A DNA stretch of 64,000 nt, taken from assembly GCF_020217465.1 (NCBI RefSeq), contig NZ_CP084115.1, forward strand, positions 3,038,001-3,102,000. Direction: 5' to 3'. The position numbers and the translations under genes were made by a program. Each line of letters starts with the position of its first letter. The stretch's first letter is position 1. Under the pieces are notes generated by a model. The model was given only the letters and a program-made list of their open reading frames with translations. It was not told where the DNA came from and made no database searches. Positions 1 through 64,000 of the stretch are shown in pieces. Source of the DNA: Cobetia amphilecti (lineage in GTDB: Bacteria > Pseudomonadota > Gammaproteobacteria > Pseudomonadales > Halomonadaceae).

Positions 1-123
1 CTAGGATGGCTCTTTTGACAGGCAGCGCCATCCGGGCGCCGTGATCGTCGGCGACTTCCTTCCCTCCGACGCATGGCGCCCTTTTCGATGGTGCTGCCCG
101 AGACCCTGACAGGAGCCCGCTCG

Positions 124-1041
124 ATGGCCACCCGGCACTTTCTGACCCTGCTTGACCTTTCTCCGGAAGAACTCGACTACCTCATCCAGCGCGCCATCAC
201 CATCAAGGATGGGCTGAAGAAGGAAGGTCCGGTCTATACGCCGTTCGCCAACCGCACCCTGGCGATGATCTTCGAGAAGTCCTCCACGCGTACCCGCGTG
301 TCCTTCGAGACGGCCATGGCGCAATTCGGTGGCCATGCGCTGTTCCTGTCGCCGCGCGACACCCAGCTGGGCCGTGGCGAGCCGATCGGCGACACCGCCC
401 GCGTGCTGTCCGAGATGGTCGATGGCGTGATGATCCGCACCTTCGCCCACTCCGATATCGAAGCCTTCGCCGACGCCTCCAGCGTGCCGGTCATCAATGC
501 GCTGACCGACGACTATCATCCGTGCCAGCTGCTGGCCGACGTGATGACCTGGACCGAATGCCGTGGCTCCGTGAAGGGCAAGACAGCGGTCTGGATCGGC
601 GATGGCAACAACATGTGCCATTCCTGGATCAACGCCGCGCGTCAATTCGATTTCAATCTGCGCATCTGCTGCCCGGAAGGCTACGAGCCGGACAGCGAGA
701 TCGTCGCGGCGGCTGGCCAGCGCGTCAGCATCCATCGTGATCCGCAGCAAGCCGTGCAGGGCGCGGACCTGGTGACCACCGATGTCTGGGCCTCCATGGG
801 TCAGGAAGAAGAGCAGCTCAAGCGTGAAGCCGACTTCGCCGGTTTCCAGGTCGACGAAGCCATGCTCGACAAGGCCGCCGACGATGTCATCTTCCTGCAC
901 TGCCTGCCGGCACACCGCGGCGAAGAGATCAGCATGGGTCTGCTGGATGACCCGCGCGCCGTCGTCTGGCAGGAAGCGGGCAATCGCCTGCACGCCCAGA
1001 AGGCACTGCTCGAGTTCCTGATGCTGGGTCGCCAGGACTGA
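124..1041 (+). CDS. argF: Ornithine carbamoyltransferase
   Basis: This cytosolic enzyme joins ornithine and carbamoyl phosphate to make citrulline, the sixth step of arginine synthesis. The protein is 305 residues, normal for the anabolic family. It carries the carbamoyl-phosphate loop STRTR, then HPCQ in the middle, and the ornithine-binding [10 protein letters not shown] near the C terminus. The ATG at 124 was chosen because AGGAG lies at 111-115, eight bases upstream; the in-frame ATG at 73 would add 17 unconserved residues. The gene stands alone and is followed by a weak GC-rich hairpin (1088-1113) without a T tract. No ARG box was identified. The assignment is secure. Confidence 0.96.
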
Positions 1042-1187
1042 GCCTCAAGGCTGAGCCGCCGCTCAGCAAGCCGAAGGGGTGCCCTGCCGCCGCCTGCATC
1101 CACGCAGGCGGCGCTCACGTATGCTCAAGCGAGACGGGCACTCCCCTGCTCCGCTGCCTTCATCGCCATCCGGACTGACCTGCCATC

Positions 1188-2267
1188 ATGCAACCGCTCC
1201 TTCAGATCGATTCGCTGGAATGTCGCTACGACACCACCGTCGTGACTCGCGACATCAATTTCTCCCTCAACAAGGGTGACATTGCCTGCCTGCTCGGCCC
1301 CTCCGGCTGCGGCAAGACCACGCTGCTGCGCGCGATTGCCGGCTTCGAACCGGTAGCGATGGGCGAGATTCGTCTCGAAGGCGAGGTGCTGTCCAGCGCG
1401 ACTCATCTGACCGCGCCGGAGCAGCGCCATGTCGGCATGGTCTTTCAGGATTACGCGCTGTTCCCCCACCTGAGCGTGGCGGACAACGTGGCCTTCGGCG
1501 TGCGCCGCATGACGCGTGAAGCGCGCAATGACAAGGTGACGGAGCTGCTGACGCTGGTCGGCCTCGCCCATCTCGGCGAGCGCTTCCCGCATGAGCTGTC
1601 CGGTGGCCAGCAGCAGCGCGTGGCCCTGGCCCGCGCGCTGGCGCCGGAGCCGCGCATTCTGCTGCTCGATGAGCCGTTCTCGAATCTGGACGTGGAGCTG
1701 CGGCGCCAGCTGAGTCAGGAGGTGCGGCGGATTCTCAAGCACCTCGGCATCAGCGCGGTGCTGGTCACGCATGATCAGAATGAGGCCTTCGCGATGGCCG
1801 ACCAGATCGGCGTGATCCACGGCGGTCATCTGCAGCAGTGGGACACGCCGTTCAATCTGTATCACGAACCTGCCACGCGCTTCGTCGCCAACTTCATCGG
1901 CCAGGGCTATTTCATCCCCGGCACGCTGAAGGACAACGAATGCGTGAGCACGGAGCTGGGCGTGATTCGCGGCAACCGTGCCTATCCGTATGCACCCGGC
2001 ACGCCGGTGGATGTGCTGCTGCGCCCGGATGACCTGGTGCTGGCCGAAGGGGACTCGGAAGCCACCGACCTCAAGGCGCGCGTGCTCAGCGCGACCTTCG
2101 CCGGCACCAGCACCCTCTATAGGCTGGCGCTGCCTTCCGGGCGGGAAGTCGAGGCGGCCTTCAACAGCCATCACGACTATCAGCCCGGCGAGCAGGTCAT
2201 GCTGCGTATCCAGGCCGATCACCTGATCCTCTTCGAGCGTGTCGAGGAGAGTGAAGCGGTGCTCTAG
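1188..2267 (+). CDS. ABC transporter ATP-binding protein, FbpC/AfuC-like (ferric iron type)
   Basis: This is a 359-residue import ATPase with an N-terminal nucleotide-binding domain and a C-terminal TOBE-type regulatory region. Visible motifs are Walker A GPSGCGKTT, the Q loop in VFQDYALFPHL, the signature LSGGQQQR, and Walker B LLLDEPFSNLD. The closest family by eye is FbpC/AfuC, which energises periplasmic Fe3+ import, although spermidine/putrescine PotA and sulfate CysA look similar. No permease or binding protein lies beside it, so its partners must be encoded elsewhere. The start has only a weak ribosome-binding site. A bidirectional terminator follows. The ATPase call is firm; the iron substrate is an inference. 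Confidence 0.85.
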   Translation: MQPLLQIDSLECRYDTTVVTRDINFSLNKGDIACLLGPSGCGKTTLLRAIAGFEPVAMGEIRLEGEVLSSATHLTAPEQRHVGMVFQDYALFPHLSVADNVAFGVRRMTREARNDKVTELLTLVGLAHLGERFPHELSGGQQQRVALARALAPEPRILLLDEPFSNLDVELRRQLSQEVRRILKHLGISAVLVTHDQNEAFAMADQIGVIHGGHLQQWDTPFNLYHEPATRFVANFIGQGYFIPGTLKDNECVSTELGVIRGNRAYPYAPGTPVDVLLRPDDLVLAEGDSEATDLKARVLSATFAGTSTLYRLALPSGREVEAAFNSHHDYQPGEQVMLRIQADHLILFERVEESEAVL

Positions 2268-2297
2268 CACCCTACGCGCAGGATGATCGCCAGCCAT

Positions 2298-2332
2298 GAA
2301 AAAACGGCCTCCTTTCGGATGGCCGTTTTTTC
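2298..2332. terminator. Bidirectional terminator between the ABC ATPase and araC-type genes
   Basis: The 12-bp arms (2298-2309 and 2321-2332) are perfectly complementary. A run of A precedes the first arm and a run of T ends the second, so the hairpin can stop transcription from both convergent genes. Confidence 0.9.
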
Positions 2333-2354
2333 ATGCCCCGCTGGTGGCGTGTCG

Positions 2355-3227
2355 CTATTTGAACTGACTCCACTGCTTGGGCGACTGCCCGTACAGACGC
2401 TTGAATTCGCGACTGAATTGCGAGGAGCTCACATAGCCCACGGCCATAGCCGCCTCGCTGACGGTCTTGCCATTGGCGATCTGCATGGCAGCGGTATTGA
2501 GGCGCATGGACTTCACGAACTGGATCGGCGACATCGTGGTCGCCTGCTTGAACTTGCGGTGGAAGACGGCGCGACTCATGCCGACCCGCCCGGCCATGTC
2601 TTCAATGCTGACCGGCTCGTCCAGTCGGCTGGAGAGGTAATCGATCGCCCGCGCGATCTCGTTGCCCACACCGAAGGCGCGTCGCGCCGACTCACCGGCC
2701 TCTCCCTTCAGGACGGCGTAATAAAGCTCCCGCAGCCGCCCTTCTCCCAATATCGCCGCATCGGCGGGGTTCTGCGCCACCTGCAGCAGTCGCAACAAGG
2801 CATCGCTGAAGGCGGCGTCCCAATGCGCCAGGGCAAGCCCCGGCGGCAACGGGCCGCGGGCCGGCTGGCGCACGAGGCCCACGGCGCTCTCCATCTCGAT
2901 GGCAAGCTCCGTCATTACCCGCGTATCCAGCGAGAGGTAGACGCCCAGCAGCGGCGTCTCTGGCGAGGCCGTGGGGGCGCCCGCCTCGACCGGCATCGAG
3001 ATGGGACAGCACAAATACTGGCGGCTGTCGTAGACATGCCGCTCGCCGTCCAGTATCGCCTCCTTGGCACCGCTGACGATCACCACCACGGCGGGCTCAT
3101 AGATGGCCGGCGCGCAGCGCACGGGCTCCGTCATGCGAAAGAGCTGCACGCCCTTCACTGCGGTCTCTCGAATGCCTTCCTCGTGGGCGAGGCTCGCCAC
3201 GAGTCGTGTGATCTCTTGTCTGCTCAT
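2355..3227 (-). CDS. AraC-family transcriptional regulator with AraC_N cupin domain
   Basis: A 290-residue DNA-binding regulator. Residues 1 to about 175 match the AraC_N effector-sensing cupin region (PAIYEPAVVVIVSGAKEA, then the ..LLGVYLSLD segment). The last 100 residues hold the two helix-turn-helix motifs: the first around EDMAGRVGMSRAVFHRKFK, the second around VSEAAMAVGYVSSSQFSREF. Regulators with this architecture often control alcohol or aldehyde metabolism and frequently a neighbouring oxidoreductase, but none is adjacent here, so the target is unknown. It is convergent with the ABC ATPase and lies downstream of the tRNA-Ala terminator. Family certain; function not assigned. Confidence 0.9.
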   Translation of the reverse strand: MSRQEITRLVASLAHEEGIRETAVKGVQLFRMTEPVRCAPAIYEPAVVVIVSGAKEAILDGERHVYDSRQYLCCPISMPVEAGAPTASPETPLLGVYLSLDTRVMTELAIEMESAVGLVRQPARGPLPPGLALAHWDAAFSDALLRLLQVAQNPADAAILGEGRLRELYYAVLKGEAGESARRAFGVGNEIARAIDYLSSRLDEPVSIEDMAGRVGMSRAVFHRKFKQATTMSPIQFVKSMRLNTAAMQIANGKTVSEAAMAVGYVSSSQFSREFKRLYGQSPKQWSQFK

Positions 3228-3383
3228 GTCGCCAATCTAGCGCCAGGCCTGCCTTTCATCAACAACTTGAGACGATCAGGCAACGATTGTCGGCAATTTC
3301 AGCCGACCTCGAGCCTGAGTGAGATTTATCGTCCATTCCTCTCCGTATTGGCAGACCCGGGCACCGGCGGCTATATATGTGAA

Positions 3384-3431
3384 GCAGACAGGGTCGAGCT
3401 GCAGACAGGGGCAAGCTGACAGGGGCAAGCT
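3384..3431. repeat. Short degenerate tandem repeat, about 17 bp x 3
   Basis: Units begin at 3384 and 3401 (17 bp each, sharing GCAGACAGGG) with a shortened 14-bp copy at 3418-3431. The array lies just beyond the terminator of the tRNA-Ala pair and upstream of the AraC gene. It belongs to a series of such arrays in the window. Confidence 0.75.
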
Positions 3432-3445
3432 GAAAGCCGGACACA

Positions 3446-3481
3446 AAAAAAGCGGCCACCCCGAAGGATGACCGCTTTTTC
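3446..3481. terminator. Terminator of the tRNA-Ala transcript
   Basis: The stem AAAAAGCGG / CCGCTTTTT has a partly paired interior and a TTCGG-like apex when read on the minus strand, followed by a T run. It lies immediately 3' to the two minus-strand tRNA genes. Confidence 0.85.
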
Positions 3482-3489
3482 AAGAATTC

Positions 3490-3565
3490 TGGTGGAGCCT
3501 AGCGGGATCGAACCGCTGACCTCAACACTGCCAGTGTTGCGCTCTCCCAGCTGAGCTAAGGCCCC
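3490..3565 (-). tRNA. tRNA-Ala (anticodon GGC)
   Basis: A 76-nt gene with encoded CCA. On the minus strand it starts GGGGCCTTAGCTCAG and has an anticodon arm CAACA-CTGGCAG-TGTTG, giving anticodon GGC (reads GCC/GCU). The T arm is GGTTCGATCC. It is the second of two identical copies in the transcript. Confidence 0.97.
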
Positions 3566-3639
3566 GAATCAGACTGTCATTTCGCATGTCACTTGCAGGC
3601 AAGAGGCACATGAAATCCGGACAGGCTTGTCGTGAATCA

Positions 3640-3715
3640 TGGTGGAGCCTAGCGGGATCGAACCGCTGACCTCAACACTGCCAGTGTTGCGCTCTCCCAG
3701 CTGAGCTAAGGCCCC
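3640..3715 (-). tRNA. tRNA-Ala (anticodon GGC), second copy
   Basis: Identical over all 76 nt to the copy at 3490-3565, separated from it by 74 bp that are not duplicated. It is promoter-proximal in a two-tRNA transcript. Confidence 0.97.
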
Positions 3716-3733
3716 GTCTTCACGATGGAGCGC

Positions 3734-3762
3734 ATGTTACAGAGCGACGAATACGTCGTCAA
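3734..3762 (-). promoter_or_regulatory. Sigma-70 type promoter of the tRNA-Ala pair
   Basis: Read on the minus strand: -35 TTGACG (3757-3762), a 17-bp spacer and -10 TAACAT (3734-3739), about 18 bp before the first tRNA base. Spacing and hexamers fit a strong stable-RNA promoter. Confidence 0.75.
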
Positions 3763-4015
3763 CCTCTTATTTTTGCTGCGCTTTGTGGAGCGCGCGAAGT
3801 CTGCGGATCGCATCGCGGAGCACGGTTTCCCGCAGGGGCTCGCTCACTGCCTCACGGCCGACGACAAGGAGCAGGAATCACGCTAGCACTATATCAGTAG
3901 TGGTTATCCTGAACGCGACGCACTGGATAACAGGGCATCGACAAGCCCTTGTCCAATGGGTACATTGGATCCCGCATTCACTTCACTGCTTATTGACATC
4001 TTTACTGGAGCCGCC

Positions 4016-4678
4016 TTGATCAAGGTTCTTGTCGCTGACGACCACCACCTGGTGCGTACCAGCATCGTCCGTACCATTGAGCTAGAGGATGGGCTCAAGG
4101 TGATTGCAGAAGCCTCGGATGGCGAAACCGCGATCAAACTCTGCCGTGAGCACAGCCCGGATATCGTGCTCATGGACATTCGCATGCCCGGCGTCGATGG
4201 CCTGGAAGCCACACAGAAGATCGTGCGCAGCCTGCCCGACGTCAGAGTCATCGTGCTGACCGCCTATCTGGAAGAGTCCTTCGCCAAACGCCTGCTGGAA
4301 GCGGGAGCCTTCGGCTTCATCTCCAAGGGCACGCCCTTTGACGAGATGATTCGCGCCATCCATCAGGTGGCCGCTGGCGAACGCTATCTGTCCCCGGAAA
4401 TCGCCCAGCGCCTGGTGTTCTCGGGCATGGACACCCAGCGCAGCAATCCCTTCGATCAGCTGTCGAGCCGAGAACTGCAGGTGGCGACGATGATCGTCAA
4501 TTGCCATCGCGTCAGCGAGATCTCGGACCGCCTGCACCTGAGCCCGAAGACAGTCAACACCTACCGTTACCGCATCTTCGACAAGCTTGGCGTGACCAGC
4601 GACGTGGAGATGACGCATCTGGCCATGCGTCACCAATTACTGGATGACTACGTGCTGGACCGTCCTGACGAGGCCTGA
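4016..4678 (+). CDS. gacA: GacA/UvrY-type response regulator
   Basis: A two-component response regulator (NarL/FixJ class), the expected partner of a BarA/GacS kinase that drives CsrA-sequestering small RNAs. Its N-terminal receiver domain starts IKVLVADDHHLVRTSIVRTI, has the phospho-acceptor Asp in IVLMDIRMPG and the conserved Lys in GFISKG. The C-terminal LuxR-type helix-turn-helix contains LSSRELQVATMI and LSPKTVNTYRYRIFDKLGV. The family normally begins MIKVLV, and a TTG codon at 4016 sits exactly there with GGAG at 4007-4010, so I prefer this start to the in-frame ATG at 3956. uvrC follows, as in Escherichia and Pseudomonas. Assignment strong; TTG start likely. Confidence 0.93.
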   Translation: MIKVLVADDHHLVRTSIVRTIELEDGLKVIAEASDGETAIKLCREHSPDIVLMDIRMPGVDGLEATQKIVRSLPDVRVIVLTAYLEESFAKRLLEAGAFGFISKGTPFDEMIRAIHQVAAGERYLSPEIAQRLVFSGMDTQRSNPFDQLSSRELQVATMIVNCHRVSEISDRLHLSPKTVNTYRYRIFDKLGVTSDVEMTHLAMRHQLLDDYVLDRPDEA

Positions 4679-4750
4679 ACAAGCACACCTTGCCAGCCCG
4701 TCACACACTGCAGGCCCGCGCTACTCGTGACACTCCCGAGCAGCGCCGAC

Positions 4751-4805
4751 AACGCCTCATGCAACAACGCCACCTTCCCCGGGTGGCGTTGTTGCATGAG
4801 GCGTT
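4751..4805. terminator. Very long perfect hairpin after gacA
   Basis: Two 24-base arms (4751-4774 and 4782-4805) are perfectly complementary around a 7-base loop, followed by TTCTGTCT. It probably ends gacA transcription and isolates uvrC, unlike the gacA-uvrC cotranscription known in relatives. Confidence 0.75.
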
Positions 4806-4852
4806 TCTGTCTGGGACGTTCATGCATGAGGCGTTTCTTTCTGAGATGTTCT
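4793..4852. repeat. 30-bp tandem duplication of the terminator 3' arm
   Basis: Two 30-bp units (4793-4822, 4823-4852) differ at about four positions. Both begin TGCATGAGGCGTTTCT, so both can pair with the 5' arm of the hairpin at 4751-4763. Confidence 0.85.
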
Positions 4853-4977
4853 TGAGTGGCACGTCCTGATCGGGCCGGTCATGACAGCAGGCATTGCAGC
4901 ATGGCGCCGTCGCCCCCATGCCTGCGAGCAATCGCCCTTGTTTGATAGACTCGAGGCATCTCTGGACGAGGAACCTC

Positions 4978-7011
4978 ATGGCCAAGCAGCACACTGACCC
5001 CACGATGACGGACACCACTTCTCAGTCGCCCGAGAATGAGGAGCCGGCAGACACCGCCAGCCAGCCTGATGCCCAACCTGCGTCCTCAGCGAGTGCGCAG
5101 GCTGACAGCCGCGCACGCAGTGACGCCGCGCGTGTCTCCAGCCGCCTGATCACCAGCGACGCGAGCAGTGATCTGCTGCAGGGCAGCGAGGCGACCGGCT
5201 TCGATGCCCGCCATTTCCTCAAGCATGTCAGCGACGCGCCCGGCATCTATCGCATGCTGGATAGCGCCGGTGACGTGCTGTACGTGGGCAAGGCCAAGCG
5301 CCTCAAGGCGCGCCTCTCCAGCTATTTTCGCAATACCGGCCTCAATGCCAAGACCCAGGCGCTGGTCGGGCGCATCGCCGATGTGCAGGTCACCATCACG
5401 CGCAGCGAGACCGAGGCCCTGCTGCTGGAGCAGACCCTGATCAAGGAGCTGCGCCCGCCCTACAACATCCTGCTGCGTGACGACAAATCCTACCCTTACG
5501 TCTTCATCAGCCAGCATCACGACTATCCGGCGCTGGAGTTCAAGCGCGTGCGCCACAAGCGCAATGACGGACGCTACTTCGGCCCCTACCCGAGCAGCGT
5601 CGCGGTACGCGAATCACTGACCCTGATGCAGAAGATCTTCCGCCTGCGCAATTGCGAGGATTCGGTGTTTGCCCACCGCGATCGCCCGTGCCTGCAATAT
5701 CAGATCAACCGCTGCACCGCGCCGTGTGTCGACTACATCAGCAAGCAGGATTATCGCCGCGACATGGAACATGCGGTGATGTGCCTGAACGGCCAGAGCG
5801 ACAAGGTCACCGACGAGCTCAGCCAGGCGATGGAAGACGCGGCCATGAGGCTGGAATTCGAGGAAGCGGCCCGCCTGCGTGATCAGGTCGCCCAGCTGCG
5901 CCGCATGCAGGAGAAGCAATACGTCGACACCGGCACCGGCAACGCCGACATCCTGGCGCTGGCCGAGCGCCCCGGCGGGCTCTGCATCAGCGTGGTCTCG
6001 GTCCGTCAGGGTCGCATGCTCGGTGCGCGTCACTTCTCGCCGGGCAATGGTCTGGACCTGACCAGCAGCGAGCTGCTGACCAGCTTCGTCAGCCAGTACT
6101 ATCTCGGCCAGGACAGGGAGATGCCGGATGAGGTGCTGACCTCGCTGGCCCTCGATGACGCCAACCTGCTGGAAGGCGCCTTGAGCGAGAAGGCCGAACG
6201 TCGGGTACGGGTCGCGCATCAGGTGCGTGGCCATCGCGCCCAGTGGCTGACATTGGCGCAGACCAACGCCGAGCAACATCTGGCCACCCAGCTGGCCAGC
6301 CGCCAGCAGCTGTCCAATCGCTTCCTGTCACTGCGCGATGCGCTGGGCCTCGATGAGGTGCCCAAGCGCCTGGAATGCTTCGACATTTCCCACAGTCATG
6401 GCGAGGCGACCGTGGCCAGCTGCGTGGTCTTCGATCATGACGGGCCGATCAAGTCGGATTACCGCCGCTTCAATATCGAAGGCGTGACGGCCGGCGATGA
6501 CTACGCCGCCATGCAACAGGCACTGACGCGGCGCTTCAAGCGCCTGCAGGAAGGCGAAGGCAAGCGCCCGGACATCCTGCTGGTCGATGGCGGCAAGGGG
6601 CAGCTCAACATGGCGCGCGGGGTGTTCGAGTCACTCGGCGTGACCGATATCATCCTGCTCGGGGTGGCCAAGGGCACCACGCGCAAGGCAGGGCTCGAGA
6701 CGCTGTTCATCGAGACGGTGCATGACACCCTGGACCTCGACAGCCACTCACCGGCGCTGCACTTGATCCAGCATGTGCGCGATGAATCGCACCGCTTCGC
6801 CATCGCCGGTCACCGCGCCAAGCGTGACAAGGCGCGGCGCACCTCAAGCCTGGAGGGCATCGCGGGAGTCGGCCCCAAGCGGCGCCGAGAGCTGCTCAAG
6901 TTCTTCGGCGGCCTGCAGGGGGTGAAACAGGCCTCCAAGCCGGAACTGGCGCGCGTGCCCGGCATCAGCGAATCACTCGCCGAGCTGATCCACCAGGCGC
7001 TGCATGGCTGA
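4978..7011 (+). CDS. uvrC: Excinuclease ABC subunit C
   Basis: UvrC makes the 3' and 5' incisions in nucleotide excision repair with UvrA and UvrB. Domains in order are a GIY-YIG nuclease (APGIYRMLDSAGDVLYVGKA), the cysteine-containing region around CLQYQINRCTAPC, the UvrB-binding UVR helix (EFEEAARLRDQ), the RNase-H-like nuclease with CFDISHSHGE and LLVDGGKGQL, and a C-terminal helix-hairpin-helix pair. The ATG at 4978 has GAGGA at 4968-4972. The product is 677 residues because it carries about 70 low-complexity residues before the usual N terminus (FDARHFLK begins at residue 75). The stop codon lies inside a 23-bp tandem duplication. Secure call; the extension is unusual. Confidence 0.96.
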   Translation: MAKQHTDPTMTDTTSQSPENEEPADTASQPDAQPASSASAQADSRARSDAARVSSRLITSDASSDLLQGSEATGFDARHFLKHVSDAPGIYRMLDSAGDVLYVGKAKRLKARLSSYFRNTGLNAKTQALVGRIADVQVTITRSETEALLLEQTLIKELRPPYNILLRDDKSYPYVFISQHHDYPALEFKRVRHKRNDGRYFGPYPSSVAVRESLTLMQKIFRLRNCEDSVFAHRDRPCLQYQINRCTAPCVDYISKQDYRRDMEHAVMCLNGQSDKVTDELSQAMEDAAMRLEFEEAARLRDQVAQLRRMQEKQYVDTGTGNADILALAERPGGLCISVVSVRQGRMLGARHFSPGNGLDLTSSELLTSFVSQYYLGQDREMPDEVLTSLALDDANLLEGALSEKAERRVRVAHQVRGHRAQWLTLAQTNAEQHLATQLASRQQLSNRFLSLRDALGLDEVPKRLECFDISHSHGEATVASCVVFDHDGPIKSDYRRFNIEGVTAGDDYAAMQQALTRRFKRLQEGEGKRPDILLVDGGKGQLNMARGVFESLGVTDIILLGVAKGTTRKAGLETLFIETVHDTLDLDSHSPALHLIQHVRDESHRFAIAGHRAKRDKARRTSSLEGIAGVGPKRRRELLKFFGGLQGVKQASKPELARVPGISESLAELIHQALHG

Positions 7012-7029
7012 TCCACCAGACGCTGCCTG
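6984..7029. repeat. 23-bp tandem duplication spanning the uvrC stop codon
   Basis: Units 6984-7006 and 7007-7029 match at 21 of 23 positions (GCTGATCCACCAG...). The first copy encodes the last uvrC codons and the second begins just before the TGA. Confidence 0.9.
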
Positions 7030-7260
7030 GCTGCCCCCGTGCACGACATGGCTGCCTCTGGCACCATCGACTCAACGCTCAAGGAAGAGTGACAGAGCGT
7101 TGGCTTGAATAACCTGCCGTTTGGCATGGCTGAATGCGCCGCCGGCAGGCTAGAATAGACGACTTGTGCGGCGCCAATCGATCGGCTTTCTTCAGGGTCT
7201 CGACTCGCCCTCGATTGCGCCCAGCCACCTACGCTTCATGCAAGGACTCGTGCCGTCACG

Positions 7261-7809
7261 ATGAGCATCCCCAATATCCTGACTCTGATCCGCATCCTGT
7301 TCATTCCGCTGCTGGTGGTATGTTTCTATCTGCCTTATGCATGGAGCCTGCCGTTGACGGCGCTGCTCTTCGCACTGGCCGCCATCACCGACTGGTTCGA
7401 TGGCTATCTGGCCCGCCTGTGGAATCAGACCACGCCCTTCGGCGCCTTCCTGGACCCCGTCGCCGACAAGCTGATGGTCGCGGTGGCACTGGGCCTGCTG
7501 ATCGAACGCTACGACAGCCTGTGGATGACCATCCCGAGCCTGGTCATCATCGGTCGCGAGATCGTCATCTCGGCGCTGCGTGAGTGGATGGCCGAGATCG
7601 GCAAGCGCGGCAGCGTCGCGGTGTCCTGGGTCGGCAAGCTGAAGACGGCCGCCCAGATGCTGGCCCTGTTCATGTTGCTGTTCTTCGCTCCGGGCAGTGT
7701 CGGGGGGGATGCCGGCCTGGCCCTGCTGTATATCTCGGCAGCGCTGACGCTGTGGTCGATGATCAGCTACCTGCGTGCCGCCTGGCCGGAACTGGTGCGC
7801 TCGGTCTGA
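7261..7809 (+). CDS. pgsA: CDP-diacylglycerol-glycerol-3-phosphate 3-phosphatidyltransferase
   Basis: An inner-membrane enzyme that makes phosphatidylglycerophosphate from CDP-diacylglycerol and glycerol 3-phosphate, the committed step to phosphatidylglycerol and cardiolipin. The 182-residue protein has several hydrophobic segments and the CDP-alcohol phosphatidyltransferase signature DGYLAR...GAFLDPVADK with its metal-binding aspartates. The start ATG at 7261 gives MSIPNILTLIRI, typical of PgsA. It follows uvrC and precedes a tRNA trio, the same order as in E. coli. Its product is dephosphorylated by PgpA, encoded at 31.5 kb. Secure. Confidence 0.96.
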   Translation: MSIPNILTLIRILFIPLLVVCFYLPYAWSLPLTALLFALAAITDWFDGYLARLWNQTTPFGAFLDPVADKLMVAVALGLLIERYDSLWMTIPSLVIIGREIVISALREWMAEIGKRGSVAVSWVGKLKTAAQMLALFMLLFFAPGSVGGDAGLALLYISAALTLWSMISYLRAAWPELVRSV

Positions 7810-7844
7810 CACCCCGTTCAGCCACGAGATGCTGCGAATGCCTC

Positions 7845-7880
7845 AACGCCCACCGCCCCTATGGCCGGTGGGCGTTTTCG
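7845..7880 (+). terminator. Rho-independent terminator after pgsA
   Basis: Arms AACGCCCACCG (7845-7855) and CGGTGGGCGTT (7866-7876) are perfect complements around a 10-base loop; TTCG follows. Confidence 0.85.
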
Positions 7881-7922
7881 TTTCCAGTGACCTGACTCGC
7901 GAGACAATTTTTCATTAACTGT

Positions 7923-7950
7923 TTGACAGCATGGGAATTATCCGTATAAT
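7923..7950 (+). promoter_or_regulatory. Consensus sigma-70 promoter of tRNA-Gly
   Basis: A perfect -35 TTGACA (7923-7928), a 16-bp spacer and a perfect -10 TATAAT (7945-7950), 16 bp before the mature tRNA end. One of the clearest promoters in the window. Confidence 0.9.
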
Positions 7951-7965
7951 TCGACCTCGAGTTCA

Positions 7966-8040
7966 GCGGGAATAGCTCAGTGGTAGAGCACAACCTTGCC
8001 AAGGTTGGGGTCGCGAGTTCGAATCTCGTTTCCCGCTCCA
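7966..8040 (+). tRNA. tRNA-Gly (anticodon GCC)
   Basis: A 75-nt gene with encoded CCA. The anticodon arm CAACC-TTGCCAA-GGTTG gives GCC; the acceptor stem GCGGGAA pairs with TTCCCGC. First of the Gly-Cys-Leu trio, as after pgsA in E. coli. Confidence 0.97.
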
Positions 8041-8152
8041 GTAACACAGGTAGCGCAACATTCACCTGATTTACTGACTCATGTATCTGCAGCAGCATCA
8101 GTGGATACTCCTCGGATCAGACATCAGTTTCGACTGACATCTCGATCATTGA

Positions 8153-8226
8153 GGCTGGATGGCAGAGTGGTCATGCAGCGGACTGCAACTCCGTGTACGC
8201 CGGTTCGATTCCGACTCCAGCCTCCA
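8153..8226 (+). tRNA. tRNA-Cys (anticodon GCA)
   Basis: A 74-nt gene with encoded CCA. The acceptor stem GGCTGGA pairs with TCCAGCC and the anticodon loop CTGCAAC gives GCA. It lies 112 bp after tRNA-Gly and is probably cotranscribed. Confidence 0.96.
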
Positions 8227-8713
8227 TTTCAGATACCGAAACATCCCCTGTTTCCCTCCGGAATGGATATGACACCCACCCCCTTCGGGTCGTCACACTT
8301 CCCTTGCTTGTTTCGATTTACATTGCTGCAACCCTGACGCTTTTTCGCTTGGTTATCGTCTGATCTACGCCTTGCCAAGCCATTTCCTTGCCACATCATT
8401 TCTCTGTTTTCATCTGTCCGTGATTCTGACAGTGTTCCGGCACCCGTCAGCGACTTCCCCTGTGCGCCTTCGCGCTTGGTACTGACTATCTGTTGCCCCG
8501 CCCCTCTCCACCGCGCGCCTTTTCGCGTCGCTTGCCGCGATCATGCCGGGTGAAAAGCGCTCTGCTTTCCCTCCTCAATGTCAGCGCTCACGATAACCAC
8601 AGACCGTCGCAATTTCATTGCATAACAGTCAGTTAAATCACGCATTCAGTAGAGTGTCATCGCCATTAAAGTTGACCTTGATCTGAAATATGATAAGTTA
8701 TGCGCCAGTCTGC
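8227..8713. other. Gene-free gap between tRNA-Cys and tRNA-Leu
   Basis: Nearly 490 bp without a convincing gene. It is pyrimidine-rich in the first half. Near its right end TTGACC (8672-8677) and TAAGTT (8694-8699), spaced 16 bp, could form a promoter for tRNA-Leu. No further tRNA or small ORF with a good ribosome-binding site was seen. Confidence 0.5.
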
Positions 8714-8798
8714 GCGGCCATGGTGGAATCGGTAGACACCGGAGACTTAAAATCTCCTGCCTTCGGGCGTGCCGGTTCGAGTCCGGCTGGCCGTACCA
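8714..8798 (+). tRNA. tRNA-Leu (anticodon TAA)
   Basis: An 85-nt class II tRNA with a long variable arm (TGCCTTCGGGCG) and encoded CCA. The anticodon loop CTTAAAA within GGAGA/TCTCC gives TAA. Acceptor stem GCGGCCA pairs with TGGCCGT (one G-U). Corresponds in position to E. coli leuZ. Confidence 0.97.
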
Positions 8799-8827
8799 GA
8801 TCAAGCAAGCACCATACTGAATTCAAG

Positions 8828-8861
8828 AGCGCCGCTCCTCTCACGAGGGGCGGCGCTTTTT
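8828..8861 (+). terminator. Terminator of the tRNA transcript
   Basis: Arms AGCGCCGCTCCTC (8828-8840) and GAGGGGCGGCGCT (8845-8857), one wobble, loop TCAC, then TTTT. Confidence 0.92.
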
Positions 8862-8863
8862 CG

Positions 8864-8912
8864 TGCCTGATACTTTTCATGGCTGATATTTTTCAAGCCT
8901 GTCACTTTTCAA
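8864..8912. repeat. Degenerate tandem array, about 16 bp x 3
   Basis: Units at 8864, 8882 and 8897 share the form GCCTGATACTTTTCA and follow directly on the tRNA terminator. The rest of the 8799-9125 gap holds no recognisable gene. Confidence 0.75.
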
Positions 8913-9125
8913 ACCTGAACACTGCTCCGCTCGTCATGCCTCGCGCGGCCAGACGTCGAGAGAGGTAACCGTTGCTGGCAGCTCCTCGACACGAACAGTA
9001 CCGACAATCGCCTGGCCAGACGCCAGCAAGCTGCTTACATGCGACTACACTGAAGAGGTAGCGACGCCAGCGCTGGCTTCCAGCACGGCTCGCCCAGCCA
9101 ACATGCATCAGTGCAGGAGCCAAAC

Positions 9126-9578
9126 ATGCTGACACTGCTCAAGAGTCCCGCCGATCACGTTGTCGCCCTGCATCTCGCAGGACATATCGATCAGGCCTCG
9201 CTCGCCCCCATCATCAAGGAATGCGACGAACGCCTGGCGCGCCATGAGCGAATCTCGTTGCTGGTGGAGATTGAACGCTTTGGCCTGATCACACCCGCCG
9301 CCCTGCTCAATGACATCGGCTATGCCCTGCGCCACCTGGGAGACTTCGAGCGCGAAGCCATCATCAGCAAGGCCGACTGGCTGCGCCATGTCACCGAGTT
9401 CAGCAAGCATCTGGTGCGCTCCATCGAGGTGCGCCACTTCTCGCCCGACGAGCGCGAGGCTGCCTATGCCTGGGTCGCCGAGCCACCGCGTGGTGGCTCT
9501 GGTCTCGGTGCTGGCGCCAATAAAGCCCCCACCGGCCATGATGCCCAGACCCCGGCGGCGAAACGCCATCAGGCCTGA
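9126..9578 (+). CDS. SpoIIAA-like (STAS-related) protein
   Basis: A cytosolic protein of 150 residues resembling the SpoIIAA-like family (PF11964), whose STAS-type fold is found in anti-anti-sigma factors but whose bacterial role is mostly unknown. Recognisable segments are VVALHLAGHIDQ near the N terminus, LLVEIERFGLITPAALLNDI in the middle and REAAYAWV toward the end. The last 30 residues are low-complexity. The ATG at 9126 is preferred over the in-frame GTG at 9111 because CAGGAG (9114-9119) is correctly placed before it. The gene is monocistronic and convergent with the next gene. Family likely; function unknown. Confidence 0.75.
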   Translation: MLTLLKSPADHVVALHLAGHIDQASLAPIIKECDERLARHERISLLVEIERFGLITPAALLNDIGYALRHLGDFEREAIISKADWLRHVTEFSKHLVRSIEVRHFSPDEREAAYAWVAEPPRGGSGLGAGANKAPTGHDAQTPAAKRHQA

Positions 9579-9622
9579 AGCACCCGCCATCGAGTGAGCC
9601 CCCAAAACGCCCTGCCACCGCC

Positions 9623-11056
9623 TCATGGCAGGGTGCGTGTCAGCACCAATCCCGCCAGCAGCAGCGCCCCCATCGTCACCGCCCAGAGCGTCATTGCGCG
9701 CTCCACTTGCGGGCGCTCAGCACAGCGCAGCAGCTGGAAGACCGTGATCAATGGCAGCATGTAGCGCGTCTCGATCAGCTCCCGCGTGCAGATCATCAAG
9801 GCGAGCATCACCAACAGCAAACCACCATGACCGAGCCGCAGCGGTGCCCTCAGCCACCAGAGCGCCATGCTGGTGGTCAGCAGCATGGTGACCCACAGCC
9901 CCACCGGGTGCTCCTTGAGCCATAACAGCCAGCTATTGCGGATCGTCCAGCGCTGGAAATTGTAGTCATGCGTCACCTCAAAGCTCATCACCAGCATGAC
10001 CCACACGCCCGCCAGCGCTCCCAGCAGCAGAATGCCCCGCCATGGCCAGGCACCCCGGGCGCACAGACACCACAGCAGATGCCACTGACGCGGCAGGTCG
10101 GCCAACCACAATGGCAGAAACACCACGCCGATCACGCCCAGGTAATAGCCGAGATTGCCGGTGTGCCAACCGGCCTGATGACGCGTGGTATCGCCCATGG
10201 CAATGCCGTCGTTCCAGAGAACAAACCCGATGAAGGCGGCCACCGGAATCACGGCCACCCACCACCAGCGCACGATCAGCCCCCACCAGACGGAAAGCTG
10301 ACGCAACGGCGAGCGCAGCGGTGGCGCCATGCCGACAGCCTGCGACCGAACCCCTGTCTGCGCATGCGTCATGAACAGCAACAGACCGCCCCACAGCCCG
10401 AGCAGCACGATGCTGTCCTGCCGCAAGCCGAGGCCGCCCAGGATCAGCACCAGCAACAGCAGACGCCGCTCACGCACCAGCGCAACGAGCTGCAGCGCGA
10501 CCAGCACGATGATCCATGGGTCGGTATACACCAGCGCCAGATAGGGGAAGATGATCGGCAGCCATAACCACTGCCAGCTCTGACGATTCGCCTGTTGCTG
10601 GGCATCGCGCTCATCGAGCATGGGGGCCAGGCGCCGATAGACGCTCGGCAGCGCCCGCCAGACCATGCACGCCATGACACTGAAGCCGAGCAGCGACAGG
10701 CCCCGCACCCAGTTCACCGAGGGCATCTCAGGCCAGCGTCCGGCCAGGGTGTCAGCCGCGAGAGGAAGATTGAGCCACTCCCCCAACGCCTGGAGTGCCA
10801 TCAGCGTCACCGCCATGCTGGCGTGATACAGGGTCAGGGTGGTCAGCTTGGGGTGCTGGCTCCAGTCGCCGGCGAGAAACTGGCGAATCTGTGCGAAATG
10901 CACTCCCTCATCGACGAAAGGGATCGGCAGGCGAAGGCTCACCAGCCACAGGGAGACGCTCAGGCACGCCCCCAATGCGAGCAACACAAGCCCCACCTTC
11001 AAGGGCCAGCGATGTCTGGCGCGCGCGTATCCCATGCGCTGATCGAGTGACGACAT
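9623..11056 (-). CDS. Multi-pass membrane protein resembling ALG10/DIE2 alpha-1,2-glucosyltransferase
   Basis: A 477-residue integral membrane protein with about ten hydrophobic segments. Its landmarks resemble, in the same order, the eukaryotic ALG10/DIE2 family, which adds the last glucose to the dolichol-linked oligosaccharide: an early acidic loop VDEGVHFAQIRQFLAGDW followed by KLTTLTLYH, then YTDPWIIVLVAL, GLGLRQDSIV, MGDTTRHQAGWHTGNLGYY, and LIETRYMLPL near the end. In polytopic glycosyltransferases the acidic pair after the first membrane segment (here DE) is usually catalytic. A role as a polyprenyl-phosphate-sugar-dependent transferase is inferred; donor and acceptor are unknown and no glycan cluster adjoins. 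AAGGAG precedes the start. It is upstream of and divergent from proS. Confidence 0.6.
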   Translation of the reverse strand: MSSLDQRMGYARARHRWPLKVGLVLLALGACLSVSLWLVSLRLPIPFVDEGVHFAQIRQFLAGDWSQHPKLTTLTLYHASMAVTLMALQALGEWLNLPLAADTLAGRWPEMPSVNWVRGLSLLGFSVMACMVWRALPSVYRRLAPMLDERDAQQQANRQSWQWLWLPIIFPYLALVYTDPWIIVLVALQLVALVRERRLLLLVLILGGLGLRQDSIVLLGLWGGLLLFMTHAQTGVRSQAVGMAPPLRSPLRQLSVWWGLIVRWWWVAVIPVAAFIGFVLWNDGIAMGDTTRHQAGWHTGNLGYYLGVIGVVFLPLWLADLPRQWHLLWCLCARGAWPWRGILLLGALAGVWVMLVMSFEVTHDYNFQRWTIRNSWLLWLKEHPVGLWVTMLLTTSMALWWLRAPLRLGHGGLLLVMLALMICTRELIETRYMLPLITVFQLLRCAERPQVERAMTLWAVTMGALLLAGLVLTRTLP

Positions 11057-11321
11057 ATCCTTGTCTCCTTGTCAGATCTCCCCGAGAAAGCCGTTCACGG
11101 CCCTCTCCAAAGGGAAATCCCGTGTCACCAGTATCGGCAGGCCGGCGCGGATTTTTCCAGTCTGGCCATGCACTTTGCCCCTCCAAGGCTCGCGGCAGTA
11201 CAATGCGCACAGCCTGCTTCGTTGATACGCCTGCACAAGGCGTGCCGAAGACCTGCCTGTTCATGCTTCGCGACTGCGAAGCGTACCGATCAAAGCGACA
11301 AGTCGAGGGATCGCTGAGCCC

Positions 11322-13052
11322 ATGCGTGCCAGTCAACTGCTGATTTCCACTCTCAAGGAAACCCCGTCCGACGCCGAAGTCGTCAGCCACCAGCTGATGC
11401 TGCGGGCCGGTTTCATCCGTCGCCTGACCTCCGGCCTCTACACCTGGATGCCACTGGGCCTGCGCACGCTGCGCAAGGTCGAGCGCATCGTGCGTGAAGA
11501 GATGGACCGCTCCGGTGCCCAGGAACTGCTGATGCCAGCCGTGCAGCCAGCCGAGCTGTGGCAGGAGTCCGGTCGCTGGGAGCAGTACGGCCCCGAGCTG
11601 CTGCGCGTGGTTGACCGTCACCAGCGCGACTACTGTGTCGGCCCGACCCACGAGGAAGTCATCACCGACCTCGCGCGTCGTGAGCTGAACAGCTACAAGC
11701 AGCTGCCGGCCAACTTCTACCAGGTCCAGACCAAGTTCCGCGACGAGATTCGTCCGCGCTTCGGTGTGATGCGCTCACGCGAGTTCGTGATGAAGGATGG
11801 TTACTCCTTCCACCTGGGCGAAGAATCCCTGAAAGAGACCTATCAGGTGATGTACGACACCTACGTGCGCATCTTCACGCGCCTGGGTCTCGACTTCCGC
11901 CCCGTCATCGCCGACAACGGCTCCATCGGTGGCACCGGCTCCCACGAATTCCACGTGCTGGCCGCCTCCGGTGAAGACGCCATCGCCTTCTCCACCGGCT
12001 CCGACTTCGCCGCCAACATCGAGAAGTGTGAAGCGCTGCCGGCACCGCTGGGCGAGACGCCTGAGCGCGCGGCACCGACCCAGGAGATGCAGCTGGTCGA
12101 CACGCCGAACGCCAAGACCATCGCCGCGCTGGTCGAGCAGCACGGTCTGGACATCAAGAAGACCGTCAAGACGCTGATCGTCAAGGCGGCCGAAGGCGTC
12201 GAAGGTGGTCTGATCGCGCTGATGGTGCGTGGCGACCACGAGCTGAACGAGATCAAGGCCGAGCACTTGCCGCAGGTCGCCGAGCCGCTGACCATGGCCA
12301 GCGACGAGGAAGTGCGCGCCGCCGTCGGTGCCGGTTTCGGCTCCCTCGGTCCGGTCGGCCTCGAGATGCCGATCATCATCGATCGCAGTGTCGCGCTGAT
12401 GAGCGATTTCGGTGCCGGTGCCAACATCGAAGGCAAGCACCACTTCGGCCTCAACTGGGAGCGCGATCTGCCGCTGCCGGAAATCGCCGATATCCGCAAC
12501 GTCGTCGCCGGTGATCCGTCACCGGACGGCCAGGGCGTGATCGACATCGCACGCGGTATAGAGGTGGGTCACATCTTCCAGCTCGGCACCAAGTACTCCG
12601 AAGCCATGAACGCCACCGTGCTCGACGAGAACGGCAAGGCACAGCCGCTGTCCATGGGCTGCTACGGCATCGGCGTGACCCGCGTGGTCGCTGCTGCCAT
12701 CGAGCAGGGCAACGACAAGGGCGGCATCGTGCTGCCGGAAGCCATCGCGCCCTTCCAGGTCGCCATCGTGCCGATGAACGCCCACAAGTCCGTGCGTGTC
12801 AGCGAGACCGCCGAGCGCGTCTATCAGGAGCTGACCGCCGCCGGTTACGACGTGCTGCTGGATGATCGTGATCTGCGCCCGGGCAACAAGTTCGCCGACG
12901 GCGAGCTGCTGGGCATTCCGCATCGCCTGGTGATCGGTGACCGCGGTCTCGACAATGGCGAGTACGAGTACAAGGGCCGCACCGACTCCGAAGCGACCAT
13001 GATCGCCGTCGACAGCCTGCTGGACTTCCTGGCCGAGCGCAGCGCGAGCTGA
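11322..13052 (+). CDS. proS: Prolyl-tRNA synthetase
   Basis: A class II aminoacyl-tRNA synthetase that charges tRNA-Pro. At 576 residues it is the bacterial ProS form with an insertion (editing) domain around residues 225-400. Motif 2 appears in [25 protein letters not shown], motif 3 in [15 protein letters not shown], and the C-terminal anticodon-binding domain begins about [10 protein letters not shown]. The ATG at 11322 gives the family-typical [15 protein letters not shown]. The editing domain lets it hydrolyse misformed Ala-tRNA-Pro. Followed by a good terminator; transcribed alone. Confidence 0.97.
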
Positions 13053-13103
13053 ACTCAAGCAGCCTGAGCCACTCGCTCACGGCTGACGCTATCGCAGTAC
13101 CCA

Positions 13104-13142
13104 AGACAGCCCGTTCCTCTTCTCGAGGGGCGGGCTGTCTCG
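13104..13142 (+). terminator. Terminator after proS
   Basis: Arms AGACAGCCCG (13104-13113) and CGGGCTGTCT (13131-13140), with additional pairing inside (CCTC/GAGG); CGTTA follows. Confidence 0.85.
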
Positions 13143-13227
13143 TTATCTGCCTTCCTTGAACATCCCATTACCGTCAACGCCGCGGTAACGGCATAATGGC
13201 GCCATGACTGATACGCAGGGACTGCGC

Positions 13228-14157
13228 ATGACCATCTCATCGATTTCCCCTTCAGCGCCGCCCGTAAAAGGCGCTGCAGGCGACACCCCACACCGCCGCC
13301 TGCGCCCGTGGCTGGCCGCTGTCCTGCTGACGTTGAGCGCTGCGTCTACCGGACTGACAAGCCCACCGGTGCAGGCCGCCGCCGCGCCCCCCGAGCATGG
13401 GCTGTCGCCGGGGCTGCGTGACAGCCTGCGCGAGGCCTTGGCCGAGCCCGAGGCCTTCGAGGACCCCATCGATGCCCTGCACTGGGTATTGAGCATGCAG
13501 CAGCGTCTGGAGCGCTACATGCCCGACCGCGCCGCGCGCATCGACCTGCTGCGCAAGGTGCGCCGCGAAGCGACGCGCACAGGCCTGGCACCGGAGCTGA
13601 TCCTGTCCGTCATCCAGGTAGAGAGCGCCTTCAAACCCACTGCTGTCTCCCACGCCGGTGCTCGCGGCCTGATGCAGGTCATGCCGTTCTGGAAGCGTGA
13701 GATCGGCGAACCCGACGACAATCTGCTCGATCAGGACACCAGCCTGCGTTACGGCGCCACCATCCTTGCCCACTATCTCAAACGCGAGAAAGGCGACATC
13801 ACCGATGCGCTGGCACGCTACAACGGCAGCCTCGGCAAGACCTGGTACCCGGAGCGGGTGATGCGCGCCTGGACCACCCGCTGGTGGTATCAGGCGCCGG
13901 CGCCCTTCGTCGCCGAACGCTCGCCCGAAGGCCTTGTCGACACCGCCGACGAAGATGCGTCACGACGCGCCGAGACCAGCAGCACTGAGCCCGGCCAGTC
14001 CGAGCCACGCCACGGCCTCGAGCAAAGTGGTGGTGTTGAGCAAGGTGAGGGCATCGAGCAACATACCGGCGCTGCGCACGGCCAGGAACCGCTCGTCGCC
14101 GAGGACACCTTCGATGGCCCTGCCAACCGCTCGCTGGCCGCCGGTGGCAGTCCCTGA
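13228..14157 (+). CDS. Secreted lytic murein transglycosylase (SLT family)
   Basis: A periplasmic muramidase-like enzyme that cleaves peptidoglycan to 1,6-anhydro products. A signal peptide with hydrophobic core LAAVLLTLSAASTG ends near VQAAAA. The Slt domain (about residues 105-215) has the catalytic Glu in VIQVESAFKPTAVSHAGARGLMQ, followed by GLMQVMPFW and LARYNGSLGKTWYPERV. The last 90 residues are low-complexity, Glu/Gln-rich and partly built from an 18-bp repeat (EQSGGV, EQGEGI, EQHTGA). I prefer the ATG at 13228 because AGGGA precedes it; an in-frame ATG at 13204 is possible. Enzyme class firm; no lipobox seen. Confidence 0.88.
   Translation: MTISSISPSAPPVKGAAGDTPHRRLRPWLAAVLLTLSAASTGLTSPPVQAAAAPPEHGLSPGLRDSLREALAEPEAFEDPIDALHWVLSMQQRLERYMPDRAARIDLLRKVRREATRTGLAPELILSVIQVESAFKPTAVSHAGARGLMQVMPFWKREIGEPDDNLLDQDTSLRYGATILAHYLKREKGDITDALARYNGSLGKTWYPERVMRAWTTRWWYQAPAPFVAERSPEGLVDTADEDASRRAETSSTEPGQSEPRHGLEQSGGVEQGEGIEQHTGAAHGQEPLVAEDTFDGPANRSLAAGGSP
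14020..14055. repeat. 18-bp coding tandem repeat in the transglycosylase C terminus
   Basis: Units 14020-14037 and 14038-14055, with a fading third, each begin GAGCAA. They encode EQ-hexapeptides in the disordered tail. Confidence 0.75.
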
Positions 14158-14222
14158 CACGCCCTTACATGCCCGACAGCAGGTGATGACATCAGCTGTT
14201 GACGAGAAAAGCAGCAGACACG

Positions 14223-14258
14223 AAAAAGCCTCGCCCGGAACACCGGGCGAGGCTTTTT
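14223..14258. terminator. Bidirectional terminator between the transglycosylase gene and pckA
   Basis: Perfect 16-bp arms with AAAAAGCCTCGCCCGG at the left (14223-14238) and its complement at 14243-14258, loop AACA. T runs on both strands suit the convergent genes. Confidence 0.95.
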
Positions 14259-14289
14259 GCTTACCGCTTGCGATCAATCCCGCTGATCG

Positions 14290-15849
14290 TCAGACCAGGG
14301 TCGGGCCTGCCGCGATGATCGCCTCATCCACGCCGGCGAACTTCTTGAAGTTCTCGACGAACTTGGCTGACAGGTCACGCGCCTTGCTGTCGTAGGCAGC
14401 ACGGTCTTCCCAGGTCTCACGCGGGTCGAGCAGGCTGGAATCGACGCCCGGCACGCGCACCGGCACATCCAGGTTGAGCACGTCGATGTGACGCGTCTCG
14501 ATGTCCGCCAACGCACCGTTCTGGATCGCGCTGATGATGCCGCGCGTGGTCGGGATGGAGAAGCGTGAGCCGCCCTCACCGTAGGAGCCACCGGTCCAGC
14601 CGGTGTTGACCAGGTAGACACGTGAGCCGAAGGCATCGATGCGCTTGATCAGCAGGTCGGCGTATTCACGTGCCGGACGCGGGAAGAACGGCGCGCCGAA
14701 GCAGGTGGAGAAGGTGGCTTCGAGACCGGCGGTGGAGCCCATCTCGGTGGAGCCGACCTTGGCGGTGTAGCCGGACAGGAAGTGGTAGGCAGCGGCCTGC
14801 TTGCTGAGCACGGACACCGGCGGCAGCACGCCGGACATGTCGCAGGTCAGGAAGACGATGGCATTCGGCTCGCCGGCACGGTTTTCCGGCACGCGCTTCT
14901 CGATGTGCTCCAGCGGGTAGGCGGCACGCGAGTTCTGGCTCAGACGATCATCGCCGTAATCCGCGCCACGACGGTCATCCAGCACCACGTTTTCCAGCAC
15001 GGCACCGAACTTGATCGCGTTCCAGATCACCGGCTCGTTCTTCTGGGACAGGTCGATGCACTTGGCGTAGCAGCCGCCTTCGATGTTGAAGACGGTACCT
15101 TCGCCCCAGCCATGCTCGTCATCACCGATCAGGTAACGCGCCGGGTCGGCGGACAGGGTGGTCTTGCCGGTGCCTGACAGGCCGAAGAACAGCGTGGTCT
15201 CGCCATCGTCACCGACGTTGGCGGAGCAGTGCATCGGCAGCACGTCCTTTTCCGGCAGCAGGAAGTTCTGCACCGAGAACATGGCCTTCTTCATCTCACC
15301 GGCGTAACGCATGCCCGCCAGCAGGACACGACGACGCGCGAAGTTGATCAGCACGACGCCGTCGGAGTTGGTGCCATCACGCTGCGGCTCGCAGGTGAAG
15401 TGCGGCGCGTTGAGGATGGTCCACTCACTCTTGTCCTTGGCATTGAAGCTGTCCGGACGCACGAACATGGTACGCGCGAACAGGTTGTGCCAGGCCGTCT
15501 CGGTGGTCACGCGGATCGGCAGGTAGTGCTCGAGGTCAGCGCCGACATGCAGCTCGGAGACGAAGCTGTCGCGCTCGCCGAGGTAGTCCTCGACGCGCTC
15601 CCACAGGGCGTCGAAACGCTCCGGGCTGAACGGGCGATTGACGCTGCCCCAGTCGATGGCGTCCGAGGTGGACGGCTCGTCGACGATGAAGCGGTCGTTC
15701 GGGGAGCGTCCACTACGGGCGCCCGTCTCCACGACCAGCGCGCCGTTGTCGGCCAGACGTCCTTCGCCGCGAGCCACTGCCAGCTCGATCAGCTCTGCGC
15801 TGCTGAGATTGGTGTGAGTGGTCACCGCACTGTCTTGATGCTTGCTCAT
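14290..15849 (-). CDS. pckA: Phosphoenolpyruvate carboxykinase (ATP)
   Basis: Converts oxaloacetate and ATP to phosphoenolpyruvate, the entry step of gluconeogenesis. The 519-residue protein has the PCK-ATP P-loop [12 protein letters not shown], the metal-binding [18 protein letters not shown], and the N-terminal [12 protein letters not shown]. The start ATG at 15849 gives [20 protein letters not shown]. hslO lies upstream on the same strand but about 310 bp away, so pckA probably has its own promoter. A bidirectional terminator follows. Secure. Confidence 0.97.
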
Positions 15850-15989
15850 TCGCGTCTCCGCGGCTCAGGGCCGCCCTCTCTCTTGATGGCTGAAGCCAGA
15901 TGCCCGAGGTACATGCCACAGGCTTATTTTGTGATCGATCGTTGCTGCCCGATCGCGCATGACGGCATGCCATGACACCGTCGATACCA

Positions 15990-16018
15990 CCAGCACAGGG
16001 CATCCGGCCCTGTGCTGG
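15990..16018. other. Perfect 12-bp inverted repeat in the hslO-pckA gap
   Basis: CCAGCACAGGGC (15990-16001), loop ATCCG, then its exact complement (16007-16018). No T tract follows on the minus strand, so this may be the hslO terminator, a leader hairpin of pckA, or a protein site. The remainder of the 15850-16158 gap shows no gene. Confidence 0.55.
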
Positions 16019-16158
16019 CAAGGCATTATGGCAAAAAGGGTGTCGGGCGGAAACGCCCATTGTTGCAACACTTTGGCGCAGTCGCCGTCGCCTGACGGAC
16101 GACGATATGTCAGACAATCATCATCCCCGTGGCCAGCCGCCGGCGCGTCGGGAAATAC

Positions 16159-17088
16159 TCAATGCACGACGGGGCTTTCGGCGTCAGGATCTTCGATGAT
16201 CGCTTCCACTTCCGCGGCACTGAAGGAGTAGCGGGTATGGCAGAAGTGACACTGGGTGGCCAGCTCGCCCTGCTCGGCGACGATCTGACGCAGCTCGTCG
16301 GCGGCGATGCTGTGCAGGGCAGCGCCCAGACGCTCTCGTGAACAGGTGCAGCCGAAACGCAGCGCCTTGGGTTCATAGATGCGCACGGTTTCTTCGTGAT
16401 AGAGACGATGCAGCACTTCCTGCTGGTCCAGCGTCAGTAGCTCCTCGGCCTTGAGGGTCTCGGCCAGGTGTACGACGCGCTCCCAGGCATCCGGGTCCTT
16501 GTTGGCGTCATCGTTGGGCAGCTGCTGCAGCATCACGCCGCCGGTGCGCTTGCCATCGGCCATCAGCCACAGACGGGTCGGCAGCTGCTCTGACTGGCTG
16601 AAGTAGCTCTCCAGACAACCGGCGAGGCTGTCCTGATCGATGGCCACGATGCCCTGATAGCGCTTGCCTTCACGCGGGTCGAGGGTGATCACGATCTGCC
16701 CCTGGCCGACCAGCTCCTGAAGGCTGGACTCTTCCGTCGGCAACACCGCTTCATCGCTGAGGCGTGCGATGGCGCGCAGCTCGCCGCCGGGGTTCGACTC
16801 GGCCATCAGCTGGCGCACGATACCGGTACCGCGCACTTCCAGCGTCATGGTGCCATCGAGCTTGATGGTCTCGGTCAGCAGCGCCACGGCCGCCAGCATC
16901 TCGCCCAGCTGGCGCGAGATGGCCTGCGGGTAGGAGTGACGATCGAGCACCTCGGCGTAGGCCTTGTCGAGTGTGACGATCTCGCCACGCACGTTGGTGG
17001 CATCGAACAGGAAGCGCTGGATCTGATCGAAGCTCGGCGCGGCCGCATCGTCAGTGGAATGGGAATCTTGCATGTCGTGTTCGCTCAT
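16159..17088 (-). CDS. hslO: Redox-regulated chaperone Hsp33
   Basis: A cytosolic holdase activated by disulfide formation during oxidative and heat stress. The 309-residue protein has the zinc cysteines as CTCSRERL and CHFCHTRY in the C-terminal region, the canonical CxC...CxxC redox switch. The N-terminal domain shows [14 protein letters not shown]. The ATG at 17088 gives [11 protein letters not shown]; an ATG five codons later is also possible. It forms a unit with hslR and yrfG, the E. coli order. Confidence 0.96.
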
Positions 17089-17227
17089 TGAGGGACCTCA
17101 AGGCAGGCGTGAAGAGAGAGCGCACAAGCGCCCCCATGTCAGGCCGCCAACAACGATGTGCTGACACACATCGGTATGGAAATTGTGCCGGTCGGTGCAA
17201 CGGCACCCGGCGGTGACTCGCGCTGGC

Positions 17228-17620
17228 TCAGCTATCGGCATCCTGGCGCTGGAAGCGATGGATGTTGCGACGCTGTTTCTTGTCAGGACGACCGGGAGGC
17301 GGCGTCATGCCCTGATTGCCGAGGCGACGCGTCTCGGCCTCACGCTCACGGCGCTCGCGGGACTCCTGCGTCTCCTGATAGAGCTTCTGGGCCTCGGGCG
17401 CGCCGCGGCGCTGGTCGCTGAGGGCCAGCACCTCGACGACGAGGCGATCCCAGCCCTGCGGCACCTCGATCAGGGCGCCGACCTCGACGGTCTTGGAGGT
17501 TTTCACCTTGCTGCCGTTGTACTGGATCTTGCCGCCTTCGATGGCTTTCTTGGCCATGCCACGCGTCTTGAAGAAGCGCGCCGCCCACAACCACTTGTCG
17601 ATACGTACCTGATCGCTCAT
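17228..17620 (-). CDS. hslR: Heat-shock ribosome-associated protein Hsp15 (S4 domain)
   Basis: Hsp15 binds stalled 50S subunits carrying peptidyl-tRNA and helps recycle them after heat shock. The S4 RNA-binding domain is at residues 6-70 (VRIDKWLWAARFFKTRGMAKKAIEGG), followed by a basic, charged C-terminal tail that ends near RRNIHRF. Length 130 is typical. Its start overlaps the yrfG stop by an ATGA arrangement, indicating translational coupling; hslO follows 139 bp downstream. Confidence 0.95.
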   Translation of the reverse strand: MSDQVRIDKWLWAARFFKTRGMAKKAIEGGKIQYNGSKVKTSKTVEVGALIEVPQGWDRLVVEVLALSDQRRGAPEAQKLYQETQESRERREREAETRRLGNQGMTPPPGRPDKKQRRNIHRFQRQDADS

Positions 17621-18327
17621 GACGCCTCCTTGCCCTCCCCGTCGCTCGAGACTCCGGCATTGGCCACCTCTGGGCCCACGCCCTCGGTCAGCACTGCAAA
17701 GCCGTCCAGGCCGTGCACACGCTCGAAATCACGCGCAGGGCGCTTCGAGTCCGGCTGACGCACGCCCAGCAGATGGGCAATGCCATAGGTGTGGGCGCTT
17801 TCCAGCACCTGCGGATTGTCATCGATGAACAGGGTACGCGCCGGATCGAAGGGCTCGATCTCGTTGAGCTTGTGCCAGAAGGCCTGCTCTTCCTTGGCGT
17901 GGCCCAGATCCGCGGACGACACCACGGCGTCGAAGTAGTCGCCCATGCCGGTCAGCGCGAACTTGAGATCGATGCCATGACGGTCGGCGTTGGTCGCCAG
18001 CACCACGCGTTGCGGCTGATCGCGCAGCCAGGCGAGGAAGTCCTCGGCCTCATGGCGATAGCCGATCAGATGCTGTACTTCACGCTTCAGGGCGACGACG
18101 TCGAGCTCGAGCTCACGGCTCCAGTAGTCGAGGCTGTACCAGTTGAGCGTGCCGGACTCGCTGATGATGCGCGCCTTGAGATCGGCCTGCAGCGCCTCAT
18201 CGAGGCGATGCAGCTCGCAATAGCGCCTGGGCAGGTGTTCGAGCCAGAAGTGGCTGTCGAAGTGAAGGTCAAGCAGAGTGCCGTCCATGTCCAACAGCAC
18301 GGTGTCGATAGTGTTCCAGTCAAGCAT
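17617..18327 (-). CDS. yrfG: HAD-superfamily nucleotidase, YrfG (GMP/IMP) type
   Basis: A cytosolic phosphatase of the HAD superfamily; the E. coli homologue hydrolyses purine 5'-nucleotides. Motif I is VLLDMDGTLLDL, motif II the T of VLATNA, and motif IV LFIDDNPQVLESA. The segment TLNWYSLDYWSREL is characteristic of YrfG. The 236-residue protein is first in the yrfG-hslR-hslO unit and its ATG at 18327 faces divergent nudE, the arrangement seen in enterics apart from missing igaA. Confidence high for the family, moderate for substrate. Confidence 0.9.
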   Translation of the reverse strand: MLDWNTIDTVLLDMDGTLLDLHFDSHFWLEHLPRRYCELHRLDEALQADLKARIISESGTLNWYSLDYWSRELELDVVALKREVQHLIGYRHEAEDFLAWLRDQPQRVVLATNADRHGIDLKFALTGMGDYFDAVVSSADLGHAKEEQAFWHKLNEIEPFDPARTLFIDDNPQVLESAHTYGIAHLLGVRQPDSKRPARDFERVHGLDGFAVLTEGVGPEVANAGVSSDGEGKEAS

Positions 18328-18495
18328 CGGATTCTGTCAGCCAGAGGGAAATTTGGCCTCATAGTGTAAAGCATGGCCCACGGGCGCGCATGTGCAACGA
18401 GGAGTGATGACGGCTTGTGATTGCCCCGCTCGCGGCGGCCTGCCACGATGAGCGACAGTGTTCTCTCTTCTCATACTGCCTCGCGAGGACTTGCG

Positions 18496-19125
18496 ATGGA
18501 TGATGCGCCAGATACCGTTCACCCGACCATGAGTCATTCAGACACCAGCCACACGCTGACGCCACCGCGGATCGACTCACGCCGCGAGGTCGCACGCTCG
18601 CGCCTGTTCGCCGTCGAAGCGCTGGAGTTGACCTTCTCCAATGGCGCCACCCGCAGCTTCGAGCGCCTCAAGAGCGGCGGTCACGGCGCAGTGATGATCG
18701 TCGCCATGCCCGACCCCGACCACGTGCTGCTGATCCGCGAATATGCCGCTGGCCCTGAGCAATATGTGCTGACCCTGCCCAAGGGCTTGATCGACCCGGG
18801 CGAGGACCCGGTGACCGCCGCCAATCGCGAATTGATGGAAGAATGCGGTTATGGCGCGCACAACATCGAGCCACTGGCCGAACTGAGCCTGGCGCCCAAC
18901 TACATGGATCACCGCATGAACGTGATGCTGGCGCGCGATCTGTTCGAAAAGCGCCTGCCGGGCGATGAGCCGGAACCGCTGGTCGTCGAGCGCCACCGCC
19001 TCGATGAGCTACCGGCGCTGCTGGCGCGTGAGGACTTCCACGAGGCGCGCGCGATCGCGGCGCTGTTCATGGCACGCGAACGCCTGCTGGCCGGGGAAGA
19101 TACCTACAGCCCTCGCTGGTGGTAG
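18496..19125 (+). CDS. nudE: ADP compounds hydrolase NudE (Nudix)
   Basis: Hydrolyses ADP-ribose, NADH and diadenosine polyphosphates. The Nudix box reads GLIDPGEDPVTAANRELMEE followed by CGY, matching GX5EX7REUXEEXGU. The sequence LPKGLIDPGE and the preceding IREYAAGPEQYVLTL are typical of NudE. The start at 18496 has GAGGA at 18485-18489 six bases upstream and gives 209 residues; alternatives at 18421, 18448 and 18532 lack a site as good. Divergent from yrfG, as in E. coli. Followed by a strong terminator. Confidence 0.92.
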   Translation: MDDAPDTVHPTMSHSDTSHTLTPPRIDSRREVARSRLFAVEALELTFSNGATRSFERLKSGGHGAVMIVAMPDPDHVLLIREYAAGPEQYVLTLPKGLIDPGEDPVTAANRELMEECGYGAHNIEPLAELSLAPNYMDHRMNVMLARDLFEKRLPGDEPEPLVVERHRLDELPALLAREDFHEARAIAALFMARERLLAGEDTYSPRWW

Positions 19126-19228
19126 GGGCTTGATGACAGGCATTGGTGGCAAGCAACGATGACGAGCACCTGAGGGACCTGCCCCTTCTTTCCTGCCCCT
19201 CACCCCCAGCTTTACGTACTCCCATACG

Positions 19229-19266
19229 ACGACAAGCCCCCGCCAATGGCGGGGGCTTGTCGTTTC
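19229..19266. terminator. Terminator after nudE, with TTGTCGTT foot
   Basis: Perfect 16-bp arms (19229-19244 and 19248-19263) around AAT, ending CTTGTCGTTTC. The foot of the stem carries the 8-mer TTGTCGTT (19257-19264) shared with four other terminators. Confidence 0.9.
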
Positions 19267-19362
19267 ACTCGCGATGCGCTCAAGCGGGTCGTGCTGGCGA
19301 CTCGTTCAGGCACCGCAAGATCCATTGCGGGTCTGGTCGGAGACCAGACCGTCAAGACACGC

Positions 19363-19722
19363 TTATTCGGTCTTCATGCTGCCATCAGCGGTGTTGGACG
19401 AACCGGATTCCGGGCTGACGCCCATGTGGTCTTCGCCTTTATCCATGACCTTGCCGTGCTTGGCGGACTCGGACTGGGCCGTGCCACCTTCCACCATCAT
19501 GGAATCCTTCTTGGTGTTGGCAGATCCACTCTCGGTATTGCGTTCGGCATCGTCATGCACCTTGCCATCTTCATGACCCGCAGCAGTACCGCCCTCTACC
19601 TTGGTGGAGTGGGCGCCAGTGTTGGCGGAACCGGTGTTGCTGGATTCGTGGTGCTCGGCAAAGGCAGCGGTGGTCGGCAGTGCCAGGGCAGTCGCGAAAA
19701 GTGCAGCAGTCAGCTTCTTCAT
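19363..19722 (-). CDS. Small secreted repeat protein, unknown function
   Basis: Not recognised. The 119-residue product begins MKKLTAALFATALALPTTAAFA, a clear Sec signal peptide with cleavage after AFA. The mature part is hydrophilic and built from related blocks: GSANTGAHSTKVEGGTA, GSANTKKDSMMVEGGTA and a final GSSNTADGSMKTE, with His/Asp/Glu-rich linkers. No cysteine, so it is probably periplasmic rather than a lipoprotein. The start was chosen for the signal peptide and an upstream GGAGG (complement of 19729-19733); a longer frame to 19797 is unlikely. It stands alone and converges on nudE across a terminator. Metal or envelope-stress roles are guesses only. Confidence 0.75.
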   Translation of the reverse strand: MKKLTAALFATALALPTTAAFAEHHESSNTGSANTGAHSTKVEGGTAAGHEDGKVHDDAERNTESGSANTKKDSMMVEGGTAQSESAKHGKVMDKGEDHMGVSPESGSSNTADGSMKTE

Positions 19723-20369
19723 GATCCATCCTCCAGTAGCGGTCTGTTGCAAGAGACGAGCAGATGATTCGCTCGGCCGTTGCCGGTAAGCCTTCAAGAA
19801 CCCCGAGACTGGATGTCTCGAGTTCCAGGCTCCACAAGACGCTCCTAACTATCTCAACGACGTCTTGTGGTACTGCGTCAAATCTTTGCGGCGCATGTAT
19901 CGAACACCCTCTAGCGCGTCGGCTACTTGTCGGAGCATTCTTCAAAAAACGTCACCAGAGTTGTACCCGAACCTGCTGATGTCATTCTTGACGAAAGCGC
20001 CAATCTGCCGAGGCGTGTTGCGTCACATGCGCCCTGATGCCTAAAGATATGGAACTACAGGGCCAGACTTTCAAGCAGAGAAGGGAAAGAAAAATATCTT
20101 TCTTCCAGATTTCCTATACAAGAGTGAGATATCGGCTCGCGTTTAATTAGCGCCCATATGGGCTGCTGGCCGCTCATCAGGCGGCTTGTCGCGCGTCGGT
20201 TGCCTGACGCCATGCGTCAAGTGGCGCAAGATGGCTTGCAGTATTTTACTCAACGAAACATTTTGTAACCCTATGACTCCACGACATCGCCCATCTCTGC
20301 GGTCATCGGCAGTGGTCGCCACACCTCCCTCTGCAAGCACCGCCATCACCTGAATGACAGGAGACTCAC
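19723..20369. other. Long AT-rich gene-free region
   Basis: About 650 bp without a supportable gene. From roughly 19960 to 20280 the composition falls to about 40-45 % GC by eye, well below the surroundings. It holds a perfect 12-bp palindrome GCCCATATGGGC (20152-20163) and several TATA-like stretches. It may contain divergent promoters for the secreted repeat protein and the HerA-like gene, or an unrecognised RNA. Confidence 0.5.
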
Positions 20370-21947
20370 ATGCCAGACGTGCTGATCGGGGGACTCGCAG
20401 GACAGGGACCCAAGGGCCACATCACGCTAGACGGGGCACTGGCCAATCGTCACGGCCTGGTCGCCGGTGCGACAGGTACCGGCAAGACCGTCACGTTGCA
20501 GGTGCTGGCAGAAGAGTTTTCGCGCATGGGAGTGCCGGTGTTCACCGCCGACGTCAAGGGTGACCTCTCCGGCATCGCCGCGGCGGGCGCCCCGCATCCG
20601 CGCGTCGATGAACGCCTCGCCAGCCTCGGCATCAATGACTGGCAGCCTCAGGCCGCGCCCGTCAGGCTGTGGGATCTGTTCGGCAAGAGCGGGCATGCGG
20701 TGCGCGCCAGCGTTGCTTCCATGGGGCCTGAGCTGATGTCGACCCTGCTGGAATTGAACGACACCCAGAGTGGCCTGATGCACCTGGCCTTCGATCATGC
20801 CGAGCGTGAAGGGCTGGAGCTGATCGACCTCAAGGACCTGATCAGCCTGCTCAAGCATATCGAGCGTGAACGCGAAGGCTTCGAGGAGCGCTATGGCAGT
20901 GTCAGCCCCCAGAGCCTCGGCGCCATGCTGCGCCGGGTGCATGTGCTGGCCACCCAGGGCGGCGAGCGCTTCTTCGCCGAACCAGCGCTCGACATCAATG
21001 ACATGCTGGCGACCACGGGCGAGGGAGACCAGACACGCGGCTTCATCAATCTGCTCGATGGGCGTGAGTTGATGCAGAGTCCACGTCTCTATACCACCTT
21101 CCTGCTGTGGTTCCTGTCGACGCTCTTTCGCACCCTCCCCGAACGCGGCGATGCCGACCGCCCGGTGCTGGTGTTCTTCTTCGACGAGGCCCACCTGCTG
21201 TTCGATGCCGCTCCCAAGGCATTGCTTGAGCGCCTCGAGCAGACGGTGCGCCTGATTCGCTCCAAGGGGGTCGGCGTCTACTTCGTGACCCAATCCCCCG
21301 CCGACATCCCCGATGACGTGCTCGGCCAGCTGGGCAACCGGATCCAGCATGCCCTGCGCGCCTTCACTCCGCGCGACCAGAAGACCGTCAAGACCGCTGC
21401 CGAGACCTTCCGCCCCAATCCGGCCCTCGATACGGCTCAGGTGATCACGGAGCTGGGCGTGGGCGAGGCACTGGTCTCGGTGCTCGACAGCAAGGGCACG
21501 CCCACCCAGGTGGAGCGCACCTTGATCGCGCCGCCGCGGGGGCGGATCGGCCCGTTGAGTGACAGCGAGCGCACAGCGCTGCTGGCAAGCTCATCACTGG
21601 CCGGTCGCTATGATGAGGTGATAGATCGTGAATCGGCTCACGAGCGTCTCGAGGCGCAACTGACGAGCTCGGCGACGGCCCAGGTGCGTCCGGAGGAGAC
21701 GCCAGCGGCAACGCCTGACACCCCGCCGCCTGCCGCAGAACCTGATGGAAGCGCTCAAGCCGCTGCCAGCGCTGCCCGCCGCGACACCGAGCACACAAGT
21801 CCGGTGGCCGAAAGCGCCCCACGCTCAGGCGGCAGACAGCGTCAGGGCGTCATGGAGACCCTGCTCAAGTCCGTGATGCGCGCCCTGGGGTCGCAGCTGG
21901 GACGGACGCTGATTCGCAGCCTGCTGCGCTCCTTCACTCGCCGCTGA
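20370..21947 (+). CDS. HerA-like P-loop ATPase (DUF853 / YjgR family)
   Basis: A 525-residue ATPase of the HerA/FtsK superfamily, of the DUF853 group related to E. coli YjgR. Walker A is GATGTGKTVTLQVLAEEFS near residue 35, followed by VFTADVKGDLSG. Walker B is VLVFFFDEAHLLF, and a sensor segment reads VYFVTQSPADIPD, then LGNRIQHALRAFTP. The last 90 residues are Ala/Pro/Glu-rich and end in a basic helix (LLRSFTRR). Biological role of the family is not established; DNA translocation is inferred from relatives. It is monocistronic. Family call strong. Confidence 0.88.
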   Translation: MPDVLIGGLAGQGPKGHITLDGALANRHGLVAGATGTGKTVTLQVLAEEFSRMGVPVFTADVKGDLSGIAAAGAPHPRVDERLASLGINDWQPQAAPVRLWDLFGKSGHAVRASVASMGPELMSTLLELNDTQSGLMHLAFDHAEREGLELIDLKDLISLLKHIEREREGFEERYGSVSPQSLGAMLRRVHVLATQGGERFFAEPALDINDMLATTGEGDQTRGFINLLDGRELMQSPRLYTTFLLWFLSTLFRTLPERGDADRPVLVFFFDEAHLLFDAAPKALLERLEQTVRLIRSKGVGVYFVTQSPADIPDDVLGQLGNRIQHALRAFTPRDQKTVKTAAETFRPNPALDTAQVITELGVGEALVSVLDSKGTPTQVERTLIAPPRGRIGPLSDSERTALLASSSLAGRYDEVIDRESAHERLEAQLTSSATAQVRPEETPAATPDTPPPAAEPDGSAQAAASAARRDTEHTSPVAESAPRSGGRQRQGVMETLLKSVMRALGSQLGRTLIRSLLRSFTRR

Positions 21948-21960
21948 GGCTCGCTCCTTT

Positions 21961-21998
21961 CAGTCTGACAACACGCCAACAGCCTGACGCCTCGCCAG
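21961..21998. repeat. Degenerate 19-bp tandem repeat after the HerA-like gene
   Basis: Units 21961-21979 and 21980-21998 (CAGTCTGAC / CAGCCTGAC starts) match at about 14 of 19 positions, and a third partial copy follows. The array starts 13 bp after the stop codon. Confidence 0.55.
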
Positions 21999-22077
21999 CA
22001 GGCTGAAGCGCTCCTTGGCAAATAGAAGCTCCCCCCGGCAAGCAAGCTCTCGAGAATGAGAGACTCATCCTTCACGA

Positions 22078-22127
22078 AAAGCAGGACATCACCCATGGTC
22101 AAATGACCATGGGTGATGTCCTGCTTT
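22078..22127. terminator. 24-bp perfect hairpin after the HerA-like gene
   Basis: Arms 22078-22101 and 22104-22127 are perfectly complementary with only AA between them, and A/T triplets at the foot. Such a long cruciform-capable palindrome is unusual for a simple terminator, though it is correctly placed for one. Confidence 0.8.
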
Positions 22128-22269
22128 CGCTATCCAAGGCTGCTGACATCATATCGTCGCGCAAACTTCATTCGCTCTCGGCAAGGAGACGCCATACTGA
22201 TATTTGCTGCTTACCGGCAGCACACCATGACACACACGCGCTTGCCACTACTCTCGGGGAGACTTGACG

Positions 22270-22392
22270 ATGTGCATGAGCAATGAAGCATTGGAATTGT
22301 GGCTGAACGACAACTGGTTCTCGATCGAACTGGCGTTGGAAGCCATCGATATGGAAGCGACAGCGGAACCTCAGCTGGCCGAAGCCGCCTGA
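22270..22392 (+). CDS. Small 40-residue protein, unknown
   Basis: Not recognised. The frame encodes 40 residues starting MCMSNEALELWLND and ending AEPQLAEAA, acidic and probably helical, with two Trp and one Cys. GGGGAGA (22255-22261) lies eight bases before the ATG. A hairpin terminator follows 150 bp later and another closes the preceding gene, so the region 22128-22590 looks like a separate transcription unit. A 19-codon frame (22227-22286) overlaps its start. Could equally be an RNA gene with a chance ORF. Confidence 0.45.
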   Translation: MCMSNEALELWLNDNWFSIELALEAIDMEATAEPQLAEAA

Positions 22393-22777
22393 GCCAACAA
22401 CGATACGCATGACAACAGCGGGATCCTGCCTGCCCCACCGGTGACACCAGGTGTGAAACGGTACAGGACACGGATGACAGGACGAGCAGCACACAGACTC
22501 TGCCACGCATGACGACGCATCATGGTGGGCAGAGAAAGAACTTGTCGGGGAGGCCGTCGATCAGCCATCGACCGGCCTCCCCGTTTCTTTTGTACCACCA
22601 CCAGAGTCATGGCCTGGCGCGTCTCGAATCCAGTCGCACCTCGAAAGGCCCCGTCAGTCTTACGTATATGAACAGTTGATTTTCTGCCCCAGTAAAACGC
22701 CCGTTCATCGCTCCCAGCAACCATACTCGTGTTTTGGTCATTCCCTCTCCCCGCAACATGCAAGATAAGGATGTCAC
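22393..22777. other. Gap between the small gene and the GAF-PAS gene
   Basis: 385 bp with the terminator at 22546-22590 and otherwise no supportable gene. The right half is relatively AT-rich and presumably holds the promoter of the following sensor gene. Confidence 0.5.
22546..22590 (+). terminator. Rho-independent terminator of the small transcription unit
   Basis: Arm CGGGGAGGCCGTCGAT (22546-22561) pairs with 22568-22584 with one bulged base, followed by TTTCTTTTG. Confidence 0.85.
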
Positions 22778-24391
22778 ATGCTGCCTACCCCGCCCGCGCG
22801 ACCACCCTCTTCGGGGCACTCGAGTCCAGTTGATACCTCAGAGCTCTCGCCACAAGCCGCCGCCGCGACTGTCTTCCTCAATGAGAATCTCGGACCCGCC
22901 CAGCTGCAAGCGTTGTTTGCCCTGACACTCGCCCCTGCGGGAACCTTCAGCGAACAGCTCAGAGAGTACCTGGTGACCGCTTGCCGCCTGCTGGGGATGA
23001 CCACCGGCATCCTCGGCCACGCTGAGGCCAATCGCTATGAAATCATGGCGGCGGTCAATCCGCCGCCCGGCAAGGTCGAGGGCGCGATCGCACCGCTGAA
23101 CGAGACCTACTGCAATGAAGTCGTTGAGCAGGCAGGCTGCATCGCCTACGCCAATATCGCGACCACGCCAGCACTCGAGGCTCATCCGGCCCTCAAGTCG
23201 ATGCCCTTCCAGAGCTACATCGCCGCCCCGGTATGGACCGAAGGCCGTCTGACCGGCACCGTCTGCTTCGGCGACAACTCACCGCGCGCGGCAGATTTCA
23301 GCGCCAGCGATCGTGCACTGGTCGAGACACTGGCCAGCCTGCTGGGAGGCTTGATCGATCGCGAGAATGCGCGCAAGCGGCTGACCAGTGAACTGAGCAA
23401 CCTGCGCCTCGCCTACCAGGAGATGGAGCTGCTGTTCTCGCGCTGCCAGCTCCCGATGGCGATCATGGACTTCCATGGCCATTGGACACGTCTCAATCCG
23501 GCGCTGGCCCAACTGCTGGGGACGGAGAGGAGTGAACTGCAGCGTGGCGCGCTCGAGGATGTCTCCCACCCTGCTGACATGCAGGCCTGTCAGGAGGCGC
23601 TTCTGGCCATGCAGGCCGGCGAGATCACCCACTTCGAGCAGCCGCATCGCTATCTGGGCAGACAGGGGCAGATCATCGAAGTCATGCTGCATCTGGATGT
23701 GATCGACAGCCACTCCGGCGTCATTCTCAGCCAGCACCAGGACCTCAGCGAGCGACGCTCCCACGAGGAGAGCCTGGCCCGCATGCGGCACAAGCTGGCC
23801 AGCATGGCGCCCCCGGGCCCGGCCGTGCCGTCGGTGCTGGACAAGCTGTTGCCCACGGAGATCTTCGAGCAACAGCTGGATGGTGAGATCGCGCGCAGTG
23901 CACGCCACGGGCAGCCACTGTCGATCCTGCTGCTCAACGTGGATGCCTTTACCGACTTCAATCGCCAGTACGGCCGCGCCGCAGGAGACCGCGCACTGCA
24001 GCAGGTCTCCACCATCCTGCGCAACGCGACACGCAAGAGCGACCTGCTCAGCCAGCGCGATGATGGCTCGCTGATCGCAGTGCTGGGCCAGACGGATTCC
24101 AGCGGCGCCATCATCCTCGCCGAGCGCGTCCGTCATGCCACGGCAGAACTGCATGGACTCGACGGGCCGGTCACCTGCAGCATCGGGCTGACCTGCTATC
24201 ACCCGGCGCCCGATACGCTCACGCTGGCCAACCGGCTCGAGCTCTGCGAGCGCGCCCAGCACGCACTCAAGAAAGCCAAACGCCAGGGACGCAATCGCGT
24301 GCGCTTCCTGGAGCTTGAGCCGGTCATCCCGACCGACACCTTCGCAAGCCCCCAGGCCCCGAGCGGCTTCCCCTCACCCGATCTGCCCTGA
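22778..24391 (+). CDS. GAF-PAS sensor with degenerate GGDEF domain
   Basis: A 537-residue cytosolic sensor. An N-terminal GAF domain (about residues 35-200; ITPLNETYC-like APLNETYCNEVV, IAAPVWTEGRLTGTVCFGD), a PAS domain (about 215-335; MAIMDFHGHWTRLNPALAQLLG) and a C-terminal GGDEF-type domain (about 360-515) are visible. The signature site reads DGSLI at 429-433 where GGDEF is expected, so metal and GTP binding residues are missing and diguanylate cyclase activity is unlikely. The substrate-like NVDAFTDFNRQYGRAAGDRAL remains. It may act as a GTP- or partner-binding regulator. No EAL domain. Monocistronic, with a strong terminator. Confidence 0.88.
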   Translation: MLPTPPARPPSSGHSSPVDTSELSPQAAAATVFLNENLGPAQLQALFALTLAPAGTFSEQLREYLVTACRLLGMTTGILGHAEANRYEIMAAVNPPPGKVEGAIAPLNETYCNEVVEQAGCIAYANIATTPALEAHPALKSMPFQSYIAAPVWTEGRLTGTVCFGDNSPRAADFSASDRALVETLASLLGGLIDRENARKRLTSELSNLRLAYQEMELLFSRCQLPMAIMDFHGHWTRLNPALAQLLGTERSELQRGALEDVSHPADMQACQEALLAMQAGEITHFEQPHRYLGRQGQIIEVMLHLDVIDSHSGVILSQHQDLSERRSHEESLARMRHKLASMAPPGPAVPSVLDKLLPTEIFEQQLDGEIARSARHGQPLSILLLNVDAFTDFNRQYGRAAGDRALQQVSTILRNATRKSDLLSQRDDGSLIAVLGQTDSSGAIILAERVRHATAELHGLDGPVTCSIGLTCYHPAPDTLTLANRLELCERAQHALKKAKRQGRNRVRFLELEPVIPTDTFASPQAPSGFPSPDLP

Positions 24392-24447
24392 GTGGCGCCT
24401 TTCGTGTGTGCGGCCTGCCGCGGATGCCCTTCAGGCACCTCCCCATC

Positions 24448-24487
24448 AACGACAACGGCCACCCCAAGGGGTGGCCGTTGTCGTTTG
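24448..24487. terminator. Terminator between the sensor gene and ilvD, with AACGACAA/TTGTCGTT foot
   Basis: Perfect 18-bp arms (24448-24465, 24468-24485) around AA. AACGACAA opens the stem and TTGTCGTT closes it. Confidence 0.92.
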
Positions 24488-24594
24488 ACTCACTCAGCAC
24501 TCACAAAGGATACATACAGGAGTCACACAGGCTTGCGCAGTGTCTCAGCGCAGAGGCCTGCTCAGAGACCGGGTCAGATATCTGAAGCCGATTC

Positions 24595-26451
24595 TCAGTC
24601 CAGCTTGCTCAGGTCGCGCACGGCGCCCTTGTCAGCGGAAGTCGCCAGTAAGGCATAGGCCTTGAGCGCGGCGGAGACACGACGGTTGCGCTGGATGCTT
24701 GGCTTCCAGGCATCCTTGCCGCGGGCATCCATCGCTTCACGGCGCTCATGCAGCTCGCTGTCGCTCAGCTTGACGTTGATGGTGCGGTTCGGGATGTCGA
24801 TCAGGATGGTGTCGCCATGCTCGACCAGGCCGATGGCACCGCCCGCCGCCGCTTCCGGAGACGCGTGACCGATGGACAGGCCCGAGGTACCGCCGGAGAA
24901 ACGACCGTCTGTGAGCAGCGCACACGCCTTGCCCAGCCCCTTGGACTTGAGATAGGACGTGGGGTAGAGCATTTCCTGCATGCCCGGACCACCCTTCGGC
25001 CCTTCGTAGCGGATGATCACGACGTCGCCTTCCTTGACCTTGTCGGCCAGGATGTCTTCCACCGCCTGATCCTGGGACTCACAGACGTAGGCACGGCCTT
25101 CGAAAACGAGGATGGAGTCATCGACGCCAGCGGTCTTCACCACGCAACCATCCAGTGCGATGTTGCCGTACAGCACGGCCAGGCCGCCCTGGGTGGAGAA
25201 GCAATGGTCGTAATCGCGGATACAGCCCTGGGCGCGATCACCATCCAGGCTCGGCCAGCGCGCGCTCTGCGAGAAGGCGGTCTGGGTCGGGATACCGCCC
25301 GGGCCGGCGCGATAGAACTCGACGACTTCATCAGTAGGCGAACGCATGATGTCCCACTCTTCCAGCGCCGCAGACAGCGAGTCGCCATAGACGGTCGGCA
25401 CGGAGGTATCCAGCACGCCGGCACGATCCAGCTCGCCCAGGATCCCTATGATGCCGCCGGCACGATGGACATCCTCGATGTGATATTTCTGGGTATTCGG
25501 CGCCACCTTGCACATCTGCGGCACGCTGTGGGACAGCTTGTCGATGTCGGACATGGTGAAGTCGACACCGGCTTCCTGAGCGGCGGCCAGCAGGTGCAGG
25601 ATGGTGTTGGTCGAGCCACCCATGGCGATATCCAGCGTCATCGCGTTGGCGAAGGCGGCGCGGGAGCCGATGGCACGCGGCAACAGGTGCTCTTCGTTGC
25701 CTTCGTAATAACGGCGCGCCAGCTCGACGATGCGATGCCCGGCGTTCTCGAACAGGCGACGACGATCGGAGTGCGTGGCCAGTACGGTGCCGTTGCCCGG
25801 CAATGCCAGACCCAGCGCTTCCATCAGGCAGTTCATGGAGTTGGCCGTGAACATGCCCGAGCAGCTGCCACAGGTCGGGCAGGCGCTGCGCTCGATCTCG
25901 GCGACCGTCTCGTCGTCGACGCTGTCATCGGCGGCGATGACCATGGCATCGACCAGATCGAGGCCGTGATCCAGCAGCTTGGTCTTGCCGGCTTCCATCG
26001 GGCCGCCGGAGACGAAGATGACCGGGATGTTGAGGCGCATGGCGGCCATCAGCATCCCCGGGGTGATCTTGTCACAGTTGGAGATGCACACCAGCGCATC
26101 CGCACAGTGGGCATTCACCATGTATTCGACGCTGTCGGCGATCAGGTCACGCGACGGCAGCGAATACAGCATGCCGTCGTGGCCCATGGCGATGCCATCA
26201 TCGACCGCGATGGTGTTGAATTCCTTGGCGACGCCGCCGGCCTTCTCGATCTCGCGCGCGACCAGCTGCCCCATGTCCTTGAGGTGGACGTGGCCCGGCA
26301 CGAACTGGGTGAAGGAGTTGGCAACGGCGATGATCGGCTTCTGGAAGTCGCCATCTTTCATGCCGGTGGCGCGCCACAGGGCGCGAGCGCCGGCCATGTT
26401 ACGACCTGCGGTGGTCGTACGGGAGCGATACTCTGGCATGGTAAACCTCAT
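24595..26451 (-). CDS. ilvD: Dihydroxy-acid dehydratase
   Basis: Dehydrates 2,3-dihydroxy acids to the 2-keto precursors of valine, isoleucine and pantothenate. The 618-residue protein carries the Fe-S cysteines in [20 protein letters not shown] and [20 protein letters not shown], and the C-terminal [21 protein letters not shown]. The start [21 protein letters not shown] is family-typical, so the ATG four codons in from 26451 (26439) may be the real one; both are in frame. No leader peptide or T-box was seen. Stands alone. Confidence 0.96.
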
Positions 26452-26869
26452 TCAATGCTTGGCCGCTCTCCTGTGCGAAGAGGGACTGATTCATGGAATT
26501 GCGCCTGGCAGAGTCAGGAAATTGACGCCGCCCTTCTGCGCAATCCGCTGCAGAATCACTCCGCACGGGAGCGGCTTCTGTTTTGGTCAGGCGGCGCCCC
26601 GCTCGGGGTACGCACACCTGGTGTCCAGAGGAGACGCGTGCCTCTTGGGTCAACGCTGTCTGCCTAGGGTCAATTCTGTCATGTACCGGCCCCGCTTGCC
26701 TACCAGATAGCACCGCCCACGCCACCAGCAGCCCCGAAAGATGCCGACAAGCGCCGAAAGCGTTGAATGAAGCGGCCTCTAGCGTGGGCCTGCGGCGGGA
26801 GGCGCTGATTACACTGAAGGACGACACATCAGGCAATGCCAGACACCCCACAAGGAACAGGAGTCACCC
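26452..26869. other. Divergent intergenic region between ilvD and the YegP-like gene
   Basis: About 418 bp. Short frames here lack ribosome-binding sites and look random. It must hold the promoters of both divergent genes, but no convincing -35/-10 pair stood out. Confidence 0.5.
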
Positions 26870-27211
26870 ATGGCCGGAAAATTCGTCATCACTCGGGGCA
26901 AGGACAGCAAGTTCTACTTTGCGCTGAAGGCAGGCAACGGCGAGAAGATCCTGCAGAGTCAGGGCTATGCCGACAAACGCGGCTGCCTGAACGGCGTGGA
27001 ATCCGTACGCAAGAATGCCGTCGAGGAAAAACGCTTCACTCGGGAAGTCGCCAAGGACGGACGTTTCTATTTCACCTTGCTGGCCGCCAACAGCCAGCAG
27101 ATCGGTCGCAGCCAGATGTACAAGTCGGAATCCGGCCGCGACAACGGCATCGCCAGCGTCGGGCGCAATGCCGCCGAGGCGGCCGTCCTCGAGCAACTCG
27201 ACACCGCCTGA
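26870..27211 (+). CDS. YegP-family protein (two DUF1508 repeats)
   Basis: A 113-residue protein made of two tandem DUF1508 units: residues 4-52 (FVITRGKDSKFYFALKAGNG ... GCLNGVESVRKNA) and 58-107 (REVAKDGRFYFTLLAANSQ ... RDNGIASVGRNAAE). Each unit has the FYF...A.NG and G..SV..NA pattern of E. coli YegP. The family is widespread and small, with no established biochemical role. GGAGTCACC precedes the ATG. An array of short repeats and a perfect palindrome follow the gene. Confidence 0.88.
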   Translation: MAGKFVITRGKDSKFYFALKAGNGEKILQSQGYADKRGCLNGVESVRKNAVEEKRFTREVAKDGRFYFTLLAANSQQIGRSQMYKSESGRDNGIASVGRNAAEAAVLEQLDTA

Positions 27212-27289
27212 GCACGAGCTAGCCAGCCCAGCCCCTTTCTCGATCACCCTCTCGATCATTCTTCCAATCGCTCTCCCAGACTTTCCCGG

Positions 27290-27377
27290 AATCGACAGAC
27301 AATCGACAGACCCAAGCACAGCAAGAAGAAAGCACAGCAAGAAGAAAGCACAGACAGCAGAAAGCACAGCAACGACA
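27290..27377. repeat. Two neighbouring tandem arrays (11 bp x 2, 16 bp x 4)
   Basis: AATCGACAGAC is repeated exactly at 27290-27300 and 27301-27311. From 27314 four 16-bp units follow without gaps: AAGCACAGCAAGAAGA twice exactly, then two variants (27346-27361, 27362-27377). The last unit runs into the terminator stem. Confidence 0.92.
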
Positions 27378-27407
27378 GAGGCCCCGCCAATTGGCGGGGC
27401 CTCTGTC
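27374..27407. terminator. Loop-less 34-bp perfect palindrome
   Basis: Both halves (GACAGAGGCCCCGCCAA and its complement) meet without a spacer. It sits between convergent yegP-like and lon genes and presumably terminates both, though no T run follows. Confidence 0.75.
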
Positions 27408-27436
27408 ATCTTGCAGCCGGCTTGGGGGCTGGCTGC

Positions 27437-27478
27437 GCTCAGCGCTTGCCACTCAGTGCTTGTCACTCAGGGCTCGCC
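27437..27478. repeat. 14-bp tandem array x 3 downstream of lon
   Basis: Units 27437-27450, 27451-27464 and 27465-27478 share the pattern (A/G)CTCAG.GCT.G.C. The array begins 17 bp past the lon stop codon (reading lon's strand). Confidence 0.8.
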
Positions 27479-27494
27479 GCTAATCACACACCAC

Positions 27495-29945
<2,451 letters not shown>

Positions 29946-29990
29946 GCAACCCTCATGAAACCAGGCCTCGGTTGAGGCGATCATCTCCCC

Positions 29991-30019
29991 CAATGCGGCC
30001 AGTGAGCCACTTTATCAAG
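29991..30019 (-). promoter_or_regulatory. Possible sigma-32 promoter of lon
   Basis: On the minus strand CTTGAT (30014-30019) is followed about 15 bp later by CCGCATTG (29991-29998), resembling the heat-shock pattern CTTGAA...CCCCATNT. lon is a sigma-32 gene in relatives. Match is imperfect. Confidence 0.35.
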
Positions 30020-30079
30020 GCAGGCTTGCCGCACCGGGGGCGCAACACTGCGTGTTCAGGGTGGCACCTGATGCGCCCC

Positions 30080-30125
30080 CTGGAAACGACAATGCCCGCC
30101 ATGAGGCGGGCATTGTCGTTTCCAG
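30080..30125 (-). terminator. Terminator of the rib-nusB operon, with AACGACAA/TTGTCGTT foot
   Basis: Perfect 21-bp arms (30080-30100, 30105-30125), loop ATGA. AACGACAA lies at 30085-30092 and TTGTCGTT at 30113-30120. Confidence 0.9.
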
Positions 30126-30140
30126 CATACTGCGCGGCGC

Positions 30141-31421
30141 TCAGTAGATCGGGGTGCCGTTGATCTTCACGCTGTCACCGTCGATCTCGACCACGAGGTT
30201 GCGGTCGGCGGCCTGCGGAGAGACACCCGCCATCATGGCCATCATCGGCGGCACGTTGCGGAACTCGAAGCGCCCGCTCAGACGATTCAGGAAGGCCTGC
30301 TGACCCGGTACGGTCTGCAGCTCCTGGATGGTCAGATCGGTGATATCGGCACCATCGAGAATCATCTGGCCATCACCCTGCATGTCGACACCGAAGGCAT
30401 CGCTCTTGGCATTCAGCGATTCCAGCGTCATGCGCGGAGAGGTGCTCAGCATGGTGAACAGCGGCGCTTCGACCTTCTCGAGGATGGCGACCTGCTGCTC
30501 TTCGCTCAGCTCCTCGAACGGCTTGCCCGCTTCTTCCAGCAAGCCCTGCAGCTGGGTGATGAAGTCATAGACGGCCGCACCCTGCAGACGGTCGATCGAG
30601 ATGGACACGTCGCCGCTGGCCATCTGCTGATCACCCGCGCTGACATCCTGCACCGACAGCTTCATCAGATAGCGCAGCTCGGTCGGGTCCAGACGCGTTT
30701 CACCGCTGTAACGGATATCGCTGGCGACCACCGGCGGCTGACCGGTGCCGTTGTCGATGGTCAGGGTGTCCAGCACGATCTTGTCGTCCTGGCGGAAGTC
30801 ATTGTCCGCCCCGCGATAGATGCCGTTGAGGCTCAGGGTGCCGACGCTGACCTTCTCGGCGCCATTGGTGATATCGAACGGCGTGATCTCGCCATCCACG
30901 GTGATTTCCGGCGTGTCACCGCCATCGTGGGAGGCCAGCAGCTCGCCGCCCTGGAAGTCGATGCGCGTGCCGCTCTCCGGGTCCTGCCAGTCAAAGGCCG
31001 GCAAGGTCAGGGTGGTGTCGCTGGCACCGCTGAAGTTGTCGACGCTGCCATCGAAGGCGATCGCCTTGCCATCGCCGAGCACTTCGGCGAAGACGTCGCG
31101 TGACGGCGTACCGTACAGCACCTTGACGTTGCCCTGCATGGTGGTCGACAGCAGGCCGTGGCCGGCTTCATAGGGCAATACGATGCGCATGGGACCTTCA
31201 CCGTCCCCGGTGGCGAGTTCCATCTCTACCCGGCCCGTGGAGCCGAACCAGCCGCTGTCGACATCCTCACGGGTCGCCTTGATGTCGGAGCTCCTGTCGA
31301 GCTCTGCCACCATGCGGGCCATCTCATCTTCAAAGCGCTGGCTTGAGTAAGCCACGCCGCCGACATAGCCGGCTGCCCCGATGACGACCACTGCCGTCGC
31401 GGTTACCAGTCCCTTGCCCAT
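30141..31421 (-). CDS. YdgA-like DUF945 protein, membrane-anchored
   Basis: A 426-residue protein with one N-terminal membrane anchor (VTATAVVVIGAAGYVGGVAY) and a large periplasmic DUF945 region, recognisable from SQRFEDEMARM after the anchor, LPYEAGHGLL and the C-terminal RFEFRNVPPMMAMMAG. E. coli YdgA is the best-known member; its role is not defined, although the family belongs with envelope proteins. It is the last gene of the operon after pgpA, 115 bp away, and sits directly before the terminator. Confidence 0.82.
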   Translation of the reverse strand: MGKGLVTATAVVVIGAAGYVGGVAYSSQRFEDEMARMVAELDRSSDIKATREDVDSGWFGSTGRVEMELATGDGEGPMRIVLPYEAGHGLLSTTMQGNVKVLYGTPSRDVFAEVLGDGKAIAFDGSVDNFSGASDTTLTLPAFDWQDPESGTRIDFQGGELLASHDGGDTPEITVDGEITPFDITNGAEKVSVGTLSLNGIYRGADNDFRQDDKIVLDTLTIDNGTGQPPVVASDIRYSGETRLDPTELRYLMKLSVQDVSAGDQQMASGDVSISIDRLQGAAVYDFITQLQGLLEEAGKPFEELSEEQQVAILEKVEAPLFTMLSTSPRMTLESLNAKSDAFGVDMQGDGQMILDGADITDLTIQELQTVPGQQAFLNRLSGRFEFRNVPPMMAMMAGVSPQAADRNLVVEIDGDSVKINGTPIY

Positions 31422-31536
31422 CGCATTAACCCTTGTCCGTTATTGGAGCATCACACCGTCTGCGCGGTGCCTCTTGTCGCATCTGCTTCCATCAGTGAAA
31501 CACGTGCGTGAGCCTCGCCGCCAAGGCAGCGAAGCG

Positions 31537-32010
31537 TCAGTGCAACCACAGCCACAGATGCATCGTCGACCAGGCATAGATACCGGCGAAGACGTCATCC
31601 AGCATGATGCCGAAGCCACCGGCAACCCGGCGGTCGGCCCAGCGAATCGGCCATGGCTTGAGAATATCGAAGACCCGGAAGACCACGAAGCCCCATAGCG
31701 CTGCCTGCCAAGAGAATGGCACGGCGGCCATCGTGATCCAATAGCCGACGAATTCGTCCCAGACGATCCCGGAGTGATCATGCACGCCGAGATCGCGCGA
31801 GGTGCGATCACAGATCCAGATCCCGACCAGCGACGCGACCAGCACGATGGCCAGATACGGCCACAGCGTGAGGTTGGTCATCAACCAGTAGAACGGGATT
31901 GCCGCGAGAGTACCGAAGGTGCCCGGTGCAAAGGGCGCGGTACCACTGCCCAACCCGAAGGCCAGGAAGTGCACGGGGCGCCGCCAGACACTGGCGGGAG
32001 CGCGATTCAT
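31537..32010 (-). CDS. pgpA: Phosphatidylglycerophosphatase A
   Basis: An inner-membrane phosphatase turning phosphatidylglycerophosphate into phosphatidylglycerol. The 157-residue protein shows FGLGSGTAPFAPGTFGTL at the N terminus, the acidic active-site segment WDEFVGYW and FRVFDILKPWPI, all typical of PgpA, with about four membrane helices. The ATG overlaps the thiL stop as ATGA. Its substrate is made by PgsA at 7.3 kb. Confidence 0.95.
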   Translation of the reverse strand: MNRAPASVWRRPVHFLAFGLGSGTAPFAPGTFGTLAAIPFYWLMTNLTLWPYLAIVLVASLVGIWICDRTSRDLGVHDHSGIVWDEFVGYWITMAAVPFSWQAALWGFVVFRVFDILKPWPIRWADRRVAGGFGIMLDDVFAGIYAWSTMHLWLWLH

Positions 32011-33095
32011 GGTGCCACCCCGTTCGCGTTGCGTGGCGACGCATCGTCGCAGGAGCCGTCTGCCCCAGAAGCCTGCGTGACAGAAGCCTGCGAGGCAGAG
32101 AAATGCTGCCAGCTCTGGCCCGTCGCTGCCTGTTCAACGCCATTGTCCATCAGCATCACGCGCGGCACATCGCTGCCCGCCGCCTGCATGCGACCGATGA
32201 CAGTCAAGGACAGGTTGAGCGAGCGCAGGGCAAGCCTGGCCGTCTCGAGGTTCTCTTGGGGCAGCGTGAGCAACAGCTCGTAATCGTCGCCGCCATTGAG
32301 GACCGCCTCGCGGGCGCCCTGCTCGCCAAGCGCCGTGATCAGCTCCGGCGCCAGCGGCAGTTCGCCAAGCTCCAGCGCCGCCGACAGCTGACTGGCACGA
32401 CAGATGTGTGCCAGGTCGCCCATCACGCCATCGGAGACATCCAGGCCCGCACTGGCCAGCTCACGCAGCGCCAGCCCCGCATCGACCCGCGGTTCTGGTC
32501 GCAGGTAGGCCGCCAGGCAAGGATTCAGCACATCGCGTACGCCTCCCTGCCAGGCCTTGAGGCCAGCATGCGCCAGCCCCGGCAGGCCGGTGACCGCGAT
32601 GAGATCCCCCTCACAGGCGCCGTCACGCCGCAGAATCGGGCGGGTCACGCTGTCGGCCTGCTGGGCAGGCTCGAGCACGCACGGCAGCTCGCCATGCACG
32701 GTGATCGTGATGGAGAGCGGGCCGCGCGTGACGTCGCCGCCTACCAGCGCGATGCCGTAGCGATCCGCCAGCGCGTGGAAACCGGCCGCAAAACCATGCA
32801 GCCAGTCTTCATCCACGTCCGGCAACGTCAGGGCCAGCAACGCCCAGCGCGGGGTCGCGCCCATCGCCGCCAGATCAGACAGATTCACGGCCAGGGCGCG
32901 ATGGCCAATGGACGCCGCAGGCGCATCCGGCGGGAAGTGCACCCCCGCCACCGAGGTATCGACACTGACCGCCATCTGCATGCCATCACTGGCGGCAAGA
33001 AGTGCACAGTCGTCACCCGGCCCCAGCAACACGCCCGGTGCCCCGGACAGATCGCGCTGGAAGTAGCGGGCAATCAGCTCGAATTCACCTGGCAT
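32007..33095 (-). CDS. thiL: Thiamine-monophosphate kinase
   Basis: Phosphorylates thiamine monophosphate to the active cofactor thiamine pyrophosphate. The 362-residue product has FELIARYF and PGDDCALL at the N terminus, DTSVAGVHFP, ALAVNLSDLAAMGA and DVSDGVMGDLAHI, the metal and ATP binding segments of the PurM-like fold. The last 40 residues are an Ala/Ser-rich extension. The start is one base after the nusB stop and its end overlaps pgpA, so translation is probably coupled. Confidence 0.95.
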   Translation of the reverse strand: MPGEFELIARYFQRDLSGAPGVLLGPGDDCALLAASDGMQMAVSVDTSVAGVHFPPDAPAASIGHRALAVNLSDLAAMGATPRWALLALTLPDVDEDWLHGFAAGFHALADRYGIALVGGDVTRGPLSITITVHGELPCVLEPAQQADSVTRPILRRDGACEGDLIAVTGLPGLAHAGLKAWQGGVRDVLNPCLAAYLRPEPRVDAGLALRELASAGLDVSDGVMGDLAHICRASQLSAALELGELPLAPELITALGEQGAREAVLNGGDDYELLLTLPQENLETARLALRSLNLSLTVIGRMQAAGSDVPRVMLMDNGVEQAATGQSWQHFSASQASVTQASGADGSCDDASPRNANGVAP

Positions 33096-33096
33096 G

Positions 33097-33612
33097 TCAG
33101 CGCAGGCGGGCCTGGGTCACCTCGGCACTGCGCAGCTTGACTGCCAGCTTGTCGAGGATCCCGTTGACGTACTTGTGCCCGTCGGTGGCACCGAAGGTCT
33201 TGGCCAGTTCGACCCCTTCGTTGATCGCCACGCGATACGGCACTTCCATGCGCTTGGACAGCTCGTAGGCGCCCAGACGCAGGATGGCCAGCTCGATCTC
33301 GTCGAGATCCTGCAGGCGACGGTCGAGCAGCGGGCTGATGCTGGCATCCAGTTCTTTCTGGAAGCGCGGCACGTTGTGCAGCAGTTCGTGGAACAGGGCC
33401 TGGTCGGCGATGCGCATCACCTCGACCCAGTTTTCGTGCAGCTCGACGTCATCGTCGACCTTTTGACCACGGAACTCGGCTTCGATGGTGGTCATGTTCT
33501 TGCCGGTCATCTGCCACTGGTAGATGCCCTGCACGGCCAGCTCGCGAGCGGCGCGACGCGCCTGCTGCTGCTTGGACGGCTCGCGCTCGGTACGTTCCTT
33601 GCGTTCGCTCAC
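33097..33612 (-). CDS. nusB: Transcription antitermination factor NusB
   Basis: NusB with NusE (S10) recognises boxA RNA and promotes antitermination of rRNA operons. The 171-residue protein has the helical fold signatures [16 protein letters not shown], the middle [15 protein letters not shown] and the C-terminal [31 protein letters not shown]. The first 20 residues are charged and variable. Its ATG overlaps the ribH stop as ATGA. Confidence 0.96.
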
Positions 33613-34091
33613 GCGTCACCTCCCATGGCCTTGAGCAGGGAGACCATTTCCATCGCCGCCATGGCCGCTTCGGTACCCTTGTTGCCAGCCTTGGTGCCGG
33701 CACGCTCGATGGCCTGCTCGATGGAATTCACCGTCAGCACGCCATTGGCGACCGGGGTGTCGAATTCGAGCTGCAGACGCGACAGCGCGGAGTTGCACTC
33801 ACCGGCGACATATTCGAAGTGCGGCGTACCACCGCGGATCACCGCGCCCAGCGTAATGACGGCGTGCGGCTTGACCTTGGCCAGCACGGCCTTGACGGCC
33901 AGCGGAATTTCCCAGGCACCCGGCACGTGGATCAGGTCGATGTTTTCCTCATCGACGCCGTGGCGTACGAGAGAATCGACCGCGCCTTCCACCAGGCTGT
34001 CGACGACATGGTGGTTGAAACGCCCGACGACGATGACGTAACGGCCATCGACATTGGTGAAAGTGCCTTCGAGTTGAGCAATCGGTTGCAT
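33609..34091 (-). CDS. ribH: 6,7-Dimethyl-8-ribityllumazine synthase
   Basis: Condenses the DHBP made by RibB with the pyrimidine made by RibD to lumazine, the penultimate riboflavin step. The 160-residue protein has [50 protein letters not shown] and FGVLT-like [17 protein letters not shown]. Secure. It follows ribB after 111 bp and is translationally coupled to nusB. Confidence 0.96.
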
Positions 34092-34110
34092 GGTCAGTCC
34101 ACAATGCTAG

Positions 34111-34130
34111 CGCCCCGGAGAACCGGGGCG
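34111..34130. other. Intercistronic hairpin between ribB and ribH
   Basis: CGCCCCGG and its complement around AGAA. It could stabilise mRNA ends or partly attenuate; there is no T tract. Confidence 0.5.
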
Positions 34131-34202
34131 GGGATATCAATCATACCGGGGAAGGCCGCCAGAATTGCGCGACCTCCCCCGCCATTTGGGGTGCCGAAGC
34201 GC

Positions 34203-35357
34203 TTACGCGCCCGCGGCGTCTGCGCCTGTCTCGCCTGCCGTGTCATCACTGCCGACCAGTTCGACCACTTCGAGGCCAAACCCGGACAGGGCAGAGAACT
34301 TCCACGGCGAGCTTAGCAGACGCATCCGGCCGACACCGAGATCCCGAAGGATCTGGGCACCGGTACCGGTGGTCAGATAATTGCCCGCACCATCGGATTC
34401 GTTGGTGCGCGGCGTACGACGTCGTCCGAGGAAGACATCGAGACGATCCTTGTAATCCATCGCGTCACTGCCGGTGTCCAGCAGTACCAGCACGCCGGCA
34501 TCGGCGGCGGCGACTTCGGCGAGCGCATCATTGAGCGCCCAGCTGCTGCTGCCCGGCTGACGCAGGGTCAGCAGGTCGCGCATCGGGTCCTGCACGTGCA
34601 CGCGTACGGTGGTCAGAGACTCGGCGTCCGGCGTGCCCTTGACCAGCGCCAGGTGGTGACGGCCCTGGATGCGATCGCTGAAGCAGTGCAGCGTCAGCTC
34701 GCCGAAGGCGGTCTCGACCTGCTCGCTGTCCAGCACTTCCACGGTCTGCTCATTGTGGATGCGATATTCGATCAGATCCGCAATGGTACCGACCTTGAGG
34801 TCGTGCTCGGCGGCGAAGCGCTCGAGCTCTTCACGACGCGCCATGCTGCCGTCGTCGTTCATGACCTCACAGATCACGCCGGTCGCGCCAAAGCCCGCCA
34901 TGGACGCCAGGTCACAGGCCGCCTCGGTATGGCCGGCACGACGCAGCACGCCACCCGGTTCCGCCATCAGCGGGAAGATGTGCCCCGGCTGGACGATGTC
35001 CTGCGGGCGCGCATTGCGCGCGGCGGCAGCCTGCACGGTACGGGCGCGGTCAGCCGCCGAGATGCCGGTGGTGACGCCTTCGGTGGCCTCGATGGAGAGC
35101 GTGAACTTGGTGCCGAAGCCGGAACCGTTGGCCTGAACCATCAGTGGCAGCTGGAGCTGTTCGCAATGCTCACGCGACATCGGCATGCAGATCAAGCCAC
35201 GCGCGTGGCGTGCCATGAAGTTGATGTGCTCGGCTGTCACGGCTTCCGCGGCGATGATGATGTCGCCTTCATTCTCACGATCCTCGTCATCCATGAGGAT
35301 GACCATCTTGCCTTGCCGGATATCCTCGACGAGTGCTGCGATGCCTGATAGCGCCAT
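34203..35357 (-). CDS. ribB: 3,4-Dihydroxy-2-butanone 4-phosphate synthase with degenerate GCH II domain
   Basis: The N-terminal 200 residues make DHBP from ribulose 5-phosphate: LMDDEDRENEGD, MARHARGLICMPM, and the RRAGHTEAACDLASMAG segment are intact. The C-terminal part aligns with GTP cyclohydrolase II in outline, but the zinc-binding cysteine stretch normally following the RVHSE motif is missing; here it reads RVHVQDPMRDLLTLRQ, and the tail keeps only LRDLGVGRMRLLSSP. Hence only RibB activity is expected and a separate RibA must exist. 384 residues. ribD precedes it by 156 bp, where I saw no FMN riboswitch. Confidence 0.93.
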   Translation of the reverse strand: MALSGIAALVEDIRQGKMVILMDDEDRENEGDIIIAAEAVTAEHINFMARHARGLICMPMSREHCEQLQLPLMVQANGSGFGTKFTLSIEATEGVTTGISAADRARTVQAAAARNARPQDIVQPGHIFPLMAEPGGVLRRAGHTEAACDLASMAGFGATGVICEVMNDDGSMARREELERFAAEHDLKVGTIADLIEYRIHNEQTVEVLDSEQVETAFGELTLHCFSDRIQGRHHLALVKGTPDAESLTTVRVHVQDPMRDLLTLRQPGSSSWALNDALAEVAAADAGVLVLLDTGSDAMDYKDRLDVFLGRRRTPRTNESDGAGNYLTTGTGAQILRDLGVGRMRLLSSPWKFSALSGFGLEVVELVGSDDTAGETGADAAGA

Positions 35358-35513
35358 GCTTGCTCCACTTTACGGGCTGCGCCGGCCCATGCCGGGCCCA
35401 CGCGTATTATCAAAAAGTCGGGCGTCAGGGTACCCCGCCACCCCGTTTTGCGCCAGCACCCAGCGACGCCGCTGTCGCCAGACGGCGGCAAGTGCTTGCG
35501 TGACAAGAAGAAA

Positions 35514-36770
35514 TCAGTCGCCGCTCTCCTGCGGGTCTGGCGATGCTACTGGCACTGCGGTGATGCGCCAATCACGCCCCACCGCCCGGATATCGCGAAT
35601 CTCGACCCGGCGCTGCTGCGCCATGTGATCCAGCCCCGGCAGCGCTAGCAGCGGGCGAGCCTCGCCGCCCAGCAGCGTCGGTGCCATGAAGAGCTGCATC
35701 TCATCGACCAGCCCCGCATTAATCATGGCCCCGGCCAGCACCGCACCGGTTTCCAGCAGCACTTCGTTGGCCTGCTCGTGCTCGGCCAGATAGCGCAGCA
35801 GGGCCTCGAGGTCCACGCGGCCATCCGCGCCGGCCGGCAGCGCCAACACTTCGGCACCGGCCGCCTCCAACAAGGTACGTCGCTCAGCCAGCGCCGCTGT
35901 CTCATCCGCGACACATACCAGCAGCGTACGACCGGATTGCGCCAGAATGCGCGCCGCCAGCGGCAGACGCAGATGGCTGTCCACCACCACGCGCAACGGC
36001 TGACGCGCCACCAGCGCCTCGAGCCCCAGCGGATGGTCTTCGAGCCCGAGCTGGTCGGCGCGCACATTGAGGCGCGAATCATCGAAGATGACCGACTCGA
36101 TGCCGCTCATCACCACGCTGGAGCGCGCACGCAGACGCTGCACGGCACTGCGCGCTTCGGGGCCGGTGATCCACTGGGATTCGCCGGAAGCCATCGCCGT
36201 GCGCCCGTCCAGACTCATGGCCTGCTTGAGGCGCACGAAGGGCCGACCGCGCTCCATGCGGGACAGGAAGCCGGGGTTGAGCGCTCGCGCCTCCTGCTCC
36301 ATCACCCCGACCGTCACCGCGATGCCCGCGCCCTGTAGCAGCGCGATGCCGCGCCCGGCGACCTGCGGGTTCGGATCACGCATCGCGATCACCACCCGCG
36401 AGACGCCCGCCGCGATCAGCGCCAGCGAGCAAGGGCCGGTACGCCCGGTGTGGGAGCAGGGCTCCAACGTCACATAGGCCACGCAGCCCAGCGCGCGCTC
36501 GCCCGCCTCTGCCAGCGCATTGACCTCGGCATGCCCTTCCCCGGCACGCACGTGAAAGCCGCTCGCGATCACCTCGTCGGTCTCGGCCTCAACCAGCACA
36601 CAACCGACACGCGGATTGGGCTGCGTCGTGTAGCTGCCCAGTCGCGCCAGGCGCAGGGCGTGGGCCATGTGGCGCGCATCACGCGCCGAGGGAGCACTGC
36701 GGTCGCGAGAGTGGCTGTCACGAGAATGGCTGTCACGGGGAGCATGAGAAGCATGAGGAGAAAGAGACAT
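35514..36770 (-). CDS. ribD: Bifunctional pyrimidine deaminase/reductase RibD
   Basis: Performs the second and third riboflavin steps. The N-terminal deaminase has the zinc site HAEVNALAEAGE and YVTLEPCSHTGRTGPC; the C-terminal reductase begins about FVRLKQAMSLDGRTA and includes DSRLNVR. The 418-residue protein has a 30-residue Ser/Arg/His-rich lead with a repeated DSHSR, encoded by a 15-bp duplication, so the true start may be the internal Met before AHALRLARLG. The gene follows nrdR by about 166 bp. Confidence 0.95.
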   Translation of the reverse strand: MSLSPHASHAPRDSHSRDSHSRDRSAPSARDARHMAHALRLARLGSYTTQPNPRVGCVLVEAETDEVIASGFHVRAGEGHAEVNALAEAGERALGCVAYVTLEPCSHTGRTGPCSLALIAAGVSRVVIAMRDPNPQVAGRGIALLQGAGIAVTVGVMEQEARALNPGFLSRMERGRPFVRLKQAMSLDGRTAMASGESQWITGPEARSAVQRLRARSSVVMSGIESVIFDDSRLNVRADQLGLEDHPLGLEALVARQPLRVVVDSHLRLPLAARILAQSGRTLLVCVADETAALAERRTLLEAAGAEVLALPAGADGRVDLEALLRYLAEHEQANEVLLETGAVLAGAMINAGLVDEMQLFMAPTLLGGEARPLLALPGLDHMAQQRRVEIRDIRAVGRDWRITAVPVASPDPQESGD

Positions 36771-36834
36771 GCGATACCTTGGCGTGAAACGAGAGAAGGT
36801 CAGGCGTAGCCCAGGCGGTGGTCAATACTTCGAT

Positions 36835-36862
36835 GCCTGAGGCCTGAGGCCTGAGGTCTGAG
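36835..36862. repeat. 7-bp tandem array x 4 between nrdR and ribD
   Basis: GCCTGAG three times, then GTCTGAG. It lies 75 bp beyond the nrdR stop codon on that gene's strand. Confidence 0.85.
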
Positions 36863-36936
36863 CCACGCAGCGTGACGCGACAGGACCAGCAGGCGCAGGC
36901 CTCGAGGTCATCTGCAAGGATGACCGTGTCGAGACA

Positions 36937-37425
36937 TCAGGGCCGCGCGTCTTCCTCGCCCGGCAGGAAGCTGGGCTCCTGGGCGAGACGGTCGATCTCG
37001 GCGCGGAACTCATCAAGATCCTGGAAGCGACGATAGACCGAAGCGAAGCGGATATAGGCGACCTGATCCAGCCGCTTGAGCTGCTGCATGACCTCATCAC
37101 CGATGCGCCGCGCCTCGATCTCACGCTCGCCGGTGGCACGCAGACGCTGACGAATGCGCTCCACCGCGGCCTCGATCAGCTCGGAAGAAACCGGGCGCTT
37201 TTCCAGCGCGCGCAGCATGCCGGCACGCAGCTTGTGCTCATCGAAGCTCTCACGCGAACCGTCGCCCTTGACCACGCGCGGCATGACCAGCTCCGCCGTT
37301 TCGTAGGTCGTGAAACGCTCACCGCAGGCCGCGCACTGGCGACGCCGCCGCACCTGGTCACCCTCGACCACCAGTCGGGAATCCGTGACCTTGGTTTCAT
37401 GAGTTCCACAGAAGGGACAGTGCAT
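36937..37425 (-). CDS. nrdR: Transcriptional repressor NrdR
   Basis: A nucleotide-sensing repressor of ribonucleotide reductase genes. Its N-terminal zinc ribbon has MHCPFCGT and CAACGERF, followed by an ATP-cone domain ([20 protein letters not shown]) and the conserved [17 protein letters not shown]. The 162-residue size is normal. First gene of the nrdR-ribD-ribB-ribH-nusB-thiL-pgpA unit; in many relatives glyA lies just upstream, but here glyA is at 48 kb. Confidence 0.97.
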
Positions 37426-37823
37426 GTTGGAGAGCCTGCTTGGGTGCGAGGTGGCTGCGGCCTCGCGCGAAGCACAGCGAGGAAGTGGCGCAGCGCAGCC
37501 GAATGACAGCGAATGGCGGGTATTGTAACCGTTAAGGCCCCGCCACGGGAGCCTATGTCAGCCTCGACATGACTGAACTAGCCTTGGGGAGCGCCCAAGG
37601 GGCGACAGGGGTTTCCTGCATTGTCGCCCCGGGTGGCGGACACCGCGGCGAAAGCGTCAATCAACCTGCCCGGCAGGCTTGAAATCCCCGCCCGATAACC
37701 GAAAGATGACATCAGGGTGCAGCGCCTCACAAGGACGCTTGCCCGAGCCGTGAAATCCTTTCACGACTGGCGGCGGATGATCTCTGCCGCGAGATTGATC
37801 ACGATGACGCAAGGAGCTGCGAC
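37426..37823. other. Divergent intergenic region between nrdR and glsB-like gene
   Basis: Almost 400 bp with no gene. TACAAT on the minus strand near 37530 may be the nrdR -10. Two adjacent hairpins occur: CCTTGGG/CCCAAGG (37582-37600) and GGGGCGACA/TGTCGCCCC (37599-37630), sharing two bases, so only one can form fully. Confidence 0.5.
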
Positions 37824-38072
37824 ATGGGAATCATTGCATGGATCATATTCGGTCTTATTGCCGGCATCATCGCCAAGGTGATCGTGCCCGGCAAGGACCC
37901 GGGTGGCATCATCGTCACCAGCATCATCGGCATCCTGGGTGCCGTGGTCGGTGGCTGGGTCGGCACCCTGATGGGCTTCGGTGAAGTGACGGGATTCAAT
38001 CTGGCCAGCTTTGTCATCGCCGTGCTCGGCGCCGTCATTCTGCTGATTCTGTATCGCGTGCTGCGCAAGTAA
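37824..38072 (+). CDS. GlsB/YeaQ/YmgE-family stress membrane protein
   Basis: An 82-residue, very hydrophobic protein with three membrane segments: IIAWIIFGLIAGIIAKVIV, SIIGILGAVVGGWVGTLM and SFVIAVLGAVILLILY. The pattern GLIAG.IAK...PG.DPGG...T...GI.GA..GG is that of the transglycosylase-associated (GlsB/YeaQ) family, commonly induced by general or osmotic stress although its biochemical role is undefined. GGAGCTGCGAC precedes the start. Closed by a terminator. Confidence 0.9.
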   Translation: MGIIAWIIFGLIAGIIAKVIVPGKDPGGIIVTSIIGILGAVVGGWVGTLMGFGEVTGFNLASFVIAVLGAVILLILYRVLRK

Positions 38073-38435
38073 AGCATGTCATGAAGCGCAGTGGCGTCAG
38101 CTGGCCGCAGGCCACATGACGCCAGACAGGACGGCCAGCCGGCACATGCAGGCTGGCCGTCCTGCCTTGCAGGCTTGACGAATCTGGCCCGAGGCGTGCA
38201 TGACTCATGAGTAAAGGCGCCAGGCCGTCACCCACGGGCGCCGCTGAGCGATGCGCGATTCAGGGATTTCACCAAACGACGGCCAGCCGACTTCATCTGA
38301 TATGTGATTTCCAGTCTTGCCACCGGCCCCGCAGGATTGCGCCGGCGGGCTTCCCGAAGATCACCCGCGACACGCTCTGCCCATTGCGGCTCACGAGGCA
38401 GAGTCTGACCGCTTTTGCTGCCACGAGGATTGCCC
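38073..38435. other. Gap between glsB-like gene and phosphorylase gene
   Basis: 363 bp. Apart from the terminator at 38127-38164 nothing gene-like was found; the right part must hold the phosphorylase promoter. Confidence 0.5.
38127..38164 (+). terminator. Terminator after the glsB-like gene
   Basis: Perfect 14-bp arms CAGGACGGCCAGCC (38127-38140) and complement (38151-38164), loop of ten bases, then CCTTGC. Confidence 0.75.
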
Positions 38436-40334
38436 ATGTCCGATACGTCATCTCCCGATCACTCGACATCCACTGCCTCCGATCCTGCGCCGAGCGAGGG
38501 CAGCGCCAGGCCACGCGCCAGAGTCTCTCCCGCCAAACGTCTCTCGCAAGCTGATTTCCAAGCGCATGCCACACGCCTGCTCGCCGAGATCTACCCACAG
38601 CGTCATGAGGAAGTCCTCAGACGCCTGGAGACGGTGCTGGATTTCCATCGCACGCGCCTCACCCCCCGCGTACCGGAAGGCGAGCCGCTCTGGAGCGAGC
38701 GCGACCAGTGGCTGATCACCTACGGCGACAGCCTGCAGCAGGAAGGCGAGGCGCCACTGGCGACCCTGCACGACTTCCTCGCCAGCCGACTGGACGACAG
38801 CCTGTCCGGTGTCCACGTGCTGCCCTTCTTCCCATGGAGCAGCGATGACGGCTTCAGCGTCATCCACTATCGCGAGGTCAATCCGGTCCTCGGCGACTGG
38901 CAGGACATCCGGCGCCTGAGCGAGCAGCGCGACCTGATGGCAGACCTGGTCATCAATCACTGCTCGCGCGAGTCACTGTGGTTCGCCGATTATCTGGCCG
39001 GCGTGCAGCCCGGCCGCGACTACTTCATCGAGATGGACCCCGACACCGATGTCTCCGAGGTCGTGCGCCCGCGCCCGTCTGCCCTGCTCACGCCGGTGCA
39101 TACCCGTCGTGGCCTGCGCCATCTTTGGGCAACCTTCTCCGATGACCAGATCGACCTGAACTTCGCCAATCCCGATGTGCTGCTCGAATTCATCGGCATA
39201 CTGCTTTACTACCTCGAGCAGGGCGCGGGCATCATCCGCCTCGATGCAGTGGCCTTCCTGTGGAAACGCCAGGGCACCTCCTGCATCCACCTGCCGGAGA
39301 CACACGCCGTGGTGCGCCTGCTGCGCGCCATCGTCGACCATCTGGCGCCGGGCAGCCTGCTGATCACCGAGACCAACGTGCCCCACGCCGAGAACATGTC
39401 CTACTTCGGGCTCGATCGTCTGTCACAGCACGACCTCACCGCCATCGAGGGCAGCGCCCAGGCCGATGAAGCGCACCTGATCTATCAGTTCACATTGCCG
39501 CCGCTGACGCTGCACACCCTGACCTCCGGCGATGCCAGCGCCCTGACCCAGTGGGCCACCAGCCTGCCGTCCCTGCCTTCCGGCTGCAGCTACTTCAACT
39601 TCACCGCCAGTCACGACGGTATCGGCGTTCGCGCCCTTGAGGGCCTGCTGCCCGACCACGAGCGCGACACCCTGGTGCGACTGGTGCATGACTTCGGTGG
39701 CTACGTCAGCATGCGCGCCAACCCCGGGCGCGCCGACACCCCCTATGAGCTCAACATCAGCTACTTCGATGCGCTCAAGGGCACGCGGCGCGGCCAGGAC
39801 CCGTGGCAGATCGAGCGCTTCATCGCCAGTCAGACCCTGATGCTGAGCCTGCAGGGCATCCCGGGGCTATACATCCACTCGCTGACCGCGACCCCCAACC
39901 ACCAGGAAGGCGTCGAGCGCGATGGCCATCTGCGCGCCATCAACCGCCGCAAATGGCAGCGCGATGAACTGGAAGCTCTGCTGGCAAGCCCCAACACCGC
40001 GACCCATGAGGTATTCCACGCCCTCAAGCGCCGCATGGCACTGCGCCGCAACGAACCCTGCTTCCACCCGGATGCCGACCAGAATGTCTTCGATGTCGGC
40101 CCGGATTTCTTCGTCTTCGAGCGCGTCACCCATGAAGGGCGCCGCCTGCTGTTCGCCCTCAATGTCACCGATCAGCCGCGCGTGCTGCCGCTGCCGGAAA
40201 GCTGGCAAGGCGTCGCGCTGACCGACCACCTGTGCCATGACAAGACCTACGACCCCACCATGGCTCGCCGTCCCTATCAGGCGGCCTGGCTGATGGAGCA
40301 AGCCGTACGCCCGCCGGCCATCGAGGTCGTCTGA
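38436..40334 (+). CDS. GH13_18 sugar phosphorylase, probably glucosylglycerate phosphorylase
   Basis: A 632-residue cytosolic enzyme of the sucrose-phosphorylase subfamily of GH13. The nucleophile is D270 in IIRLDAVAFLWK, the acid/base E312 in LLITETNVPH, and the transition-state Asp D394 in TASHDGIGVR. VHVLPFFPWSSDDGFSVIHY marks the subfamily. Members split sucrose, sucrose 6'-phosphate, glucosylglycerol or glucosylglycerate with phosphate to give glucose 1-phosphate. Since gpgS and gpgP lie tail-to-tail with it, glucosylglycerate is the likely substrate. GAGGA (38425-38429) supports the ATG at 38436; the N-terminal 60 residues are an extra Ser/Pro-rich segment. Family certain, substrate inferred. 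Confidence 0.88.
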   Translation: MSDTSSPDHSTSTASDPAPSEGSARPRARVSPAKRLSQADFQAHATRLLAEIYPQRHEEVLRRLETVLDFHRTRLTPRVPEGEPLWSERDQWLITYGDSLQQEGEAPLATLHDFLASRLDDSLSGVHVLPFFPWSSDDGFSVIHYREVNPVLGDWQDIRRLSEQRDLMADLVINHCSRESLWFADYLAGVQPGRDYFIEMDPDTDVSEVVRPRPSALLTPVHTRRGLRHLWATFSDDQIDLNFANPDVLLEFIGILLYYLEQGAGIIRLDAVAFLWKRQGTSCIHLPETHAVVRLLRAIVDHLAPGSLLITETNVPHAENMSYFGLDRLSQHDLTAIEGSAQADEAHLIYQFTLPPLTLHTLTSGDASALTQWATSLPSLPSGCSYFNFTASHDGIGVRALEGLLPDHERDTLVRLVHDFGGYVSMRANPGRADTPYELNISYFDALKGTRRGQDPWQIERFIASQTLMLSLQGIPGLYIHSLTATPNHQEGVERDGHLRAINRRKWQRDELEALLASPNTATHEVFHALKRRMALRRNEPCFHPDADQNVFDVGPDFFVFERVTHEGRRLLFALNVTDQPRVLPLPESWQGVALTDHLCHDKTYDPTMARRPYQAAWLMEQAVRPPAIEVV

Positions 40335-40355
40335 CGCCCTCTTTTTCTCCTCCTG

Positions 40356-40398
40356 CCAACGACAACGGGGCTGCCACTGGCAGCCCCGTTGTCGTTGG
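40356..40398. terminator. Shared terminator of phosphorylase and gpgS, with AACGACAA/TTGTCGTT foot
   Basis: Perfect 21-bp arms (40356-40376, 40378-40398) separated by a single C. AACGACAA at 40358-40365 and TTGTCGTT at 40389-40396. Confidence 0.9.
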
Positions 40399-40422
40399 TC
40401 TTGCTGTTTCCCGCCGCGAGCC

Positions 40423-41634
40423 TTACTGGTTGTCCAGCTCCACCGCTTCGTGCATGCGCTCGAGCAGGTCCGGCACGGCTGACTGCACCCGGTTCCAGCT
40501 CGGGATGAAGGGCTTGTCGCGCGGATTGTCGAGGAAGGCGCTGCCGGCATCCATGATGTTGGAGGCGAACAGCTCCACCGCCGCTTCCTCGCTGTGGCGG
40601 TCCACCGTCAGGCCATTCATGACGGCATCGTTGTAGTAGGTCTCGATCAGGTCCAGCGCGATACGGTAGTAGGTGGCCTTGATGGTGCGGAAGGTCTCGC
40701 CGTGCATCTCCACGCCCAGCGTGGCCAGCTTGCGATACATGGCCTTGGCGATGTCCAGACTCATGCGATTCAAGCCGCCCAGCGCATCTTCCTCGGACAG
40801 TGGCTGGTGCTTGTGATCGTAGGCATCGGCGATATCCACCTGACAAAGACGCTTGGTGGAATAGTTGCGGTGGACCTCGGACAGCACGCCGATCTCCAGC
40901 CCCCAGTCACTGGGAATGCGGATGTCCGCCAGCACGTCGGTGCGCATCGAGAACTCGCCGGACAGCGGATAGCGATAGCTGTCGAGATAATCCAGGTACG
41001 GCAGCGGGCCATAGACCTTCTTGAGCGCACGGATCAGCGGCGTGACCATCAGGCGCGCCACGCGGCCGTTCAGCTTGCCCTGGGCGATGCGCGAGTAGTA
41101 GCCCTTGCAGAACTCGTAGTTGAACTGCGGATGGGCCACCGGGTAGATCAGGCGCGCCAGCAGGCCGCGATCATAGGTGACGATATCGCAGTCATGCAGT
41201 GCCACCGCCTCGGCGATGCCCGAGGCCTGCACATAGCCTGAGCAGTACCAGACATTGCGCCCCTTGCCGGCCTCCATCGGCGCCAGGCCATGCTCGGTCA
41301 GCTCCTCATCCAGTGCCCGCAGACGCGGGCCATCGTTCCACAGGATGCGGTGATGCTGCGGCAGATGTGAGAAGAACTCCTTGGCATGCTCGAACTGGTC
41401 ACGGTCGGCGCGGTCCAGCCCGATCACGATCTCGCTGAGGTAGGGCACTTGGGCCAGCTCCTCGACGATATGCTTGAGCGCCGGGCCTTCCAGCTCGGAA
41501 TACAGCGACGGCAGAATCAGGCTCATCGGTCGCTTGCGGGAGAAGCGCATCAGGTCCGCTTCGAGATCTTCCACCGGACGATCGGTCAGGTTATGGAAGT
41601 TGGTGATGATGCCATTCTGGTAAAAATCGCTCAT
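40423..41634 (-). CDS. gpgS: Glucosyl-3-phosphoglycerate synthase
   Basis: Transfers glucose from an NDP-glucose to 3-phosphoglycerate, first step of glucosylglycerate synthesis. The 403-residue protein has a GT-A fold: MSLILPSLYSELEGPALKHI, IVIGLDRADRDQFEHA, GKGRNVWYCSGYV, and the metal-binding region HDCDIVTYDRGLL (in place of the usual DxD), then YRYPLSGEFSMRTDVLADIRIPSDWGLEIGVLSE. This is the GT81-like pattern of GpgS. AAGGAG precedes the start. It follows gpgP by 41 bp. Confidence high given the neighbour phosphatase. Confidence 0.9.
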   Translation of the reverse strand: MSDFYQNGIITNFHNLTDRPVEDLEADLMRFSRKRPMSLILPSLYSELEGPALKHIVEELAQVPYLSEIVIGLDRADRDQFEHAKEFFSHLPQHHRILWNDGPRLRALDEELTEHGLAPMEAGKGRNVWYCSGYVQASGIAEAVALHDCDIVTYDRGLLARLIYPVAHPQFNYEFCKGYYSRIAQGKLNGRVARLMVTPLIRALKKVYGPLPYLDYLDSYRYPLSGEFSMRTDVLADIRIPSDWGLEIGVLSEVHRNYSTKRLCQVDIADAYDHKHQPLSEEDALGGLNRMSLDIAKAMYRKLATLGVEMHGETFRTIKATYYRIALDLIETYYNDAVMNGLTVDRHSEEAAVELFASNIMDAGSAFLDNPRDKPFIPSWNRVQSAVPDLLERMHEAVELDNQ

Positions 41635-41675
41635 GTCAGCTCCTTGTCATGCCGAAGACACGCATCAGGCAGGCG

Positions 41676-42572
41676 TCAGGCGCCCAGACCTCTGGATGTC
41701 CATTCTTCCGGCTGGCCATTGGCCAGCCAGTGACGCAATCCCTCGACCCATCCCTGCGGTCCGGGGAGATTGGCGCGAAAACAGCGGCGCTCATCCGCCA
41801 GTAGCGGATAATCGGCAAGCTCCCGATCACGCTGAGAGGTATTACCGACGCCGGGGATCAGCACAGCGTTGTCGACGGCGGCCAGCAGTGGCAGGTCATT
41901 GGCGCCATCACCGAAGCCCAGCGTCCAGGGACGCACCCGCTCGCAGAGCCGGTAGCGGGCGATCAGATAGCGCGCTGCCACGCCCTTGTCGCTGTCCCCG
42001 GTCACATGGTGAAAGCGCCCACCACGTGTCAGCTTGAGGCCATGGCCGGCCAGACGCATGCGAAAGTCCTCGAGACGCTCCGGCGCGTCGCGCCACACCA
42101 GCGGTTCACTGGCATCACGCTGTCCCGCCAGGGCCGCGTCGCCCTCCCCCAGCCCCGTCAACTCACTGATTCTCGCCACCGACATCGAGGCGAAGCCCTC
42201 GAAGGCGAATTCCTCGCTCAGCGCCGAGAGCACCGCGAGAATCCTGTCGCGGGGCATCGCCACCGCGATACGACACAGGCCGTGTGCGTCCGGGGCGCTG
42301 GCCTCTTCCAGCGGGTAGGCGCTCAGCCAATCGGCCGGCAGCGCCACCACGCCGCCGTTCTCGGCGATCCACGGCTGGCCCGCCAAGCCCAGCGAGTCCA
42401 TCAGCGGTGCCAGTTCGGCCGCCGTCTTGGAGGTGTTGGGGACGACCCAGGCACCGCGCGCGCGCAGGCGGGTCAGCCAGCTGCGCGCCGGCCCCGGCGA
42501 GTAATCGTGGTGATCCAGCAGCGAGCCATCCAGATCGGTCAGCAACAACAGCGGTGCTTGAGTCTCTGACAT
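41676..42572 (-). CDS. gpgP: Glucosyl-3-phosphoglycerate phosphatase (MPGP-type HAD)
   Basis: Removes the phosphate from glucosyl-3-phosphoglycerate to give glucosylglycerate. A 298-residue HAD-IIB enzyme: motif I LLTDLDGSLLDHHDY, motif II in VVPNTSKTAAEL, cap-domain IAENGGVVALP, and motif IV LGFGDGANDLPLLAAVDNAVLI. These match the mannosyl-3-phosphoglycerate phosphatase family, whose members also act on the glucosyl form. Start 42572 chosen for the upstream GGAGAG. A longer frame to 42674 lacks a site. First gene of the gpgP-gpgS pair. Confidence 0.9.
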   Translation of the reverse strand: MSETQAPLLLLTDLDGSLLDHHDYSPGPARSWLTRLRARGAWVVPNTSKTAAELAPLMDSLGLAGQPWIAENGGVVALPADWLSAYPLEEASAPDAHGLCRIAVAMPRDRILAVLSALSEEFAFEGFASMSVARISELTGLGEGDAALAGQRDASEPLVWRDAPERLEDFRMRLAGHGLKLTRGGRFHHVTGDSDKGVAARYLIARYRLCERVRPWTLGFGDGANDLPLLAAVDNAVLIPGVGNTSQRDRELADYPLLADERRCFRANLPGPQGWVEGLRHWLANGQPEEWTSRGLGA

Positions 42573-42876
42573 GTGAACTCTCCTCGTGAAGTGCTGCAGC
42601 GTGTCGGGGGTCACCTCGACAGGATCTCGTGGCACCGGACAGGCATTGCAAGAGCATTGCAGGGAATGTGCCAAGATGGTGCAGCTGCCATGACAGCCTG
42701 ACCCTTCTCACCGTGACTGTGTTTGCGTGCCCGTTCATTTGCACCATAAAAGAGCACAAAGCCTGCCTTGCATGATGCCTCGCCACACGACGAAGCAAAT
42801 CTTTCGTCATCAACGACGACGCCCTCGCATCTGCGAGGGCGTCGAGTCTTGGGCAAGCGGGCAACGTCTATTGAGC
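42573..42876. other. Gap upstream of gpgP with the TRAP operon terminator
   Basis: About 300 bp, AT-richer toward 42680-42810. It should hold the gpgP promoter, possibly osmoregulated; no clear boxes were seen. The terminator is listed separately. Confidence 0.5.
42817..42844 (-). terminator. Terminator of the TRAP transporter operon
   Basis: Perfect 13-bp arms (42817-42829, 42832-42844) with a 2-base loop. On the minus strand the stem is followed by TCGTTGATG; the foot is a variant of the TTGTCGTT motif rather than a T run. Confidence 0.7.
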
Positions 42877-44178
42877 CTAGACCAGCCACAGCGACAGTTG
42901 CGGCCACAGCAGCAACATCGCCAGCACGCACAGCTGGATGGCGATGAACGGCAGCAGCGAGACGAAGATATCCTTGAGACTGATGCCTTCCGGTGCCACG
43001 CCTTTCAGATAGAAGGCGGCAGGCCCGAAGGGTGGCGACAGGAAGGACACCTGCATGTTGACCGCGAACAGCACACCGAACCATACCGGGTCGTAGCCGA
43101 GCTGAACGATGATCGGCACGAAGATCGGCAGGGTCAGCATCGCGATGCCGATCCAGTCGAGGAACAGCCCCAGCAGCAGCAGGATCGCCATCATCACCAT
43201 GATGATCGCCAGCGGCGGGATATCCAGGCCGAGAATCATGCTCGACACGAAGCGGTTGCCGCCCATCAGGTTGTAGACCCCGACCAGTGCCGCCGCGCCG
43301 ATACCGATCCAGATGATCATGCCGCAGGTGTTCATGGTCTGGGACAGCGCACGCTGCATCAGGGTGATGGAGAACTCGCCGCGCAGCATCACCGCCACCA
43401 GCACGCCGAAGCTGCCCATCGCCGCGGCTTCGGTCACCGAGGCCACGCCACCGTAGATGGAGCCCAGCACCAGCCCCGCGATGACTGCCGGCACGCCGAT
43501 GGCCTTGAGCAGCTCACGCTTGCTCTGGAAGCTGGCGCGGCGCTCCTCCTCGGGCATCACCGGCCCCAGCGAAGGGTTGCGCAGACAGCGGATCAGCACG
43601 TAGATGATGTAGCTTGCCATCAGCACGATGGCCGGGGTGATCGCCGCGGTGAACAGGTCCGCGATCGACTGGTTGGCGATCAGGCCATAGATGATCAGCA
43701 CGATGGAGGGCGGCATCATGGTGCCCAGCGAGCCGCCGGCACACACCACGCCGATGGCGATGTGCTTGTCGTAGCCGAGTCTGAGCATCTGCGGCAGCGC
43801 CAGAATCCCAAGCAGCACGATCTCGCCGCCGATGATGCCGGACATCGCGGCGAGGAAGAACGCCACCACGATGGTCTGGATCGCCACGCCGCCGGGCAGG
43901 CGCCCCGCCATCACGCGCATGGCATTGAACAGGTCCTTGGCGATGCCTGAGCGATCGAGCAGCGAGGCCATCAACACGAACATCGGCACCGCCACCAGCG
44001 AATACTCGGTGACGAAGCCATAGACACGACTGGTGACCAGCGGCAGCGCCATCGGTCCGAACCAGCCGAAGGTGTAGGCCAGCGCGACCAGGCCGGTGAC
44101 GAAGGCCAGCGGCAGGCCGGTGACCAGCAGCGCGAAGATGCCGCCGACCAGCAGCATCGTAGCCGTTGCGATATCCAT
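42877..44178 (-). CDS. dctM: TRAP transporter large permease (DctM)
   Basis: The 433-residue large membrane subunit of a tripartite ATP-independent periplasmic transporter, with about 12 hydrophobic segments. Characteristic stretches are LVAVPMFVLMASLLDRSGIAKDLFNAM, GIIGGEIVLLGILALPQML and GVVCAGGSLGTMMPPSIVLIIYG. It couples sodium gradient to uptake of a carboxylate-type solute. Its ATG overlaps the dctQ stop as ATGA. Substrate not deducible. Confidence 0.94.
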   Translation of the reverse strand: MDIATATMLLVGGIFALLVTGLPLAFVTGLVALAYTFGWFGPMALPLVTSRVYGFVTEYSLVAVPMFVLMASLLDRSGIAKDLFNAMRVMAGRLPGGVAIQTIVVAFFLAAMSGIIGGEIVLLGILALPQMLRLGYDKHIAIGVVCAGGSLGTMMPPSIVLIIYGLIANQSIADLFTAAITPAIVLMASYIIYVLIRCLRNPSLGPVMPEEERRASFQSKRELLKAIGVPAVIAGLVLGSIYGGVASVTEAAAMGSFGVLVAVMLRGEFSITLMQRALSQTMNTCGMIIWIGIGAAALVGVYNLMGGNRFVSSMILGLDIPPLAIIMVMMAILLLLGLFLDWIGIAMLTLPIFVPIIVQLGYDPVWFGVLFAVNMQVSFLSPPFGPAAFYLKGVAPEGISLKDIFVSLLPFIAIQLCVLAMLLLWPQLSLWLV

Positions 44179-44834
44179 CAGCGCGGCTCCTTGTGGTCAA
44201 CTGTGGCGTCGGGAGCGTCATCGGGAGTGGCGTCGGATGCGCCACTTCCCTCACTGCCACCCTCGGGCGGGCGGGGCGAGAAGAAGGTCTGGTAGAGATG
44301 CCACAGCGCCTGCAGGGTCATCACCGCCAGCGCGAACAGGATCACGCCCTTGGTCAGCGCCGGAAACGGCGGATTCCATGAGGTACCGGATCGCTCCAGC
44401 TGCCACTCGCCCAGCGGACTGTGCGAGGCACGCCAGAACATCACCCAGCCCGCATAGCTCATCGCCAGACAGAAGACGAACGTCATCACGTCATTGAAAC
44501 AGTCCAGCACGTAGCGAAAGCGCGTGCCGACCAGGTCGTAGAGCACACGCACGCGAATATGGCGATTGTTGGCCAGGGCTGCCGGGCCGCCCAGCGCGAA
44601 GCTGGTCGCGACCAGGAAGATCACCGTCTCGTGCACCCAGGAGGTCGGCGAATCGAGGCCGTAGCGCATCACCACCTCGAACACGCTGATCGCCATCGCC
44701 AGCAATACCAGCCACGCCGCGGCGCGCGTGCCCTTGCCCACCAGGCGGTCCAGCGGCGTCCGCGTGCCCAGATTCGGGTCGTGGTCATCCGACGCCTCGG
44801 GTAGCCCCGGCGACGCCACATCATGTTCTGCCAT
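44178..44834 (-). CDS. dctQ: TRAP transporter small permease (DctQ)
   Basis: The small membrane subunit, 218 residues with four membrane segments (AAWLVLLAMAISVFEVVMRY, WVHETVIFLVATSFALGG, CFNDVMTFVFCLAMSYAGWV, LFALAVMTLQALWHLYQTFF). The MRYGLDSPTSWVHE stretch is typical of the family. The ATG at 44834 has AAGGAA upstream; the longer frame to 44939 is unlikely. C-terminal 30 residues are acidic and hydrophilic. Translationally coupled to dctM. Confidence 0.92.
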   Translation of the reverse strand: MAEHDVASPGLPEASDDHDPNLGTRTPLDRLVGKGTRAAAWLVLLAMAISVFEVVMRYGLDSPTSWVHETVIFLVATSFALGGPAALANNRHIRVRVLYDLVGTRFRYVLDCFNDVMTFVFCLAMSYAGWVMFWRASHSPLGEWQLERSGTSWNPPFPALTKGVILFALAVMTLQALWHLYQTFFSPRPPEGGSEGSGASDATPDDAPDATVDHKEPR

Positions 44835-44972
44835 ATCGAATTCCTTGCTGACTCGCTGCCTCAAGGAGAATCGGCGCGCCCAGTGAGCACGCCGACCTTG
44901 ATCTCCCGCGTCTTTATCGTTCTGCGATCGTGTCGCCAAAAGCGTGGTTAGCTGATGCCTCTTGCCACACGG

Positions 44973-45001
44973 CGGCTGGCGCCCATCCCGCGCGCCAGCC
45001 G
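44973..45001 (-). other. Hairpin between dctP and dctQ
   Basis: CGGCTGGCGC (44973-44982) pairs with 44992-45001, starting 3 bases after the dctP stop. Such a hairpin would let dctP accumulate above the permease genes, as expected for a binding protein. Confidence 0.6.
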
Positions 45002-45003
45002 GC

Positions 45004-46086
45004 TCACATCAGGTTGCGGTCGGTCAGGAAGCTGACCACGGACTCGTAGACCTTGCCGGTCAGCTCATTCTTCTCGGCCCACACCTTCCACTCCTGCTGC
45101 GCGATGCGACGGAACTTGGCGCGCTCCTCCGGCGCCATGTCGATCACCTCGATATCCGGATTGGCACGCGCCGCGCTCACCGCCTTGATGTCACGCGCCT
45201 TGAGGGTGAAGACCATGTCGTAGGCCATCGCGTCGGTGGCGGTCTCCATGATCGCCTTGAGATCCGCCGGCAGGCCGTCCCAGATGCCCTTGTTCATCGA
45301 CACCGCCACCATCGGCAAGGAGTGGAAGCCCGGATAGGACGGGTACTTGGCGAAGCTGTGCAGCCCCTGGTCATCATTGGTGGCGAAGACGGTGTAATCC
45401 GCCGCGTCGATCACGCCCTTCTCCAGACCGGTGTAGACCTCGGAGCCCGGCAGGTTGACGGGCGCCGCGCCGGCCTTCTGGAAGATGTTGTAGACCATGC
45501 CTTCCGGAGCACGCACCTTGAGGCCCTTGAGGTCATCGACGGTGCGTACCGGCTTCTTGGAGACAAAGGACTCAAGCCCGGTGGCGCCCGCGCCGATCAG
45601 GTGCACGCCGTAGGGCTCGACCAGCTCGTTGTAGAGCTCCTCACCGCCGCCGTGCTGCATGTACTCGAGATATTCCAGCGGGTCACCCCAGGCACCCACC
45701 AGGTTGCCCAGCATGCCGAAGGCCGGATTCTGGCCCGAGAAGTAGGACGGATCGGTCAGATGGCCCTGCAGGATGCCGGCGCTGACGGCGTCCAGCGTCT
45801 GGTTGGCCTGCACCACGGCATTGACCGGCAGGATCTCGATGGCGATACGGCCATCCGACATGGTCTTGATGCTGTCGGCCCAGGCCTTCTTGACCTCGAA
45901 CTGCGGCTCCCCGGCCGTCTCGGAGGTCTGGAAGGTCCATTCATACTCGGCGGCCCAGCTCGGTGTGGCGATCAGCGTGGCGGCCACGGCGGTGGACAGA
46001 GCCAGCGCCTTGAGCGTGACACGGGCGGGAGCGGCAGTGGTGCGCGGCGAGGTAGTGGTGAGCGACGAGATAGTGGAACGCGGCAT
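45004..46086 (-). CDS. dctP: TRAP transporter solute-binding protein (DctP)
   Basis: The periplasmic solute receptor, 360 residues with a signal peptide ending in ATPSWAAEYEW. The DctP fold shows GLESFVSKKPVRTVDDLKGLKVRAPEG, containing the conserved Arg that usually ligates the substrate carboxylate, and EVYTGLEKGVIDAADYTVFA. Related receptors bind C4-dicarboxylates, keto acids or lactate; sequence alone does not decide. First structural gene after the GntR regulator, 92 bp away. Confidence 0.93.
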   Translation of the reverse strand: MPRSTISSLTTTSPRTTAAPARVTLKALALSTAVAATLIATPSWAAEYEWTFQTSETAGEPQFEVKKAWADSIKTMSDGRIAIEILPVNAVVQANQTLDAVSAGILQGHLTDPSYFSGQNPAFGMLGNLVGAWGDPLEYLEYMQHGGGEELYNELVEPYGVHLIGAGATGLESFVSKKPVRTVDDLKGLKVRAPEGMVYNIFQKAGAAPVNLPGSEVYTGLEKGVIDAADYTVFATNDDQGLHSFAKYPSYPGFHSLPMVAVSMNKGIWDGLPADLKAIMETATDAMAYDMVFTLKARDIKAVSAARANPDIEVIDMAPEERAKFRRIAQQEWKVWAEKNELTGKVYESVVSFLTDRNLM

Positions 46087-46178
46087 GGTGAAACTCCTGG
46101 CTTGTTGTTATGACGTTCTAGGGTCAGTGGAAGACGTGCTGGCACTTCCCGGCGTGGCGAAACGCCGCGAGGTGACGT

Positions 46179-47078
46179 TCACTCGCTTGATAGCGGTGCA
46201 GACAGGCTGGGCAGCTGGCCGAAGCGGCGCAGCAGCTCCAGCGGTTCCTGGGCGCGCCCGGCAGGATGGCTGCTTTCAGAAGCCGCAGGCATGGCAAGCC
46301 CGAGGTCCTGACCAGTGCGGTCCAGCACATGCAGGGTCGCGGCGTGGGCGGCATCGGGCTGGCGCAGACGAATCGCCTCCATCACCGCACGATGACGGCC
46401 GAGGCTGTCACCCAGCTCCGAGGCATTGTGATTGGAAGTCGCCACCAGCAGGCTGATCGACGGCTTGAGCACATGGCCAAGCTGCGCCCAGATGACGTTG
46501 TGGGTCGCGGCGAAGATGGCGTCGTGGAAGGCGATATCGGCGCGGTCGAACTCCTCCATGGCGCTGCCGCCATGCACCGCTGCGGCCATGCCGTCGTAGG
46601 CCTGCTCGATGGCGGACAGGTCCTGGGCGGTGGCCTCGGTGGCTGCCAGAGCGGCGACGAAGGGTTCGATGGAGATACGGAAGGCGTAGATGTCCCGCGC
46701 CAGCTGCGGATGCGGCATCGCGTAGCGCGTCATCCAGCCGGTCACGCGCGGATCGAGCAGATGCCACTCGCTGAGCGGATTGACGCGGGTGCCCTGGCCG
46801 GTGGTGCGGGTGAGAATCCCGGCATTGACCAGGCTCTGGATCGCGGTGCGCACGGTGGCGCGGCTCTGGGCGTGCTGATCACACAGGTCCAGCTCACGAG
46901 GAATCAGGCTGCCCGGCGGGTAGCGATTCTCGAAGATGGCCTGCGCCAGCCATTCGGCGACATCGACACGCGCGGTCGAGGTGTCTCCAGCTGAGGCAGA
47001 CGCTGTGGATACGGGCGTTGAAGAAGAGGCATTGGTGCGCGGGCTGCCGCCAGCGGCACTCGTGGGAGGCGTGGTCAT
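46179..47078 (-). CDS. GntR-family regulator (FadR/FCD type)
   Basis: A 300-residue-class repressor. An Ala/Ser/Thr-rich N-terminal 40 residues precede the winged helix (AQAIFENRYPPGSLIPRELDLCDQHAQSRATVRTA written here in two halves, with the recognition helix around SRATVRTAIQSLV). The FCD ligand domain has FRISIEPFVAALAA, DIAFHDAIFAATHN and HRAVMEAIRLRQ with metal-binding His residues. Start 47078 (MTTPPTSAAGG) has AAGGAA upstream. Adjacent and co-directional with dctPQM, so it likely senses the transported acid. Confidence 0.88.
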   Translation of the reverse strand: MTTPPTSAAGGSPRTNASSSTPVSTASASAGDTSTARVDVAEWLAQAIFENRYPPGSLIPRELDLCDQHAQSRATVRTAIQSLVNAGILTRTTGQGTRVNPLSEWHLLDPRVTGWMTRYAMPHPQLARDIYAFRISIEPFVAALAATEATAQDLSAIEQAYDGMAAAVHGGSAMEEFDRADIAFHDAIFAATHNVIWAQLGHVLKPSISLLVATSNHNASELGDSLGRHRAVMEAIRLRQPDAAHAATLHVLDRTGQDLGLAMPAASESSHPAGRAQEPLELLRRFGQLPSLSAPLSSE

Positions 47079-47300
47079 GATCGAACGTTCCTTGATGGCG
47101 TGGCGCGTCATTTGTAGCTCGCGCACATCCTTCATGGGATGCATCGCGGCGCGCTCTTGTCCGTCAAGGAATAGCCCATGTCAGACATGCCAACAAGACA
47201 CCCTAGACCAAGGGTGGGACCCGACTTTGGTCACACCTTTACGCAAATCCCTGTTGCGAAAGGGCTATTCAGGTACTGGCAATTCCCCCGTGTGCTGGCG

Positions 47301-47582
47301 TCAGGCCGTGAATCGCACGCGGCCGATCGACACCGTACGCTCGGCACCGCTGTCTGCCACCACCGTTCTCAGCGCTGCCTCGCCTGCCGCGCCGAAGCTG
47401 GCCGACAGCTCGATCTGGCTGACGCCCTGGGCGACCAGCTCACTGACCAGCCGCTCGGCCGCCCTCAGCGTCCCCAGCGTGGCGACGGAAATGCGGACCT
47501 CGCCGCTGCCCTGACTGCTCAGTGAGGTATTGCCGCTGTTCTCGACCAGGATCAGAAAGGCATGGTGCTGCATGACGGCCAT
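47301..47582 (-). CDS. DUF6506-like small protein
   Basis: A 93-residue cytosolic protein resembling the DUF6506 family: HHAFLILVENSGN at the N terminus, a middle stretch AAERLVSELVAQGVSQIELSASFG, and the C-terminal VSIGRVRF. No catalytic function is known to me. The start has a perfect AAGGAGG upstream, so it is probably well translated; the longer frame to 47747 is excluded by this. It stands alone between the GntR gene and glyA. Confidence 0.75.
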   Translation of the reverse strand: MAVMQHHAFLILVENSGNTSLSSQGSGEVRISVATLGTLRAAERLVSELVAQGVSQIELSASFGAAGEAALRTVVADSGAERTVSIGRVRFTA

Positions 47583-47749
47583 GAAAGCCTCCTTGCACGA
47601 AGATGAGCAGAGTGTGTCCGGCATCGAGAATAGCGTAGCGCGTCCGCTCCCGGGCACAGGCTGATCTTTCTGAGCGCTGGTTGACCACTCTCCCACCCCG
47701 CTGCGCACCACACCGCTCGGACTCGTCTGGCCGTGGTGCGGGCACAAAA

Positions 47750-47779
47750 AAACGCCTGCCGCTTGCGCGACAGGCGTTT
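47750..47779 (-). terminator. Terminator after glyA
   Basis: AAACGCCTG (47750-47758) pairs with CAGGCGTTT (47771-47779); on the minus strand a run of seven or more T follows. Confidence 0.92.
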
Positions 47780-47859
47780 CTTATCTGGTGCATGACAGCG
47801 TTACGCCTCTGTCAGCACTGCTACGGTGAGGGCCAGCCGGGCTGGCACCTCGTCACGCC

Positions 47860-49122
47860 TCAGGCGTAGACCGGCAGACGTGCACAGACGGCGGAGACCT
47901 TGGCCTGCACCTCGGCTTCGGCAGCGGCGGAATCGCCGGCGACCATCGCATCGAGGATATCGCAGATCCAGCCGGCCAGTTCCAAACACTCCTGCTCCTG
48001 GAAGCCACGCGTGGTGACGGCCGGGGTACCGATACGCAGACCGGAGGTGACGAACGGCGACTGCGGGTCACCCGGTACGGCGTTCTTGTTGACGGTGATG
48101 TGGGCACGGCCCAGCGCAGCGTCAGCGTCCTTGCCGGTCAGGCCCTGCTTGACCAGAGACAGCAGGAACAGGTGGTCTTCGGTGCCGCCGGAGACGACTT
48201 CGAAGCCGCGCTCCAGGAACACGGACGCCATCGCCTTGGCGTTCTTGACCACTTGCTTCTGGTAAGTGGTGAAGGCCGGGTCCATCGCTTCCTTGAAGCA
48301 GACCGCCTTGGCCGCGATGACGTGCATCAGCGGACCACCCTGGCCGCCCGGGAAGACAGCGGAGTTCAGCTTCTTCTCGATGTCGGCATTGCCTTCGGCG
48401 GACAGGATCAGGCCGCCACGCGGACCGCGCAGGGTCTTGTGCGTGGTGGTGGTGACGACGTGGGCGTGGGGCAGCGGGCTCGGGTAGACGCCAGCGGCGA
48501 CCAGACCGGCCACGTGGGCCATATCGACCAGCAGGTAGGCACCCACTTCGTCGGCGATCTTGCGGAACTCGGCCCAGTCGATGATCTGGGAGTAAGCGGA
48601 GAAGCCGGCGATGATCATCTTCGGCTTGTGCTCACGCGCCAGACGCGCGACTTCGGCGTAGTCGATCAGGCCGTTCTCGCCCAGACCGTACTGCACGGCG
48701 TTGTAGTGCTTGCCGGAGAAGTTCGGACGTGCACCGTGAGTCAGGTGACCCCCCGCGTCCAGGCTCATGCCCAGAATGGTGTCACCCGGCGAGACCAGCG
48801 CCTGGAAGACGGCACTGTTGGCCTGGGAACCGGCGTGCGGCTGAACGTTGGCGTAGGTGGCACCGAACAGTTCGCAGGCACGATCGATGGCCAGCTGCTC
48901 GACCTTGTCGACGAACTCGCAACCGCCGTAGTAACGCTTGCCCGGGTAGCCTTCCGCGTACTTGTTGGTCAGCTGGGAGCCTTGCGCCTGGATGACGCGG
49001 GGGCTGGCGTAGTTCTCGGAGGCGATCAGCTCGATGTGAGCTTCCTGGCGAACGACTTCGTCGTCCATGGCGCTCAGGAGCGCATCATCAAAACCGGCAA
49101 TCTGCATGTCACGGGTGAACAT
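47860..49122 (-). CDS. glyA: Serine hydroxymethyltransferase
   Basis: PLP enzyme interconverting serine and glycine and charging tetrahydrofolate with one-carbon units. The 420-residue protein has [12 protein letters not shown], the [19 protein letters not shown] segment and the PLP lysine in [16 protein letters not shown]. The start [13 protein letters not shown] at 49122 matches the family; GAGGA lies upstream. A longer frame to 49182 is not supported. It is monocistronic here, unlike genomes where nrdR follows. Confidence 0.97.
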
Positions 49123-49262
49123 CGGGTGTCCTCGCCTGAAGGGTGATGACGACAGCGAATTCCGGCGCGGCCGGCTCGCCATCTGGGGGTAAGATCAGGA
49201 CCAGCATGATACCTCAGCCAGCGGTCCGATTCACATGAATCAGCATCATTGTTAACGCAAGA

Positions 49263-49296
49263 CGGCCCCATGACCGAGACAACGATCATGAGGCCG
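49263..49296 (-). terminator. Probable terminator after ybbP
   Basis: An 11-bp stem (49263-49273 with 49286-49296) including one G-U pair, loop of 12. On the minus strand TCTTGCGTT follows, so the T tract is poor. Confidence 0.45.
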
Positions 49297-49354
49297 CAGG
49301 TTGAGGTCGTCAGGTGCCATCATCCGGCGCTGCGATGACGAGGCCTGATGGCGC

Positions 49355-52070
49355 TCACTGCAGGGCGCGCAGCCCCGCCATCGGCGGCTGACGCCTCACT
49401 TCTCTCGACAGCCAGAAGCCCAGCCCGCCGATCAGCACGCCACCCGTCAGCGGCAGCAGCACCCACAGCCACGGATGCAGCACCACCGGCAGCCCCAGCC
49501 AGCCGGAATAGAGTCCGACCGCCGCGCCTTCGGCGAGCATCGCCGCCAGCAGCCCACTGAGCAGGCCGAGCAGCACGAACTCAGCGGCCTGCAGGCGGGC
49601 CAGCAGCCCCTGACCGGCGCCGAACACCTTGTACAGCGCGCCTTCGTGCTCACGTGCCGGACGACTGGCTACCAGCGCCGCGTAGAGCACGCTGGCCCCC
49701 GCCAGCAGCACCAGCCCCAGAATCAGCTCCACCGCGCGCGACACCTGGGCGATCAGCTCCTGCACACGGGTCAGGATGGCGTCGATATTGATCAACGACA
49801 CGCTGGGGTAGTCGCGCACCAGCGGCGCCAGCTTGCGCTCGTCCTCGAGATGAAACGCCGTCATGTAGCTGTGGGCGAAGCTCTCGAGCGCGCCGGGCGG
49901 AAAGATGACGTAGAAGTTGGGCAGGAAGCTGTCCCAGTCGACATGGCGCAGATTGACCACCTGGGCCTTGACGGTCTCGCTGCCGATGGTGAACGACAGG
50001 CTGTCACCGATGACCAGCCCCATGCGCTCGGCAAGCTCCTCCTCCATCGACACCGGCACACCCTGAGTGGCGGCGCGGCGACTGCGCGCCTCGCTGTCTG
50101 CATCGGCGAAGTCACTGATCGGCGTCCACTCGCCCGCCGACAGGCGGTTGTGGTCCGGCAGATCACGATGCCAGGTCAGGTTCAGCTCACGCTGCGGGAC
50201 GCCCTGCTGCTCACCGTCCCCCTCGTCGCTGCGCCCTTCCTGCATGCCGCCTGCCGCCGGCTGATCCGACTGGGCTGCCTGCAGGCGCTGCTGGGAGCGT
50301 CCCAGCAGGGATTCGCCCTTGAGCGCCGTGATACGACCACGCACCATCGGGTAGAGCTCGCTCTGGCTGTCACCGGCCTGCTCATCCACCATCGCGGTCA
50401 GCTGCTCACCGAAGGCCTGCTGCTCTCCGGGCTGGATATTGATCGCGAAGTGATTGGGCGCATCGGTCGGGATCTGCGCCTGCCAGCGGATGATCAGGTC
50501 ACCGCGTACCAGCGCGATCAACGCCATCGCCGCGAAGGTCACGGCAAAGGCGACCAGCTGGCCGAGGCTGGCACCGCGCCGCCTGGCCAGCATGCCGCCG
50601 GCGAGGCGAATCGGCCGGCTCCAGCCGCCCTGACCGCGCATGCGCGCCACCACCTTGAGCATCAGCGACAGCAGCAGTTGCCCCACAACCATCAGCAGGC
50701 CCAGCGCGATGATGCCACCGACCAGCAGGCCGGCCGCCAGCATGAGGTCACCCGAGTAAAGCCACATCAGGGCGCCGAACACCAGACTGGCGATCGCCAC
50801 CACCACCCACGCCGAGGCAGGCAGCGGGGCCAGTTCACGCCGCAGCACCTTGAGCGCACTGACCTGACGCAGACGCAGCAGCATCGGGCCGGCGAAGCCG
50901 ACCAGTACCGCCAGCGCCGTCAGAATCCCTAACGCCAGCGGCAGCGGCCCGGGTGCGGGCAGCTCCAGCGGCAGGAAGCGCTCCAGCAGCGCCACCAGCC
51001 CCATCTGCCCCAGCAGGCCCAGCACCGCACCCCCGGTACTCGCCAGCAGGGCCAACCAGCCAAGCTGGGCCGCGAACAGCCGTGACAGTTGACGCTGAGA
51101 GGCACCGAAGCAGCGCCACAGTGCGGCGCTATCCAGATGCCGCTCCACATAGCGGCGCGTCGACATCGCCACCGCGACCCCGGCCAGCAGCACCGCCACC
51201 AGCCCGGCCAGACTCAGGTACTTGTCGGCACGCTCCAGTGAGCGCCCCAGACGCGGGCGGTCTTCGCGCACGTCCTTGAGCCGCACCTCGGCGTTGTCGG
51301 CACTCGCCAGCAGCGGCGCGATGGCATCACGCGCCTGCTGAACCGCCGCCGGATCGCCCGCCGCCAGCAGGCGATATTCCATCCGCGAGCCGGGCTGGAT
51401 CAGACCGGTGGCGTCGAGATCTTCCATGTTGAACATCAGGCGCGGACTGAACTCGGAAAAGCCGCCCTGCTGATCAGGCTCACGCGTGATCAGGCCACTG
51501 ATGGTGAGCTGCTTGCGTCCGACCGTCAGGGTATCGCCGACCTCGGCCGACAGCGCCATGGCCAGGCGCGGCACGATCCACGCCTCGCCCGGCGGCGGAA
51601 TCTCCGCGCGTGAACTGGTGCCTGGCGCCTGAGCCTCCTCGCCCGTGGCATCCGACTCCAGCTCCACCCGGCCGGCGAGCGGATAGCCCGGCGACACCGC
51701 CTTGAGACTCGACAGCACGAAGCTGTCGCCGTGCGAGGCCATCGAGACCATGCCCAGCTGCGGCGACATCTCAAGCCCCGCTGCGCGGAAGGCCTCGGCA
51801 AAACGCGGGTCGAGCGGGTTGCTGGACTCCAGCACCAGGTCCCCGCCGAGCAGCTGGCTCGCCTGGCGATTGAGCCCACGGTCGAGACGGTCCAGGAAGA
51901 AGCCGATCATGGTGGTCGCGGCGACCGCCAGCATCAGCGCCAGAAAGAGCGCACGCACATCACTGGCGCGCAGGTCACGCAGCAGGCCACGCAGCGCCAG
52001 CGGCAGGCGCGCCCCACGCGGGCGCTGCGCGTTGGCGGAAGATGTCGCCGCGCGGTCAGACACCCGGGAC

Positions 52071-52078
<8 letters not shown>
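49355..52078 (-). CDS. ybbP: ABC transporter permease, YbbP family
   Basis: A 907-residue FtsX/MacB-like permease of the YbbP group. It has an N-terminal membrane segment (LFLALMLAVAATTMIGFFL), a periplasmic domain with LGGDLVLESSNPLD, FtsX blocks near residues 285-450, and a second half ending with a further FtsX block (VELILGLVLLAGASVLYAAL ... GLLSGLLAAMLAEGAAVG). With YbbA it is thought to extrude or reposition envelope components; the substrate is not known. The ATG at 52078 has AAGGAGG; its first 8 bases overlap the ybbA stop. tesA lies divergently, as expected. Confidence 0.92.
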
Positions 52079-52874
<796 letters not shown>

Positions 52875-52966
52875 CGTGTCTGCTCGCTTATGGTAGAGAA
52901 CGGGGTGGGCACGAACTCCAGACCCCGAAACGGGTATGAATAGTGTGCAGATGATGGAGATGATGA

Positions 52967-53707
52967 ATGCAGAAATGGCTAGTGAATCGGCGTGACACCC
53001 AGCGCCTGGCGCGCGGTGGCAAAGCCCCCGACACGCCGGGACTCAAGCGGCTGCGCAATGCCCTCGCCAGTTCGGCACTGGCCCTCGTGGCCGTGCTGAC
53101 GCCTCAGGTGGCGCTGGCCGATGCGCCGGCCCCGTGGCTGGTGGTCGGCGACTCCATCTCGGCCGGCTACGGCATCGACAGCAGCCAGGGCTGGGTCGCG
53201 CTGCTTGACGAGCGCCTCGAGGACAGCCTGGGCAGCGATGCGCCTGAGGTCATCAATGCCAGCATCAGCGGCGACACGACCGAAGGCGGCCTCAACCGTC
53301 TGCCGGCCCTGCTCGCGCGACACGACCCTTCACTGGTGATGATCGAACTGGGCGGCAACGACGGCCTGCGTGGCCTGCCCCCCGCCCGCATGCAGGCCAA
53401 TCTGGCCAGCATGATCGAGGCCGTGGAGGACGCCGATGCCCAGCCCGTGCTGCTCGGCATCGAGATTCCGCCCAATTACGGCCCGGCCTACACCGATGCC
53501 TTCCGTCAGGTCTACCGGGACCTGGCCGACGAATATTCCGTGCCGCTGGTGCCCTTCATCCTCGAAGGCATCGCCACGGCCCCAGCCAGCGAGAAGCTGA
53601 TGCAGCAGGACCGCATTCACCCCACCGCCAAGGCGCAACCGCAGCTGCTCGACACCATCTGGCCGACACTCGCACCACTGGCGCAACAAGCGGCGTCAGC
53701 GGAGTGA
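52967..53707 (+). CDS. tesA: Periplasmic thioesterase I / lysophospholipase L1 (SGNH hydrolase)
   Basis: A 246-residue GDSL enzyme with thioesterase, esterase and lysophospholipase activity in E. coli. After a signal peptide with core ASSALALVAVLTPQVALA, block I is VVGDSISAGYGI (nucleophile Ser), block II Gly lies in NASISGDTTEGG, block III Asn in ELGGNDGLRG, and block V is QDRIHPTAKAQ with the catalytic Asp and His. Paired divergently with ybbA-ybbP. Secure for the family. Confidence 0.94.
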   Translation: MQKWLVNRRDTQRLARGGKAPDTPGLKRLRNALASSALALVAVLTPQVALADAPAPWLVVGDSISAGYGIDSSQGWVALLDERLEDSLGSDAPEVINASISGDTTEGGLNRLPALLARHDPSLVMIELGGNDGLRGLPPARMQANLASMIEAVEDADAQPVLLGIEIPPNYGPAYTDAFRQVYRDLADEYSVPLVPFILEGIATAPASEKLMQQDRIHPTAKAQPQLLDTIWPTLAPLAQQAASAE

Positions 53708-53777
53708 TCAATATCAGGCGCGGCGCATGTCACGACAGCTTGCATGCGCCTACCTTGCCGCGAGATGACAATCCGCG

Positions 53778-53806
53778 CCTGCCTGATCAGTGCCTGTCAG
53801 GCAGGC
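53778..53806 (+). other. Hairpin between tesA and ppk2
   Basis: GCCTGCCTGA (53778-53787) pairs perfectly with 53797-53806. There is no T tract. A weaker hairpin (53722-53750) precedes it. Either may end tesA transcription. Confidence 0.45.
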
Positions 53807-53897
53807 CATCTGGGCCATGAGGCCTTGCAGCGCTGACGTCATCAGCCCGGGTCGTCGGTCGTCGGGGCCAGGCCCCATCCTCACAGGGAGTACTGCC

Positions 53898-54818
53898 ATG
53901 AGTAAATCCAACAACAGGAAGGCGGATGCCGGCAAGGCGCATTCGAAGGCCAGGGATGCCAAGCGCAAGGACGCCAAGGGCAAGGCCAGCAAGAAGCACG
54001 CCACTGGCGATGCCCCGCGCATGACGCTGGGGCCGGTCTCCAGTGACGCCTACCCCTACGACGAGCGCCTCAAGCGCAAGGTCTATGAGGCCGAGAAGCG
54101 CGCGCTGCAGATCGAGCTGCTCAAGGTGCAGCATTGGCTGCGTGACAGCGGCGGGCGTCTGGCCATCGTGTTCGAGGGGCGTGACGCCGCCGGCAAGGGC
54201 GGCACCATCAAGCGCTTCATGGAGTATCTCAATCCGCGTTTCGCGCGCATCGTCGCCCTCGACAAGCCCAACGAGACGGAAAAAGGCCAGTGGTATTTCC
54301 AGCGCTATGTCTCGCGCTTCCCCACCAGTGGCGAAATCGTGCTGTTCGATCGCAGCTGGTACAACCGCGCGGGGGTCGAGGCGGTGATGGGCTTCGCCAC
54401 GCCGGAAGAAGTCGAACGATTTCTGGTGCAGGTGCCCCAGCAGGAGCGCCTGTGGGTCGAGGATGGCCTGCACCTGGTCAAGCTGTACTTCTCGGTGTCC
54501 CGCGAGGAGCAATCGATCCGCTTCGCCAAGCGCGCCGCCGACCCGCTGACCCACTGGAAGCTGTCACCGATGGACGCCGTGGCGCAGAAGAAATGGGATG
54601 AGTACACCAATGCCGCCGAGGCGATGTTCGCACGTACGCACAGCGATCATGCGCCCTGGACGCTGATCCGCTCCGACGACAAGCGCCGGGCCCGTATCGG
54701 CGCGCTGCGCCATGTGCTCAGTCAGCTCGACTACCCCGGCAAGGACAAGAAGATGATCGGCACCCCGGACCCGCTGATCGTGGTGGATGCCGATCGCCTC
54801 ATCCTGCCCGACGACTGA
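53898..54818 (+). CDS. ppk2: Polyphosphate kinase 2 family protein
   Basis: A 306-residue PPK2 that uses polyphosphate to phosphorylate nucleotides. Walker A-like VFEGRDAAGKGGTIKRF, the lid-type FDRSWYNRAGVEAVMGF and the RLWVEDGLHLVKLYFSVS region match the one-domain class I type, usually preferring nucleoside diphosphates. The first 45 residues are strikingly lysine/alanine-rich and could bind polyphosphate or nucleic acid. GGGAG (53886-53890) supports the ATG at 53898 rather than an earlier frame start. Convergent with the EamA gene with only 39 bp between. Confidence 0.93.
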   Translation: MSKSNNRKADAGKAHSKARDAKRKDAKGKASKKHATGDAPRMTLGPVSSDAYPYDERLKRKVYEAEKRALQIELLKVQHWLRDSGGRLAIVFEGRDAAGKGGTIKRFMEYLNPRFARIVALDKPNETEKGQWYFQRYVSRFPTSGEIVLFDRSWYNRAGVEAVMGFATPEEVERFLVQVPQQERLWVEDGLHLVKLYFSVSREEQSIRFAKRAADPLTHWKLSPMDAVAQKKWDEYTNAAEAMFARTHSDHAPWTLIRSDDKRRARIGALRHVLSQLDYPGKDKKMIGTPDPLIVVDADRLILPDD

Positions 54819-54857
54819 CGAGCGAGTGGCGGGCGGTGCGCTGACGGCGCGGCTCGC

Positions 54858-55778
54858 TCAGGTCGATTGTGACAGCTCCGCCGGCGCCTTCTGCAGCTGC
54901 TGCAGGCCGAGTCCGGCCAGAATCAGCACCAGCCCCGCCAGCGTCGAGGTCAGGATCGGCTCGCCGACGATGAAGTGCAGAAGCGTCAATGAGATGGGCG
55001 GCGACAGGAAGATCAGGTTGGAGACCTTGGCGGTGCGCGACACCTTGTGCACCGCCAGCTGCCAGAGCACGAAGGCGATACCCATCTCGCACAGGCCGAC
55101 ATAGATGCCCGCCGTCAGCGCCTGGGGGTTGGCGCTTGCGCCGATGAAGTTGCCGAAGCCCGGCCCGAAGGCCACCAGCAGCGTCAGCACCGGCAAGGCG
55201 ATGCTGAAGTTCTGCCACTGGGCGACCAGCGGCGCGCGCGGGTCACGCGCATTGAGCAACCAGTAGAGCGCCCACAGCAGGGTCGAGCCCAGCGCCAGCC
55301 CGACGCCCAGCGGGTCGGCGAAGGCGACATTGAATATCTCGCCTCGCGTGGCGATGGTCCACACACCGGCGTAGGCGATCAGCCCCGCCGCGACATCGAT
55401 GCGCGTCAGTCGCTGCGCGAGGATCGGCACGGCGAGAAAGGCCATCGCCAGCGCCCAGGTGTAATTGAGCGCCATCGCCTCCTGGCCCGGCAGCCGCGCG
55501 TAGGCGCCGAACAGCACCAGATAGTAGCCGACCGGATTCATCAGTCCGGCCCAGAGTGCCGTACGCCAGCCGCCGCGCCAGCCGGTGGTGAGCGCTTCGC
55601 GCAGCTTGCCCTGACGCCACATCAGCACGCCGATCAACAGCCACGACACCAGTGCCGCCAGCCATACCAGCTCCAGCGGCGACATCTGCTCAAGCGCCAG
55701 CTTGAAGGCGGTCGCCACCGTCGACCACAAGGCCACGGCGCCCAGACCGTAGAGCATGGCTTCCCTATCCTGACTCAT
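54858..55778 (-). CDS. EamA-family drug/metabolite transporter, YddG-like
   Basis: A 306-residue inner-membrane carrier with ten predicted helices and two EamA repeats. AMLYGLGAVALWSTVATAFKLAL opens the first, and GLALGSTLLWALYWLLNA opens the second. Related YddG exports aromatic amino acids; the actual substrate here is unknown. Start 55778 has AGGAAGGA upstream; the frame continues open for another 107 codons to 56099 but those are not conserved-looking. Confidence 0.85.
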   Translation of the reverse strand: MSQDREAMLYGLGAVALWSTVATAFKLALEQMSPLELVWLAALVSWLLIGVLMWRQGKLREALTTGWRGGWRTALWAGLMNPVGYYLVLFGAYARLPGQEAMALNYTWALAMAFLAVPILAQRLTRIDVAAGLIAYAGVWTIATRGEIFNVAFADPLGVGLALGSTLLWALYWLLNARDPRAPLVAQWQNFSIALPVLTLLVAFGPGFGNFIGASANPQALTAGIYVGLCEMGIAFVLWQLAVHKVSRTAKVSNLIFLSPPISLTLLHFIVGEPILTSTLAGLVLILAGLGLQQLQKAPAELSQST

Positions 55779-55922
55779 GGCATCCTTCCTCGCATTTCGG
55801 GTATCGCCTTCCTGGCGATGAGTGTCATGGCGATGGCACCGACAATGCCCACGGCCTGACATTCGAGCATCGCGTGCCCTGCCCGCTGCTGCAAGCCGCG
55901 CCACCAAAAAGGAATTTCGTGA

Positions 55923-56948
55923 ATGACTGATGCCACCGATCCGCAAGCCTCGCCGGCACCCGCGCCCTCTGCGGGAGATGCCCCGACCACGGCACTGGTC
56001 AGCGCCTATCGCCTGGATGGCAAGGGCGGCGCCAGCCTGCTCGATGACGACAGCCTGCGCGAGCAATGGCAGGACCCCGACGCGCTGATCTGGATGCACC
56101 TCGATTACACCCGCGGCGACGTCAATGACTACCTGGACGACCTTGCCCAGCTGGATGAGCCGAGCATCGAGGCCCTGACCGAGCTGGATACCCGCCCGCG
56201 CGTAGCGCGCTTCGGCGGCGGCATGGTCACCACGCTGCGCGGCATCAACCTCAATCCCGGCGCCGCGCCGGAGGACCTGCTGTCACTGCGCCTGTGGATG
56301 AGCCCGACCCGTCTGATCACCCTGCGCCGCCGGCCATTCCAGTCGATCACTCAGGTGCGTGAGCAACTGGAAGCCGGCCAGGGCGCGGAAAGCATCTCCT
56401 GGCTGCTGGCGATGCTCAGCGATGCGCTGGTCGATCGCGTGGCGGAGCTCAGCCATCGCCTCGATGAGCAGCTCGCCATCATCGAGGAAGACCAGCTCAA
56501 TGATGTCGAGATCGACCCCGATGACATTACCCGCCTGCGGCGCCCCCTGATCACCCTGCGACGCTTCATGGGGCCGCAGCGCGACTGTCTGGCACAACTC
56601 TCCCAGGGGCCGTTGTGGATCGATGAACAGGCGCGTCTGGACCTGCGCGAGATCGCCAACCAGCTGTCGCGCTACGTGGAGGATTTCCAGGCCATGCAGG
56701 AGCGCGCGCTGATCATCCATGAACAGCGCATGAGCGAGCACAACGAGCAGCTCAACCAGCGTATGTATCTGTTGTCGGTCATCACCGCCGTCTTCCTGCC
56801 GCTGGGCTTTCTCACCGGCCTGCTGGGGGTCAACGTCGGTGGCATACCGGGCAGCGACAGCCAGTGGGGCTTCGCTGCCTTCGTCGGCATCACGCTGGGC
56901 GTGGTGGCGATGCAGATGTGGCTACTCAAGCGCAAGAAGTGGTGGTGA
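55923..56948 (+). CDS. zntB: CorA-family zinc transporter, ZntB-like
   Basis: A 341-residue divalent cation transporter. The cytosolic N-terminal domain has ALIWMHLDYTRGDVNDYL and TRPRVARFGGGMVTTLRGINLN, the long helix runs from about residue 180 to 270, and two membrane helices flank GVNVGGIPG, the ZntB-type form of the CorA GMN loop. The C terminus is the basic LLKRKKWW. ZntB imports zinc with protons in enterics. Divergent from the EamA gene. Confidence 0.9.
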   Translation: MTDATDPQASPAPAPSAGDAPTTALVSAYRLDGKGGASLLDDDSLREQWQDPDALIWMHLDYTRGDVNDYLDDLAQLDEPSIEALTELDTRPRVARFGGGMVTTLRGINLNPGAAPEDLLSLRLWMSPTRLITLRRRPFQSITQVREQLEAGQGAESISWLLAMLSDALVDRVAELSHRLDEQLAIIEEDQLNDVEIDPDDITRLRRPLITLRRFMGPQRDCLAQLSQGPLWIDEQARLDLREIANQLSRYVEDFQAMQERALIIHEQRMSEHNEQLNQRMYLLSVITAVFLPLGFLTGLLGVNVGGIPGSDSQWGFAAFVGITLGVVAMQMWLLKRKKWW

Positions 56949-56970
56949 ACGCGCCCATGGCGTAGCGGAG

Positions 56971-57022
56971 CTGCTTGCAAGCACTGCTTACAAGCGCTGC
57001 TTACGAGCCCTGCTCACGACTG
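56971..57022. repeat. 13-bp tandem array x 4 between zntB and the SelW-like gene
   Basis: Units at 56971, 56984, 56997 and 57010 start CTGCTTGCAAGCA and diverge progressively. The array fills the convergent gap and reaches into the last codons of the SelW-like gene. Confidence 0.85.
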
Positions 57023-57324
57023 GCGCGGTCGATATGGCCCAGATCGCGCTCAGGGTCGAGCACATCACGCACGCGCTGCTTGAGGTCACGACTGTCGGGG
57101 AAGCCGCCGTCGCGCTTGCGCTCCCACAGTACCAGCCACTCCGAATCTGGGGTGGCCTGGCACAGCACCTCGAAATGGCCCCCGTGACTCGGCGCCAAGG
57201 CCACCTCACCGAGGTCTTCTCCGAAGGTGGACAGCAGTTCCTGTGCATACCAGGCCGCACGCAACAGCCAGTTGCAGCCGGTGCAGTAGTGAATCCGGAC
57301 TTTCAGCGTGGATGCCTGATCCAT
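57001..57324 (-). CDS. SelT/SelW/SelH (Rdx) family thioredoxin-like protein
   Basis: A 107-residue protein with the Rdx pattern: VRIHYCTGCNWLLRAAWYAQELL near the N terminus (written CxxC, CTGC), LAPSHGGHFEV in the middle and WERKRDGGFPDSRDLKQRVRD at the end. Bacterial members are thought to be thiol oxidoreductases, but substrates are unknown. Cys rather than selenocysteine is used. Start 57324 is preferred over the frame start at 57393 because the family begins just before the VRI strand. Confidence 0.88.
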   Translation of the reverse strand: MDQASTLKVRIHYCTGCNWLLRAAWYAQELLSTFGEDLGEVALAPSHGGHFEVLCQATPDSEWLVLWERKRDGGFPDSRDLKQRVRDVLDPERDLGHIDRASREQGS

Positions 57325-57545
57325 GGTGGTGCCTACTCCAATCAATGATGTAATGATCACTTCACTGCACTGTCGCGCAATGGTCAACACCAAAACCTAC
57401 ACACAAACTGTACATAAACTATACTCGGCGCAGTCATTCCTTCAGTTGACGTCGCACTGCGATCGATCCTTCTTCAACCGGCGGCACGGGCGTGATCTGC
57501 ATCACGACTTCCCGTACACGACGCCGATAGCGGAGCCCTGGCCAC

Positions 57546-58985
57546 ATGTCACCCCTGTCTTCCTCTACCGAGGCCTCCTCACCGTCAGACGCTCAAGACC
57601 GCGAGGCTGAGCGGGAGTCTGCAGACAAAGCCCACGAGAGGCCGTCGGGCAGCGGTCAGAGTCGCTTCTTCGAGCGCATGACCGGCGATGAAGATTCGCG
57701 CATGTGCAAGGACATCTCCGAGGATGCCTGCCACCAGCAACCCGGCAATTTCTGGCGTCATCTGCTGGCCTCGCTGGGTACCAAACTGGCCGACGAGATG
57801 GCCAGTGCGCGGCTGGTGCTGCCGTGGCTATTGGGGTTGATCGGGGCGCCGGTGTGGATGGTGGGGCTGCTGGTGCCGATTCGCGAGGCCGGCGCCCTGC
57901 TGCCTCAGCTGCTGGTGGCAGGCTTCATTCGCCCACTGCCGCAACGCAAGTGGGTGTGGGTCGCCGGGGCCTCCATCCAGGCGCTGATGGCACTGGGGCT
58001 GGTGATGATCAGCCTGCTTGCCGAGGGCAACTTCGCCACGCGTCACGGACTCGATGGCACCCTCGCGGGCAGCCTGGTACTGATCCTGTTGATCCTGCTG
58101 TCGCTCGGGCGCGGGGTGGCCTCCATCGCCACCAAGGACGTGCTGGGCAAGACCATCGCCAAGAAGCGCCGCGGGCGCCTGATGGGCTGGAGTGGCAGTG
58201 TGGCGGGGGCGATGACCCTGCTGGCCGGCGTCGCCTTGATGCTGCTGGGCGAGCAGCCCGGGCAGCAGGTGCTGGCGATACTGATGGCCATCGCGGCGCT
58301 GGGCTGGACACTCAATGCCCTGTGCGCCGCCATGATCCGCGAGGACAGCGGTGCCACCAGCGGCGGCGCCAATGCCTGGGAGACAGTGCGCGACGGGGTC
58401 ATCCAGCTCAAGCATGACGCCGCCTTCCGCAACTTCAATCTGGCACGCGCCCTGCTGCTCTCAAGCGCGCTGGCACTACCGTATATCGCCTTGCTCGGCC
58501 AGCAGCAGAGCGGTGAGAGCCTGGGCGGACTGGGCGTGCTGGTGGTGGTGTCAGGACTGGCCGGCATGCTGGCCAGCCCCATCTGGGGCAGGCTGGCCGA
58601 CACCTCCAGCCGCCGCGTGATGCGCAACGCAGGGGCCGGCGCTGCCGTCTGCTGCGCCCTGGCCGGCAGCATGGCCTGGTGGCCACAGGCGCTGGCCGAC
58701 AACATCTGGAGCTACGCGCTGGTCTACGGGCTGCTGGTGATCGCCCACGCCGGTATCCGCCTGGGACGCAAGACCTACGTGGTCGATCTCGCCACCTCTG
58801 ACAACCGCGCCCTCTACGTCGCGCTCTCCAACACCCTGACCGGCGTGCTTATGCTGGTACTGGGGTTGTTGATCGGCGGGCTCGCCCAGTGGCTGGGCAG
58901 TGAATGGTTGCTGATGATTCTGGCGGTCGTCGCGGCCTGTGCCGCGCTCTGCGCGCAGCGCCTGCCGGAGGTGGAGGACGAATGA
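57546..58985 (+). CDS. MFS transporter with cysteine-containing cytosolic N-terminal segment
   Basis: A 479-residue carrier with 12 hydrophobic segments from about residue 85 on. MFS hallmarks include IASIATKDVLGKTIAKKRRGRLMGW in the loop between helices 4 and 5 (written as GVASIATKDVLG and KKRRGRLMGW) and GRLADTSSRRVMR. Before the first helix stand about 80 soluble residues containing EDSRMCKDISEDACHQQPGN, with two cysteines. I have the impression that this element is conserved in a subgroup of such carriers. Substrate unknown. Followed by a long hairpin. Confidence 0.82.
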   Translation: MSPLSSSTEASSPSDAQDREAERESADKAHERPSGSGQSRFFERMTGDEDSRMCKDISEDACHQQPGNFWRHLLASLGTKLADEMASARLVLPWLLGLIGAPVWMVGLLVPIREAGALLPQLLVAGFIRPLPQRKWVWVAGASIQALMALGLVMISLLAEGNFATRHGLDGTLAGSLVLILLILLSLGRGVASIATKDVLGKTIAKKRRGRLMGWSGSVAGAMTLLAGVALMLLGEQPGQQVLAILMAIAALGWTLNALCAAMIREDSGATSGGANAWETVRDGVIQLKHDAAFRNFNLARALLLSSALALPYIALLGQQQSGESLGGLGVLVVVSGLAGMLASPIWGRLADTSSRRVMRNAGAGAAVCCALAGSMAWWPQALADNIWSYALVYGLLVIAHAGIRLGRKTYVVDLATSDNRALYVALSNTLTGVLMLVLGLLIGGLAQWLGSEWLLMILAVVAACAALCAQRLPEVEDE

Positions 58986-59059
58986 ACATCCGGGGCAGGC
59001 ATGACGGCCCCCCTGTTACTCCCCTTTCTCCCCCTTCTCTATCTGATCGACTCTCACGC

Positions 59060-59093
59060 TGACAGGGCCTGACAACGATGTCGGGCCCTGTCA
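59060..59093 (+). terminator. Probable terminator after the MFS gene
   Basis: A 15-bp stem (59060-59074 with 59079-59093) with one G-U pair and a four-base loop ACGA. A poor T tract follows (CATTAGC). Confidence 0.6.
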
Positions 59094-59248
59094 CATTAGC
59101 GGCTGCGATTGCATAAGCCGCGTCTCCCCGCCATAGTGAAACCGATCATGGTGCTGGAATGTCCGGGCACACGGACAGGCACCCTATACCCGTACTCTCG
59201 GGCTCGGTCTTCAGGGCCGGGTTCTTAAGCCGCAAGGATCAGAGTCAG

Positions 59249-59689
59249 ATGAAAAGACCCCACATGATCAGCCCCGAGCTGCTCGAGAGAGTCGTGAATG
59301 CCTCGGACGATGGCATCGTGGTGGCGGAACAGGAAGGCGATGAGAACATCCTGATCTACGTGAATCAGGGCTTCGAGCGCCTCACCGGTTACAGCGCCGA
59401 CGAGATTCTCTACCGCGATTGCCGCTTCCTGCAGAATGATGACCGCGATCAGCCGCAGCTGGACAACATCCGTGCCGCGCTGCGCGACAAGCGCCCGTGC
59501 CGCGAGATACTGCGCAACTATCGCAAGGATGGCAGCCTGTTCTGGAATGAACTTTCCATGACACCGGTCTTCGATGAGCATGACAACCTGCAGTATTTCG
59601 TTGGTGTCCAGAAGGATGTCACCGGCCTGATGACCGCCAAGGAAGAGCTGGAACGCCTGCGCGCGGAGCATCCCAGCGAGTCCAACTGA
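59249..59689 (+). CDS. Short LOV-domain blue-light sensor protein
   Basis: A 146-residue protein consisting of one PAS-type LOV domain with short N- and C-terminal helices. The photo-adduct cysteine is C58 in YRDCRFLQNDDRDQ. Flavin contacts expected of LOV domains are present: N39 in YVNQGFERLTGY, R59, R66, N90 in RNYRKDGSLFWNELS, N100, and Q121 in VGVQKDVT. There is no output domain, as in the short LOV proteins of Pseudomonas. AAGG at 59234-59237 supports this start; the frame start at 59159 adds unrelated residues. Partners are unknown. Confidence 0.9.
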   Translation: MKRPHMISPELLERVVNASDDGIVVAEQEGDENILIYVNQGFERLTGYSADEILYRDCRFLQNDDRDQPQLDNIRAALRDKRPCREILRNYRKDGSLFWNELSMTPVFDEHDNLQYFVGVQKDVTGLMTAKEELERLRAEHPSESN

Positions 59690-59713
59690 GCGCCGGACGC
59701 TCAAGGCCGCTGA

Positions 59714-59755
59714 GTGAAGAACGGTCACTGAAGAACAGTCACTGAAAATCAGTGC
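59714..59755. repeat. 14-bp tandem array x 3 after the LOV gene
   Basis: Units 59714-59727, 59728-59741 and 59742-59755 share (G/C)TGAAGAAC.GTCA. The array occupies the space between the stop codon and the terminator. Confidence 0.85.
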
Positions 59756-59769
59756 CGCATTGCACCATC

Positions 59770-59800
59770 AACGCCCACCCCACCGGTGGGCGTTGTCGTT
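59770..59800 (+). terminator. Terminator after the LOV gene, with TTGTCGTT tail
   Basis: AACGCCCACC (59770-59779) pairs with GGTGGGCGTT (59785-59794); TTGTCGTT occupies 59793-59800, here only on the 3' side. Confidence 0.88.
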
Positions 59801-59987
59801 GTGGGCCTCTCGCCTTTGGCAGTTGGCGAAAGCCCTGACAGGTTGAGCGAAAGGCTTGTCATCCTCGTCAACGGGCGGTATATAGCCAGAGAGCCTTCGG
59901 CGCATCGCCGCTGGCGGTGCCCGGTGTCACAGGCCAGTCCAGGCGCTGGATATCGGGCAGGTCGTTCCAAGATCGTGAGGTCCGCCC

Positions 59988-60233
59988 ATGGCCCGTGAAC
60001 AATTCCTCGATGATATCGATGCCACGGCACTCGCCGAAGACAGCCCCACCGATGTGGACTTCGAGCTGTCGTCCTCCAGCTCACCTGCCAAGCCACAACG
60101 CAATGACTCCCGCCAACGTCTTGAAGCCCTGCTCGAGGAGCGCGCTCTGGCTCGCTCCATCCGTGAAGGCTGGGACGATGAAGCCGACGACGATGATCTG
60201 ATCGACGCCAGTGACTGGGGCGAAGAGGAGTAA
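59988..60233 (+). CDS. Small acidic protein, PA3496-like
   Basis: An 81-residue, very acidic protein with a central basic helix RQRLEALLEERALARSIREG and a final acidic tail (DDEADDDDLIDASDWGEEE). The central helix resembles that of the PA3496 family of putative envelope-integrity proteins. No signal peptide or membrane segment was seen. The ATG follows CGCCC without a strong ribosome-binding site (GAGG at 59968-59971 is far). It lies directly before ettA. Confidence 0.6.
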   Translation: MAREQFLDDIDATALAEDSPTDVDFELSSSSSPAKPQRNDSRQRLEALLEERALARSIREGWDDEADDDDLIDASDWGEEE

Positions 60234-60426
60234 GCTTGCCACCAGCGGCGTGCAGGGGAAGGGATACCAGGGAGCGGACAGGCCATGGAAGGGGTCGACG
60301 TCAGGACAGGGAATGTCATGCAGTGAGTCGCCGCGCTCGCCTGGCACAGGCTGCCCGGCTGGCCAAGCGTGACGCCGGGCACTATCATCTGCGCGTCATT
60401 CCATTCTCCAACCAAATTGGGATTCC

Positions 60427-62088
60427 ATGGCGCAATACGTCTATACCATGAACCGGGTGGGCAAGGTCGTTCCCCCGAAGCGCGAGATTCTCAAGGACAT
60501 CTCGCTGTCCTTCTTCCCGGGTGCCAAGATCGGTGTGCTCGGTCTCAACGGCTCGGGCAAGTCCTCGCTGCTGCGCATCATGGCCGGCGTCGATCAGGAC
60601 TACAACGGCGAAGCACGTCCCATGCCGGGTCTGAATGTCGGCTACCTTCCCCAGGAGCCGGAACTGGATGATTCCAAGAACGTGCGCGAGTGCGTGGAAG
60701 AATCCCTGGCTCACATCAAGAACGCCCAGACCGAACTTGATGAAGTCTATGCCGCCTACGCCGAGCCGGACGCCGATTTCGACGCCCTCGCCGCGCGTCA
60801 GGCCAAGCTGGAAGACCTGATCCAGGCCTCTGACGCCCACAACCTCGAGCGCAAGCTGGAAGTGGCCGCCGAAGCACTGCGCCTGCCGCCGTGGGATGCC
60901 AATGTCGGCGTGCTGTCCGGGGGTGAGCGCCGCCGTGTCGCACTGTGCCGTCTGCTGCTCTCGAGCCCGGACATGCTGCTGCTGGACGAGCCGACCAACC
61001 ACCTGGACGCCGAATCCGTCGCCTGGCTGGAACGTTTCCTGCACGACTACTCCGGCACCGTGGTCGCCATCACCCACGACCGCTACTTCCTCGACAACGT
61101 CGCCGGCTGGATTCTCGAGCTGGACCGTGGCCAGGGCATTCCCTTCGAAGGCAACTATTCCTCGTGGCTCGAGCAGAAGGACGCTCGCCTGCAGCAGGAA
61201 GCCAAGCAGGAAGCCTCGCGCAACAAGGCCATCCAGCAGGAGCTCGAGTGGGTTCGTCAGAATCCCAAGGGCCGTCAGGCCAAGAGCAAGGCGCGTCTCA
61301 ACCGCTTCGAGGAAATGCAGTCCGGTGATTTCCAGAAGCGCAACGAGACCAACGAGATCTACATTCCGCCGGGACCGCGCCTGGGCGACAAGGTCATCGA
61401 GCTGCACAACGTCACCAAGCGTTTCGACGACAAGCTGCTGTTCGATGATCTGTCCTTCACCATTCCACAGGGTGCCATCGTCGGTATCGTCGGCGGCAAC
61501 GGTGCGGGCAAGTCCACGCTGTTCAAGCTGGTGACCGGCAAGGACACCCCGGACAGCGGCGAAGTCGTGCTGGGCGAGACCGTCAAGGTCGCCTACGTCG
61601 AGCAGCTGCGTGATGGCCTGGAAGACAATCAGACCGTCTGGGAAGCTGTCTCCGGCGGTCAGGACATGCTCAACATCAATGGTCATGAAGTCTCGTCGCG
61701 CGCCTATGTCGGCCGCTTCAACTTCAAGGGCACTGACCAGCAGAAGCGTCTGTCTGATCTGTCCGGTGGTGAGCGTGGCCGTCTGCAGCTGGCCCAGACC
61801 CTGAAGCAGGCTGCCAACGTGCTGCTGCTGGATGAGCCGTCCAACGACCTGGACATCGAGACCCTGCGTGCCCTCGAAGAGGCCCTGCTGGCCTTCCCGG
61901 GCTGCGCGATGGTCATCTCGCACGACCGCTGGTTCCTGGATCGCATCGCGACCCACATCCTCGCCTACGAGGGTGACTCCAACGTGGTGTTCTTCGAAGG
62001 CAGCTATACCGAGTACGAAGCGGACTATCACGCGCGTGTCGGCAACGATGCACCCAAGCGCATGAAGTACAAGCGTATCGACGCCTGA
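60427..62088 (+). CDS. ettA: Energy-dependent translational throttle protein EttA
   Basis: An ABC-F protein that binds the ribosomal E site and gates the first peptide bonds according to the ATP/ADP ratio. The 553-residue protein has two ATPase domains: Walker A GLNGSGKSSLLRIMAGVD and GGNGAGKSTLFKLVTGKD, signatures LSGGERRRV and LSGGERGRL, and an arm/linker region in between (LEQKDARLQQEAKQE ... NPKGRQAKSKARLNRFE). The start MAQYVYTMNRVGKVVPPKR is exactly that of EttA. Monocistronic with a terminator. Confidence 0.96.
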   Translation: MAQYVYTMNRVGKVVPPKREILKDISLSFFPGAKIGVLGLNGSGKSSLLRIMAGVDQDYNGEARPMPGLNVGYLPQEPELDDSKNVRECVEESLAHIKNAQTELDEVYAAYAEPDADFDALAARQAKLEDLIQASDAHNLERKLEVAAEALRLPPWDANVGVLSGGERRRVALCRLLLSSPDMLLLDEPTNHLDAESVAWLERFLHDYSGTVVAITHDRYFLDNVAGWILELDRGQGIPFEGNYSSWLEQKDARLQQEAKQEASRNKAIQQELEWVRQNPKGRQAKSKARLNRFEEMQSGDFQKRNETNEIYIPPGPRLGDKVIELHNVTKRFDDKLLFDDLSFTIPQGAIVGIVGGNGAGKSTLFKLVTGKDTPDSGEVVLGETVKVAYVEQLRDGLEDNQTVWEAVSGGQDMLNINGHEVSSRAYVGRFNFKGTDQQKRLSDLSGGERGRLQLAQTLKQAANVLLLDEPSNDLDIETLRALEEALLAFPGCAMVISHDRWFLDRIATHILAYEGDSNVVFFEGSYTEYEADYHARVGNDAPKRMKYKRIDA

Positions 62089-62130
62089 TGAGCCGGCGGG
62101 GTCAGCCACGCTGATCGACGCAAGCCGCTA

Positions 62131-62165
62131 GACGCCCTCACCGGTCACCGGTGGGGGCGTCTTGC
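62131..62165 (+). terminator. Terminator after ettA
   Basis: GACGCCCTCACCGGT (62131-62145) pairs with 62147-62161 allowing one wobble; CTTGCC follows. Confidence 0.75.
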
Positions 62166-62190
62166 CATCGGGCCCTGCTGTTCGTTCCAG

Positions 62191-62275
62191 TCTGCCCGCT
62201 CTGTCCGCCTCGTTCGGTTCCGCCCGCTCTTGTCTGCCCTGCTCGGTTCTGCCCGCACTGTCCGCCTTGTTCAGC
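62191..62275. repeat. 28/29-bp tandem array x 3, almost free of A on the plus strand
   Basis: Units 62191-62218, 62219-62247 and 62248-62275 share TCTGCCCGCTCTGTC-like starts and CTCGGT-like ends. Only two A occur in the first 90 bases. Confidence 0.85.
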
Positions 62276-62404
62276 CCTGTTCTGCTTCTTTCCTCCCCTC
62301 CTCACCTCCTGCCCCCCTCCTGCCAGCACGTCACGCTGACTTGCAGTGCTCGGCGCGAGCCGTCATAACAGGAACTTGCCAATCCATCCGCTCGGGAATC
62401 GTCT

Positions 62405-63781
62405 ATGAATCGCTGGCTACAGCAACCCCTCATGTGGCTGCGAACCTGGACCACCAGCATCGCCTATCTCCCCAGCATGCTGGCCATGGTCTATACCCTG
62501 CTGGGACTGATCTCGGTGATGCCCTCCGGGCTGCCGGACCCTTCCTCGCTGCCCAATAGCGACTTTTTCGAAGCACTGACCTTCAAGCAACATGACACCC
62601 CGCGCACCTTGCTGGCGGCGTTGGTCGGCGGCCTGATCTCGCTGATGGTCTTCAGTTTCACCATGGTGATGAGCGTGCTCACCCAGGCCGGCGCGCAGTT
62701 CTCCCACAAGCTGCTGCTGGGCCTGGTGACCGAGCGCCACCACCAGCTGGTACTCGGCCACTACCTGGGCAGCCTGCTGTTCCTGCTGGTCAACCTGATG
62801 GTGCCCAATACGGGCGACTCCCCGACCCTGTGGCGCTCGCTGGCGGTCTATCTCGGCGTGCTGATGATGGTCAATTGCCTAGGGATGTTCGTCTACTTCA
62901 TCCATCAGGTCTCGCAGTCGGTGCAGATCAACGCCGTCGCGCGGCGACTGTCCGGCCGCACCCGCCTCTCGCTGGAGCGCCTACGTCAGCGCAATCGGGA
63001 CGATGGCTTCTGCGAGCGCGAGGTCAGCCGTGACGACGACCAGTGCCAACTGCTGCGGGCACGCCGGCGCGGCTACATCCAGCAGGTCGACTTCTCGGCG
63101 CTGCGCCAGCTGGCCATCAAGCATGACATGGTGGTGCATCTGGATTTCGCGCTGGGCGCCTTCATCGTCAGCGGCATGCCCTTGATGCGCATCGAGTGGC
63201 CCAACGGCCTGCCAGAGGGTGCGACGGCTGGGGAAGAACTCGATGAAGAACAGCAGGCCGAGTTGATCAAGAACCTGCGTGCCGCGCTTGGCTATCTGGA
63301 TGGGGAGTCCGTCGAGGACCTGCACGAGCACGGCCTGACCCAGCTGATGGAAGTCGCCATCAAGGCGCTGTCGCCCGGCATCAATGACCCCGGCACGGCA
63401 CGGCTGTGCATGCACCAGCTGACGGAGCTGCTCAGCGAGCGCATGTCAGTGCCGCTGTGCAATTGTTGCGTGGATGATCACAAGTCCGTTCGCGTCAGCT
63501 GGCAGATGGAGTCCTTCGCAAGCCTCCTCTACCGCTCCATCACTCCGATTCTGCATTATGGCCGTGATGACCTCTCGATCTGTCTGGCCCTGCTGGAGCT
63601 GTTGAAGACCCTGTCGCTGATGGGCGCGCAATACGGCCATCTGGTGCTGCTGCAACAGCATGCCGACAAGGTGGTGGAGGCGATTCTCGCCCAGGCCGAA
63701 TTCGAGGTGGATCGTCGCTTCATCGAACACGGCCTGCAGGCCGGTCACCATCGTCTGAACCTGCCCAGCCCTCAGTGGTGA
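62405..63781 (+). CDS. DUF2254 membrane protein
   Basis: A 458-residue inner-membrane protein with four N-terminal membrane segments (residues about 15-180, e.g. SIAYLPSMLAMVYTLLGLI and LLAALVGGLISLMVFSFTMV) and a large soluble C-terminal domain. The stretches FSHKLLLGLVTERHHQLVLGHYLGSLLF and MEVAIKALSPGINDPGTA are characteristic of DUF2254, whose role is unknown. Start ATG at 62405 follows GGGAATCGTCT. Downstream a terminator closes it. Confidence 0.9.
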   Translation: MNRWLQQPLMWLRTWTTSIAYLPSMLAMVYTLLGLISVMPSGLPDPSSLPNSDFFEALTFKQHDTPRTLLAALVGGLISLMVFSFTMVMSVLTQAGAQFSHKLLLGLVTERHHQLVLGHYLGSLLFLLVNLMVPNTGDSPTLWRSLAVYLGVLMMVNCLGMFVYFIHQVSQSVQINAVARRLSGRTRLSLERLRQRNRDDGFCEREVSRDDDQCQLLRARRRGYIQQVDFSALRQLAIKHDMVVHLDFALGAFIVSGMPLMRIEWPNGLPEGATAGEELDEEQQAELIKNLRAALGYLDGESVEDLHEHGLTQLMEVAIKALSPGINDPGTARLCMHQLTELLSERMSVPLCNCCVDDHKSVRVSWQMESFASLLYRSITPILHYGRDDLSICLALLELLKTLSLMGAQYGHLVLLQQHADKVVEAILAQAEFEVDRRFIEHGLQAGHHRLNLPSPQW

Positions 63782-63801
63782 AAAGGCCAGCGCCTGAACG
63801 A

Positions 63802-63840
63802 GCAACGCCCGCGACGGTCGATCACCATCGCGGGCGTTGC
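63802..63840. terminator. Terminator between the DUF2254 and DUF1328 genes
   Basis: GCAACGCCCGCGA (63802-63814) pairs perfectly with 63828-63840; partial further pairing (GGTCGATCACC) in the loop. No long T run. Confidence 0.75.
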
Positions 63841-63937
63841 AGTCTGTGAGCCGTACCATTTCTGAATCGTACTATCCGATCACATGACGGCTTGCGGCCT
63901 GTTGCCGTCAGTCTGACTCGTGGCAGGGAATCAGAGC

Positions 63938-64000
63938 CTTACGGCTTGCGGCGGCTCTTGAAGAAGGACACCAGGAACAGCACCAGGAAGATCACGAACA
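63938..64000 (-). CDS. C-terminal end of a DUF1328/YtjA-like small membrane protein (partial)
   Basis: The frame runs off the right edge. The visible part translates as FVIFLVLFLVSFFKSRRKP and then stops with TAA. A hydrophobic helix followed by a short basic tail is what ends YtjA-type DUF1328 proteins (for example ...LFLVSLFMGRKRP). The 5' part lies outside the window, so start and length cannot be seen. Confidence 0.6.

Follow-up and report, generated by a model that had tools for sequence, protein, structure and literature searches.

We examined a 64,000-nucleotide stretch of the genome of Cobetia amphilecti, a salt-tolerant bacterium (the window, to whose numbering the positions below refer), which contains three genes that we consider very likely to form the known set for glucosylglycerate metabolism, with a glucosylglycerate phosphorylase as its convergent member. 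The phosphorylase gene, ggaP (38436..40334, plus strand), opens with an ATG and encodes a GH13_18 protein of 632 amino acids. On the minus strand, tail to tail with it, lie gpgS (40423..41634; 403 amino acids), a predicted glucosyl-3-phosphoglycerate synthase, and gpgP (41676..42572; 298 amino acids, ATG at 42572), a predicted glucosyl-3-phosphoglycerate phosphatase of the HAD-IIB type, which is co-directional with gpgS and 41 bp upstream of it. An earlier note on this DNA had described a minus-strand gpgP-gpgS pair with a GH13_18 gene convergent to it, and we find all three genes where it placed them. The host genome is a single contig of 4.16 Mb with one match apiece for ggaP, gpgS and gpgP; the phosphorylase has one close match there, and five others are weak and partial (20-41 bits). 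The grouping of gpgS, gpgP and glucosylglycerate phosphorylase (GGaP) is already published, and GGaP was discovered through it.

Synthesis genes and the intergenic hairpin

The predicted GpgS aligns with the NF040724 model over residues 3-401, scoring 358 bits (E 7e-107) against a cut-off of 700, and with NF010496 at 68 bits (cut-off 262); in the PDB it has six weak matches (E 2e-5 to 4e-4), of which four are named glucosyl-3-phosphoglycerate synthase and two are uncharacterized. GpgP scores 216 bits against TIGR01486, above the cut-off of 165, and contains the HAD motifs DLDGS and GDGAND; its nearest solved relative is 1xvi. Since GpgS lies below both cut-offs and GpgP is assigned to the mannosyl-3-phosphoglycerate phosphatase family, the profile models by themselves would still allow a mannosyl analogue, and on sequence the phosphatase may accept the mannosyl form as well.

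Most of the 88-bp gap between ggaP and gpgS is filled by a hairpin (40355..40399) that forms 21 pairs when read on the plus strand and 20 on the minus strand (z = -6.8 and -6.3, respectively). Its core, GGCTGCCA-N-TGGCAGCC, is kept in all six aligned sequences (the window and five members of the genus), and a weak T-rich tail, TCTTGCTGTT, adjoins it on the plus strand only. The suggestion that the convergent genes share a single terminator is therefore borne out as regards a hairpin with a conserved core, but only the plus-strand reading is terminator-like; action as a bidirectional terminator is plausible from the sequence.

Substrate of the phosphorylase

Pfam detects only the GH13 catalytic domain in the window phosphorylase (Alpha-amylase, 62 bits). 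Residues D270, E312 and D394, which we take to be the catalytic Asp-Glu-Asp of GH13, are intact, as the earlier note stated, and align with Asp, Glu and Asp residues that do not vary among the sucrose and glucosylglycerol phosphorylase references. Of the seven references, five carry the name sucrose phosphorylase in their annotation or deposition, one is a glucosylglycerol phosphorylase, and the last was deposited simply as an Aamy-domain protein.

The specificity of GGaP was worked out from the genes near it, which specify glycerate kinase, GpgS or GpgP; Franceus and Desmet (PMC7178133) give two marks for the enzyme: (T/S)ETN at beta-strand 5, and a change of the loop-A Gln to Glu. The window phosphorylase carries the first as T311-E312-T313-N314, at the acid/base strand, and the second within P436-Y437-E438, where E438 aligns with Gln in all seven references. 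Both marks occur in every one of the 138 readable sequences on the GGaP side, window and E. coli YcjM included (140 were extracted; L034 and L035 were left out), and in 0/7 references; the relatives were chosen by similarity to the window protein, so this contrast reports clade membership rather than tested function. The TETN/PYELN pair has served to call GGaP in Rhodoalgimonas, a Roseobacteraceae genome (PMC10608839).

Over 581 aligned positions the window phosphorylase shares 41% identity with YcjM, which is annotated as a glucosylglycerate phosphorylase. A maximum likelihood tree (IQ-TREE, 40 rows) separates 33 GGaP-side sequences, the window enzyme and YcjM among them, from the seven references on a branch with 100/100 support, the glucosylglycerol phosphorylase 7xdr falling on the side opposite the window enzyme. 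YcjM, the sole characterized GGaP in this tree, is a long branch whose exact place within the GGaP side is unsure, and neither the GGaPs of Meiothermus and Spirochaeta, nor the Xylanimonas enzyme active on sucrose, nor a sucrose 6F-phosphate phosphorylase is represented in the trees. Among named loci, the closest (58-65% identical) come from Halomonas, Modicisalibacter, Litchfieldella, Salinicola, Kushneria and Vreelandella, all Halomonadaceae where the tree names them.

That the GH13_18 enzyme is instead a phosphorylase of sucrose, sucrose 6F-phosphate or glucosylglycerol and only happens to adjoin gpgS-gpgP seems to us highly improbable: its top NCBIfam match is indeed sucrose_gtfA (TIGR03852), and its PDB matches are headed by phosphorylases of sucrose and of glucosylglycerol together with an unnamed Aamy-domain protein, with no glucosylglycerate phosphorylase by name among the best 60 of 111, but the sucrose_gtfA score of 177 bits is well short of the cut-off of 334, and the tree, the residue contrasts and the co-occurrence with GpgS described below all point the other way. 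Loop A adds to this, as it reads RADTPYELN and lacks each of the motifs listed in PMC7178133 for sucrose phosphorylases (N(L/V)D(I/L/V)YQ), sucrose 6F-phosphate phosphorylases (GFDVHQ, KXXYYQ) and glucosylglycerol phosphorylases (VGAIYQ). We rejected the sucrose and glucosylglycerol identities on motifs and tree, and the sucrose 6F-phosphate identity on motifs alone.

Because signature residues, tree position and co-occurrence agree, we conclude that the enzyme is very probably a glucosylglycerate phosphorylase (EC 2.4.1.352) rather than one acting on sucrose or glucosylglycerol. The substrate guess of the earlier note is thus supported, and the tree does not place the enzyme firmly in the sucrose phosphorylase clade, the position that the note had named as contrary to its guess. 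In its TETN motif, loop-A Glu and side of the tree, the window enzyme resembles the GGaP group (E. coli YcjM, Meiothermus (Allomeiothermus) silvanus, Spirochaeta thermophila), the comparison being made with YcjM. The window protein has a longer N-terminus than YcjM; the latter is encoded in the ycjM-W cluster, with no gpgS annotated in the 20 kb covered, whereas the window copy is convergent with gpgS and gpgP. Frequent gpgS and gpgP neighbours, as in the window, are described for GGaP in PMC7178133.

Co-occurrence and gene order among relatives

The earlier note had called for a survey of whether GpgS and this clade occur together, and in both of our samples they do. Among 151 family genomes, taken from a larger group, GGaP is found in 103 and GpgS in 105: 102 have both, one has GGaP only, three have GpgS only and 45 have neither. 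The exceptions are G138, in which GGaP without GpgS is broken into two frames, and G005 (a fragment), G083 and G097, which have GpgS without GGaP. Across 274 class genomes, 37 have both, four GGaP only, one GpgS only and 232 neither; the GGaP clade totals 41 (40 at ≥652 bits plus a fragment in G188) and GpgS 38, GpgS being absent at the threshold used from 4 of the 41. These class figures leave out 8 of 49 matching genomes, whose sole matches (206-219 bits, in frames of 653-671 amino acids) were judged to belong to another GH13 group. Fisher tests give p values, uncorrected for kinship, of 1e-33 for the family and 4e-40 for the class. GpgP is present in 111/151 family genomes, six of them, by eye, beyond the GpgS set (G020, G038, G062, G090, G091 and G144). 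As a separate observation, G083 contains, at locus L054, an ORF of 118 amino acids that groups with GGaP and converges on gpgS, apparently a remnant.

We also compared 80 named loci, which may share organisms with the survey genomes, so that their row counts are not species counts. In seven of these, from Balneolota and Kiritimatiellales/Spartobacteria, the nearby match to the window GpgS is weak (60-65 bits), and in two of the loci (L096 and L098, one Balneolota and one Kiritimatiellales) the neighbour of GGaP is the other type of GpgS, matching NF010496 at 392 and 394 bits (cut-off 262). Two distinct types of GpgS thus adjoin one phosphorylase clade, which strengthens the substrate call.

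Related sets have been described elsewhere. Synechococcus sp. PCC 7002 carries gpgS-ggaP-gpgP under consecutive locus numbers (A2021-A2023), with the same three activities as the window, and homologues of all three occur in 198 of 250 Marinobacter genomes (PMC10873239). The same source places a Marinobacter glucosylglycerol phosphorylase beside its synthase, likewise a GH13_18 enzyme paired with the enzyme that produces a glucosyl osmolyte, though one that differs from the window enzyme in its substrate and its VGAIYQ loop A (PMC7178133). The closest likeness in layout is on plasmid NC_023146 of Leisingera methylohalidivorans (L037), where ggaP converges on gpgS-gpgP with 40 bp between the matches; this copy differs in being alphaproteobacterial, on a plasmid typed as conjugative, and adjoined by urease genes.

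In the family, gene direction is uniform: of the 102 genomes that encode both proteins, 94 have the genes converging on a single contig no more than 50 kb apart, six have them on different contigs and two have them separated by over 1.3 Mb. In the 94 linked pairs the gap ranges from 8 to 21,494 bp (median 3,570), being 200 bp or less in 22 and above 2 kb in 65, so direction is inherited and closeness is not. We dropped the idea of extra pathway genes between ggaP and gpgS: 16 intervening stretches from 15 relatives hold mixed genes (transport and redox, by look), and the window gap is only 88 bp.

Beyond the family the order varies. In the class, the 37 genomes carrying both divide into 16 convergent, 16 co-directional (gpgS before ggaP, 38-96 bp between matches), four with the genes on different contigs and one with them far apart. 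The 80 named loci comprise 37 convergent, 17 co-directional, three divergent, the seven with the distant-type synthase, and 16 without GpgS in the available stretch. In cyanobacterial loci L106 and L134, ggaP is followed by gpgP in the same direction and gpgS points away, a divergent arrangement unlike that of the window. Across the 81 labelled rows of a 124-row FastTree tree, the switch between convergent and co-directional order must have taken place at least five times. Tail-to-tail order is one of several layouts in use, and it therefore cannot carry an inference of opposite control.

Proposed pathway and its control

As judged from the protein families, GpgS would join glucose from a nucleotide sugar to 3-phosphoglycerate, and GpgP would strip the phosphate to give glucosylglycerate, an anionic compatible solute. 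GGaP would then convert glucosylglycerate and phosphate to glucose 1-phosphate and D-glycerate, the former re-entering metabolism directly and the latter by way of a garK-type kinase encoded elsewhere. The one glycerate kinase found in the genome (PF02595, 459 bits; 2,807,982-2,809,106 of the contig) is ~267 kb from ggaP; the second type, PF13660, has no match in the genome, and searches with E. coli GarK and GlxK found no linked glycerate kinase at the window locus. The same queries identified a GarK/GlxK relative in 4 of 139 GGaP loci (L092, L108, L145 and L150), which is a lower bound, as 57 of the 139 have only ~1.5 kb of flank or less. The description of the locus as self-contained consequently fails, because the kinase for its second product is encoded elsewhere.

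The phosphorylase would control the solute pool and salvage carbon once the solute is unwanted, whether through replacement by ectoine or through carbon demand. GGaP has been suggested as a possible regulator of solute level, its role in living cells being described in 2020 as unconfirmed (PMC7178133). We think that pool control with carbon salvage is to be favoured over a response to salt downshift.

The earlier note had gone further, reading the convergent genes as oppositely regulated, the solute being made at high salt and phosphorolysed as salt drops. The family pairs fit such a reading, all 94 that share a contig within 50 kb being convergent, and dark-tolerant Prochlorococcus cells are reported to lower glucosylglycerate synthesis transcripts while raising recycling transcripts (PMC11631117). 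Opposite control is thus possible in principle, although in Prochlorococcus it is tied to carbon supply. We nevertheless consider the model as a whole unlikely. Its argument from layout is unsupported: the class is evenly split between convergent and co-directional pairs, the latter closely spaced; most family gaps exceed 2 kb; in the two cyanobacterial loci ggaP shares its direction with gpgP and is divergent from gpgS; and the layout has changed repeatedly on the tree. A search of 38000-43000 for sigma-70-like promoters that might be compared found none. Its salt direction is contrary to what is reported for Chromohalobacter salexigens, a member of the Halomonadaceae, in which glucosylglycerate is described as a minor solute that appears at low salinity or in a mutant deficient in ectoine, and that was not detected at high salinity (PMC3308980). 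Since the solute is seen there at low and not at high salinity, simple recovery on a drop in salt is the less probable direction.

The phosphorylase might alternatively run in the making direction, from glucose 1-phosphate and D-glycerate to glucosylglycerate, as a second route free of nucleotide sugars, but this appears decidedly improbable. Cellular phosphate is normally far above glucose 1-phosphate and free D-glycerate, which favours breakdown, and the glycerate kinase of the host would draw off the product. In its favour, the reaction is reversible, GGaP is reported to have a low KM for D-glycerate (1-5 mM; PMC11009771), and the co-directional layout with gpgS in relatives would suit a synthesis helper.

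Our literature search for glucosylglycerate in Cobetia found no paper, nor any solute data for the host organism; PMC10960403 and PMC12492958 name glucosylglycerate once each, in their reference lists, and PMC6104435 and PMC5507952 once each, in the introduction. The host genome encodes an ectoine synthase, and if the C. salexigens pattern holds here, breakdown would be expected as ectoine takes over with rising salt, rather than on a fall in salt. We put forward, as a tentative idea that may well be wrong, that in the family low-salinity glucosylglycerate yields to ectoine, that the phosphorylase acts on salt upshift, and that gene direction is free to change. If so, a low-salt solute would be turned into carbon for a high-salt one, the opposite of the earlier model, and control would be metabolic rather than through antisense transcription or opposite promoters.

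The locus is a further clear example of an established module, and the survey puts numbers to a point that reviews have left open: GpgS is nearly always accompanied by GGaP (102 of 105 genomes in the family, 37 of 38 in the class), so glucosylglycerate would rarely be a dead-end product in the genomes sampled. With a single match for each gene and an ectoine synthase, C. amphilecti would offer a simple place in which to study the role of GGaP in cells.

Genes flanking the trio

By inspection, an open reading frame (37824-38072) for a putative small membrane protein of 82 aa, GlsB/YmgE-like, lies upstream of and on the same strand as ggaP, which encodes the predicted glucosylglycerate phosphorylase GGaP. 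The stretch 42877-47144, upstream of gpgP, appears by eye to hold, on the gpgP strand, three genes for a putative TRAP-type transporter along with the gene of a putative GntR-like regulator.

Gene arrangement in relatives

The convergent ggaP/gpgS/gpgP trio is found on the Leisingera plasmid NC_023146 (locus L037, 29109-32872), typed as conjugative, where a urease cluster adjoins it. At two cyanobacterial loci (L106, L134), gpgP runs in the same direction as ggaP, with gpgS divergent, and the ggaP and gpgP matches overlap by 8 bp or are spaced 34 bp apart.

At one Balneolota and one Kiritimatiellales locus (L096:7744-10784 and L098:876-5845), a GpgS of the other, NF010496 type and an M20-type hydrolase adjoin GGaP. 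L096 also has a HAD hydrolase, which could substitute for GpgP; in its stead, L098 has two GT4-like transferases, one weakly matching mannosylglucosylglycerate synthase (216 bits vs. a cut-off of 640).

Phosphatase without its partners

When match lists were compared by eye, six Halomonadaceae genomes (G020, G038, G062, G090, G091, G144) had a GpgP-type phosphatase while giving no match to either GpgS or GGaP; in these genomes the enzyme may serve a different function.
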